DNA of 41,079 nt from Kiloniella laminariae (GTDB lineage: Bacteria > Pseudomonadota > Alphaproteobacteria > Kiloniellales > Kiloniellaceae): NCBI RefSeq assembly GCF_027214005.1, contig NZ_JAPWGY010000014.1, forward strand, positions 1-41,079. The letters run 5' to 3'. Made by a program: the position numbers and the translations under genes. Under the pieces are notes generated by a model. The model searched no databases. It was not told the origin of the DNA and saw only the letters and a list, made by a program, of their open reading frames with translations. Below, piece by piece: positions 1 through 41,079 of this stretch (positions within the stretch are counted from its first letter, which is position 1; each line of letters starts with the position of its first letter).

Positions 1-358
1 TTTCCAATTTCATATCTACAATGTCAAACAACCAAATAACTCCCGGCAACCAAAGCCCCCAAGAGCAAGACGATATAGAACCCGGAGGAACCATCCGTCA
101 AGGATTTTCTTAGAACAATCTTCCCGGAAATAGCTGCCTGCATTCAGGCCGCCAGGGTTGACCATTATAAGGTCGGTCATTTCGAAGTGCAAGAACTCTC
201 TTGCTTTCCTTGTGACCCGCCAGTGTTTCGCCGTAGCTCCTCGCTGGTGAAGCCGGGTTATAAGGACCTATCCGGACCTTGTAAACACAAAAAAACAATA
301 AAGTTGATTTTTTTTCCCCAGAGCCCTTAACCAGGCATGAAAATTCGAAGGCCTTCCC
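1..358. other. Window edge and intergenic stretch with no convincing gene
   Basis: A plus-strand reading frame is open from the window edge to a TAG at 111-113, with an ATG at 21 that would give 30 residues. It could be the 3' end of an upstream gene, but its composition is low-complexity and polar and I recognise nothing in it. The rest, up to the stop of the DUF1489 gene, has no ORF with a ribosome binding site. On the minus strand, 170-245 can be read as a short phrase ending LALRNDR, which resembles dispersed intergenic repeats commonly mistranslated in proteobacterial genomes. It is not called as a gene. Confidence 0.4.
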
Positions 359-778
359 CTAGAGAAGTCCCAGTTTCTCTAGCTCCAGCGCCATATCTTC
401 CGGTAAATCATGGTCGAGAGAATCGTTTTCGCCAAGATCAGGCGGCACATCCTCTTCACGGAAGTAACGCCATCCCTGAAAAGCCCTATGACGCCTGTTA
501 TGAACCAGGACCAGTTTGGAATCGAGAATAAAGCGGGTCATGGAGCGCCCGTCCTGGTCTTCGACCCGAATAATATCAGTCACCAGCTGACGGGCCCGGA
601 TCTGTCCCTTGATGACCCAGTAGATAGATCCCCCAGCGATAATCTCGTCCCGGCGCTTGGGAAACATACGGGTTTGGTGAAAAATCACCCCATGATCCCG
701 CTTTCTCTGTGCCTGGAAGACTTCGAGGGTTTCCGGGGTTTCGGTTCCAACCGAGAGTTTGATCAAATTTAGCGGCAT
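359..778 (-). CDS. DUF1489 family protein
   Basis: This 139-residue protein begins MPLNLIKLSVG and has the length and layout of the DUF1489 family, a small cytoplasmic family largely confined to Alphaproteobacteria with no established function. Visible conserved blocks are the N-terminal LNLIKLSVG strand, a central WVIKGQIRARQ segment, and RFILDSKLVLV followed by a WRYF motif. There is no signal peptide or membrane segment. The gene is transcribed in the same direction as the K+ channel gene upstream, about 157 bp away, which is too far to infer cotranscription. The family assignment is from remembered sequence pattern; the biochemical role is unknown. Confidence 0.75.
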   Translation of the reverse strand: MPLNLIKLSVGTETPETLEVFQAQRKRDHGVIFHQTRMFPKRRDEIIAGGSIYWVIKGQIRARQLVTDIIRVEDQDGRSMTRFILDSKLVLVHNRRHRAFQGWRYFREEDVPPDLGENDSLDHDLPEDMALELEKLGLL

Positions 779-935
779 AACTTTTGGATACTCGAAAACT
801 GTAGAAAAGAATCAGAACAGAAAATTAATAACCACTGTCTCAAAAAGAGACAACGAATCCCGTTCGGCAGAAACAACGGTGATTCCATGCATCCCTTCCC
901 CCGCCACAAACGGAGGCCAATCGCTCACCAACAGA

Positions 936-1847
936 TTATTTCTGATGATTCCTGCTTCTGGAATAGGACATGATTTCGGAGAAACCAAACAGAAGGAGCA
1001 TGACACTGACAACAATTTGCAGAGAAACAATGCTCCGTGCCACATCAGAGCGTGGAACGATATCTCCATAACCAACTGTGCTTAGTGTGATAATAGAGAA
1101 ATACAGGCTTTCCATGAAAGAAATCGCTCTGGCCTCCCCAGAAATTGTAAAATGAATCTCGGATGAATAGTGGTCAAGAATCCGGTAAATAAAACCAAAG
1201 ACCATGACGTTCATCGAATAAAACGTCAGAAACGCAAATGCTGGCACGATCAGCGGCTCAATGCGTAGAAAAAACGCCTCAAACAAGAGACCACAGTCCA
1301 GCAGGAATGTCGCAATCTGCTTGCTGACAAAGAGAACAACAAGCGCAATCCCGCCCATTGCAACAAAAAAGATCACCTCTTCCCAGATCAGAGGAAACAG
1401 GTTTCGTGGGAAGAAAAAAGAAACGAGGCCGATTCCTGTTATGGGAAACAACCAGCCAATCGAAGCCCGAAATCCACGCGCAGCTGGGAGTTGATGCGCG
1501 AGAACAATCGATTTTATGTTTTTGCGATGTAACCAGGTGCCGCCAAAAAAACCAATCATGGGAAGAATAAAACCGATAGAACTGAATACCGGCTCGATGG
1601 TGGAAAAGTTACTCGTCACCAGAAAGTTAAAGATACAGGCATAGAGCGCGATGAAATTGGCCATCGCGATAGTAAAAAACCGACTTCCGGGGAAAACACT
1701 CAACAGAAAAGCAATAGAACAGAGAACCAACGACAGAAAAACCGTCAGATGTAACGGGTTGATCGAACCTATTGCCAGAGCCACCAGCAAAAGAAAGAAA
1801 GCGGTAAAGCCCATTGCTTTCCAGATCCCCCGTTGCCTCATCGGCAT
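936..1847 (-). CDS. Two-pore-segment potassium channel (ion channel family)
   Basis: This 303-residue integral membrane protein should conduct K+ across the inner membrane. The C-terminal part is a classic two-helix pore module: an outer helix near residues 205-230, a pore helix in SLYFSIITL, the selectivity filter TVGYGD at about 257-262, and an inner helix ending before a short basic tail. The N-terminal 200 residues are very hydrophobic, with roughly five or six further candidate membrane segments, so the topology exceeds that of a simple KcsA-like channel. I see no S4-like arginine ladder, RCK or cyclic-nucleotide domain, so gating is unclear. The start is supported by AAGGAG eight bases before the ATG. 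Confidence 0.8.
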   Translation of the reverse strand: MPMRQRGIWKAMGFTAFFLLLVALAIGSINPLHLTVFLSLVLCSIAFLLSVFPGSRFFTIAMANFIALYACIFNFLVTSNFSTIEPVFSSIGFILPMIGFFGGTWLHRKNIKSIVLAHQLPAARGFRASIGWLFPITGIGLVSFFFPRNLFPLIWEEVIFFVAMGGIALVVLFVSKQIATFLLDCGLLFEAFFLRIEPLIVPAFAFLTFYSMNVMVFGFIYRILDHYSSEIHFTISGEARAISFMESLYFSIITLSTVGYGDIVPRSDVARSIVSLQIVVSVMLLLFGFSEIMSYSRSRNHQK

Positions 1848-1975
1848 TGATGCAACTCCTTTCCAAAAACCAGAACAGTTACCCCGTCCAGAGCCTCTCG
1901 CAAGCTGGCTGGGTGGTTTGCCTCAAGATTGTACAGTTGTCCTCTGCAATACCAGAGCAGACTGGATTCTGGATC

Positions 1976-2581
1976 TTACCATCCACCGCGGGAGAGCCAG
2001 TCATCAAGCATCTGCAAACGGTCATATCCCCAGAAAGCCTCTCCTTCAACCAGGAAAAAGGGACTGCCAAAGACCCCCTGCTCTTCCGCGGCAGTCACTT
2101 CCTCACGTAATCTTGTCTTCACTACGGGACTGGTAAGTGCCTCTTCCACCTGATCGCGCGACACGCCCAGAGCAACAGCTATATCACTGATGACCACTGG
2201 CGCAGAGATATCCATTCCCATTTGGTAGCCCGCCTTGAAAACATTGCGGGCAAAACTCTGGGCAAGAGCGACGTCCTGTTCTTCCGCAATCCAATAGAAC
2301 AAGCGGCTTGCGGCAAGAGATACAAAAGGAACTGAGGCAGGCAAACAGAATGGCAGACCTTTCATCCGGGCTGTCCGTTCCAGGTCGTGTTGGGCATAAG
2401 CCCCCTTCAGGGGCATCTGAAGCAGAGGTTTGGCCCCGGTGGTCTTGAAAACAGCCCCGAGCAGAATCGGATGCCACCTGACTTCACAGTCATGTTTTTT
2501 GCCAAGGACGTTGATTTCCAGTGCCGCGAAATAGGCATAAGGGCTGGAAAAATCAAAATAGAAATCTATCCGCCGAGCCAT
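1976..2581 (-). CDS. 2-hydroxychromene-2-carboxylate isomerase family (DsbA-fold) protein
   Basis: This 201-residue cytoplasmic protein has the thioredoxin/DsbA fold of the kappa-class GST-like HCCA isomerase family. The N terminus has the family signature FYFDFSSPYAY, with the serine pair at about 12-13 replacing the thioredoxin CxxC and being where glutathione is used in characterised members. The C-terminal part has GVFGSPFFLVEGEAFWGYDR, the cis-Pro region that precedes the last helices. Family members isomerise 2-hydroxychromene-2-carboxylate in naphthalene breakdown, but most genomic homologues have unknown substrates. Nothing else here suggests naphthalene catabolism. The ATG lies five bases after the acyl-CoA dehydrogenase stop, so the two genes are almost certainly cotranscribed. 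Confidence 0.85.
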   Translation of the reverse strand: MARRIDFYFDFSSPYAYFAALEINVLGKKHDCEVRWHPILLGAVFKTTGAKPLLQMPLKGAYAQHDLERTARMKGLPFCLPASVPFVSLAASRLFYWIAEEQDVALAQSFARNVFKAGYQMGMDISAPVVISDIAVALGVSRDQVEEALTSPVVKTRLREEVTAAEEQGVFGSPFFLVEGEAFWGYDRLQMLDDWLSRGGW

Positions 2582-2586
2582 TTCGT

Positions 2587-3738
2587 CTATGCCTCGTCTT
2601 CCTGAAGAATTTGCCGGCTGATAATCAAACGCTGAATATCCGATGTTCCCTCATAGATCTGGCAAACGCGTACATCACGGTAGATCCGCTCGACCTCGTA
2701 ATCACGCAGATACCCATACCCTCCGTGAACCTGAATGGCATCCGAGCAAACCTGTTCTGCCATTTCCGAGGCAAAAAGCTTGGCCATGGAGGCTTCTTTC
2801 AAACAGGGAAGTCCGGCATCGCGAAGACGGGCAGCTTCCAGAACCATCAATTCAGCAGCCTGAAGACGGGTTGCCATATCTGCCAGTCGGAAGGCAACTG
2901 CCTGATGTTCGGCAATCGCTTTGCCAAAAGTCTTACGTTCTTTTGCATAACGCCGGGCAGCCTGATAGGCACTTCGGGCCATGCCAATCGACTGGGAGGC
3001 AATCCCCAAACGCCCCCCCTCAAGGTTGGACAGGGCAATTTTATAGCCCTCTCCCTCTTCGCCAAGACGGTTTTCAAGGGGGATACGGCAGTCTTCAAAA
3101 ACCAGATGGGCTGTATCCGACGCATGTTGACCAAGTTTTTCCTCGATCTTGGCGCAGGTGAACCCTGGTGTATCCGTCGGAACCAGAAAGGCTGTAATCC
3201 TCTTTTTACCAGCAGCCGGATCGGTTACGGCAAAGACAACAGCGAGGTCTGCATTGCTCCCGGTCGAGATAAACTGCTTGCTACCGGACAGAACATAATC
3301 ACTTCCCTCCCGGCGGGCTTTGGTCGTCAGAGCCGCTGCATCAGAGCCGGCACCCGGTTCCGTAAGGCCAAAACAGCCAAGCATCTCACCCCGCGCCAGT
3401 GGCCCAAGATAGCGTTTCTTTTGATCTTCGTTACCGTAGTTCTGGATCGGGGAGCAAACCAGCGAGTTCTGGACCGACATCACCGTTGAACAGGATCCGT
3501 CCCCTGCTGCAATTTCGATCAGCGCGAGAACATAAGAAACATGATCTGTACCGGCGCCTCCCAGTTCGGGCGGGACCAACATGCCCATAAAGCCAAGCTC
3601 ACCCATTGCCTTGATTGCATCTTTGGGGAAAAGAGATTTTTTATCCCATTCGGCGGCAAAGGGTGCCAGTTGTTCGCGGGAGAAATCGCGGGCAGTTTCA
3701 CGAATAAGATTATGCTCTTCACTCAGCAATACAGACAT
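2587..3738 (-). CDS. Acyl-CoA dehydrogenase
   Basis: This 383-residue FAD flavoenzyme should introduce the alpha,beta double bond into an acyl-CoA and pass electrons to ETF. The three acyl-CoA dehydrogenase domains are complete: N-terminal helices (1-120), the middle beta domain with FGLTEPGAGSD (about 130-140), and the C-terminal helical domain with the YGYLRDYEVERIYRD signature. Glu363 in IYEGTSDIQR is at the usual catalytic-base position for short and medium chain enzymes. Length matches the short-chain/butyryl or isobutyryl type, but chain-length preference cannot be read with confidence. AAGGA lies seven to eight bases before the ATG. The HCCA-isomerase-like gene follows directly, and a short-chain dehydrogenase precedes it by about 23 bp. 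Confidence 0.92.
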   Translation of the reverse strand: MSVLLSEEHNLIRETARDFSREQLAPFAAEWDKKSLFPKDAIKAMGELGFMGMLVPPELGGAGTDHVSYVLALIEIAAGDGSCSTVMSVQNSLVCSPIQNYGNEDQKKRYLGPLARGEMLGCFGLTEPGAGSDAAALTTKARREGSDYVLSGSKQFISTGSNADLAVVFAVTDPAAGKKRITAFLVPTDTPGFTCAKIEEKLGQHASDTAHLVFEDCRIPLENRLGEEGEGYKIALSNLEGGRLGIASQSIGMARSAYQAARRYAKERKTFGKAIAEHQAVAFRLADMATRLQAAELMVLEAARLRDAGLPCLKEASMAKLFASEMAEQVCSDAIQVHGGYGYLRDYEVERIYRDVRVCQIYEGTSDIQRLIISRQILQEDEA

Positions 3739-3761
3739 ATGACATCCTTTCTACCAGGGGG

Positions 3762-4442
3762 CTACCAGGGGATAATACTTCCATCATAATTAAAAAATTT
3801 GCCTGTATCTGCCTCAGTCACCTTGGTGATAACCTTGCGCAGGCCGGATACAGATTTTGAAATACTTACAGGAGCATCCTCTCCGCCCATATCTGTCTGA
3901 ACATGCCCGGGATGAACTGCGATAACAGAAATACCTTTTTCCTGAAGATCAATGGCAAGGCTTTTACTCACCATGTTCAATGCAGCCTTGGAAGAGCGAT
4001 AGACATACCCGCCCCCGCTTTCGTTCGCAGACAGCGAGCCCATCTTGCTTGAGATATTGACAATCAGGCGCCGCTCGCTCCTGGCGACATGCTCGACAAA
4101 ATGTTCAGCCATGCGCAAGGGTCCCATGGAATTGACAAGAAAGGTATAGGCCCAGTCATCGTAATCCGTTTCGCCAAAAGGCATGCGAGGTCCAAAATAG
4201 CCCGCGTTATTGATCAGGATATCAATTGGCTCGTCAATAATCTCGCGCGCAAGGCCGGCCAGACGCAAACCATCCGTCACCTCGAGCTTGTGCAAAGCCA
4301 CATTGCCTTCGATACTTTTCAGATCAACAGCCTTGTCAGGCTGGCGACAGCAGGCATGAACCTTCCATCCATCAACGGCAAAAGATTTGGCGAAAGCGAG
4401 GCCGATGCCCTTGTTGGCACCTGTAATCAAGACGGTTGGCAC
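3762..4442 (-). CDS. Short-chain dehydrogenase/reductase (SDR)
   Basis: This is a classical SDR of 226 residues with a Rossmann fold that binds NAD(P). It shows TGANKGIG at residues 7-14, NNAG near 78-81, catalytic Ser131, and Tyr148 and Lys152 in YRSSK. The IAVHPGHVQTDM segment after the active site is typical of the carbonyl-reductase/C-factor-like group. The substrate is unknown. I chose the GTG at 4442 because AAGGAG lies seven bases upstream and the product then starts directly at the first beta strand; an upstream ATG at 4472 would add ten residues across that ribosome binding site. The gene ends 23 bp before the acyl-CoA dehydrogenase and may be cotranscribed with it. Confidence 0.85.
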   Translation of the reverse strand: MPTVLITGANKGIGLAFAKSFAVDGWKVHACCRQPDKAVDLKSIEGNVALHKLEVTDGLRLAGLAREIIDEPIDILINNAGYFGPRMPFGETDYDDWAYTFLVNSMGPLRMAEHFVEHVARSERRLIVNISSKMGSLSANESGGGYVYRSSKAALNMVSKSLAIDLQEKGISVIAVHPGHVQTDMGGEDAPVSISKSVSGLRKVITKVTEADTGKFFNYDGSIIPW

Positions 4443-4556
4443 GCAGCCACTCCTTAGAAGTTTATCTTTCAAGGCCAGAAAGCCCTACAGGCGCACCTTA
4501 CGCCTTTCACTGAATCAGTCAATAAAGACAGGGTCTTGTTCAGGAAAATGTTATTT

Positions 4557-4598
4557 TTCGCCCTGTCCATGGGGGGATCCCTTCAAGGACAGGACGAA
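4557..4598. repeat. Imperfect 12-bp inverted repeat between mgtE and the SDR gene
   Basis: The arms at 4557-4568 and 4587-4598 match at 11 of 12 positions around an 18-base spacer that itself contains GGGATCCC. The arms are flanked by T-rich sequence on the left and A-rich sequence on the right, which extends pairing but is the wrong polarity for a U-tract terminator on either strand. It could be an operator, an RNA stem in a mgtE-SDR readthrough transcript, or chance. Confidence 0.35.
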
Positions 4599-4693
4599 GA
4601 AAAAAACGATTAGCGACTTGTTATCTTACCCATTTTTTCTCTCGTCTTACGGAGCAAACCGTCCCTGTTTCGATAAAAAAGCCAGGCAAGGAC

Positions 4694-6088
4694 TCAGAGA
4701 AGAAAAAATGTCGCCAGACCGAGAAAAGCAAAAAATCCGATGATGTCGGTCACCGTGGTCAGAAAAACTGACGATGCAACAGCCGGATCAACTTTAAAAT
4801 GTTCCAGCCCCAGTGGAATGAGAGCCCCACAGAGTCCGGCAACAACCATATTGATAATCATGGCGGCAGCAATAACCAGCGCCAGATCCGGCTGCCCGAA
4901 CCAGAGCCAGGCAACAGTTCCCGTCAGGAGCGCAAAAAGCCCTCCATTGATAAAGCCGATAATCAGTTCTTTGCTGATAAAACGGGATGCGTTGATCTCA
5001 GACAGGTTTTTCATGGCAAGCGAGCGGACTGCAACTGTCAGGGTTTGCGTTCCTGCATTTCCCCCCATCGAAGCGACAATCGGCATGAGCACAGCCAGAG
5101 CGACAACCTTTTCAATTGTAGCATCAAACAGCCCGATCACAGCTGAGGCGAGCACAGCAGTGACAAGATTGACCGCGAGCCAGGTAAAGCGGGATTTTGT
5201 GGTATCCGCGACATCATCATAAAAATCAGCCTCGTTCACCCCGCCCATTTTCATAAGGTCATCGCCAGCCTCTTCATCGATCACGTCGACCACGTCATCA
5301 ATGGTAATCACCCCGACCAGACGGCCACTTTTTTCCACCACCGGAGCAGAGATGAGATCATATTGCCGGAACATGTGCGCCACATCTTCCTGATCCAGAT
5401 CCAGCGGGATCACCCGCATGTCTTCTTCCATAATCTGGTCAAGGCGCACAGAACGCACAGAACGCATCATCCGGCTGGCAGGAATGAACCCGACGGGATG
5501 GTGCCGGGGATCAACAATATAGATATCGTAAAAATCATCAGGCAGGCTGTCTGTTACCCGCATGTAGTCTATGGTTTCCCCAACGGTCCAGACCGAGGGC
5601 ACCGCGACAATTTCGCGTTGCATCAAACGACCGGCTGAATCCTCGGGGTAACTGAGACTTTCCTCGATTACCCTCCGATAGGCCTGGGGCAGAGCCGCAA
5701 GAATGCGGATCCGCATGTCTTCATCGAGCTCCTGGACAAGCTCAACGGCGTCATCACTGTCCAGCGCCTGAACCAGCTTGGCAAAGCCCGCCGGCCCCAG
5801 CCATTCGACAATCTCTTCCCGAACGGTCTCATCAAGATAGGGAAGAATTTCCGGATCAAACCCGGCCCCCATGATTTCCATGAGCAGTTGGCGTTCTTCG
5901 CGACCAAGACTTTCCAGAAGGTCAGCCGTGTCGGCTTCGTGAAGACCTTCAACCAGATCTTCAACTTCGGCAACACGGCTTTCTTCAAGGGCATCTTCAA
6001 CAGCGTGAAACAGATCCGCTGAAAAGCCGTAGCCCTCGTCTTCGGGGGGATTCTGGGTCTGATTCTCGTCTTTCAGATCTTCGCTCAT
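4694..6088 (-). CDS. mgtE: Magnesium transporter MgtE
   Basis: This 464-residue inner-membrane Mg2+ channel has the complete MgtE layout. An acidic N-terminal helical MgtE_N domain covers about 30-135, a pair of CBS domains about 145-270, and the plug helix leads into about five transmembrane helices from residue 300 to the end. Pore-region sequence such as PIVASMGGNAGTQT matches the conserved family stretch that lines the Mg2+ path. In characterised MgtE the cytosolic domains sense Mg2+ and close the pore when the ion is abundant. The gene is about 70 bp upstream of the maeB stop on the same strand. Nothing is missing or broken. Confidence 0.95.
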   Translation of the reverse strand: MSEDLKDENQTQNPPEDEGYGFSADLFHAVEDALEESRVAEVEDLVEGLHEADTADLLESLGREERQLLMEIMGAGFDPEILPYLDETVREEIVEWLGPAGFAKLVQALDSDDAVELVQELDEDMRIRILAALPQAYRRVIEESLSYPEDSAGRLMQREIVAVPSVWTVGETIDYMRVTDSLPDDFYDIYIVDPRHHPVGFIPASRMMRSVRSVRLDQIMEEDMRVIPLDLDQEDVAHMFRQYDLISAPVVEKSGRLVGVITIDDVVDVIDEEAGDDLMKMGGVNEADFYDDVADTTKSRFTWLAVNLVTAVLASAVIGLFDATIEKVVALAVLMPIVASMGGNAGTQTLTVAVRSLAMKNLSEINASRFISKELIIGFINGGLFALLTGTVAWLWFGQPDLALVIAAAMIINMVVAGLCGALIPLGLEHFKVDPAVASSVFLTTVTDIIGFFAFLGLATFFLL

Positions 6089-6160
6089 CTGCTACCCCCC
6101 TTGTATTCCCGTTACTTCATCCACCGCTTGCGCGATGCACAGGCGAAGACTCCAAGGCGT

Positions 6161-8446
6161 CTATTTGACTTTGCGCCTTTCTCTGTTCTGAGCATCAACT
6201 ACCGCAATCGCGGTCATGTTCACAACCCCCCTGCCCGTTACCGAGGCTGTAAGAATATGGGCAGGCTGGGCCGTCCCCACAAGGATGGGACCAACGGGCA
6301 GGCCGTCTTCAACTGTTTTCAACAGGTTAAAGGCAATGTTTGCCGCATCAAGTGTCGGAAAAATCAAAAGATTGGCAGGCCCGGTCAAGTTGGAATTTGG
6401 GAAAACCCTTTGTCTGAGCTCAACATCCAGAGCCGCATCTGCATGCATTTCCCCATCCACCTCAAGACCAGGTGCCCGCTCGGCAATCAGGGAAAGTGCC
6501 TTGCGAACCTTACAGGCGGATTCGCTATTGGAACTGCCGAAGTTGGAATGTGACAAAAGCGCAACCCGTGGCTCGATTCCAAAACGGCTGACATGTTTTG
6601 CGGCCAAGATCGTCGTTTCGGCGATCTGTTCCGATGTCGGATTTTCGGTAACATAGGTATCGGCCATAAAATAGGTGCCGCGCTGCATCAGCAAAAGGTT
6701 CAAGGAAGAAAGATCACTCACGCCTTCCTGCAAACCAATTACACCACGAATATGATTAAGATGACGATGGTAACTGCCGGTTACACCACAGATCATGGCG
6801 TCGGCATCCCCCAGATAAACCGCCAGTGCAGCGATAACTGTGTTGCGGGTTCTGACAATCACCTTGGCATTTTCAGGAGAAATTCCCTTGCGTTCCATCC
6901 GCTGGTGATAGGTGGTCCAGTAATCATTAAAGCGGGGATCATCGTTGGGATTTATGATCTCAAAATCCTTGCCAACCGTCAGTTTGATCCCGACGCGGTC
7001 AAGCCGCATCTGAACCACATCCGGACGGCCAACGACAATAGGAACAGCCAGCTTTTCATCCAGGGCAACCTGGACCGCGCGGAGAACCCTTTCGTCCTCG
7101 CCTTCTGCATAGATCACACGTTTGGGATCATTTTTTGCCCGCTCGAAGATCGGCTTCATCACCAGCCCAGAACGATAGACAAATCGGCTCAGTTTTTCGC
7201 GGTAAGCGTCAAGATCCTCCAGCGGACGGGTAGCAACACCCGTTTCCATGGCTGCCTTGGCCACAGCAGGTGCAATGATCGAGATCAGGCGCGGATCAAA
7301 CGGACTTGGGATTATGTATTCCGGGCCAAAGTTTTTGGCTTCGCCCCCCATGGCCTTGATAACAATCTCGTCCTGCTCTTCCATCGCCAGATCGGCGATA
7401 GCCTTCACACAGGCAACTTTCATCTCTTCGTTGATTGCGGTTGCCCCAACATCAAGAGCGCCCCTGAAAATATAGGGGAAACAAAGAACATTATTCACCT
7501 GGTTCGGATAATCAGACCGCCCCGTCGCCATAATGGCATCATCGCGAATGGCCTTGACCTCTTCCGGCATGATTTCTGGCGTCGGGTTGGCCAGCGCCAT
7601 GATAATCGGGTTGGCTGCCATGGATCTGACATAGTCGGGTTTAAGAACGCCTGGTGCAGACAAACCAAGGAAAATATCTGCCCCGTCAATCACATCTGCC
7701 AGCGTTCGGGCCTCGGTTTCCTGAGCGAACACAGATTTCCAGGGATCCATCAACTTTTCGCGTCCCTTGTAGACGACGCCCTCAATATCCGTAACCCAGA
7801 TATTTTTGCGATCAAATCCAAGCGAGACGAGAAGATTGAGACACGCCAGCGCAGCAGCCCCAGCTCCGGAGGCAACGACCTTGACCTGTTTCATATCCTT
7901 GTTAACCAGACGCAAGGCATTATAGATCGCAGCAGCGACGATAATGGCCGTTCCATGCTGATCATCATGGAAGACCGGTATCTTCATCTTCTTGCGCAAG
8001 GCATCCTCGACAATGAAGCATTCCGGGGCCTTGATATCTTCAAGATTGATCCCGCCAAAGGTCGGCTCCAGCGCCGCAATCACAGAAATCAGACGATCTG
8101 GATCTTTTTCATCAATTTCAATGTCAAAAACATCAATGCCGGCGAATTTCTTGAAAAGAACCGCCTTTCCTTCCATCACAGGCTTTGCCGCCAGCGGGCC
8201 AATCGCGCCGAGCCCCAGTACCGCCGTACCATTCGTGATAACCCCGACAAGATTTCCCCTTGCCGTCACCGTTGAGGCCTCTGCCGGATCTTCGACAATC
8301 ACTTCACAGGCGGCAGCAACGCCCGGAGAATAGGCCAAAGCCAGATCCCGCTGGTTACCGAGAGGTTTGGTTGCCGAAATTTCCAATTTTCCTGGAGTGG
8401 GATAACGGTGATAAAACAGTGCGGCATCGCGCAGGTCTTGCGTCAT
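6161..8446 (-). CDS. maeB: NADP-dependent malic enzyme, MaeB type with phosphotransacetylase-like domain
   Basis: This 761-residue protein decarboxylates malate to pyruvate with NADP+ as acceptor. The N-terminal half is the malic enzyme catalytic and NAD(P)-binding region, with [10 protein letters not shown], Lys94 in [10 protein letters not shown], acidic metal ligands around 136-137, and HDDQHGTA at about 160-167. The C-terminal half, from about residue 440, is a phosphate acetyltransferase-like domain ([13 protein letters not shown] onward); in this fusion family it binds acetyl-CoA and is regulatory. I chose the ATG at 8446 because AAGGAG lies eleven bases upstream and the N terminus then matches the family; a longer frame to 8641 would run into the divergent lipB gene. 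Confidence 0.95.
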
Positions 8447-8616
8447 AAACTTTATTGCTCCTTGGGGCAGGCAGTACCCTGTGTATTTTCGATATTTATT
8501 CGTCAGACTGCCGGGGAAGCAGCATGCTTGCCAGTGATGGTCTTGACAGAGTGGCGCCGAAGCGCGACACCCTGTCGTGATTAAAACATAACAACTGCCC
8601 CGCTGCCATAGACAGG
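8447..8616. promoter_or_regulatory. Divergent maeB/lipB intergenic region
   Basis: This 170-bp gap separates divergently transcribed maeB (minus) and lipB (plus), so it should hold at least two promoters. I found a TTGACA at about 8543-8548 on the plus strand but no acceptable -10 at 16-18 bases from it, and a small CGACA/TGTCG inverted repeat nearby. No precise promoter is claimed. Confidence 0.45.
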
Positions 8617-9309
8617 ATGAGCAAAATCTTGAAAAATTCACAGGTGATTACAAAAGGTGATCTGGGAATCGAATGGAGAAATTCGGAAAGTCCTGTCGAT
8701 TATCCCGAAGCCCTTGATTTCATGGATCAACGCGTTGGGGAAATTTTCACCCGAACAGCGCCCCAGACTGTCTGGCTGCTCGAGCACCCTTCCCTCTACA
8801 CCGCAGGTACATCTGCCGATTCCAGCGATCTGCTCGAGCCAGACCGCTTCCCTGTTTTTAATGCCGGACGCGGTGGACAATATACCTACCACGGGCCAGG
8901 ACAGCGCGTCGCCTACGTCATGCTTGATCTTAACCTGTACAACAAGGATGTGAGAAAGTTCGTATTCAACCTGGAAGAATGGGTTATCCGGACACTTGCC
9001 AAGTTCAATATTCGCGGAGAGCGCCGCGAAGGGCGCGTTGGAATCTGGATTGACCGTGGTAATGGCCGGGAGGACAAGATTGCAGCCATAGGTGTCCGGG
9101 TCCGCAAGTGGGTCTCGTTCCACGGCATTTCTATCAATCTGGACCCCGAGCTATCCCATTTTCAAGGCATTGTCCCCTGTGGCATCAACGAACACGGCGT
9201 GACATCTCTGGTTGATCTCGGCCTTTGTGTCTCTATGGAAGATCTCGATGTTGCGCTGAAAGAAGCCTTTTACGAGGTATTTGTTCCGACACTCTCCTCT
9301 TCTGTCTGA
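8617..9309 (+). CDS. lipB: Octanoyltransferase LipB
   Basis: This 230-residue cytoplasmic enzyme transfers octanoyl from acyl carrier protein to lipoyl domains, the first step of lipoate assembly on pyruvate and 2-oxoglutarate dehydrogenases and the glycine cleavage H protein. The family signature [12 protein letters not shown] is at residues 85-96. The catalytic pair is present: Lys154 in [10 protein letters not shown] and Cys188 in GIVPCGI. It is the only plus-strand gene in the first 20 kb. It diverges from maeB and converges on the acylphosphatase gene with only 24 bp between stops. The ATG has only a weak upstream AGG, so the start is slightly less certain than the identity. Confidence 0.95.
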
Positions 9310-9333
9310 ACAGTCTTCGTAAAGTGGACCTGC

Positions 9334-9618
9334 TTATCCATCCTCAAGTTTGCTAAAGGTTTTATCAGCACTGAGTTGTGAACTATCAGGCTCTGTTACT
9401 ATCGCAGTCACATGAGCCAACTCAGGGCCGGTCTGGCAGGCCAGCAACATCTGGTCGACAATATCGTCCTCGCCACAAAAAACAGCTTCTACCTGCCCAC
9501 TTGCCAGGTTGCGTACCCAGCCCGACAGGCCCAGAGCGCTTGCTGTATTAACTGTCCAGCGCCGATACCAGACCCCTTGGACACGCCCCGAAATCAACAC
9601 TCTGATCTGTTTAGAAAT
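9334..9618 (-). CDS. Acylphosphatase, possibly starting at ATT
   Basis: This small cytoplasmic enzyme hydrolyses acyl phosphates. The acylphosphatase signature GRVQGVWYR near the N terminus supplies the catalytic Arg, and the Asn in GWVRNLASGQVEA is the second catalytic residue. The conventional start would be GTG at 9598-9600, giving 88 residues, but no ribosome binding site precedes it and the first beta strand would be clipped. Six codons upstream, ATT at 9616-9618 is preceded by AGGAG with seven-base spacing and gives the N terminus MSKQIRVLISGRV, which is normal for the family (94 residues). I report the ATT start as more likely. Identity is secure, start provisional. Confidence 0.85.
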   Translation of the reverse strand: MSKQIRVLISGRVQGVWYRRWTVNTASALGLSGWVRNLASGQVEAVFCGEDDIVDQMLLACQTGPELAHVTAIVTEPDSSQLSADKTFSKLEDG

Positions 9619-9657
9619 CGTATTTCTCCTACATGACGGCGATCATCAAAATATTAT

Positions 9658-10059
9658 CTACCGATAAAGCGCCCGAAAGGTTACTTCAACCGATTTTCGG
9701 GCATAGGCTTCCCACTCTGGCCGTTTCAGCCACTGGTCCTGGATTGTCAGCCCCGGTTTACGTTTGTCCCCGTGTACCAGGCGATTGCGCAGCTTGTTGA
9801 TCCAGGAAAGATCATCCGGTTCAATCCAGTCAAGATGACCACCACACTCCTTGATCTGAGCCTGAATAATTGATGAAGCCAGAATAACTGTTGCGGCCCA
9901 GGCCCCGGTACAGAAAACCGCCTGAAGATCAATCATCAGGGCACAGGCCTGCTCCCCCGGAGAAGGAGAGCCCGACACACTGTACTTTGCTTCCAACTCT
10001 TCGAACCAGAAGCGGCGCTCTGACCAGATAACATCACGGGGCAGTTCCAACTGATCCAT
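9658..10059 (-). CDS. Small hypothetical protein with a HEPN-like RNxxxH motif
   Basis: I do not recognise a named family. The 133-residue product (ATG at 10057-10059; a TTG six bases upstream is possible) has a long hydrophobic helix pair at about 38-72, then KLRNRLVHGD with Arg91-Asn92 and His96. That pattern, Arg-polar then four to six residues to His at a helix end, is the active-site motif of HEPN nucleases and HEPN-fold binding proteins. The C terminus is rich in Trp and basic residues. There is no signal peptide. It lies about 40 bp upstream of the acylphosphatase gene, likely in one transcript. No antitoxin-like or nucleotidyltransferase partner is adjacent, which argues against a standard toxin-antitoxin pair. 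HEPN assignment is inference. Confidence 0.6.
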   Translation of the reverse strand: MDQLELPRDVIWSERRFWFEELEAKYSVSGSPSPGEQACALMIDLQAVFCTGAWAATVILASSIIQAQIKECGGHLDWIEPDDLSWINKLRNRLVHGDKRKPGLTIQDQWLKRPEWEAYARKSVEVTFRALYR

Positions 10060-10153
10060 TATCAACCCATTTTTTCTCTTGCCTGTCCTTATTTCTTAAG
10101 GGTCAAGCCATCAACAATCACACCCTAGACACTATAGGGAACATTATAGAAAA

Positions 10154-10174
10154 GGGCTGCAAAAAATGCAGCCC
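10154..10174 (-). terminator. Rho-independent terminator after pccA
   Basis: A perfect 8-bp stem (10154-10161 with 10167-10174) around a 5-base loop is followed on the minus strand by TTTTCT. It sits about 30 bp beyond the pccA stop and should end the pcc transcript before the HEPN-like gene. Confidence 0.75.
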
Positions 10175-10205
10175 CCCAGCGAAACCAAATCGATGATGTA
10201 AAAAA

Positions 10206-12215
10206 TCATTCAAATTCGATAATCACTTGATCTACAACAAGACTCTCACCTGCAGAGGCTGATATCTTGGCAACTGTCAGATCTTTTCCTGCACGCAGGA
10301 TATTTTCCATTTTCATGGCCTCGATCACGGCCAGCTCTTCCCCAGCCTTGACCGTCTGTCCCTCTTCAACAGCAACAGAGACCAACAGACCTGGCATAGG
10401 AGAAAGCAAAAATTTCGACAGATCCGGGGGCAGTTTTTCCGGCATCAGCTCATTGTATCTGGCAAGGCGGGTTTCGAGAACCAGCGCCTCTACTGTGACA
10501 CCAGAAAGGGTCAGGGACAGGCTGGCCTCCTGACGATCCACCTGGACCACCGTTTCCTCGCCATTAACCTCGGCAAAGAAGACCAACTGGTCAGGAGCCC
10601 AATCTCCACGGACCAGTGTTTCAAAGTCATCGCCGGAAACCAGATAACCATCATCTTGCAAATCGATAACGACAGAATGGCCTTCCCGATTGATAAAGAC
10701 AGTCAGTTCGACCGGAATATCAACACCCCGGTAACCATTGATATGAGCTGCCAGAGCGATCTGTTCTGACAAATTAGTTTGCAGGACAGCTGCAACAGAC
10801 ACCAAAAGGTTTAGATTGTCCTTGTCCAGTTCAATGCCCAGGAAACCATCCGGAAACTCTTCGACGATATAATTTGTCGTCAGGCGTCCTTCGACAAAAC
10901 GCTCCTGGGACATTACCGTGGAAAGAAAGCCCATATTGTGGTTGATGCCTCTGATATAGAAGGAATCAAGAGCCGTTCGCATGGTTTTGATTGCAGAAAG
11001 GCGGTCAGGACCATAGGTCACCAGCTTGGCGATCATCGGATCATAGAACATGGAGATCTCAGACCCTTCCTCAACCCCGCTGTCAACTCTGATCAGAGGG
11101 CGACCATTTAGATCACCTTCAGCTTCCGGAGCTTGATAGCGCACCAGACGACCAATGGAGGGTAGGAAATTGCGCAAGGGATCTTCGGCATAGACACGGG
11201 ACTCAACAGCCCAGCCTTCAAGCTTGACCTGCTCCTGGGTCAGGGCCAGTTTCTCGCCAGCCGCAACCCGGATCATCCATTCGACAATATCAATGCCTGT
11301 AATCAGTTCTGTAACCGGATGCTCAACCTGAATACGGGTGTTCATTTCCAGGAAGTAAAAATTTTTGTCCTTGTCGACAATAAACTCAACGGTTCCTGCA
11401 GAGTAATAGTTCACGGCCCGGGAAAGCGCGACAGCTTCAGAGCCCATCGCAGCCCGGGTTTTCTCGTCGAGGAAAGGGGATGGGGCTTCTTCAATTACCT
11501 TCTGATGACGGCGCTGAATGGAACACTCCCGCTCGCCAAGATGAATGATGTTGCCGTGTTTATCCCCGATCACCTGGATTTCGATGTGGCGGGGCTCTTC
11601 GATAAACTTTTCGATAAAGATCCGGTCGTCCCCAAAACTGGAACGTGCCTCATTCTGTGCAGAACGATATCCCTCGCGGGCTTCGGCATCATTATAGGCA
11701 ACACGCATGCCCTTACCACCACCACCGGCAGAGGCCTTGATCATGACGGGATAGCCAATGTCTGAAGAAATCCGGACGGCTTCCTCTGCATCTTTAATCA
11801 GATCCATGTGGCCCGGCACCGTGCTGACATTGGACTGTTTGGCCAGATGCTTTGACTCGATCTTGTCACCCATGGCACCAATGGCTTTGGTTGGCGGGCC
11901 GATAAAGACCACGCCAGCATCATCAAGTGCCTTCACAAAAGCTGCATTCTCGGACAGAAAGCCAAAGCCGGGATGAACCGCTTGCGCCCCCGTCTCTTTG
12001 CAGGCTGCAATGATCTTGTCGATCACCAGATAACTTTCCGCAGATGCGGCTGGCCCAATACGAACAGCTTCATCAGCCATTTTCACATGAAGAGACGAGG
12101 CATCTGCGTCAGAATAAACGGCAACCGTCTTAATACCCAGTCGTTGGGCAGTACGGATGACGCGGCAAGCAATTTCGCCACGGTTTGCAATTAGGATCTT
12201 TTCAAACAAGGCCAC
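10206..12215 (-). CDS. pccA: Propionyl/acetyl-CoA carboxylase, biotin-carboxylase alpha subunit
   Basis: This 669-residue subunit carboxylates its own biotin with ATP and bicarbonate, for transfer to propionyl-CoA by the beta subunit. Residues 1-450 form the biotin carboxylase with KILIANRGEIACRV, the glycine-rich ATP loop KASAGGGGKGMRV, and EMNTRIQVEHPVTE. A linker/BT region follows, and the C-terminal carrier domain has EAMKMEN with biotinylated Lys635. The length and the long BT region favour propionyl-CoA over the short AccC type. I chose GTG at 12215, with AGGGGG nine bases upstream, giving MALFEKILIANRG; an upstream ATG at 12245 adds ten unrelated residues. It follows pccB after 72 bp and ends at a clear terminator. 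Confidence 0.92.
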   Translation of the reverse strand: MALFEKILIANRGEIACRVIRTAQRLGIKTVAVYSDADASSLHVKMADEAVRIGPAASAESYLVIDKIIAACKETGAQAVHPGFGFLSENAAFVKALDDAGVVFIGPPTKAIGAMGDKIESKHLAKQSNVSTVPGHMDLIKDAEEAVRISSDIGYPVMIKASAGGGGKGMRVAYNDAEAREGYRSAQNEARSSFGDDRIFIEKFIEEPRHIEIQVIGDKHGNIIHLGERECSIQRRHQKVIEEAPSPFLDEKTRAAMGSEAVALSRAVNYYSAGTVEFIVDKDKNFYFLEMNTRIQVEHPVTELITGIDIVEWMIRVAAGEKLALTQEQVKLEGWAVESRVYAEDPLRNFLPSIGRLVRYQAPEAEGDLNGRPLIRVDSGVEEGSEISMFYDPMIAKLVTYGPDRLSAIKTMRTALDSFYIRGINHNMGFLSTVMSQERFVEGRLTTNYIVEEFPDGFLGIELDKDNLNLLVSVAAVLQTNLSEQIALAAHINGYRGVDIPVELTVFINREGHSVVIDLQDDGYLVSGDDFETLVRGDWAPDQLVFFAEVNGEETVVQVDRQEASLSLTLSGVTVEALVLETRLARYNELMPEKLPPDLSKFLLSPMPGLLVSVAVEEGQTVKAGEELAVIEAMKMENILRAGKDLTVAKISASAGESLVVDQVIIEFE

Positions 12216-12287
12216 GGTATCAAGCCCCCTGCTGCATTGCGACACTGTGAAAAAACGGATCAGCCGACAACGGCCTTTTCCAATTCA

Positions 12288-13820
12288 TTACAGTGGCATG
12301 TTGTTGTGTTTTTTCCACGGATTCTGCTGCTGCTTGTTCTGCAGCATTCGCAAAGCCTTTGCGACGCGACGTCTGGTACCATGCGGCATGATCACATCAT
12401 CAATAAAGCCCCGGGAAGCGGCGACAAAAGGATTGGCGAACTTGGTCCGGTATTCTTCTGTCCGCGCCTCGATCTTTGCTGCATCTCCGATATCCTGACG
12501 GAAAATGATTTCCACTGCTCCTTTGGGGCCCATGACCGCGATTTCAGAAGTCGGCCAGGCATAGTTGACATCCCCACGCAGGTGTTTGGAGGCCATCACA
12601 TCATAAGCGCCACCGTAAGCTTTGCGGGTAATCACCGTCACCTTGGGAACGGTTGCTTCGGCATAGGCATAAAGCAGTTTGGCACCGTGCTTGATAATCC
12701 CATTATATTCCTGGGAGGTACCGGGAAGGAAGCCAGGCACATCAACCAATGTAACAATCGGAATATTGAAACAGTCACAGAAACGAACAAAACGAGCTGC
12801 TTTGATCGAGGAAGCAATATCCAGACAACCGGCCAGAACCATCGGCTGGTTAGCAACAATTCCGACACTTTCCCCGTCAATCCGGGCCATTCCAACCAGA
12901 ATATTTCCGGCGTAATCAGGCTGGATCTCGAAGAAATCACCGTCATCAACCATTTTGATGATCAGTTCCTTCATGTCGTAGGGTTTGTTCGGATTATCCG
13001 GAATCAGTGTATCGAGGGAATATTCATCGCGATCCGCTGCATCCGCGGTAGGCCGTGCGGGTGCCTTTTCACGGTTGGACGATGGCAGGAAGTCCATAAA
13101 ACGACGCAATTCCAGCAGCGCAATGACATCATTTTCGAATGCCAGATCGGCAACACCGGATTTGCTGGTATGGGTAACAGCTCCGCCCAGTTCTTCGGCT
13201 GTGACTTCTTCGTGTGTCACAGTCTTGACCACATCCGGGCCGGTCACGAACATGTAGGAGCTGTCCTTGACCATAAAAATAAAATCAGTCAAAGCCGGGG
13301 AATAAACCGCACCACCCGCGCAGGGGCCCATGATCATGGAAATCTGGGGCACAACACCAGATGCCATGGCATTGCGTTGAAAGATCTCGGCATACCCGGC
13401 AAGGGAGTCGACACCCTCCTGGATACGGGCACCACCAGAATCGTTAAGGCCGATAACCGGTGCGCCCACTTCCATGGCCTTGTCCATGATTTTGGAGATC
13501 TTATCCGCATGCGATGCGGAAAGTGACCCGCCAAAAACGGTAAAATCCTGGCTGTAAACAAAGACCAGCCGACCATTGATCGTGCCATGTCCGGTTACAA
13601 CCCCATCACCGGGAACTTTCTGGCCTTCCATGCCAAAATCGATACAACGGTGTTCGACGAACATATCCCATTCTTCAAAGGATCCTTCGTCGAGTAAGAT
13701 ATCAATGCGCTCACGGGCGGTGAGTTTGCCCTTGCCATGCTGAGCTTCTATCCGACGCTCACCACCGCCAGTTCTGGCAGCCTGTCGCTTTGCTTCCAGC
13801 TTTTGAATGATGTCCTGCAC
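12288..13820 (-). CDS. pccB: Propionyl-CoA carboxylase beta subunit (carboxyltransferase)
   Basis: This 510-residue carboxyltransferase subunit transfers CO2 from carboxybiotin to propionyl-CoA, forming methylmalonyl-CoA. Two crotonase-like halves are visible. The N half has [27 protein letters not shown] and [14 protein letters not shown]; the C half has [17 protein letters not shown] and [11 protein letters not shown]. Starting at GTG 13820, with a GGGGG run five bases upstream, gives exactly the usual 510 residues; another GTG four codons earlier (13832) is possible. The pccB-pccA order is usual in Alphaproteobacteria. No methylmalonyl-CoA mutase or epimerase gene is present, so the pathway must be completed elsewhere in the genome. 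Confidence 0.95.
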
Positions 13821-13933
13821 GTGTGCCCCCACGTTGTTGTGTTGTTATATTTGAGGCGCAGTATTGCACTGCGACAAAACAGGTTGTCCTTGATAACATG
13901 GACCCTATAGCAACACCAGAGCCTCGTAACAAT

Positions 13934-14647
13934 TCAGTCACGTGACAAGGTCAAAAATTTCATTGCAGTGCGAAACTCTGTTAAGATATTAACATGCCGC
14001 TGCTCAGCTTCTTCGTCGGCTCCCCAGCGTTCGATCTGGAACATCTCGTGTAAAAGCACCGCCTGCTGGGCCTTTTCAACATTCAGATGACCGTGTAACA
14101 AGGCCAACCCAATGACCAGCGACCCCCCTGTTCGAACAATCGCGGACAAAACTGCCAATTCCATATTGGAAAATGTGCACACTGTATTATGCAGGGCACG
14201 CAAGGCATCCTCTGGCTGATCGATACTGATAAGACCGCTTGTCGTTACAAGCGGGGCGTCAAAAGTCAGAGCAGTCCAGTCCAGCAGCGGTTGCCAGACT
14301 TCTTTTTGCTTTGAGAGAAGCTCAGTATCACTGGCATCCCAATAACACACCAGATCATGAGCAGCATAGGCTGAAATGCTCTCTTCCACGGGGGGGCGCG
14401 CTGCCCCTACCCAATCAACTGCCGTACAGGCAAGCGTCATCATCGGCATTTCTGACGGCTTGATTTCCTTACCCTGGGCGTCCCATTCTGCTGCAACGGC
14501 CTTCGCCAAACCCATCGTTGGCAGTAACAAAGGTTCCTGTTCCGGTGTTTTAACAACCCTGCCATCCAGCAGAACAACATAGCCATCCCCCTGTTGTTCT
14601 GCCGAAGCGGTTTTATAAAAGCGTTTCAAGCCAAGAGAAGAAGACAT
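13934..14647 (-). CDS. ATP12 family F1-ATPase assembly chaperone
   Basis: This 237-residue ATP12-family protein (PF07542) is a chaperone that in mitochondria and Alphaproteobacteria helps assemble the F1 alpha subunit of ATP synthase. Recognisable parts are the N-terminal beta-rich VVLLDGRVVKTPEQ segment, the AVAAEWDAQGKEI helix with IKPSEMPMMTLA, a central acidic Asp/Tyr-rich AAHDLVCYWDASD, and the C-terminal helical bundle. The ATG at 14647 gives MSSSLGLKRFYK, the usual N terminus, and AAGGA lies about eleven bases upstream; the frame extends to 14743 but overlaps the upstream HAD gene. HAD, RluA-like and CrcB genes upstream on the same strand are spaced as a probable operon. Confidence 0.88.
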   Translation of the reverse strand: MSSSLGLKRFYKTASAEQQGDGYVVLLDGRVVKTPEQEPLLLPTMGLAKAVAAEWDAQGKEIKPSEMPMMTLACTAVDWVGAARPPVEESISAYAAHDLVCYWDASDTELLSKQKEVWQPLLDWTALTFDAPLVTTSGLISIDQPEDALRALHNTVCTFSNMELAVLSAIVRTGGSLVIGLALLHGHLNVEKAQQAVLLHEMFQIERWGADEEAEQRHVNILTEFRTAMKFLTLSRD

Positions 14648-14693
14648 TGAACAGAAAATCCTTGAAGTGTGACCCAGTGAAAGTTTGTTAAGA

Positions 14694-15368
14694 CTATAGC
14701 AGATCTGTAAAGACAGCGGGCAGATCATCACAAGACTGGACAATACAATGCGCCCCGGCCTTCAGAAGTTCATCCTGATGGTGATATCCCCAGGATACCC
14801 CTATCGCAGCAGCTCCCGCTGCGCGGGCCATTTCGATATCATAGGTCGTATCCCCGATCATGACTGTATCAGCAGGTTCAACGCCATTCTCTTTCATCGC
14901 CTGAATAAGAATTTCCGGGTGAGGTTTGCTCGGCCCGTCATCAGCCGTCTTTAGAGTAACAAAAAAATCAGCAAACTGATGATGGGCAAGACTTTTCTGC
15001 AAACCGCGAAGATTTTTCCCAGTTGCAACTGCCATCAAAGTCTCTGACAGGCTCAGGCGTTGCAGCATTTCGCGCACACCGGCAAAAACCGGTTCATGGA
15101 AGTCAGGCAGCTCTCGTGCCTTGATAAAGGCCTGTCGATAGGAATCGCTTACCGCACAGGCCAGTTCCCAATCGCCATCCTGCTGCAGGATTTCGGCCAC
15201 CGCATATTCCAGCTTCAGCCCGACAATCCGCCGTACCTGTTCAATTGTCGGCGCAGGAAGAGCATTGGCGACAAACGCCTGAACCATACAGCTATGGATA
15301 TTCGCCTGACTGTCGACCAGTGTGCCATCAAAATCAAACACCACCAACTTGAAACGATGACCACTCAT
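14694..15368 (-). CDS. HAD-superfamily hydrolase, phosphoglycolate phosphatase-like
   Basis: This 224-residue cytoplasmic phosphatase belongs to HAD subfamily IA. Motif I is VVFDFDGTLVDS with nucleophile Asp12 and acid/base Asp14, motif II is the VATGK segment, motif III is the Lys in SKPHPE, and motif IV is MIGDTTYDIEMARAA. The helical cap between motifs I and II is of the Gph/PGP kind. The gene neighbours an RluA-type pseudouridine synthase, an arrangement seen often in Alphaproteobacteria, but the substrate cannot be stated. The stop lies 46 bp before the ATP12 gene. Confidence 0.88.
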   Translation of the reverse strand: MSGHRFKLVVFDFDGTLVDSQANIHSCMVQAFVANALPAPTIEQVRRIVGLKLEYAVAEILQQDGDWELACAVSDSYRQAFIKARELPDFHEPVFAGVREMLQRLSLSETLMAVATGKNLRGLQKSLAHHQFADFFVTLKTADDGPSKPHPEILIQAMKENGVEPADTVMIGDTTYDIEMARAAGAAAIGVSWGYHHQDELLKAGAHCIVQSCDDLPAVFTDLL

Positions 15369-15443
15369 CTATCAAAAAACCCTGCTATACAGTTTATTAA
15401 AACAACCAATCAATATCCCCTGACAAGGACGTACCGAGGCAAA

Positions 15444-16514
15444 TTAATACCGTTGTTTTTTAGGTTTGAAAAAATCCCCCAGCTCGCGGGGCGGACAGTG
15501 GGATAAATCCGCAGCATATCCTTCAAGCATTTCTGTTGCCCCTTCGCCATGTAGCTGATTAAAGCCCAGCGTCTTCCAGGCCTGTACCATATGCGGAGAC
15601 AGAGCAGCCTGAATACGCAATGTCGTGCCATCATCAGGATGAGGCACCGCGATCTCGCGGGCATGAAGCATCATATCTTTCGGGATATTTTCACCCAGAG
15701 GATAGGCCTTCTTGCCACCATATTTCCCGTCGCCGAGGATTGGCGCTTCAAGCGCGCCACAATGGGCTCGTAACTGATGTGTACGTCCAGTCAAAGGCAT
15801 AAGCGCAACCCAGGCGGCCTTGCGACCAGCCTTGTCAATCATACTGTATAGCGTAAGCGCTTCCTTGCCATTGTCGTAGTCGACAACCATCTTTTCGCCC
15901 TGCCCCCCGGCCTGCTTTTCAAGCGGCAGATAGATCCAGCCCTTTTTCTGTGGAGGAACAGCCGAAACCAGTGCCCAGTATACCTTGCGTGCGGATTTCC
16001 CCTTGAAGGCTTCTGTCAGTTTTCGGGCAGCCGGAGCATTTCTTGCAAGAAGAAGAACCCCGCTCGTGTCCTTGTCAAGCCGATGAACAAGCCGGGGTTT
16101 TTCCTGCTTTTCATAGCGCAGGGCCTCCAGCATCGCATCGAGGTGCGTGCTCAAGCCTGTCCCCCCCTGGACGGCCAACCCGGCAGGTTTATTGATCGCA
16201 AGAACGGAATCATCCTTGTAAATCACCAGATCCCGCACGGCCTGCATCTCTTCAGGGCTCATCAACTGCTCACTGGCAGTTTTGGCCGGGCGATCCTCGT
16301 TTGATCGCTCAGGCATCGGTGGTACCCGGATCTCCTGCCCGGGTTCCAGTCGGGTGGCTGCTTTGGCGCGTTTGCCATCGATACGGATCTGCCCCTTGCG
16401 CAGCATCTTTTCAACCTGGATATAACTGAAAGCCGGATAGTGCTTCTTGAACCACCGGTCGAGCCGAACACCACCATCATCAGGCGCAACCATGACCATT
16501 GTTACTGCGCTCAT
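15444..16514 (-). CDS. rluC: RluA-family 23S rRNA pseudouridine synthase (RluC-like)
   Basis: This 356-residue enzyme isomerises uridines in RNA. An S4 RNA-binding domain occupies about 15-65 (VRLDRWFKKHYPAFSY, KMLRKGQIRIDGKR). The RluA catalytic domain runs from about 98 to 320 with HRLDKDTSG, where Asp147 is the catalytic aspartate, followed by GRTHQLRAHCG and ILGDGKYGG. S4 plus RluA domains and the length favour RluC (E. coli positions 955/2504/2580) over RluD, but exact specificity is not provable here. Its ATG overlaps the crcB stop by four bases (ATGA), indicating translational coupling. Confidence 0.85.
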   Translation of the reverse strand: MSAVTMVMVAPDDGGVRLDRWFKKHYPAFSYIQVEKMLRKGQIRIDGKRAKAATRLEPGQEIRVPPMPERSNEDRPAKTASEQLMSPEEMQAVRDLVIYKDDSVLAINKPAGLAVQGGTGLSTHLDAMLEALRYEKQEKPRLVHRLDKDTSGVLLLARNAPAARKLTEAFKGKSARKVYWALVSAVPPQKKGWIYLPLEKQAGGQGEKMVVDYDNGKEALTLYSMIDKAGRKAAWVALMPLTGRTHQLRAHCGALEAPILGDGKYGGKKAYPLGENIPKDMMLHAREIAVPHPDDGTTLRIQAALSPHMVQAWKTLGFNQLHGEGATEMLEGYAADLSHCPPRELGDFFKPKKQRY

Positions 16515-16891
16515 GCCAGAAAAGACCTCATCATAAAAAAACCGCCTGCAAAGGCTGTGATAGACAGAAATACCGATAACAATACATATACCACTGCCAA
16601 AACCATGGCCCCACGCTCAATCAGAACAAAGGCATCCATGGCGAAAGTGGAAAAGGTGGTAAAAGCCCCGAGCAACCCCACAGTCAACAACCCTCTGATT
16701 TCAGGAGGAACCGAGCCATCGGTTGCAAGCCAGGGAACCAGAAGCCCCATGACAAAGGACCCGACAATGTTTACCGCCAGTGTCCCCGAGGGAATCTGGG
16801 ACCCCACAAGCGATCCCATCAGGATATAGACCAGATAACGCCCCACAGCACCAATCGCACCGCCGAACGCAACAGCTACCAGCATTTTCAT
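16511..16891 (-). CDS. crcB: Fluoride exporter CrcB (Fluc)
   Basis: This 126-residue four-helix membrane protein is of the Fluc/CrcB family, dual-topology dimeric channels that expel fluoride. Signatures are GGAIGAVGRY in helix 1, GTLAVNIVGSF with the conserved pore Asn in helix 2, and GLLGAFTTFSTF in helix 3 with the Phe and Ser/Thr track residues. The only copy in the window is full length. It overlaps the pseudouridine synthase start by four bases. No fluoride riboswitch is convincing in the upstream leader. Upstream sequence has an AGGTGG before the ATG. Confidence 0.93.
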   Translation of the reverse strand: MKMLVAVAFGGAIGAVGRYLVYILMGSLVGSQIPSGTLAVNIVGSFVMGLLVPWLATDGSVPPEIRGLLTVGLLGAFTTFSTFAMDAFVLIERGAMVLAVVYVLLSVFLSITAFAGGFFMMRSFLA

Positions 16892-17317
16892 CTTCCACCT
16901 GCCATTGTGCTCTCGGCTATAACGATCTCTTCAGGGCGATAACATCAGGGCAAAACCGCTTTTGCCAAATAATGAAATCATTACCTATCAAAGAAACCGA
17001 CACTTGGCAAAACCACTATCAGCTTCTCTGTTCTTGCACCACTGGGGAAAGCAAAGCTTATGGAGCGAAACCAAGGTGAGAGCATCAAAAGTATGGCGTT
17101 ATTGGAATCTGGTCGAGCAGATCGTCCCCCCGGATTGCCTCAATACCCTTACCAAGACATGAGGGACAAAAGGCGGAGCTCTGGAAAGCTGGCGTCGATT
17201 ATTTTATCTGAAAATGAAGAAAAATCTCAAAGTCCGGTAGAACAGAATTTCTAGGCCAGAGACTGTTTGAATTGATGCTGAAGGCCGCCGAAACCATCAG
17301 TCCAAAAACAAAAGAAA
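16892..17317. other. Intergenic region upstream of crcB
   Basis: These 426 bp lie between crcB and the isochorismatase-fold gene, both on the minus strand. I see no gene with a ribosome binding site. One clean hairpin is present, a 7-bp stem at 16949-16955 with 16960-16966 around a four-base loop. It lacks a U-tract in either direction, so it is not an obvious terminator. The crcB promoter should be here, but I cannot place it. Confidence 0.5.
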
Positions 17318-17995
17318 CTAGGCAGCCCTGTCTTCTTTGCCATTCTGCTTTGGTGTACCGAGCCATGAGAGAACCTCGTCGGCCTCCATGAGGTAAACAC
17401 CCATTCTTCCCAACTCTTCAAGGCCCTGTTCACTGGCATTGCAAAGCGCATCAGGAACAACAACTACTTTAAAATCACGGGCACTGGCTTCATAGATCGT
17501 TGCGCGGGTTGCTGTATTAAAAGAAAAACCGCAAAGGATCAGGGAATCAACACCGCGGGAACGCAATTCCTGTTCAAGGGAGGTTCCATGGAAAGCCCCC
17601 CAACGCGGGCGATAAAAAATGGATTCATCCGGGCCGATTTCCTGGAACTTTCCATCGAAAAGAATATCGGGATTAATCCGGACTTCCTCGCCTTCGGGCT
17701 GAATTTCATCAACCAGCTCTGCCCCCAGACTACCGGGCATAAAAATACGCAAACCTTCTTCTACAGCAGAGCGGCGACAGAGATCCACATTGGAACCATC
17801 TGGCTTATAGAGGCGAATAGAGTGATAGAGAGGAACGTCGCGTTCCCGAACCCCTTGGACCAGTCTGGTCATTGTCGGGATTACACGGGAAAGACCAGAA
17901 GCACGAATGGGTGACGAAGGAAGAATATAATCCCTCTGGATCGATAGTGTTATTAGTGCTGCGTGATCTTTTTGCGGACGTAAATACTCTGTCAT
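17318..17995 (-). CDS. Isochorismatase-fold (cysteine hydrolase superfamily) protein lacking the catalytic triad
   Basis: The 225-residue product has the isochorismatase-like alpha/beta fold: a first strand with ALITLSIQRDY, a middle SIFYRPRWGAFHGTSLEQEL segment and then LILCGFSFNTATRAT. By alignment from memory, the usual Asp-Lys-Cys triad positions are occupied by Ser18, Arg129 and Ala162, so hydrolase chemistry is doubtful. The fold core, including the GAFHGTSLE loop, is intact and the frame is unbroken, which suggests a retained non-catalytic or altered function rather than decay. I chose the ATG at 17995 (AAGG upstream) because the longer frame to 18088 adds a hydrophobic extension with no family counterpart. 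It is flanked by larger gaps on both sides, so probably monocistronic. Confidence 0.75.
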   Translation of the reverse strand: MTEYLRPQKDHAALITLSIQRDYILPSSPIRASGLSRVIPTMTRLVQGVRERDVPLYHSIRLYKPDGSNVDLCRRSAVEEGLRIFMPGSLGAELVDEIQPEGEEVRINPDILFDGKFQEIGPDESIFYRPRWGAFHGTSLEQELRSRGVDSLILCGFSFNTATRATIYEASARDFKVVVVPDALCNASEQGLEELGRMGVYLMEADEVLSWLGTPKQNGKEDRAA

Positions 17996-18149
17996 CTGTA
18001 ACCTTAACCTGCTGGGACGTCGTTTTATTGATAAAAACAAAACGGTCTGTTGTAGGAAGTACTCATACAACAAACACCAAAATGTCACACCTCCGCAATC
18101 GCCACTAGTTCATAGCAGCCACGCGTATAATGCATTTCTCATAAAAACG

Positions 18150-19442
18150 TCAGGTTTTCTGCCGATCTTGGCGTAGCTTATCCCAATAAGCCAGACGTTT
18201 TTTTACCTCTCGCTCAAAGCCTCTCTCAACCGGAAGGTAGTATTTCTCCCTTGGCAAGCTATCTGGAAAGTAGTTTTGTCCGGAAAATCCATCCCGGGCG
18301 TCGTGATCATAGGCATAGTTCTTGCCGTACCCCAGATCCTTCATCATTTTTGTCGGTGCATTAAGAATATGCATCGGGGGTGATAGCGATCCCGTCTCGG
18401 CAGCGGCCCTGACACTGCTTTTATAGGCTTTATATGCCGCATTGGATTTGGGAGCTGTTCCAAGATAGATCACAGCCTGCGCCAATGCCAGCTCACCTTC
18501 GGGAGACCCCAGTCTTTCAAACGTCTGCCAGGCATGGAGTGCCTGAGACATCGCATTTGGGTCGGCCAGTCCGATATCCTCTACGGCAAAACGCAATAAT
18601 CTCCGGGCGATAAAATTGGGATCCTCTCCTCCTGCCAGCATCCGGGCCAGCCAATAAAGCGCTGCATCACAGTCTGAACCCCGCAAAGACTTATGCAAGG
18701 CCGATATAAGATTGTAATGCCCTTCCTGCCCCTTGTCATAGATCGGTGCCCGCTTCTGGATGGCCCCGGCAAGATCTCCGCTGTCAAGCTCCTGCCCCGG
18801 CGGTAAAGTGAACAGTTCTTCCGCCATATTCAGCAGATAGCGTCCATCCCCGTCCGCCATGGCAATCACAGATTGCCTGGCTTCAGGGCTCAGGGGCAAT
18901 TCAAACCCCATTTCCTGTTCGGCCCGACGCAACAGATCATCCATGCCATCTTCATCAAGCCTCTTAAGCACCATCACCTGGGATCGGGACAACAGCGCGG
19001 CATTCAATTCAAAAGAGGGATTTTCAGTCGTGGCACCAACCAGAACAATGGTCCCATCTTCCATATGTGGCAAAAAACCATCCTGCTGGGCACGGTTGAA
19101 GCGATGGATCTCATCGATAAAGAGCAGAGTGCCCTGCCCCATTGCCCGTCGTTCTCTGGCGCGTTCAAAGATTTTACGCAGATCCGCAACACCGGAAAAA
19201 ATGGCAGAAAGAGGTTCGAAATGAAGATCAGTTACATCGGCCAGTAACCGGGCAATCGTGGTTTTACCACAGCCCGGGGTTCCCCAGAGTATCATCGAGG
19301 CCAGTCGTCGGGCACGGACCATCCGGCCAATTGGTCCATTTTCACCAACAAGATGATCCTGTCCAACGACTTCGGACAAGCTGCGCGGACGTAACCGGTC
19401 AGCCAGAGGACGCGTCGCCTGATTTTCAAAGAGCCCTGTCAA
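18150..19442 (-). CDS. rarA: Replication-associated recombination protein A (RarA/MgsA)
   Basis: This 430-residue AAA+ ATPase acts at stalled replication forks, is related to clamp-loader subunits, and is homologous to eukaryotic WRNIP1/Mgs1. Walker A GTPGCGKT is at 54-61 and Walker B LLFIDEIHRF at about 106-115. Sensor 1 is in GATTENPSFELN with the characteristic Asn, followed by LLSRSQVMVLK. The C-terminal MgsA tetramerisation domain contains SALHKSLRGSD and the conserved HAWQ and YLPVERGFE ends. It lies about 49 bp downstream of the DegP-type protease gene, likely in the same transcript. Confidence 0.95.
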   Translation of the reverse strand: MTGLFENQATRPLADRLRPRSLSEVVGQDHLVGENGPIGRMVRARRLASMILWGTPGCGKTTIARLLADVTDLHFEPLSAIFSGVADLRKIFERARERRAMGQGTLLFIDEIHRFNRAQQDGFLPHMEDGTIVLVGATTENPSFELNAALLSRSQVMVLKRLDEDGMDDLLRRAEQEMGFELPLSPEARQSVIAMADGDGRYLLNMAEELFTLPPGQELDSGDLAGAIQKRAPIYDKGQEGHYNLISALHKSLRGSDCDAALYWLARMLAGGEDPNFIARRLLRFAVEDIGLADPNAMSQALHAWQTFERLGSPEGELALAQAVIYLGTAPKSNAAYKAYKSSVRAAAETGSLSPPMHILNAPTKMMKDLGYGKNYAYDHDARDGFSGQNYFPDSLPREKYYLPVERGFEREVKKRLAYWDKLRQDRQKT

Positions 19443-19491
19443 AACTTCCTCTTGTCATTCCTAAACAGCATAAAAATCAATGACTAATCCA

Positions 19492-20916
19492 TTACTTTTT
19501 ACGTGAAAACTCAAGCACCCTCTGGCGTCCGTTTCTTCTGATCACCAGTTGCCACTTCTCGGTTTCTTTAGCCAGTGCGGGTTCGACATCTGACACCAGC
19601 TTAACAGAACTCCCATTCACCCCCAGCAAAATATCCCCGGGCTGAAGCCCTATCCTGTGAGCCGGGCTGCGGCGGGCGATATTGCTAATGATAACCCCTT
19701 CCCAAAGCCCGCTGATATCCAGTTCCTCTGACAGAGCTGGAGAAAGATTGGCAACAGTTGCCCCTGCCAAAGGATTTGAACCAAGAATTTCTCGCATATC
19801 CCTTTGCGGAATTTCAGGTGCCTGGGTTGCTACAAATCGTAAGGTCTGAGCTTTCCGACCCCGCCAGATTCCGATCTGGATTTCATCGCCCACTGGGATC
19901 GTTGCCACCCGAAAGCGCAGCGAGTCAACATTTGTCACTTCCTGACCAGCAGCAGAGAGAATTACATCACCCGCCTTCAGGCCGGCCTGATCTGCTGGTC
20001 CACCCGGGAACACACTGCTGACCACAATCCCGCCGGGGCGAGACAGGCCAAAGCCCTGAGCAAGATCAGAGGTGAGGTTTTGCCCGATCAGACCAGTCCA
20101 GGCCCGGACAAGCCCATGACCTTCTTCCGCAGAGCGGATTACAGTGCGCACCATATTGGCGGGGATAGCAAAACCGATACCGATCGACCCGCCGCCTTTC
20201 GAAGCAAAAATCGCCGTATTAATTCCAAGAAGCTTGCCATCCATCGTAACAAGAGCGCCACCCGAGTTGCCTGGATTGATAGCTGCATCTGTCTGAATGA
20301 AGAACTGGTAATCAGCAATTCCAACACGGGTTCTGGCCAGAGCCGAGACAATGCCGCTTGTGACCGTTTGCCCAACACCAAAAGGATTGCCGATTGCCAG
20401 CACAAGATCGCCGACATCAATTCTGTCTGAGTCCATTAATTCCAGAGTTGGAAGCTCTTCGCCCGCGGTATCAATTTTCAACACGGCCAGATCGGTTCCT
20501 TCATCACTGAGAACCAGTTCGGCCGAAAACTCCCGCCGATCAGCAAGAACAACCTGGATTTCTGTTGCGCCTTCAATCACGTGGTGATTGGTAATAACCA
20601 GCCCATTGCTACGCACGATGACACCCGAGCCCAGGGATTTTCCCTGCCTCTGGCGCTCACGCCCTGGCAGATTATTCCCAAAGAAGCGCTGAAAAAACGG
20701 ATCGTTAAAAAGGGACGGAACCTGGCGTTCCTTAACCAGGGTTTTTGTAAAAATATTTACGACGGCAGGGGCTGTTTGACGAACCACCGGTGAAAAACTG
20801 AGATTAATCTGTTCACGGCTGGAGGGAACCTCTTGAGAGAGCGCAGATCCTATACAGAAAATCCCCCCCAGAACACAGAGAAACAATCTACTCATGCATC
20901 GCGTCCCAGTTTTCAC
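19492..20916 (-). CDS. Do-family periplasmic serine protease (DegP/DegQ/MucD type)
   Basis: This 474-residue envelope protease and chaperone degrades misfolded periplasmic proteins. A Sec signal peptide covers about 1-28 (hydrophobic core LFLCVLGGIFCIGSA). The trypsin-like domain has catalytic His112 (TNHHV), Asp142 (TDLAVL) and Ser218 (GNSGG). Two PDZ domains follow at about 280-375 and 385-470, making it a full-length two-PDZ Do protease. The GTG start at 20916 has AAGGGA eight bases upstream; an ATG seven codons in would also keep the signal peptide. I cannot separate DegP from DegQ or MucD. It diverges from the signalling cassette across 474 bp. Confidence 0.93.
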   Translation of the reverse strand: MKTGTRCMSRLFLCVLGGIFCIGSALSQEVPSSREQINLSFSPVVRQTAPAVVNIFTKTLVKERQVPSLFNDPFFQRFFGNNLPGRERQRQGKSLGSGVIVRSNGLVITNHHVIEGATEIQVVLADRREFSAELVLSDEGTDLAVLKIDTAGEELPTLELMDSDRIDVGDLVLAIGNPFGVGQTVTSGIVSALARTRVGIADYQFFIQTDAAINPGNSGGALVTMDGKLLGINTAIFASKGGGSIGIGFAIPANMVRTVIRSAEEGHGLVRAWTGLIGQNLTSDLAQGFGLSRPGGIVVSSVFPGGPADQAGLKAGDVILSAAGQEVTNVDSLRFRVATIPVGDEIQIGIWRGRKAQTLRFVATQAPEIPQRDMREILGSNPLAGATVANLSPALSEELDISGLWEGVIISNIARRSPAHRIGLQPGDILLGVNGSSVKLVSDVEPALAKETEKWQLVIRRNGRQRVLEFSRKK

Positions 20917-21390
20917 CGCAACATCCCTTCTCTAAGCAATAACAAGACGTAATTATACTTGGTTGATATTCATATCCTGATCAAGGCATCAGCCCTATCT
21001 CTTTCCAAAGCACAAGGCAATAGCACGGTACGAAACCCGTGATAAATCCGGGGACTTCTGGTCAAGAGAAACAAAAAGACTGTCGAAATTTTTGAATATG
21101 AAGTTTTGTTTTAGCAACTGGAATAAAGCAACTTTTCTTACAGTCACCCATGGGTCCCCAACTTCACTCTTCAGTTTTTATAAAGATTTCCCTGCTACAG
21201 ATTACTATGAACAAAAGCCAATGAAGTTTTTAAGATTTCCCTTAAACCTAAGGACAGCAAAACGGGGGGATCTCTGTAAGTTTCAAAAGCCAACAACTCA
21301 TGGTTACCCCCCATTCAACCTCCAGAATATTCATAATTCAGGATCGAGAGACAAGGATAGTGGTGGCAATAAAATTCAGGACACGCTCAC
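20917..21390. other. Divergent intergenic region between the protease and kinase genes
   Basis: This 474-bp AT-rich gap separates the minus-strand protease gene from the first plus-strand histidine kinase, so it should contain promoters for both. On the minus strand a perfect TATAAT lies at 20952-20957, about 35 bp before the protease GTG, without a good -35. A 100-residue plus-strand frame at 21092-21394 runs through the kinase ATG, has no ribosome binding site and recognisable composition, and is not called. No repeats or RNA genes are seen. Confidence 0.45.
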
Positions 21391-22956
21391 ATGAGTAATG
21401 CCCCTCTTAAAAAGACCAAAGCTTTCTGGAATGTTGGCAGAAAGATTTTTGTGGTCTCAGTGTCAATAGTATTGGTGCTGTTCGCGGTGTTTACGTCTGT
21501 AAACTGGTACATGGAAAAACAGCGCATCACCAAAATCTGGATAGAGAATGTTACCGTAAAAACAGAGCGGTTGGCCGCGCAGATCAGTGGCGCAGTAAGA
21601 AGAGAGCAGCCGAATGCCATATGGCATTCTTTTAATTTCCTTACCCCAAGCGAGCAGGTCACCCCCTTCGATTTACGGGTCTACAATCCTTCGGGAAAAA
21701 AGTTACTCGAGCATGTCGGGCTTAACCACAAAGCAGAGGATTTAAGATTTTCAGAGCTTCTGGAAGGGAAAACCCAGAAAACACTTCATCACCTTGATGA
21801 CAAGGGTATTACTATCGCGGTGCCGATTAAAACCCTGCGCAGCAAAGCTTACGGAACCTTGATCATTACCTGGAGCCTTTCTCCACTCAATACCCACTTG
21901 CTCGACTCATTGAAAAGCCAAGGGTTCCTCTCTCTCGGCATTCTCGCTCTCGCAAGTTTGATTATCTTTTTTCTGGTCAGGCTCACGATTGGATCCCACC
22001 TGACACAACTCAGTAATGATATGCTCCTGATCGTCAACAACCAACGCCCACAAACCAGTAAACTCTTTAAACGACAAGATGAATTCGGCGTACTCGCGCT
22101 TTCTCTTGAAGTTTTCAAACGACGCATGGATGAATTCAGAGAAACCCGGACAAAGCTTGAAGAAAAGACAAATTTACTCGGTATGGCTTTGGAAAAGGAG
22201 GTTGTGCAAAACTCCATGCAGCGTGATTTTGTTTCCATGGCCTCACACGAGATAAGAACGCCGCTGACGATCATAGACAGTAGTGTTCAACGTATTCGCC
22301 GGAGACTAGACACTCTCGACAAAGATTTCATTGATGGAAAACTCCATAAAATCTCAGGTGCCACCCAGCGTATGCTTGAGCTACTCGACAGCACATTAAG
22401 TGCCTCACGTATCGAGGCGGGAGAGGTAGAGATGTCTCTTACCCCTGTCGATCTCGCAGGCCTTCTCGCCCTGACCTGCATAAATCATCAAGACTATTCA
22501 GAACACCATCAAATCATTTATGATGTCCAAAAGTTGCCGAGGAGTATCCTTGTCGACAAGCCAAAAATCACTCAGGTATTCTCAAATCTTCTGTCGAACG
22601 CAATCAAATACTCTCCAGGAGCTTCCAAAGTCATTGTTGGCGGTTATATAGAGAACGGAAGAGCCTATATAACATTTCAGGATTTCGGGATTGGCATTGC
22701 CAGAGAAGATTGGCCTCATATATTTGACCGCTATTTTCGATCCAGTAACACTGCAGGCATTTCTGGCACAGGTATCGGGCTTTGCCTGGTCCAGTGGTTG
22801 TTAGAGTTGCATGGAGGAGCAATAACGATTGAAAGCGAACTTGAACAAGGATCTGTCTTCACAGTTATGCTCCCGATAAAAGATTCAGGAGATGATCAGG
22901 CAGAGATCATTAATATCCCCTTGACGTCCACTGAATCTGATCTTTCGAAATTATAG
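21391..22956 (+). CDS. Membrane sensor histidine kinase, first of a tandem pair
   Basis: This 521-residue transmembrane histidine kinase has TM1 at about 18-40, a periplasmic sensor region of about 137 residues resembling a single Cache/PAS-like fold (FDLRVYNPSGKKLLEH, then TIAVPIKT and YGTLIITW strands), and TM2 at about 178-200. A HAMP-like linker ending with the DEFGVLALSLE signature follows, then HisKA with phospho-acceptor His286 in SMASHEIRTPLTII. The HATPase domain has NLLSNAIKYSPG (N box), QDFGIGI (G1) and GTGIGLCLVQWLL (G2). All catalytic motifs are intact. It is very similar to the second kinase throughout and the histidine falls at the same residue number. The ligand is unknown. 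AGGA lies nine bases before the ATG. Confidence 0.93.
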   Translation: MSNAPLKKTKAFWNVGRKIFVVSVSIVLVLFAVFTSVNWYMEKQRITKIWIENVTVKTERLAAQISGAVRREQPNAIWHSFNFLTPSEQVTPFDLRVYNPSGKKLLEHVGLNHKAEDLRFSELLEGKTQKTLHHLDDKGITIAVPIKTLRSKAYGTLIITWSLSPLNTHLLDSLKSQGFLSLGILALASLIIFFLVRLTIGSHLTQLSNDMLLIVNNQRPQTSKLFKRQDEFGVLALSLEVFKRRMDEFRETRTKLEEKTNLLGMALEKEVVQNSMQRDFVSMASHEIRTPLTIIDSSVQRIRRRLDTLDKDFIDGKLHKISGATQRMLELLDSTLSASRIEAGEVEMSLTPVDLAGLLALTCINHQDYSEHHQIIYDVQKLPRSILVDKPKITQVFSNLLSNAIKYSPGASKVIVGGYIENGRAYITFQDFGIGIAREDWPHIFDRYFRSSNTAGISGTGIGLCLVQWLLELHGGAITIESELEQGSVFTVMLPIKDSGDDQAEIINIPLTSTESDLSKL

Positions 22957-23284
22957 ACCTCCCCAGGTTTGCAGACAGACAGAATCAGTATGAAGCCAGG
23001 GCTTGATTTTTTGGTTCAATCTACAGTTATAATTCTTATTTTTGACGTAAATCTTTCAACAGAAGACTCATTGGAAATGGTTAATTTTTCCTTTATTTAA
23101 AGAAACTTAAGCTAACGACTGAAGGTTGTATTTTATCCAATAAAGTTGTAAAGTTACTCATGATAACCAAACTGAAGATGTTTTTGATACAGTCTTGAAA
23201 TATCGCCTCTGTCAAGACCAGGCGTTGGCCCCAGATTACCCCTTCTGCTGCCAAGGAAGTTATCAACAGGAGATAACGGCTCGG
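22957..23284. other. AT-rich gap between the two kinase genes
   Basis: This 328-bp stretch has no gene and is markedly richer in A+T than the flanking kinases. It contains a plausible sigma70-type promoter, described separately, and long poly-T/poly-A patches. No clear U-tract hairpin follows the first kinase, so readthrough from it into the second remains possible. Confidence 0.5.
23003..23033 (+). promoter_or_regulatory. Candidate sigma70-type promoter for the second kinase and response regulator
   Basis: A perfect TATAAT (23028-23033) is preceded at 19 bases by TTGATT (23003-23008). The spacing is longer than ideal and the -35 is only four of six. If used, it gives a leader of roughly 245 bases before the second kinase. 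Low-confidence call. Confidence 0.3.
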
Positions 23285-24874
23285 ATGAATGAAATCACGT
23301 TCAACAAACCAAAAACCTTCTGGAACGTTGGAAGAAAGGTCTGCCTGATTGCGGTAAGCGGCACTTCATTACTCTTCGCTATCTTGACTTATGTAAACTG
23401 GTATCTGGAGAAACAACACATCACCGAAATCTGGGTGGAAAACTCCATGGTCAAAACCGAACGCCTAGCCTCGCAAATCAGTGATGTTGTAAGAAGGGAG
23501 CAAGCAGACGAAATCTGGACTTCATTCAATTTCCTGACGCCAAGAGAGCAGGTCGTCGCGTTTGATCTAAGAGTTTATAATCCCGAAGGGAAAAAGCTTG
23601 TCGAACACCTGGGCCTTGATCGGAAGAATGACGACCAGAGGTTCTCTGAGATCCTGACAGGCAAAACACTTAATACCGATTATTTTATAGACGATGTTGG
23701 CATCGCTGTCGCCACCCCGATAAGGACGCGGCACAGTGAATCCTATGGGACCCTGGTTGTTACCTGGAGTTTGTCCTCCAGAAACACCTTCCTTCGCGAT
23801 ACGATAAAAACACAATTATATCTGTTTCTTGGCTTTACAGTGATCAGCTGCTTTTTTCTTTTTACGCTAATCAATAGAACAATCGCCTCTCACCTTACCC
23901 AACTCAGCCATGATATGGTCCTCATCGTCAAAAACCAGTGCTCCAAAGGGAGCAAACTGCTTAACAGAAATGATGAGTTCGGCGTTATCGCGCTTTCGCT
24001 TGAGGTTTTCAAACGCCATATGGATGAGTTGCAAAACACAAAAACTGCCCTCGAAGACAAAACAAGGTTACTTGAAATCACGTTAGAAAAAGAACAGATG
24101 CAAAATTCCATGCAGCGGGATTTTGTCTCTATGGCTTCACACGAGATAAGAACTCCTCTGACGATCATCGACAGCAGTGTTCAGCGTATCCGACGCCGGC
24201 TTGATGCTCTTGATAAGGACTTTGTTGATTCCAAGCTCAACAAAATTTCCGGGGCCACCCAGCGTATGCTTGAACTGCTGGACAGCACCTTGAGCACCTC
24301 GCGTATCGAAGCAGGGGAAGTCGACATCTCTCTCGCTCCCCTTGATCTGGCTGGGTTGGTGGCCCTGACCTGCATAAACCATCAGGACTATTCAGAACAT
24401 CACCACATCATCTATGATGTAAGGGCGCTCCCCCGGAACATTGTTGCTGATCGCCGAAAGCTGGTGCAGGTTATTACCAATCTGCTATCTAATGCCATCA
24501 AATACTCGCCGGGAGCAGAACAAATAATAATTGGCAGCTATATAGAAAACGGGCGGGCCTATATCTCATTTCAGGATTTTGGTATCGGTATTTCGCAAGA
24601 GGACTGGCCAAAAATCTTTGGCCGTTATTTCCGCTCCAGTAACACTTCAGGAATATCCGGAACCGGGATAGGCTTGTGTCTTGTCCAGTGGCTGCTAGAA
24701 TTACACGGCGGGTCTATATCTGTTGAAAGTGAATTGGAGGTAGGCTCTACTTTTACAATTATGCTGCCGATAAAAGACGCTGGAGAGGAACAGGCTGAAA
24801 TCATTGATGTCCCTCTAATTTCGTCAGAAGCCGATTTCTCTGGGGCAGATAAAATCGCTGTCGCCAGATCGTAA
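23285..24874 (+). CDS. Membrane sensor histidine kinase, second of a tandem pair
   Basis: This 529-residue paralogue of the preceding kinase has the same order: TM1 at about 18-40, a Cache/PAS-like periplasmic domain (FDLRVYNPEGKKLVEH, AVATPIRT, YGTLVVTW), TM2, HAMP-like linker (DEFGVIALSLE), HisKA with His286, and HATPase N, G1 and G2 boxes (NLLSNAIKYSPG, QDFGIGI, GTGIGLCLVQW). The kinase half is about four-fifths identical to the first kinase by eye and the sensor half is more diverged, so the two may sense different cues. I chose ATG 23285 because the product then aligns residue by residue with the first kinase; the frame extends 30 codons upstream without a family match. It ends 18 bp before the response regulator gene. 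Confidence 0.93.
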   Translation: MNEITFNKPKTFWNVGRKVCLIAVSGTSLLFAILTYVNWYLEKQHITEIWVENSMVKTERLASQISDVVRREQADEIWTSFNFLTPREQVVAFDLRVYNPEGKKLVEHLGLDRKNDDQRFSEILTGKTLNTDYFIDDVGIAVATPIRTRHSESYGTLVVTWSLSSRNTFLRDTIKTQLYLFLGFTVISCFFLFTLINRTIASHLTQLSHDMVLIVKNQCSKGSKLLNRNDEFGVIALSLEVFKRHMDELQNTKTALEDKTRLLEITLEKEQMQNSMQRDFVSMASHEIRTPLTIIDSSVQRIRRRLDALDKDFVDSKLNKISGATQRMLELLDSTLSTSRIEAGEVDISLAPLDLAGLVALTCINHQDYSEHHHIIYDVRALPRNIVADRRKLVQVITNLLSNAIKYSPGAEQIIIGSYIENGRAYISFQDFGIGISQEDWPKIFGRYFRSSNTSGISGTGIGLCLVQWLLELHGGSISVESELEVGSTFTIMLPIKDAGEEQAEIIDVPLISSEADFSGADKIAVARS

Positions 24875-24892
24875 AAATCAGAGAAAGTAAAT

Positions 24893-26692
24893 ATGGCAAC
24901 AATTTTATGTGTTGAAGATGAAGATGTCCTCAGAGAGGATCTGGTCGAGGAGCTCACTGATTATGGCTATAAAGTTCTTTCTGCCAGAAACGGCGCGGAA
25001 GGCTTTAAGATTGTTTCAGAGACCAAAGATCTTGATCTCGTATTAAGCGATATCTCGATGCCTGTAATGGATGGAATGGGTCTTCTGCGAAAAATCAGAG
25101 AATCAAACGCACCTTATGCATCAACACCCTTTGTATTCCTTAGTGCCATGTCCGATAACAAGCACATGATCGAAGGGAAGTCACTTGGGGTCGATGATTA
25201 CATAATCAAACCTGTCAACTTTGACCTTCTCTTGTCAACCATTGCCAAACAACTAACAAAATCAAAATCCAGGTCAGCCGCGCCACCAGGCGCGCCAACG
25301 GCTCCCAGTACAGTTTCCTCTCAAGCCAAGCCAAATAAACCAGATGATCGGGTGCCAAACTCGCCAACCGTGCGTGCCCTAAATCAAAATCCACATCCTA
25401 AACCATCCACCAAACCGACGTCCGTTACAGGTTCCTCTTCCCCACCTCCCGCTCCAATTGCCCCAACAATGGCAAAAAGCATTCCTCAGCCAGCGAATTC
25501 ACCTGGTGCTCGTCCCCCTTCATCTACACAGCATCATGTTGAGGGGATGAACACACAACCACCACCTTTTCCGGATGACTCCCGGTTGGTTGCAGGCCGT
25601 TTCCAGCTTTTGGGAATCGACAAGCTCAAGGAAAAAGTCGGGGATAAATGGGAGCATCATCAGCGCTTGATCCATAATATTATGGTCTCGGTTGTTTCCA
25701 AAAACATTGGCCCCCTGGACTCCTGCCGCATATCCGAGGATGGCGATATGATGGTCTGCTTTTCCCAACTGAATGAAGTGGAAGCCCGCTTTAAGCTTGA
25801 TGCTATTCGTAAAGAAGTCTGGATCAAGCTTCTCGGTGAAGAAGGCTATAAAGACGATTTAAATATTTCCACCCAAGCTTTTGAAATCAAAGGGCAAGCC
25901 TATGAGCTAGAAGTAGAGGAAGAGGAATACAGTAAAGCAAAAGACCCCTGGGATATTATCCAGAAACGCATTGAACAATCCGCCCAATCAACTCAGGAAA
26001 AAGTGGATATTTTTCTGCAGGAAATTCTTGAGCGTGCAGAAATACGTTTCACCAGATTACAAAATACAGCAGGGGATAACCTGCCCCTCTCCCTGGCAAG
26101 TTTTGATGACTTCGGGCAGGAACGACAACAGAAAATCGAACAGGTGATCGACGAAGCAGATCCCCGCCGATTGATCATCGAGGGCGCCTATATCGGCCAG
26201 ACAACCGGGTACATGATATCCAACCTGATCGACATGGCTGCTGCGGGTGTGATCATGAGGCTGGATTATCAGCTTTGCACAAATAAAAAGGAATTTGACC
26301 GTGTTCTGATGTTGTTGGAAAGCCTGCCGCAAAAATCCAGGGAACGCCTTATCATTGCCCTGACCGGTTTACCCAACAATATCCACCTGACCAAGATCAG
26401 CGACCTCATGGCAAGGCTCAGACCTTTTTGCAAAATGGGGGCTACAGAACTTCAACTGCATATGCCTGGGGATCACCATTTTGACATGTTGGGCGTAACA
26501 ATCCTGATCCTTGATTACCATGAAGCGCTGGCCATGGGACGGCATTCAAAAAGCAAGTACATTCAGGCAATCAAAACCATCAAGCTGAAGAAAAAGCGTG
26601 TCATGGTTCTCAACGCCCCTAAAGGGAAAGAAAAAATTCTGAACAGTCTGGGCGGGGATTTTATCCACATAAGGGATATGGAACTGTTCTGA
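24893..26692 (+). CDS. Response regulator with Pro-rich linker and degenerate GGDEF-EAL-like output
   Basis: This 599-residue protein begins with a full receiver domain (1-120): acidic pocket ED at 8-9, phospho-acceptor Asp53 in LSDISMP, Ser84, and Lys106 in YIIKP. Residues 127-228 form a Pro/Ser-rich low-complexity linker. Residues 233-333 resemble a GGDEF fold (FQLLGIDKLKEKVGDKW, then DSCRI), but SEDGD at 281-285 stands where GGDEF should be. After a helical stretch, 395-599 looks like an EAL-fold remnant: RLIIALTGLP for the ExT strand and RVMVLNAPKGKEKILNSLGG for the AEGVE helix, with the catalytic acids absent. No DNA-binding domain is seen. It probably acts by protein contact or nucleotide binding, driven by the two kinases. 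Receiver call firm; output call inference. Confidence 0.85.
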   Translation: MATILCVEDEDVLREDLVEELTDYGYKVLSARNGAEGFKIVSETKDLDLVLSDISMPVMDGMGLLRKIRESNAPYASTPFVFLSAMSDNKHMIEGKSLGVDDYIIKPVNFDLLLSTIAKQLTKSKSRSAAPPGAPTAPSTVSSQAKPNKPDDRVPNSPTVRALNQNPHPKPSTKPTSVTGSSSPPPAPIAPTMAKSIPQPANSPGARPPSSTQHHVEGMNTQPPPFPDDSRLVAGRFQLLGIDKLKEKVGDKWEHHQRLIHNIMVSVVSKNIGPLDSCRISEDGDMMVCFSQLNEVEARFKLDAIRKEVWIKLLGEEGYKDDLNISTQAFEIKGQAYELEVEEEEYSKAKDPWDIIQKRIEQSAQSTQEKVDIFLQEILERAEIRFTRLQNTAGDNLPLSLASFDDFGQERQQKIEQVIDEADPRRLIIEGAYIGQTTGYMISNLIDMAAAGVIMRLDYQLCTNKKEFDRVLMLLESLPQKSRERLIIALTGLPNNIHLTKISDLMARLRPFCKMGATELQLHMPGDHHFDMLGVTILILDYHEALAMGRHSKSKYIQAIKTIKLKKKRVMVLNAPKGKEKILNSLGGDFIHIRDMELF

Positions 26693-26737
26693 CAGAAAAC
26701 TGAAAACCGAACCCTTAGAAGTTAAATTTATAAAACG

Positions 26738-26767
26738 ACAAAAGGCAGCCCGAAGGCTGCCTTTTGT
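26738..26767. terminator. Bidirectional terminator between the response regulator and rplQ
   Basis: A perfect 13-bp stem (26738-26750 with 26755-26767) with a CGAA tetraloop has A-rich left and T-rich right arms, so each strand's transcript ends its stem in a U-run. It lies between convergent genes: 46 bp after the response regulator stop and 28 bp after the rplQ stop. It serves both. Confidence 0.9.
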
Positions 26768-26794
26768 ACAAAACAGGACAAGAACGAAAAGAAC

Positions 26795-27214
26795 TTACTC
26801 TTCGCCTTCGCCTGCATCAGACAGGTCAGGACCGGAATCCTGGCCTTTAGCATCAACGTTACGCTCAACCAATTCAATAACAGCCATTGCTGCCATGTCA
26901 CCATGACGGAAACCGGCTTTAAGAACACGGGTATAACCACCCTGGCGTTCTTTGTAACGTGCAGCCAGTTCATCAAACAGCTTGCCAGTGATTTTGGCAT
27001 CACGAAGAACAGACATTGCCTGACGACGGGCGTGCAGATCGCCGCGTTTACCAAGGGTGATCAGCTTCTCAACGATGGGACGAAGATCTTTGGCTTTTGG
27101 CAGGGTTGTCTTGATCTGCTCGTGCTTGATCAGGGCGTGTGCCATGTTGGCAAACATAGCCTTACGGTGGCTAGAGGTACGATTAAGTTTACGACCACTC
27201 ATTCCGTGACGCAT
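26795..27214 (-). CDS. rplQ: 50S ribosomal protein L17
   Basis: This L17 protein has 139 residues, about a dozen more than E. coli, because of an acidic C-terminal tail rich in Asp, Glu and Gly. The N-terminal [17 protein letters not shown] is the conserved rRNA-binding start. It is the last gene of the alpha operon, after rpoA, from which it is separated by 158 bp containing a stable hairpin without a U-tract. AGGAG precedes the ATG. The bidirectional terminator follows. Confidence 0.98.
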
Positions 27215-27331
27215 TTCTGTTCTCCTATATCTGTTGTCTCGCGCACGAGACGGATTGTATTATCCTGTCGCCGCCTGATCCTGTATTCCCTCCCCTTCGC
27301 AGGATTGGGATACTCATCCGATGTACGACAG

Positions 27332-27351
27332 GTGGGGAGAAATCTCCCCAC
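27332..27351 (-). repeat. Hairpin directly after rpoA
   Basis: A perfect 8-bp GC-rich stem (27332-27339 with 27344-27351) with a 4-base loop lies 21 bp beyond the rpoA stop. No U-tract follows on the minus strand, so it is not a textbook terminator. It could stabilise the rpoA 3' end or mark an RNA processing site before rplQ. Confidence 0.55.
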
Positions 27352-27372
27352 TTGCTTTAACCAAACCTTTGA

Positions 27373-28389
27373 TTAGAAAGGTTCGTCGAGACGCTTGGCC
27401 AGCTCTTCGATATTCTCAGGTGGCCACTCGGCAATTTCCATACCGAGGTGCAGACCCATACCGGAAAGAACCTCTTTGATTTCATTGAGGGACTTACGAC
27501 CGAAGTTGGGCGTGCGCAGCATTTCTGCTTCGGTTTTCTGAACCAGATCACCGATGTAGACAATGTTGTCGTTCTTGAGGCAGTTCGCGGAACGAACAGA
27601 CAGCTCAAGTTCATCAACCTTGCGAAGCAGGTTCCGGTTGAACGGAGGTTCGCTTGGACGATCGTCGATCTCTTCAACTTTTGGTTCGTCAAAGTTCACG
27701 AAGAGTGACAGCTGGTCCTGCAGAATACGGGATGCAACCGCAATCGAATCTTCTGGAGTAATCGAACCATCAGTTTCAATTTCCAGTGTCAGGCGATCAT
27801 AGTCGGTAACCTGACCAACGCGGGTGTTATCAACCTTGTAGGAAACCTTGCGGACCGGAGAGAAGATCGAATCAACCGGGATCAGACCGATTGGCGCATC
27901 TTCGATGCGGTTCTGCGAGGCAGCAACATAACCCTTGCCGGTATTCACGGTAAGTTCCATATCCAGATGAGCACCGTCATCCAGAGTGCAGAGAACCAGA
28001 TCAGGGTTCATCACTTCGATGTCACCTGTGGTTTCAATCTGGCCAGCAGTTACAGAACCAGGACCTTCAGCGCGCAGACGCATCCGTTTTGGCCCTTCAC
28101 CTTCCATCCGCAAAGCAATCGCTTTGATATTCAGAATAACATCTGTCACATCTTCACGAACACCGGGGATCGAAGAGAACTCGTGCAAAACGCCATCGAT
28201 ATGAATGGACGTTACCGCTGCGCCCTGCAAGGAAGACAGGAGAACACGGCGAAGAGCGTTACCAAGTGTAAGACCGAAACCACGCTCAAGCGGCTCCGCA
28301 ACAATCTTGGCAACACGGCTGCTGTCATTGCCAGTCTCGACAACGAGACTCTCAGGCTTGATCAACACATTCCAGTTAGTCTGAATCAC
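27373..28389 (-). CDS. rpoA: RNA polymerase alpha subunit
   Basis: This 338-residue alpha subunit has an N-terminal assembly domain (about 1-235), a flexible acidic linker with [13 protein letters not shown], and a C-terminal domain that contacts UP elements and activators. In the CTD the DNA-contact region [13 protein letters not shown] and the [12 protein letters not shown] helix-turn region are intact. N-terminal [13 protein letters not shown] is the conserved dimer-interface motif. The gene lies 153 bp after rpsK, with a terminator-like hairpin in the gap. Confidence 0.98.
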
Positions 28390-28469
28390 AGTAAAACCTC
28401 GTGACTTGCATGCTATCGATTGCCAACGGGCGACAACAATGGTTCATGCTCTGTCATAGATAAGCCAAA

Positions 28470-28490
28470 AAGCCGGAGAACCTCCGGCTT
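28470..28490 (-). terminator. Terminator-like hairpin between rpsK and rpoA
   Basis: A 9-bp perfect stem (28470-28478 with 28482-28490) with a three-base loop is followed on the minus strand by a run of five T. It lies about 52 bp after the rpsK stop and about 80 bp before rpoA, inside an operon where full termination would silence rpoA, so partial termination (attenuation) is likely unless rpoA has its own promoter. Confidence 0.7.
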
Positions 28491-28542
28491 CTGACCTGTT
28501 TGGAAAAGGCGACTCTCCCGTTAGCGAGCCGCCCCTGTTCCC

Positions 28543-28932
28543 TTAAACGCGACGGCGTTTAGGAGGACGACATCCGTTGTGCGGGATTGGTGTCACATCA
28601 CGGATACCAGTGATGGTGAAACCAACAGCCTGCAAGGCACGCAGTGCGGACTCACGTCCTGAACCAGGGCCTTTAACATTTACGTCGAGAGTCTTCATCC
28701 CGTGTTCCTGAGCTTTTTTACCTGCATCTTCTGCAGCAAGCTGAGCAGCATAGGGAGTAGACTTACGAGAGCCTTTAAAACCAAGACCACCAGCAGAAGC
28801 CCAGGAAATAGCATTTCCCTGAACGTCAGTAATTGTGATGATGGTGTTGTTGAACGTGGCGTTCACGTGCGCAATACCGGAAGAAATATTCTTCCTCTCG
28901 CGGCGCCGAACTTTCGTCTGAGGTTTAGCCAT
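28543..28932 (-). CDS. rpsK: 30S ribosomal protein S11
   Basis: This is a 129-residue S11, the platform protein that contacts the 3' major domain of 16S rRNA near the mRNA exit. Conserved blocks are the ITITDVQGN strand, the [25 protein letters not shown] loop region, and the C-terminal [13 protein letters not shown]. It follows rpsM by 14 bp. The product is full length and unremarkable. Confidence 0.98.
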
Positions 28933-28946
28933 TGTCTAAAAGCCCC

Positions 28947-29315
28947 TTATTTCTTCTTACCAGCGATCGCAACAGCAGGACCTTTACGCGTACGTGCGTT
29001 GGTCCGGGTACGCTGTCCACGAACTGGCAGACGTTTACGATGACGCAGGCCGCGCAGGCAACCCAGATCCATCAAACGTTTGATGTTCATTGAAACTTCA
29101 CGGCGAAGGTCACCTTCAACAGTAAAGCCACGGTCAATTGTTTCACGAATGCGAAGTACTTCATCTTCTGTGAGTTCGTTAACACGGCGTTCTGCCGGAA
29201 TGCCAACTTCTTCACAGATTTTCTTTGAATTCGCAGGACCAATACCATGGATATAGGTCAATGCGATGAGTACCCGCTTTTGCGTCGGGATGTTGACGCC
29301 AGCAATACGAGCCAC
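28947..29315 (-). CDS. rpsM: 30S ribosomal protein S13
   Basis: This is a 122-residue S13, in the head of the small subunit, contacting the P-site tRNA with its basic tail. It has the family N terminus [15 protein letters not shown], the helix-two-turn-helix core and the tail [15 protein letters not shown] chose GTG at 29315 because GAGGAG lies six to seven bases upstream and the length then matches other S13 proteins; a frame to 29360 adds 15 non-homologous residues. It is the first gene after a consensus promoter and a leader of about 220 bases. Confidence 0.98.
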
Positions 29316-29533
29316 TACGCTCTCCTCACAAACACAGATCGGGTGCCAAGTATTTGACAACCCTGGGTTAATTCAATCCGCGACTATCTCTAGAGGTGAA
29401 ATGAGAGACGTCGTACGACTATTTCCCCCGGCCAGGCCGGGAATACGAAAGGCGCCTAGATTCAGCGCCATATTCTTATCCCGCGTGAAAACCAAGATAA
29501 ATCAAGGCTTCTCTTGGGAAAATGTCCATTCGG
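29316..29533 (-). promoter_or_regulatory. Long structured 5' leader of the rpsM-rplQ transcript
   Basis: Between the predicted start of transcription and the rpsM GTG are about 218 bases with three candidate stem-loops on the minus strand: 29492-29497 with 29512-29517, 29451-29455 with 29465-29469, and the CCCGG/CCGGG stem at 29427-29431 with 29437-29441. The length and structure suggest a ribosomal-protein autoregulatory leader, analogous in position to the E. coli alpha-operon S4 site, but no sequence homology is claimed. Confidence 0.4.
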
Positions 29534-29539
29534 CGGCGG

Positions 29540-29567
29540 ATTATATGCCAATCCGCCGACCTGTCAA
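29540..29567 (-). promoter_or_regulatory. Consensus sigma70 promoter for rpsM-rpsK-rpoA-rplQ
   Basis: On the minus strand TTGACA (29562-29567) and TATAAT (29540-29545) both match the consensus exactly with a 16-base spacer. The -35 starts about 10 bases after the adk stop. A 9-bp perfect inverted repeat (29534-29542 with 29550-29558) spans the -10 and spacer, and could be an operator or the 3' hairpin of the secY-adk transcript. This should be a strong growth-linked promoter. Confidence 0.8.
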
Positions 29568-29577
29568 TGGTCAAGAA

Positions 29578-30150
29578 TCATTTAAGATAATCAGCGATCT
29601 GATTCGCGACGTCATCTATGCTTTTCATGCCGTCAACCTTGTTCAGAACTCCCTTGGCTGCGTAGTAAGGCAACACAGGAGCTGTCTGCGCATGATAGAC
29701 GGACAAACGTTTTTTCAGGGTTTCGGCATTGTCATCCGCGCGGCGTTGAGCTTCCGGCGTGGCCTGGGCCCGGGTTTCGATGCGATCGAAAAGAATTTTC
29801 TCGTCGACAACGATTTCAATAATCTTGTCCAGCTTAAGACCTTTTTCGACAAGCATCTTGTCGAGACCTTCCGCCTGGGCGACCGTACGAGGGAAGCCAT
29901 CGAGGATGAATCCGTTTTTGCAATCAGCTTCATCAATCCGGTCAGAAATGATACCGATGATCAGATCATCGTCTACCAGTTGTCCCGCATCCATAACGGA
30001 TTTGGCTTTCTGTCCCAGTTCTGTACCCGCAGCCACAGCAGCCCGAAGCATGTCCCCTGTTGAAAGCTGGGCGATGCCATGCTTTTCAACGAGGATCTCG
30101 GCCTGAGTTCCCTTCCCGGCCCCAGGAGGGCCAAACAATATTATGTTCAT
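29578..30150 (-). CDS. adk: Adenylate kinase, short-LID form
   Basis: This 190-residue enzyme interconverts ATP + AMP and 2 ADP. The P-loop [10 protein letters not shown] is at 7-16, the AMP-binding region has [10 protein letters not shown], and [10 protein letters not shown] marks the conserved core. The LID is the short type: residues after DRIETRAQ go straight into a helix, without the Cys4 zinc-binding insert, as usual in Alphaproteobacteria. The ATG overlaps the secY stop by four bases, so translation is probably coupled. Confidence 0.97.
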
Positions 30151-31475
30151 CCACGCCTACCCTTTAATTTTGATTTTTTGATTAGACCTTCATATTGATG
30201 GGCTACCAGATGAGAATGTATCTGGCCGACCGTATCCATTGTAACAGAGACGACAATCAGAAGACTCGTTCCGCCAAAATAGAAAGGGACAGCATATTGA
30301 GAGATCAGAATCTCTGGTAGCAGACAGACAGCAACCAGATACGCAGCACCTGCTACAGTCAACCGGTTAATGATAAAGTCCAGATGATTAGCGGTATTCT
30401 TGCCCGGGCGAATCCCAGGAACAAAGCCGCCATTCTTTTTCAGATTTTCAGCTGTATCTTCTGTATTGAAAACGATGCTTTTGTAGAAGAAAGCAAAGAA
30501 AGCAATCAGAGAACTGTACAGCAGGATATATCCCAGTGATCCACGACCAAGATTTGCCGTTACCCAGGTCAGCCACTCGGGACCGCTTCCTGCCGAAAAC
30601 TGCGCCGCAGAAATTGGCATCAGCAACAGAGAAGAGGCAAAAATCGGAGGAATAACCCCGGAAACGTTCAGCTTGATTGGCAGGTGAGAAGATTCGCCGC
30701 CAAACATCTTGTTGCCAACCTGGCGTTTTGGGTACTGAACAATGATCCGGCGATGCGCACGTTCAACACAAACGATCCCTGCAATTACCAGTGGAACCAG
30801 CAGAATAATCAGGGCAACAACGCCATTGTTCAGGCTCAATTCAAATGTCTGGGCCAGAGCAGCCGGAAGGCCAGCAACAATACCTGAGAAAATAATCAGT
30901 GAAATACCGTTCCCAATACCACGTTGGGTAATCTGTTCCCCCAGCCATAGCAGGAATACAGTACCGCCGGTCAGGGTAATGACAGTTGTCAGTTCGAAAA
31001 ACAGCCCCGGATTAATAACCGAAGCCCCGAACCCGGACGAGGCCTCAAGCCCCCTGGCAATACCATAAGCCTGAATGGCGGCAAGGATAACCGCCCCATA
31101 ACGGGTATACTGGTTAATTTTCTTGCGACCGGACTCACCTTCTTTTTTCAAGGCTTCGATCTGCGGAGAAATCGCCGACATCAGCTGCATGATAATAGAT
31201 GCAGAAATGTAGGGCATAATGTTCAAGGCAAAAATGGTCATGCGCTCAAGCGCACCACCAGAAAAGAGATTAAACATCCCAAGCATGCCACCAGCCTGGT
31301 TGTTAAAGGCTTGCTTGAAGATAGAGGGATCAATGCCGGGTAAAGGAATATAGGTACCCAGACGATAAACAATCAGCGCACCCAGGGTGAACCAGATACG
31401 CTTCTTCAAATCTGTGGCTTTTGAAAACGAACTAAAATTAATGTTCGAGGCTAATTGCTCGGCAGCGGATGCCAT
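30147..31475 (-). CDS. secY: Preprotein translocase subunit SecY
   Basis: This 442-residue inner-membrane channel subunit of the Sec translocon has ten transmembrane helices. TM1 begins near [15 protein letters not shown], the plug region follows with PLPGIDPS, and the cytosolic loop with [11 protein letters not shown], which contacts SecA and the ribosome, is present. The C-terminal basic tail is [10 protein letters not shown]. It is separated from rplO by 85 bp holding a strong terminator-like stem, and overlaps adk by four bases downstream. Confidence 0.98.
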
Positions 31476-31513
31476 GTGCCTGTTCCCGGTACTAGAAATG
31501 ACTTAAAAAGAGC

Positions 31514-31555
31514 AAAGGCAGGGATCTCCCCAAGTTTGAGGAGATCCCTGCCTTT
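31514..31555 (-). terminator. Terminator-like hairpin between rplO and secY
   Basis: A perfect 16-bp stem (31514-31529 with 31540-31555) with a ten-base loop is followed on the minus strand by GCTCTTTTT. It lies only a few bases beyond the rplO stop and about 40 bp before the secY start, leaving hardly any room for a separate promoter, so secY must depend on readthrough. It probably reduces secY-adk output relative to the upstream ribosomal genes. Confidence 0.8.
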
Positions 31556-31560
31556 ACAAA

Positions 31561-32025
31561 TTATTCGCTTGCAGGAACGGTGACAGAGCCACCGGCCTTT
31601 TCGACGGCTGCAATTGCCGCAGCAGAAGCGCCAGCTACAGTGATAGACACTTTAGCAGACAGTTCGCCGTTCGCCAGAAGGCGAATACCGTCACGAGCGT
31701 CGGTAATGATACCGGAAGTAACCAGAACGTCCTGATCAATCGGTTTCTTGGCGTCGATCTTCTTAGCGTCGATCGCAGCCTGCAGACGGCCGATGTTCAG
31801 AGGAACGAAGTTCTTCCGGAAAATGTTGTTAAATCCACGTTTCGGCAGACGGCGATGCAATGGCATCTGGCCGCCTTCGAAGCCTTTAACGGCAACACCG
31901 GAACGGGACTTCTGACCCTTGTGACCGGTTCCGGCGGTTTTACCCGTTCCGGATCCGGTTCCGCGACCAACACGTTTACGGTTTTTGGTCGCGCCGAGGT
32001 TATCGGAAAGCTGATTGAGCTTCAT
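31561..32025 (-). CDS. rplO: 50S ribosomal protein L15
   Basis: This 154-residue L15 begins MKLNQLSDN and has the Gly-rich basic stretch [19 protein letters not shown] that threads into 23S rRNA, then [17 protein letters not shown]. The C-terminal globular domain ends in an Ala-rich [12 protein letters not shown] helix. It follows rpmD after 47 bp and is the last ribosomal protein gene before secY. Confidence 0.98.
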
Positions 32026-32072
32026 GGTAATGGTCCCAGTTTCCCCTACTTGCGAGAGAGATGGGGAGGCCC

Positions 32073-32264
32073 TTAGGCCTCCTCAACCTTCACAAGATGG
32101 CTAACCTTGTTGATCATGCCACGCACAGCTGGAGTATCTTCCAGTGTACAACGACGGTTCATTTTATTGAGGCCCAGACCAACCAAAGTAGCGCGCTGAT
32201 CTTTCGTCCGTCCGATTGGACTTCCTACCTGAACCACAGTAACGGTTTGTTTCTTGGCTGCCAT
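32073..32264 (-). CDS. rpmD: 50S ribosomal protein L30
   Basis: This is a 63-residue bacterial L30 with the family pattern [20 protein letters not shown] then [16 protein letters not shown]. Single ferredoxin-like domain without the eukaryotic extension. It lies six bases after rpsE, so it is tightly coupled to it. Confidence 0.97.
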
Positions 32265-32270
32265 GGTATC

Positions 32271-32840
32271 TTACCCCTGCGCTTCTGTGCCAGTAGCACG
32301 GGAACCAAGGATGTCAGAAACCTTCTTGCCGCGACGCTGAGCAACCATACGAGGACTGCGCGAACGCACCAGTCCATCAAAGGATGCTTTAATCAGGTTA
32401 TGCGGGTTCGAAGTGCCTGTGGACTTAGCGACCACATCCTGAACACCAAGAGCTTCGAAAACAGCACGGAGTGGACCACCGGCAATAATACCGGTACCCG
32501 CTGGTGCGCTGCGCATGACAACGTGGCCTGCACCGTAGTGACCTTTAATGTCGTGGTGCAGAGTACGGCCCTCACGAAGAGGAACGCGAACCATGTTGCG
32601 CTTTGCAGCTTCCGTGGCTTTACGAATTGCTTCAGGAACTTCACGGGCTTTACCAGTGCCATGACCAACGCGGCCACGACCATCACCAACGACGACAATA
32701 GCGGCAAAGCCGAAACGACGGCCACCCTTGACGACTTTAGCAACACGGTTAATACCAACCAGTTTTTCGATCAGTTCCGGTTCATCGCGATTGCGATCAT
32801 CTCTACGATCGCGATTATTTTCTTTCTGAGAACGTGCCAT
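32271..32840 (-). CDS. rpsE: 30S ribosomal protein S5
   Basis: This 189-residue S5 includes the N-terminal dsRBD-like domain ([19 protein letters not shown]) and the C-terminal domain that with S4 and S12 monitors decoding fidelity. It carries an additional highly charged N-terminal stretch rich in Arg, Asp and Asn before residue 24, common in Alphaproteobacteria. It follows rplR after nine bases. Confidence 0.98.
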
Positions 32841-32849
32841 TCTGTCCTC

Positions 32850-33212
32850 CTAGAACTTTAAGCCAGCTTCACGGGCAGCATCGGCAAGAGCCTTGATACG
32901 ACCGTGATAGATGTTACCACCGCGGTCGAAGACGACCTCGGTGATACCGGCAGCGACAGCACGCTCTGCAACGAGTTTTCCGACTTCGGTAGCTGCTGTT
33001 TTATCAGCACCGGTCTTCAACGCGCTCTTCAGAGAGCCATCCAGAGTTGACGCAGCGGCAACAGTGACACCCTGCTTGTCGTCGATCACCTGAGCATAGA
33101 TATGTTTGCTCGAGCGAAAAACTGACAGGCGAGGACGACCATTACCCGTGCGCCGGAGCTGTGTACGAACGCGACTTTTGCGGCGATCGTGCAATGATGT
33201 AAGCTTACGCAT
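32850..33212 (-). CDS. rplR: 50S ribosomal protein L18
   Basis: This 120-residue L18 binds 5S rRNA in the central protuberance. It has a basic N-terminal tail ([16 protein letters not shown]), the conserved [21 protein letters not shown]-like core, and ends with [20 protein letters not shown]. Its ATG is three bases after the rplF stop. Confidence 0.98.
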
Positions 33213-33215
33213 GGG

Positions 33216-33749
33216 TTACTTCTTCTTGCCTTCTTTACGCAGAACGACTTCGTCAGCGTATTTGACACCTTTGCCTTTGTAAGGCTCTGGCGGACGATAC
33301 GCGCGAATCTCGGCAGCCACCTGGCCAACCTTCTGCTTGTCAATCCCCGAGACGGCCACTGCTGTCGGCTTTTCACAAACGATGGAGATACCTTCAGGAA
33401 TCGGGTAGTTCACATCGTGTGAGAAACCAAGCTGCAGATTGAGAGCATTGCCCTGAACCGCCGCACGATAACCAACACCGTTGATTTCCAAGCTCTTGGT
33501 ATAGCCCTGGGACACACCAATAACAAGGTTTTCAACACGACTGCGAGCAGTACCCCACATGGAGCGTGCGCGCTTGCTATCATTAGCTGGTTTGACGACC
33601 ACTTTTCCCTCTTCGAGAGAAATGCTTACATCATCCGTAGCTGCGAAGCTGAGTTGACCCAGCTTCCCTTTTGCAGTGACGACATTGCCGTCTACTTTAA
33701 CTTCGACCCCGCCTGGGACTTCCACGGGGTTTTTGCCTACACGAGACAT
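33216..33749 (-). CDS. rplF: 50S ribosomal protein L6
   Basis: This 177-residue L6 consists of two related alpha/beta domains near the factor-binding site. Family markers are [15 protein letters not shown], the central [14 protein letters not shown] and the C-terminal [14 protein letters not shown]. It follows rpsH after 12 bases. Confidence 0.98.
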
Positions 33750-33761
33750 ATCATAACCCCC

Positions 33762-34160
33762 TTAGAATACCTGGCAAAGGACTTCACCACCAACATTGGC
33801 GGCGCGGGCCTCTTGGTCTGACATCACGCCGCTAGGCGTGGAGAGGATGGTAACCCCAAGTCCGTTATAGAAGCGCGGAAGCTCTTTAATCTTAGAGTAT
33901 ACACGACGACCAGGACGGGAAACACGGCTGATCTCAGAGATCGCCGGATCACCATCTGCATATTTGAGCTCGATTGAGAGCTCGGAAATGCCAGCACGAA
34001 TTTCTGTTGTGCTGTAATCGCGGATGTAACCTTCACGCTTCAGGACATCAAGAACGTTAGCACGCAGCTTTGAAGCTGGCGCACTAACGACGGATTTACC
34101 AACCCGCTGTCCATTGCGGATGCGGGTCAGCATATCCCCTAAAGGATCGCTCATCGCCAT
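33762..34160 (-). CDS. rpsH: 30S ribosomal protein S8
   Basis: This 132-residue S8 is the 16S rRNA central-domain binder and, in E. coli, the repressor of the spc operon through binding its mRNA near rplE. It starts [23 protein letters not shown] nine bases upstream favours the first of two nearby ATGs. The C terminus has [20 protein letters not shown], the conserved RNA-binding loop. It lies 15 bp after rpsN. Confidence 0.98.
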
Positions 34161-34175
34161 CTCGCTGTTCCTTTC

Positions 34176-34481
34176 TTACCAGCTCGACTTTACCACACCG
34201 GGAACCTGACCAACGGAGGCCAGATCGCGCAGTGCGATACGTGAGAGCTTGAACTTACGATAAAAACCACGTGGGCGTCCGGAAACGCCACAACGATTCC
34301 GTACACGGATCTTTGCTCCGTCACGAGGCAACTGAGCCAATTTCAGACTTGCATGGAAGATTTCTTCCGGAGAAGCCGAACGATCAGTAGCAATCGCTTT
34401 TAGAACAGCACGCTTTTCAGCCTGCTTAACGACCAGACGGCGGCGTTTTTCGTTCTTAGCAATGGCACTTTTCTTAGCCAT
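34176..34481 (-). CDS. rpsN: 30S ribosomal protein S14, zinc-independent type
   Basis: This 101-residue S14 is the long form without the CxxC zinc pairs of the short form; only one Cys is in the [17 protein letters not shown] motif. It is the ordinary S14 of Alphaproteobacteria. It follows rplE by 23 bp. Confidence 0.98.
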
Positions 34482-34504
34482 AGTACTATTCCTTTCTGCC
34501 CGTT

Positions 34505-35050
34505 CTACTTAGAGAACGGCATGTCGAACCTTGCAAGGAGAGCTTTTGCTTCCTTATCGGTTTTCGCCGTGGTGCAGATGGTGATATCCATACCGCGGAT
34601 TTCGTCTACGCGATCGTATTCGATTTCCGGGAAAATAATCTGCTCCTTGATGCCCATGTTGTAGTTACCACGACCATCAAAACTATTGCCTTTCACGCCG
34701 CGGAAATCGCGAACACGTGGAAGAGCAATCGTCACGAGACGATCGAGGAACTCATACATGCGGTCACCGCGCAGTGTCACCTTGCAGCCTAGTGGCATTT
34801 CTTCACGCACCTTGAAACCCGCGATGGATTTCTTGGCTTTGGTGATAACAGGCTTCTGAGCAGCGATAAGCTCGAGCTCTTCAGCAGCGTTTTTCACCTT
34901 CTTGGTGTCCTGAACGGCTTTACCAACACCGATATTCAGCACGATTTTCTCGAGCTTAGGGATCTGCATTGGGTTCGTGTAGTCAAATTCAGCCTTGAGA
35001 GCGTCTTTGACGGCACTGTTGTAGTGTGCTTTCAAGCGAGGCTGTGTCAT
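34505..35050 (-). CDS. rplE: 50S ribosomal protein L5
   Basis: This 181-residue L5 binds 5S rRNA and contacts P-site tRNA. It has [13 protein letters not shown] near the start, [18 protein letters not shown] in the middle, and the ending with [18 protein letters not shown]. In E. coli the S8 translational control site of the operon lies at the start of this gene; I cannot identify an equivalent structure by eye. It follows rplX by 14 bp. Confidence 0.98.
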
Positions 35051-35064
35051 TTTATCAACCCGCC

Positions 35065-35385
35065 TTATACATCTACTACTTCGCCAGATTTCTTGGCGAA
35101 GCGCACTTTACGATCACCATCCTGACGGTACCCAACACGGGTAGCATCACCGGATTTCGGATCGACGAGTGCAATATTAGAAATATGAATGGAAGCTTCG
35201 TTCTCGACGATTCCACCCGCTGATGTCTGGGTCGCACGCTGATGCTTCTTCGCAACGTTGATGCCCTGTACTACAGCGCGATCTTCGTCACGAAGTACAC
35301 GAAGCACTTCGCCTTTTTTACCCTTGTCACGACCGGTTGTAACTACGACCTGGTCGCCTTTTTTAATCTTGAACTTCTTGCTCAT
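35065..35385 (-). CDS. rplX: 50S ribosomal protein L24
   Basis: This 106-residue L24 begins 50S assembly by binding the 5' end of 23S rRNA. The KOW motif is [20 protein letters not shown], followed by [12 protein letters not shown]. It shares one base with the rplN stop region, indicating coupled translation. Confidence 0.98.
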
Positions 35386-35753
35386 TACAGCACCTCGGGC
35401 GCCAATGACACGATTTTCATGAAGCTGCGCGCACGCAGCTCACGAGTAACCGGTCCGAAAATACGGGTACCAATTGGCTCATTTGACTTGTTGATCAAAA
35501 CAGCGGCATTGGTATCAAAGCGGATCGAAGTACCGTCTTCACGACGAATTTCTTTAGCCGTACGTACAATAACGGCACGATGAACATCACCTTTTTTTAC
35601 CTTGCCACGTGGAATTGCTTCCTTGACAGATACGCGGATGATGTCACCGATACTGGCGGTTTTTCTTTTGGAACCGCCAAGTACCTTGATGCACTGCACT
35701 CTACGAGCGCCTGAGTTATCAGCTACTTCCAGCTGAGATTGCATCTGGATCAT
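35385..35753 (-). CDS. rplN: 50S ribosomal protein L14
   Basis: This 122-residue L14 is near the subunit interface and contacts 16S rRNA helix 14. It has [20 protein letters not shown], preceded here by MIQ at its very start; AGGA eight bases upstream favours the first [16 protein letters not shown] and the final [10 protein letters not shown] complete the fold. Confidence 0.98.
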
Positions 35754-35769
35754 GGCTTTATCCTAAATA

Positions 35770-36015
35770 CTATGCTTCAGAAGAAGCGTCGCTGAACACT
35801 TCCCAAGACTTGGTCTTGGAAACTGGACGACACTCACGAATCTTGACGACATCTCCCGCTTTAACCGCGTTGGTCTCGTCATGAGCGTGATACTTCTTCG
35901 AGCGCTTAATGAACTTCTTGTAGATAGGGTGCATAACTCGACGCTCAACAAGAACGGTAATTGTCTTATCCGTCTTGTCGCTTACGACGACACCCTGCAA
36001 CACACGCCGTGGCAT
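35770..36015 (-). CDS. rpsQ: 30S ribosomal protein S17
   Basis: This 81-residue S17 is an OB-fold primary 16S rRNA binder. It begins [18 protein letters not shown] and carries the [20 protein letters not shown] loop and [13 protein letters not shown]. It closes the S10 block, 12 bp after rpmC. Confidence 0.98.
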
Positions 36016-36027
36016 TGTGCAAACTCC

Positions 36028-36222
36028 TTAAGAAGCTGCCTGCAGAGACTGCAGTACAGTTTTGACTCGGGCGATGTCGCGGCGAACCTGACGGCACCGA
36101 GCAGTGTTTTCAAGCTGACCGCTGGCTTTCTGGAAACGAAGGTTAAACTGCTCCTTGCGCAGATTAACCATCTCAACCTTCAGCTCATCAGCCGTTTTAG
36201 TACGGAGATCACTCGATTTCAT
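36028..36222 (-). CDS. rpmC: 50S ribosomal protein L29
   Basis: This 64-residue two-helix L29 lies beside the polypeptide exit and helps bind trigger factor and SRP with L23. It has the pattern [19 protein letters not shown] and ends with [14 protein letters not shown]. It shares one base with the rplP stop. Confidence 0.97.
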
Positions 36223-36644
36223 TAGTTCCCTCCTTCACCGGGACGAACAACAAACTTCGTCTGGATTGGCAGCTTTGCAGCAGCAAGTGAGAAAGCCTCA
36301 CGTGCCAGCTCCAGGGGCACACCGTCCAGTTCGAACATTACACGACCTGGCTTGACTCTGGCAGCCCACCATTCTGGGTTACCTTTACCTTTACCCTGAC
36401 GAACTTCAGCAGGTTTCGTTGAAACCGGCACGTCCGGGAAAATGCGGATCCACAACTTACCGACACGTTTCATATGACGCGTGACGGCGCGGCGGGCCGC
36501 TTCGATTTGACGGGCAGAAACACGACCAGGGGTCAGGGCTTTGAGACCGAAAGCACCGAAGTTCAACTCGGTACCACCCTTGGCATTGCCGTGTATCCGG
36601 CCTTTATGTGCTTTGCGGAATTTAGTCCGCTTTGGCTGCAGCAT
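36222..36644 (-). CDS. rplP: 50S ribosomal protein L16
   Basis: This 140-residue L16 organises the A-site region of the large subunit. It starts [16 protein letters not shown] and includes [21 protein letters not shown]-type loop residues that line the peptidyl transferase approach. It follows rpsC by 26 bp, one of the longer gaps of the block. Confidence 0.98.
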
Positions 36645-36670
36645 TGTTTTACTTCCTCAAGCTATGCCCG

Positions 36671-37351
36671 TTATGAACGAGCTGCCTGTGAATCCTGAGC
36701 TCGTTTGTCCATGGCCATTGGATCATGTTCCATGATCTCGCCTTTGAATACCCAAACCTTTACACCACAAATACCGTATGTGGTGGAAGCACGGGATTCA
36801 GCGTAATCAACTTCAGCACGAAGTGTGTGAAGCGGAACACGGCCCTCACGATACCATTCTGTACGAGCGATTTCAGCGCCACCCAGGCGGCCTGCGCAGT
36901 TAATACGCACACCCTGAGCACCGAGACGCATCGCTGACTGAACAGCACGTTTCATGGCACGGCGGAAAGCCACACGACGTTCTAACTGACTACAGATGTT
37001 GTCTGCAACCAATTTCGCATCAATTTCTGGTTTCCGGATCTCTACGATGTTCAGATGGACTTCGCTAGAAGTCAGTTTCTGAAGCTCACGACGCAGTTTT
37101 TCGATATCCGTTCCCTTTTTACCAATCACAACACCTGGACGGGCAGAATAAAGGGTAACACGGGCTTTCTTGGCTGGACGCTCGATGATGATGCGTGAAA
37201 GACCAGCTTGTTTCAGACGCTCGCGCAGAAACTCACGGATTTTCAGATCTTCATGAAGCATGTCAGCATAGTTCGCATCTGCAAACCAACGAGAATCCCA
37301 GGTCCGGATGATACCGACACGAAGGCCGATAGGATTAATCTTTTGACCCAT
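36671..37351 (-). CDS. rpsC: 30S ribosomal protein S3
   Basis: This 226-residue S3 sits at the mRNA entry tunnel. It starts [15 protein letters not shown], has a KH domain with the [15 protein letters not shown] loop, and the C-terminal domain with [18 protein letters not shown]. Its ATG overlaps the rplV stop by one base. Confidence 0.98.
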
Positions 37352-37731
37352 TATGCGGCCTCCTCGCGTTCGCGGACAACAACTGTCAGCTGGCTCCAGG
37401 GTTTCAGCAGACGGCCGGTACGACCGCGAGCACGAGCCCGGAAGCGTTTCATGACAAAGCTCTTGCCGACGAAAGCCTCTGCAACAAAGAGACGATCAAC
37501 GTCAAGCTGATGGTTGTTTTCAGCATTTGCAATAGCGGACTGAAGAGCTTTTTTCACTTCAATCGCGATACGGCGCTTGGAAAACGTCAGTTCTGCCAAA
37601 GCAGATTCTGCTGATTTCCCACGAATGCTGGCCGCAACCAGGTTCAATTTACGCGGGGAAGTGCGAAGATTGACAGCAACTGCACGAGCTTCAGTGTCAG
37701 CTAACGCACGATCACGTTTTGACTTACTCAT
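37351..37731 (-). CDS. rplV: 50S ribosomal protein L22
   Basis: This 126-residue L22 lines the exit tunnel with its long beta hairpin, here the [20 protein letters not shown] segment near the end. The N terminus has [18 protein letters not shown]. It overlaps rpsS by four bases, so start and stop are coupled. Confidence 0.98.
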
Positions 37732-38012
37732 TTTTTGCCTTTCTTCGCCTTCTTATCTACAGCGTGACCCCAATAGGTACGTGTAGGCGCGAATTCACCA
37801 AATTTATGGCCAACCATATTCTCGGTTACGAGAACAGGGATGTGCTTCTGGCCGTTGTACACACCAAACGTCAAGCCAACAAACTGTGGCATGATGGTCG
37901 AACGACGTGACCAGGTTTTAATAATCTCATTGCGACCCGCATTTCGCACGGTTTCTGCCTTCTGTAGAAGATAGGCATCAACGAACGGGCCCTTCCAAAC
38001 GGAACGTGCCAT
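37728..38012 (-). CDS. rpsS: 30S ribosomal protein S19
   Basis: This 94-residue S19 is in the head, near the A-site finger. It has [16 protein letters not shown] at the start and [20 protein letters not shown] at the C-terminal part. It lies 15 bp after rplB and overlaps rplV by four bases. Confidence 0.98.
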
Positions 38013-38027
38013 ATGGCCATCCCCTCA

Positions 38028-38858
38028 CTAGCGTTTCTGATGACGACGACGGATAATAAGTCCATCAGTCTTCTTGTTAGAACGAGTGCGTGCACCCTTG
38101 GTGGGTTTACCCCAAGGAGTGACCGGATGACGACCTCCGGAAGTACGACCTTCACCACCACCGTGCGGGTGGTCCACCGGGTTCATAGCAACACCACGGA
38201 CTGCCGGACGCTTGCCAAGCCAACGATTACGGCCAGCCTTACCAAGCTTCTGGTTAGAGTTATCCGGGTTGGACACGGCGCCAACCGTTGCCATGCATTC
38301 GGCGCGTACCATACGCAACTCGCCTGAGTTCAAGCGAATTTGGGCGTAACCTGAATCGCGACCGACCAGCTGCACATAAGTACCGGCTGAACGAGCGATC
38401 TGCCCACCTTTACCAGCCTTCAGCTCGACGTTGTGGACAATAGTACCCACAGGGATCGCGCTAAGAGGCATAGCATTACCAGGTTTAACATCGGTTTTAG
38501 CGCCAGAGATGACACTATCACCAACCTGCAGGCGCTGAGGAGCCAGGATATAGGCCTGCTCACCATCTGCATATTCGATCAGCGCGATAAACGCTGTACG
38601 GTTCGGATCGTACTCAATACGCTGAACAGTAGCGGCAACATCAAACTTTGTCCGTTTGAAGTCGACGATACGGTAAGAACGTTTGTGACCACCACCACGA
38701 CGACGCATGGTGATCCGACCGTTATTGTTACGTCCGCCTGATTTGCTGAGACCCTCAGTCAACTTCTTGACTGGTTTCCCTTTGTACAGCTCAGAACGGT
38801 CGATCAGGACCAAGTTTCTTTGACTTGGAGTGACCGGATTGAAATTTCTCAACGCCAT
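38028..38858 (-). CDS. rplB: 50S ribosomal protein L2
   Basis: This 276-residue L2 is needed for subunit joining and peptidyl transferase activity. It begins [17 protein letters not shown], the RMRGGGHKR-like basic region is present, and the conserved [15 protein letters not shown] with its functionally important His is intact. It follows rplW after four bases. Confidence 0.98.
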
Positions 38859-38862
38859 CGGA

Positions 38863-39195
38863 TTAAATTCCCGTCGTCACGTCGATGCTATCCCCGTCAG
38901 CGAGGGATATGATAGCCTTTTTGACGTCGGAACGACGACCAGGGCGACCTTTGAAGCGTTTTGTCTTGCCTTTAACGCGAAGCGTGTTAACCGCCTCAAC
39001 CTTAACGCCGAACAAACCTTCTACAGCCAAACCAATTTCAGGCTTCGTAGCATCAAGCGGAACTTGGAAGGTTACCTGGTTGTTCTCGGAACCCAGGGTT
39101 GCCTTCTCGGTGATGACCGGACGACGGATGATTTCATACATCCGCTCTTTGGAAACGGTCACCGGCTTGGTATTTCTTGCGCGTGCTCTGCTCAT
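38863..39195 (-). CDS. rplW: 50S ribosomal protein L23
   Basis: This 110-residue L23 is at the tunnel exit, the docking site for trigger factor and SRP. The core with [16 protein letters not shown] and the loop with [16 protein letters not shown] are typical; an N-terminal Arg-rich SRARARN stretch extends it slightly. It overlaps the rplD stop by four bases. Confidence 0.97.
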
Positions 39196-39809
39196 TTTAG
39201 ACGTGCCTCCAACGCTACAAGGGCGTCCTTGGTCAGAACCAATGTGTCACGACGCAGAATGTCATACACGTTTGCGCCCTGCTCAGGCAGCACGTCAACG
39301 CATGGAATATTCCGGGCAGCGAGAGCAAAACTTTCGTTTACCGTAGCACCGTCGATAACCAGGACTGAAGACCAGCCCAGAGCAGTCAACTGCTTGGCAA
39401 GCGCAGAAGTTTTTGGTCCTTTGACTTCGGTATTTTCCAGAACCATCAGCTTGCCTTCTGCAACTTTGGCAGAAAGAGCTGTCTTAAGCGCAAGAAGACG
39501 TACTTTCTTCGTCAGATCGTGAGCGTGATCACGAACGCGAGGTCCATGAACAATACCACCACCACGGAAGATGTTTGCACGAATAGAACCGTGACGAGCG
39601 CCGCCACCTTTCTGCTTCTTGATCTTGCGAGTAGAACCGGAAACTTCGCCGCGTTCTTTCACCTTGTGGGTGCCAGCACGACGTTTTGCAAGCTGATAGT
39701 TGACCATGCGAGCGAGTAGATCAGCGCGCACTGGAAGACCGAACACTGATGCGTTCAGCTCAACTTCGCCAGCTTTTTTATTGTCGAGGGATGTAACCGC
39801 GATTTTCAT
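39192..39809 (-). CDS. rplD: 50S ribosomal protein L4
   Basis: This 205-residue L4 has its long loop, [18 protein letters not shown], reaching the exit-tunnel constriction. In E. coli L4 also represses the S10 operon through the rpsJ leader; no equivalent leader is recognisable here. It follows rplC after two bases. Confidence 0.98.
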
Positions 39810-39811
39810 GG

Positions 39812-40525
39812 TTATTGATCCTTCTCTTCAGCAACAGGCGCTTCAGAGCCAGAAGATTTCAGGCCAGCAGGAAAAGGCACACCCTCAGGAAGGGCACGCT
39901 TTACAGCGTCGCGAACATAAACCCAGCCACCCTTTGAACCAGGGATAGCGCCCTTCACCAGGATAAGACCGTTCTCACCATCGGTGGCAACGATTTCCAG
40001 GTTCTGGGTGGTCACGCGACGGTCACCCATGTGACCAGCCATTTTCTTGCCCTTGAACACCTTGCCAGGATCCTGACTGTTACCAGTCGAACCGTGGCTA
40101 CGGTGAGAGACAGAAACACCGTGTGATGCACGAAGACCGCCAAAGTTATGACGCTTCATCGCACCCGCGAAACCTTTACCGATTGAAGTACCGGTAACGT
40201 CCACATACTGACCAGCCAAGAAATGACCAGCTTCCAGTTCAACACCAACGTCCAGAAGGGCATCAGCGGAAACACGGAATTCAGCAACGTGTTTTTTAGG
40301 AGTAACCTTAGCTTTGCCATAATGGCCACGCTCAGCTTTACTCACGTTTTTCACCTTGGCATCACCTGAGCCAAGCTGAATCGCATTATAACCGTCCGCA
40401 TCTTGCGTGCGAACAGCAACAACCTGACAGTTGTCCAGCTTCAGAACAGTAACCGGCACATGCTCGCCAGTTTCTGTGAAGATACGAGACATGCCAAGTT
40501 TCTGCGCAATAAGACCCGTACGCAT
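39812..40525 (-). CDS. rplC: 50S ribosomal protein L3
   Basis: This 237-residue L3 begins [16 protein letters not shown]. The [20 protein letters not shown] loop includes the Gln that PrmB methylates in other bacteria and reaches the peptidyl transferase centre. An extra C-terminal tail with [12 protein letters not shown] makes it longer than E. coli L3. It follows rpsJ by three bases. Confidence 0.98.
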
Positions 40526-40528
40526 AGC

Positions 40529-40843
40529 TTAGCCTTTCAGTTTGATCTCGACATCCACGCCAGCCGCCAGATCGAGCTTCATAAGCGCGTCGACGGTTTG
40601 CGGAGTCGGCTCAACGATATCAAGAAGACGCTTGTGAGTCCGGATTTCGAACTGCTCACGGCTTTTCTTATCAATGTGAGGCCCACGCAGAACTGTAAAC
40701 TTTTCAATGCGGGTAGGAAGAGGAATTGGGCCACGTACCTGCGCACCAGTGCGCTTGGCAGTACCAACGATCTCGGACGTCGACTGATCGAGCACCCTGT
40801 GATCGTACGCCTTAAGGCGAATTCGAATATTCTGGCTGTCCAT
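40529..40843 (-). CDS. rpsJ: 30S ribosomal protein S10 (NusE)
   Basis: This 104-residue S10 also serves as NusE in antitermination complexes. It has [16 protein letters not shown] at the start, [19 protein letters not shown] in the middle loop, and ends in VDVEIKLKG. It is the first gene of the S10 block. About 97 bp and a very strong terminator separate it from tuf; no consensus promoter is visible in that gap. Confidence 0.98.
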
Positions 40844-40940
40844 GTTCAGCCACCTTTGATTAACCCGTTCGTACCAGCATCGGCAGAGGAACGCAGTTAA
40901 CCCCTTTCAGAGTTAATTTAGGTATTCGTCACAATAAAAA

Positions 40941-40981
40941 ATAGCGACGGGGGGTTCTTTAGCAGAACCCCCCGTCGCTAT
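40941..40981 (-). terminator. Strong rho-independent terminator after tuf
   Basis: A perfect 18-bp stem (40941-40958 with 40964-40981) with a five-base loop is followed on the minus strand by TTTTTATTG. It lies 22 bp beyond the tuf stop and should end most tuf transcripts before rpsJ. Confidence 0.93.
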
Positions 40982-41002
40982 CAACGATTATTTTAATTTA
41001 TT

Positions 41003-41079
41003 TTATTTCGAGATACCGGAAACGACACCCGCACCAACGGTACGGCCACCTTCACGGATCGCGAAACGAAGACCATCGG
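41003..41079 (-). CDS. tuf: Elongation factor Tu, C-terminal end (partial)
   Basis: The last 24 codons of EF-Tu run off the window edge. The visible end contains LRFAIREGGRTVGAGVVSGI and ends SK before TAA at 41003-41005, which is the conserved domain III terminus of bacterial EF-Tu. Its position directly upstream of rpsJ matches the usual str-S10 order in Alphaproteobacteria. Confidence 0.95.
   Translation of the reverse strand, partial: DGLRFAIREGGRTVGAGVVSGISK

Follow-up and report, generated by a model that had tools for sequence, protein, structure and literature searches.

Dead GGDEF and EAL domains are known as receptors of c-di-GMP or as binders of proteins, TipF of Caulobacter being a case of a dead c-di-GMP-enzyme domain reused for binding, and to our knowledge the proteins that carry them usually lack a dedicated kinase next door. 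Systems of the NarX/NarQ type, in which several kinases feed one regulator, are also known. In the portions of two sources consulted here, FimX and Filp are described with a receiver N-terminus and degenerate GGDEF and EAL domains, and as making protein contacts with PilZ and PilB (PMC10333796, PMC6637768). The same portion of the first source gives PopA of Caulobacter, YdiV and CsrD as dead c-di-GMP-enzyme domains reused for binding (PMC10333796). For Pseudomonas aeruginosa, the consulted part of a third source describes two paralogous kinases, RocS1 and RocS2, that act on regulators in common, including RocR with its EAL domain, and names the cross-talk of NarXL and NarQP (PMC12051241). Here we analyse a locus in which two kinases precede a single regulator whose output is predicted to belong to the GGDEF-EAL superfamily. 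Our literature search found no paper on this locus.

Layout of the locus and history of its two kinases

The window, that is, the whole 41,079-nucleotide stretch of DNA that was analysed, carries on its plus strand the kinase gene HK1 (21391..22956), whose product of 521 aa consists of a transmembrane segment, an extracytoplasmic domain, a second transmembrane segment, a HAMP-like linker (labelled by eye, without a Pfam match), HisKA and HATPase_c. Its paralogue HK2 (23285..24874, plus strand) encodes 529 aa counted from the homologous ATG; the open reading frame had been listed from TTG 23195, the first TTG in frame, and homology placed the start at ATG 23285. The response regulator gene (24893..26692, plus strand; 599 aa) lies 18 bp after HK2, with which it is probably co-transcribed, while 328 bp separate HK2 from HK1, which may have a promoter of its own. 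A terminator hairpin with a 13-bp stem (26738..26767; fold z -6.2, listed on the minus strand only) is common to the regulator side and to the convergent rplQ-rpoA operon. Upstream of the locus, a DegP/HtrA-like protease is encoded on the minus strand; the downstream neighbour, read by eye, is the ribosomal-protein/rpoA cluster. The first-pass annotation had described two plus-strand kinases, a receiver protein 18 bp after the second, a bidirectional terminator closing the locus and a setting between degP and the ribosomal cluster, and the coordinates confirm this layout.

HisKA and HATPase_c were found in both kinases above the Pfam cut-offs. Comparison of HK1 with HK2 gave identities of 63% in the sensor (84/134), 93% in HisKA (64/69) and 79% in HATPase (86/109). 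The catalytic halves had been called near-identical, which holds for HisKA and is loose for HATPase. The periplasmic domains had been called different, an overstatement, as the sensor halves are at this identity diverged copies of one domain and unrelated sensor domains are ruled out. Judged from sequence, HK1 and HK2 are diverged paralogues, and we infer that they sense different inputs. The partner choice of a histidine kinase is set by its HisKA domain; since this domain is so strongly conserved between the diverged paralogues, a partner common to both is plausible.

A rival explanation holds that HK2 alone is the kinase of the regulator, HK1 having drifted to another partner or acting mainly as a phosphatase or modulator. 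In line with this, HK1 lies outside the tight HK2-regulator pair, and its transmembrane segments are further than those of HK2 from the single-kinase relative G257 (34% vs 59% identity for TM1, 15% vs 48% for TM2). The genome holds 49 Response_reg matches, and HK1 could serve another of its receivers. The conserved HisKA domain speaks against this explanation, as does the K. laminariae comparison genome, where an HK1-like sensor and HisKA stand immediately before the regulator, and we consider it rather unlikely that HK2 acts alone.

The one kinase of that K. laminariae genome is a chimera of HK1 and HK2 (Fisher p 3e-21, uncorrected for the choice of the breakpoint, which was picked by best fit), with a dN/dS of 0.07 against HK1 left of the breakpoint and of 0.03 against HK2 right of it. 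Because this single kinase is a chimera, the pair is probably older than the split of the window species and K. laminariae, and the mosaic of both copies rules out a recent duplication in the window species alone. The dS estimate for HK1 and HK2 was returned as -1, which we read as saturation and which counts against a recent duplication. Assembly collapse behind the single K. laminariae kinase was rejected on the grounds that exact identity of HK1 with HK2 in the window runs for 20 bp at most, an argument from the window copies, the ancestral K. laminariae copies not being seen.

The receiver and the degenerate output of the regulator

Pfam matched Response_reg at residues 4-117 of the regulator. 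This receiver (24902..25243, plus strand) has the acidic pair E8/D9, the phospho-acceptor D53, S84 and K107, residues whose roles we take to be those generally known in receivers, and is intact. A proline-rich linker (25265..25576, plus strand), with 26 Pro among its 104 residues, follows where a PAS domain might stand; Pfam found no PAS in the regulator at E <= 1, and at the same threshold the ~480 aa beyond the receiver gave no match, GGDEF and EAL included.

Profile comparison gave the output its assignment. Against a GGDEF-EAL profile from the same genome, made of 4 proteins of which 2 are without the exact GGDEF motif, hhalign returned P 97 and E 1e-10 over 379 columns; separately, the GGDEF part gave E 1.4e-5 and the EAL part E 3e-8, and P was <= 0.5 in every control, whether reversed, column-shuffled (eight of them) or cross-domain. 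Of 31 family members, 7 had a Pfam match to EAL at E <= 0.1 (best 9.6e-8) and 4 had one to GGDEF (best 1e-4), whereas the window regulator itself showed neither at this threshold. On the basis of these profiles, the output is assigned as a tandem of a degenerate GGDEF domain with a linking helix (25577..26026, plus strand) and a degenerate EAL domain (26027..26689, plus strand), the ends of both being approximate.

Mapping of the expected residues showed that GGDEF is replaced by EDGDM, EAL by LSL and ExLxR by L-S-L-A-S, with E changed to L and R to S. Also altered are N, both E of EITE, K, both E of EGVE (the first to L) and QG (to HI); among the residues checked, the Leu of EAL and the Asp of KxD are the only ones kept, one Asp of DDFG being unaligned. 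ExLxR and DDFG strings do occur in the window output (residues 153 and 181 of the output) off their usual places, the former 22 residues before the EAL position and the latter just after it. Among 27 family members, 10 contain an ExLxR string at some place, its off-position placement having been checked for the window protein only. The GG(D/E)EF motif was found in none of the same number of members; of the four controls, two have GGDEF and a third GGDRF. Given the loss of the catalytic motifs, we regard the output as a non-catalytic member of the GGDEF-EAL superfamily. Its GGDEF and EAL ancestry could suggest that cyclase or phosphodiesterase activity is retained, which the altered residues and the family-wide lack of the motif make highly improbable; active-site mapping rejects the candidate of an active c-di-GMP enzyme. 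A c-di-GMP-like or protein-binding output had been proposed in the first-pass annotation: the GGDEF-EAL ancestry was borne out, the module looks non-catalytic, and the binding function follows by inference.

The regulator might instead be a FimX-like c-di-GMP receptor, in which the degenerate EAL domain binds through unusual residues and phosphorylation tunes the binding. A search of the output profile against the PDB returned 11 matches at E <= 10, among them the FimX EAL chains 3hv8, 3hv9 and 4afy, a match that is weak (E 0.036) yet spans profile positions 132-360 of 365, and FimX-type proteins, in the consulted parts of the sources, also combine REC with degenerate GGDEF and EAL domains (PMC10333796, PMC6637768). 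Against such a receptor stand the missing PAS domain and the replaced ExLxR, EGVE and QG residues. At the ExLxR-aligned sites, read by eye, the K. laminariae regulator has L and S, and three other Kiloniella regulators have I in place of E and K or T in place of R. We therefore judge a FimX-like receptor unlikely.

Linkage of kinase and regulator in other genomes

Of the 9 Kiloniella genomes searched, 5 have both kinase and regulator and 4 have neither; the twin-kinase arrangement was found in 1 of the 9. Of 289 Alphaproteobacteria genomes sampled, up to 80 carry the output family, a count in which weak matches covering the EAL part only may be ordinary EAL proteins. Among the loci examined, a same-strand kinase lay within 3 kb of 11 of 13 receiver-fused regulators and of 3 of 48 other output-family rows. 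Regulator homologues always unlinked to kinases, the outcome named beforehand as contrary to the proposed system, are thus not what was found.

These counts come from 59 chosen sources, 19 read earlier (window included) and 40 fetched, of which 38 came from the better family matches in Alphaproteobacteria and 2 from another search, many matches being left out. L062 (same genome as L001), L058 (same place as L125) and L068 (G305, with kinase and receiver on a contig that ends before any output gene) were dropped, and the neighbouring output-gene pairs L101 and L114 were each merged into one row; L101 is at a contig end, where a kinase further upstream could not show. L067, with a receiver-like N-terminus seen by eye and missed by the model, was counted as having no receiver, its kinase being at 2980 bases, and the kinase of L104 is a hybrid ~2.6 kb away and not the adjacent gene. 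The models used to recognise kinases and receivers derive from 8 kinases and 3 receivers of these loci and favour similar proteins, so that kinases distant from them may be missed beside other output genes.

The recurring unit is the kinase-regulator pair, to which relatives add a secreted-looking sensor protein, a CheY-like receiver or both; the fullest operon observed reads secreted-looking sensor protein, kinase, CheY-like receiver and receiver-pseudoGGDEF-pseudoEAL regulator. Retention of the CheY-like receiver elsewhere in Kiloniella was considered and rejected, the best match in the 5 regulator-bearing genomes being the regulator's own receiver (43-50%); in genome G000 the next match reached 33%. 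A plasmid search gave 3981 matching records, of which the 5 listed were all receiver matches with 20% query coverage, and no record reached 80% coverage in one place.

Proposed mechanism and comparison with known systems

We consider it fairly probable that the locus encodes a two-component system with two paralogous kinases, which together control the phosphorylation state of a single pseudo-GGDEF/pseudo-EAL adaptor regulator. A tandem duplication before the species split would have produced the membrane kinases HK1 and HK2, both would act on the single regulator, and its intact receiver would govern a tandem that neither makes nor breaks c-di-GMP and most likely does not bind it. The output would then be a phosphorylation-switched module for protein interaction. 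A broader reading, possible rather than probable, is an output class with both c-di-GMP enzyme domains dead and non-binding, in which the phosphorylated receiver gates a pure protein adaptor; the four-gene operon would be its fullest form and the window genome a stripped form, the second kinase copy standing in for a lost sensor partner.

Kinase linkage offers an entry point: the signal side is identified through the kinase, and the target can be sought with the pseudo-enzyme as bait. In addition, the Kiloniella set (single, twin and recombined chimera, with or without sensor protein) forms a natural series in which to study how sensor kinases, once duplicated, diverge or collapse while one partner is kept.

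As far as the consulted parts of the sources describe them, FimX and Filp (REC-PAS-dGGDEF-dEAL) resemble the window regulator in the receiver N-terminus and in having both domains degenerate; the window regulator differs in having the proline-rich linker instead of PAS, in the loss of ExLxR and in lying beside its own kinase or kinases. Within the same limits, RocS1/RocS2-RocR shares the paralogous kinase pair and the EAL-type output, action on one regulator being a prediction here. Unlike the window pair, RocS1 and RocS2 are unorthodox multi-domain kinases encoded at two loci and with different sensory domains, the EAL domain of RocR is a phosphodiesterase, and the Roc system also includes DNA-binding regulators. 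More than one sensor per regulator is the likeness to NarX/NarQ, from which the window locus differs by an output that is not DNA-binding. PopA, TipF, YdiV and CsrD, finally, differ from the window regulator, which combines two dead domains with an intact receiver and linkage to a kinase.

Kinases, regulator and terminator of the locus

The first-pass annotation had placed a pair of kinases, both on the plus strand, and a single receiver protein in the window, and all three are present at those positions: HK1 (21391..22956, 521 aa), HK2 (23285..24874, 529 aa with the start placed at ATG 23285 by homology) and, after a gap of 18 bp, a 599-aa regulator (24893..26692) in which a receiver and a proline-rich linker precede an output part, a degenerate GGDEF followed by a degenerate EAL. 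Pfam recognised HisKA and HATPase_c in both kinases and Response_reg at residues 4-117 of the regulator, with no other match in the three proteins at E <= 1. A terminator hairpin with a 13-bp stem (26738-26767) is common to the regulator side and the convergent ribosomal-protein operon; the scan reports it on the minus strand only, and on the plus strand the arm of the hairpin itself ends in a T run.

HK1 and HK2 are paralogous over their full length (360/521 identical, 69%), and each contains two hydrophobic segments flanking an extracytoplasmic domain of ~130 residues. The same annotation had described different periplasmic domains and near-identical catalytic halves. With 84 of 134 residues identical, the two sensors are instead diverged copies of one domain, while the near identity holds for the phosphotransfer domain (HisKA, 64/69) and less so for the HATPase (86/109).

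In K. laminariae DSM 19542, treated here as a species separate from the window strain, a single kinase lies upstream of the regulator and its sequence is a mosaic of HK1 and HK2. Among 424 informative sites, those left of alignment column ~421-425 favoured HK1 over HK2 by 255 to 80 and those to the right favoured HK2 over HK1 by 70 to 19 (Fisher p 3e-21, with the breakpoint picked by best fit). Trees of the two halves agreed with these counts, since the K. laminariae kinase split off together with HK1 in the N-half tree (support 100) and grouped with HK2 in the C-half tree (support 90). The pattern is most simply explained by a duplication older than the divergence of the two species and a later recombination between the copies that removed the middle in K. 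laminariae; gene conversion with subsequent loss would be expected to leave a similar trace. Three further Kiloniella genomes (G257, G296 and G299) carry a single kinase. Of the nine Kiloniella genomes searched, the same five carry both kinase and regulator, and searches of the other four, one of which is only 77% complete, found neither.

Gene neighbourhoods in relatives

In G257, G296 and G299 the kinase and regulator genes are preceded by a gene for a sensor-like protein of ~230 aa. In the genomes G303, G293 and G334 and on contig C71 of G341, the order is kinase, CheY-like receiver and regulator, and contig C77 of G341 holds the full four-gene order of sensor-like protein, kinase, CheY-like receiver and regulator. 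Linkage was counted in 61 output rows from 59 sources chosen by us. Where a receiver was part of the gene or lay just ahead of it, a same-strand kinase was found within 3 kb in 13/17 rows; where there was no such receiver, in 1/44. The neighbourhood tabulation called for by the first-pass annotation showed fused regulators to be mostly linked to a kinase: those with receiver and output in one frame had such a kinase in 11/13 cases, versus 3/48 of the remaining rows. In ten of these 13 the kinase was the next gene or was separated by a CheY-like receiver alone; at locus L104 it was a hybrid kinase ~2.6 kb away, and the remaining two cases, which form the convergent pair of L145, had none.

The L145 pair (G211 contig C3, 4377-8126) consists of two convergent receiver-fused output proteins, and no kinase turned up in the 3 kb around them. 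In locus L101 (G308 contig C52, ~4900-9400), a separate receiver gene followed by a pseudo-GGDEF/EAL gene forms a unit that occurs twice in tandem at a contig end. Five output-domain matches were found in G341. The CheY-like receiver gene of L066 (G293 contig C771, 4115-4498) is overlapped by a longer minus-strand frame.

The sensor-like protein (~195-235 aa, secreted in appearance as judged by eye) is encoded at 4622-5326 in L056, 4701-5396 in L063, 8957-9646 in L064 and 9219-9806 in L085, and the three products scanned (L056, L063 and L085) had no Pfam match over cut-off. In G341 and three of the Kiloniella genomes, its gene lies next to that of the kinase. Matches occur in 18/23 genomes of the family; none was found in the window genome at E <= 0.001. 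In G291 and G309 (L085 and L086) the gene adjoins a chemoreceptor, whose N-terminal part weakly matched an HK2 sensor query that included the HAMP region (20-21% identity, E 4e-11 and 2e-10). These observations suggest that kinase and chemoreceptor may have one kind of input module in common. No separate CheY-like receiver was found in Kiloniella, where the best matches were the regulator's own receiver. Thus, the window strain has a stripped version of the operon, in which neither the sensor-like protein nor a separate CheY-like receiver was found and a second kinase is present.

Ancestry and residues of the output domain

Relatives of regulator residues 228-599 were found in 35/289 Alphaproteobacteria genomes (E <= 0.001), and the output family profile matched 80/289 at E <= 1e-6, although the weak end may include ordinary EAL proteins. 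Among 31 aligned members, which include the regulators of the window and of K. laminariae, Pfam (E <= 0.1) detected EAL in 7, with a best E of 9.6e-8, and GGDEF in 4, with a best E of 1e-4; neither domain was detected in the window regulator. Searched against the PDB, the profile had 11 matches at E <= 10. They comprise FimX EAL chains (E 0.036-0.13), two GGDEF chains, one of them from DosC (E 0.047), designed TIM barrels matched in short, repeated segments (E 0.0016-0.05), spherulin-4 and a helicase. The main evidence for the GGDEF-EAL ancestry of the output is a profile-profile comparison with four GGDEF-EAL proteins from the window's own genome (P 97, E 1e-10, 379 columns). The GGDEF part alone gave P 80 (E 1.4e-5), the EAL part alone P 95 (E 3e-8) and a smaller alignment, A2, P 87 (E 4e-6), while reversed, eight column-shuffled and cross-domain controls gave P <= 0.5. 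A further EAL-domain protein of the window genome (L075, contig C58, 567-1862), with hydrophobic N-terminal stretches by eye, may resemble TipF.

Catalytic and binding positions were mapped onto the window regulator by profile alignment (P 93.7). GGDEF reads EDGDM and EAL reads LSL. Among the residues assessed for metal, substrate or c-di-GMP contact, only two are retained, the EAL Leu and the KxD Asp, and one DDFG Asp is unaligned. The position of ExLxR, the motif given for FimX in the accessible part of PMC10333796, reads LSLAS, and ExLxR and DDFG strings are present away from their mapped places.

Proposed mechanism and comparison with known systems

On the basis of domain identity and linkage, HK1 and HK2 would most likely both read related extracytoplasmic signals and both set phosphorylation of D53 of the regulator. 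The receiver would then alter what the pseudo-GGDEF/pseudo-EAL part binds, as the dead active sites and the example of FimX and similar proteins lead us to infer. The CheY-like receiver encoded in the operon of relatives may be a competitor for phosphate there; such a receiver seems to be missing from Kiloniella.

No paper recognisable as describing the kinase-regulator operon was found in the literature searched, which misses most subscription journals. Degenerate GGDEF/EAL receptors are described in the portions available of PMC7288161 and PMC6637768. The Azospirillum hybrid proteins, as far as the available text of PMC5845226 describes them, differ from the output family in that their GGDEF is highly degenerate but their EAL motifs are conserved. 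The window regulator resembles FimX in joining a receiver to a dead GGDEF-EAL, with a proposed action by contact; however, two defining features of FimX, PAS and an ExLxR at the mapped place, were not found in it, and the system is therefore not classed as FimX. It may also be likened to RocS1/RocS2-RocR, given in the accessible part of PMC12051241 as a pair of paralogous kinases with an EAL-type regulator in common, an arrangement that we propose for the window.
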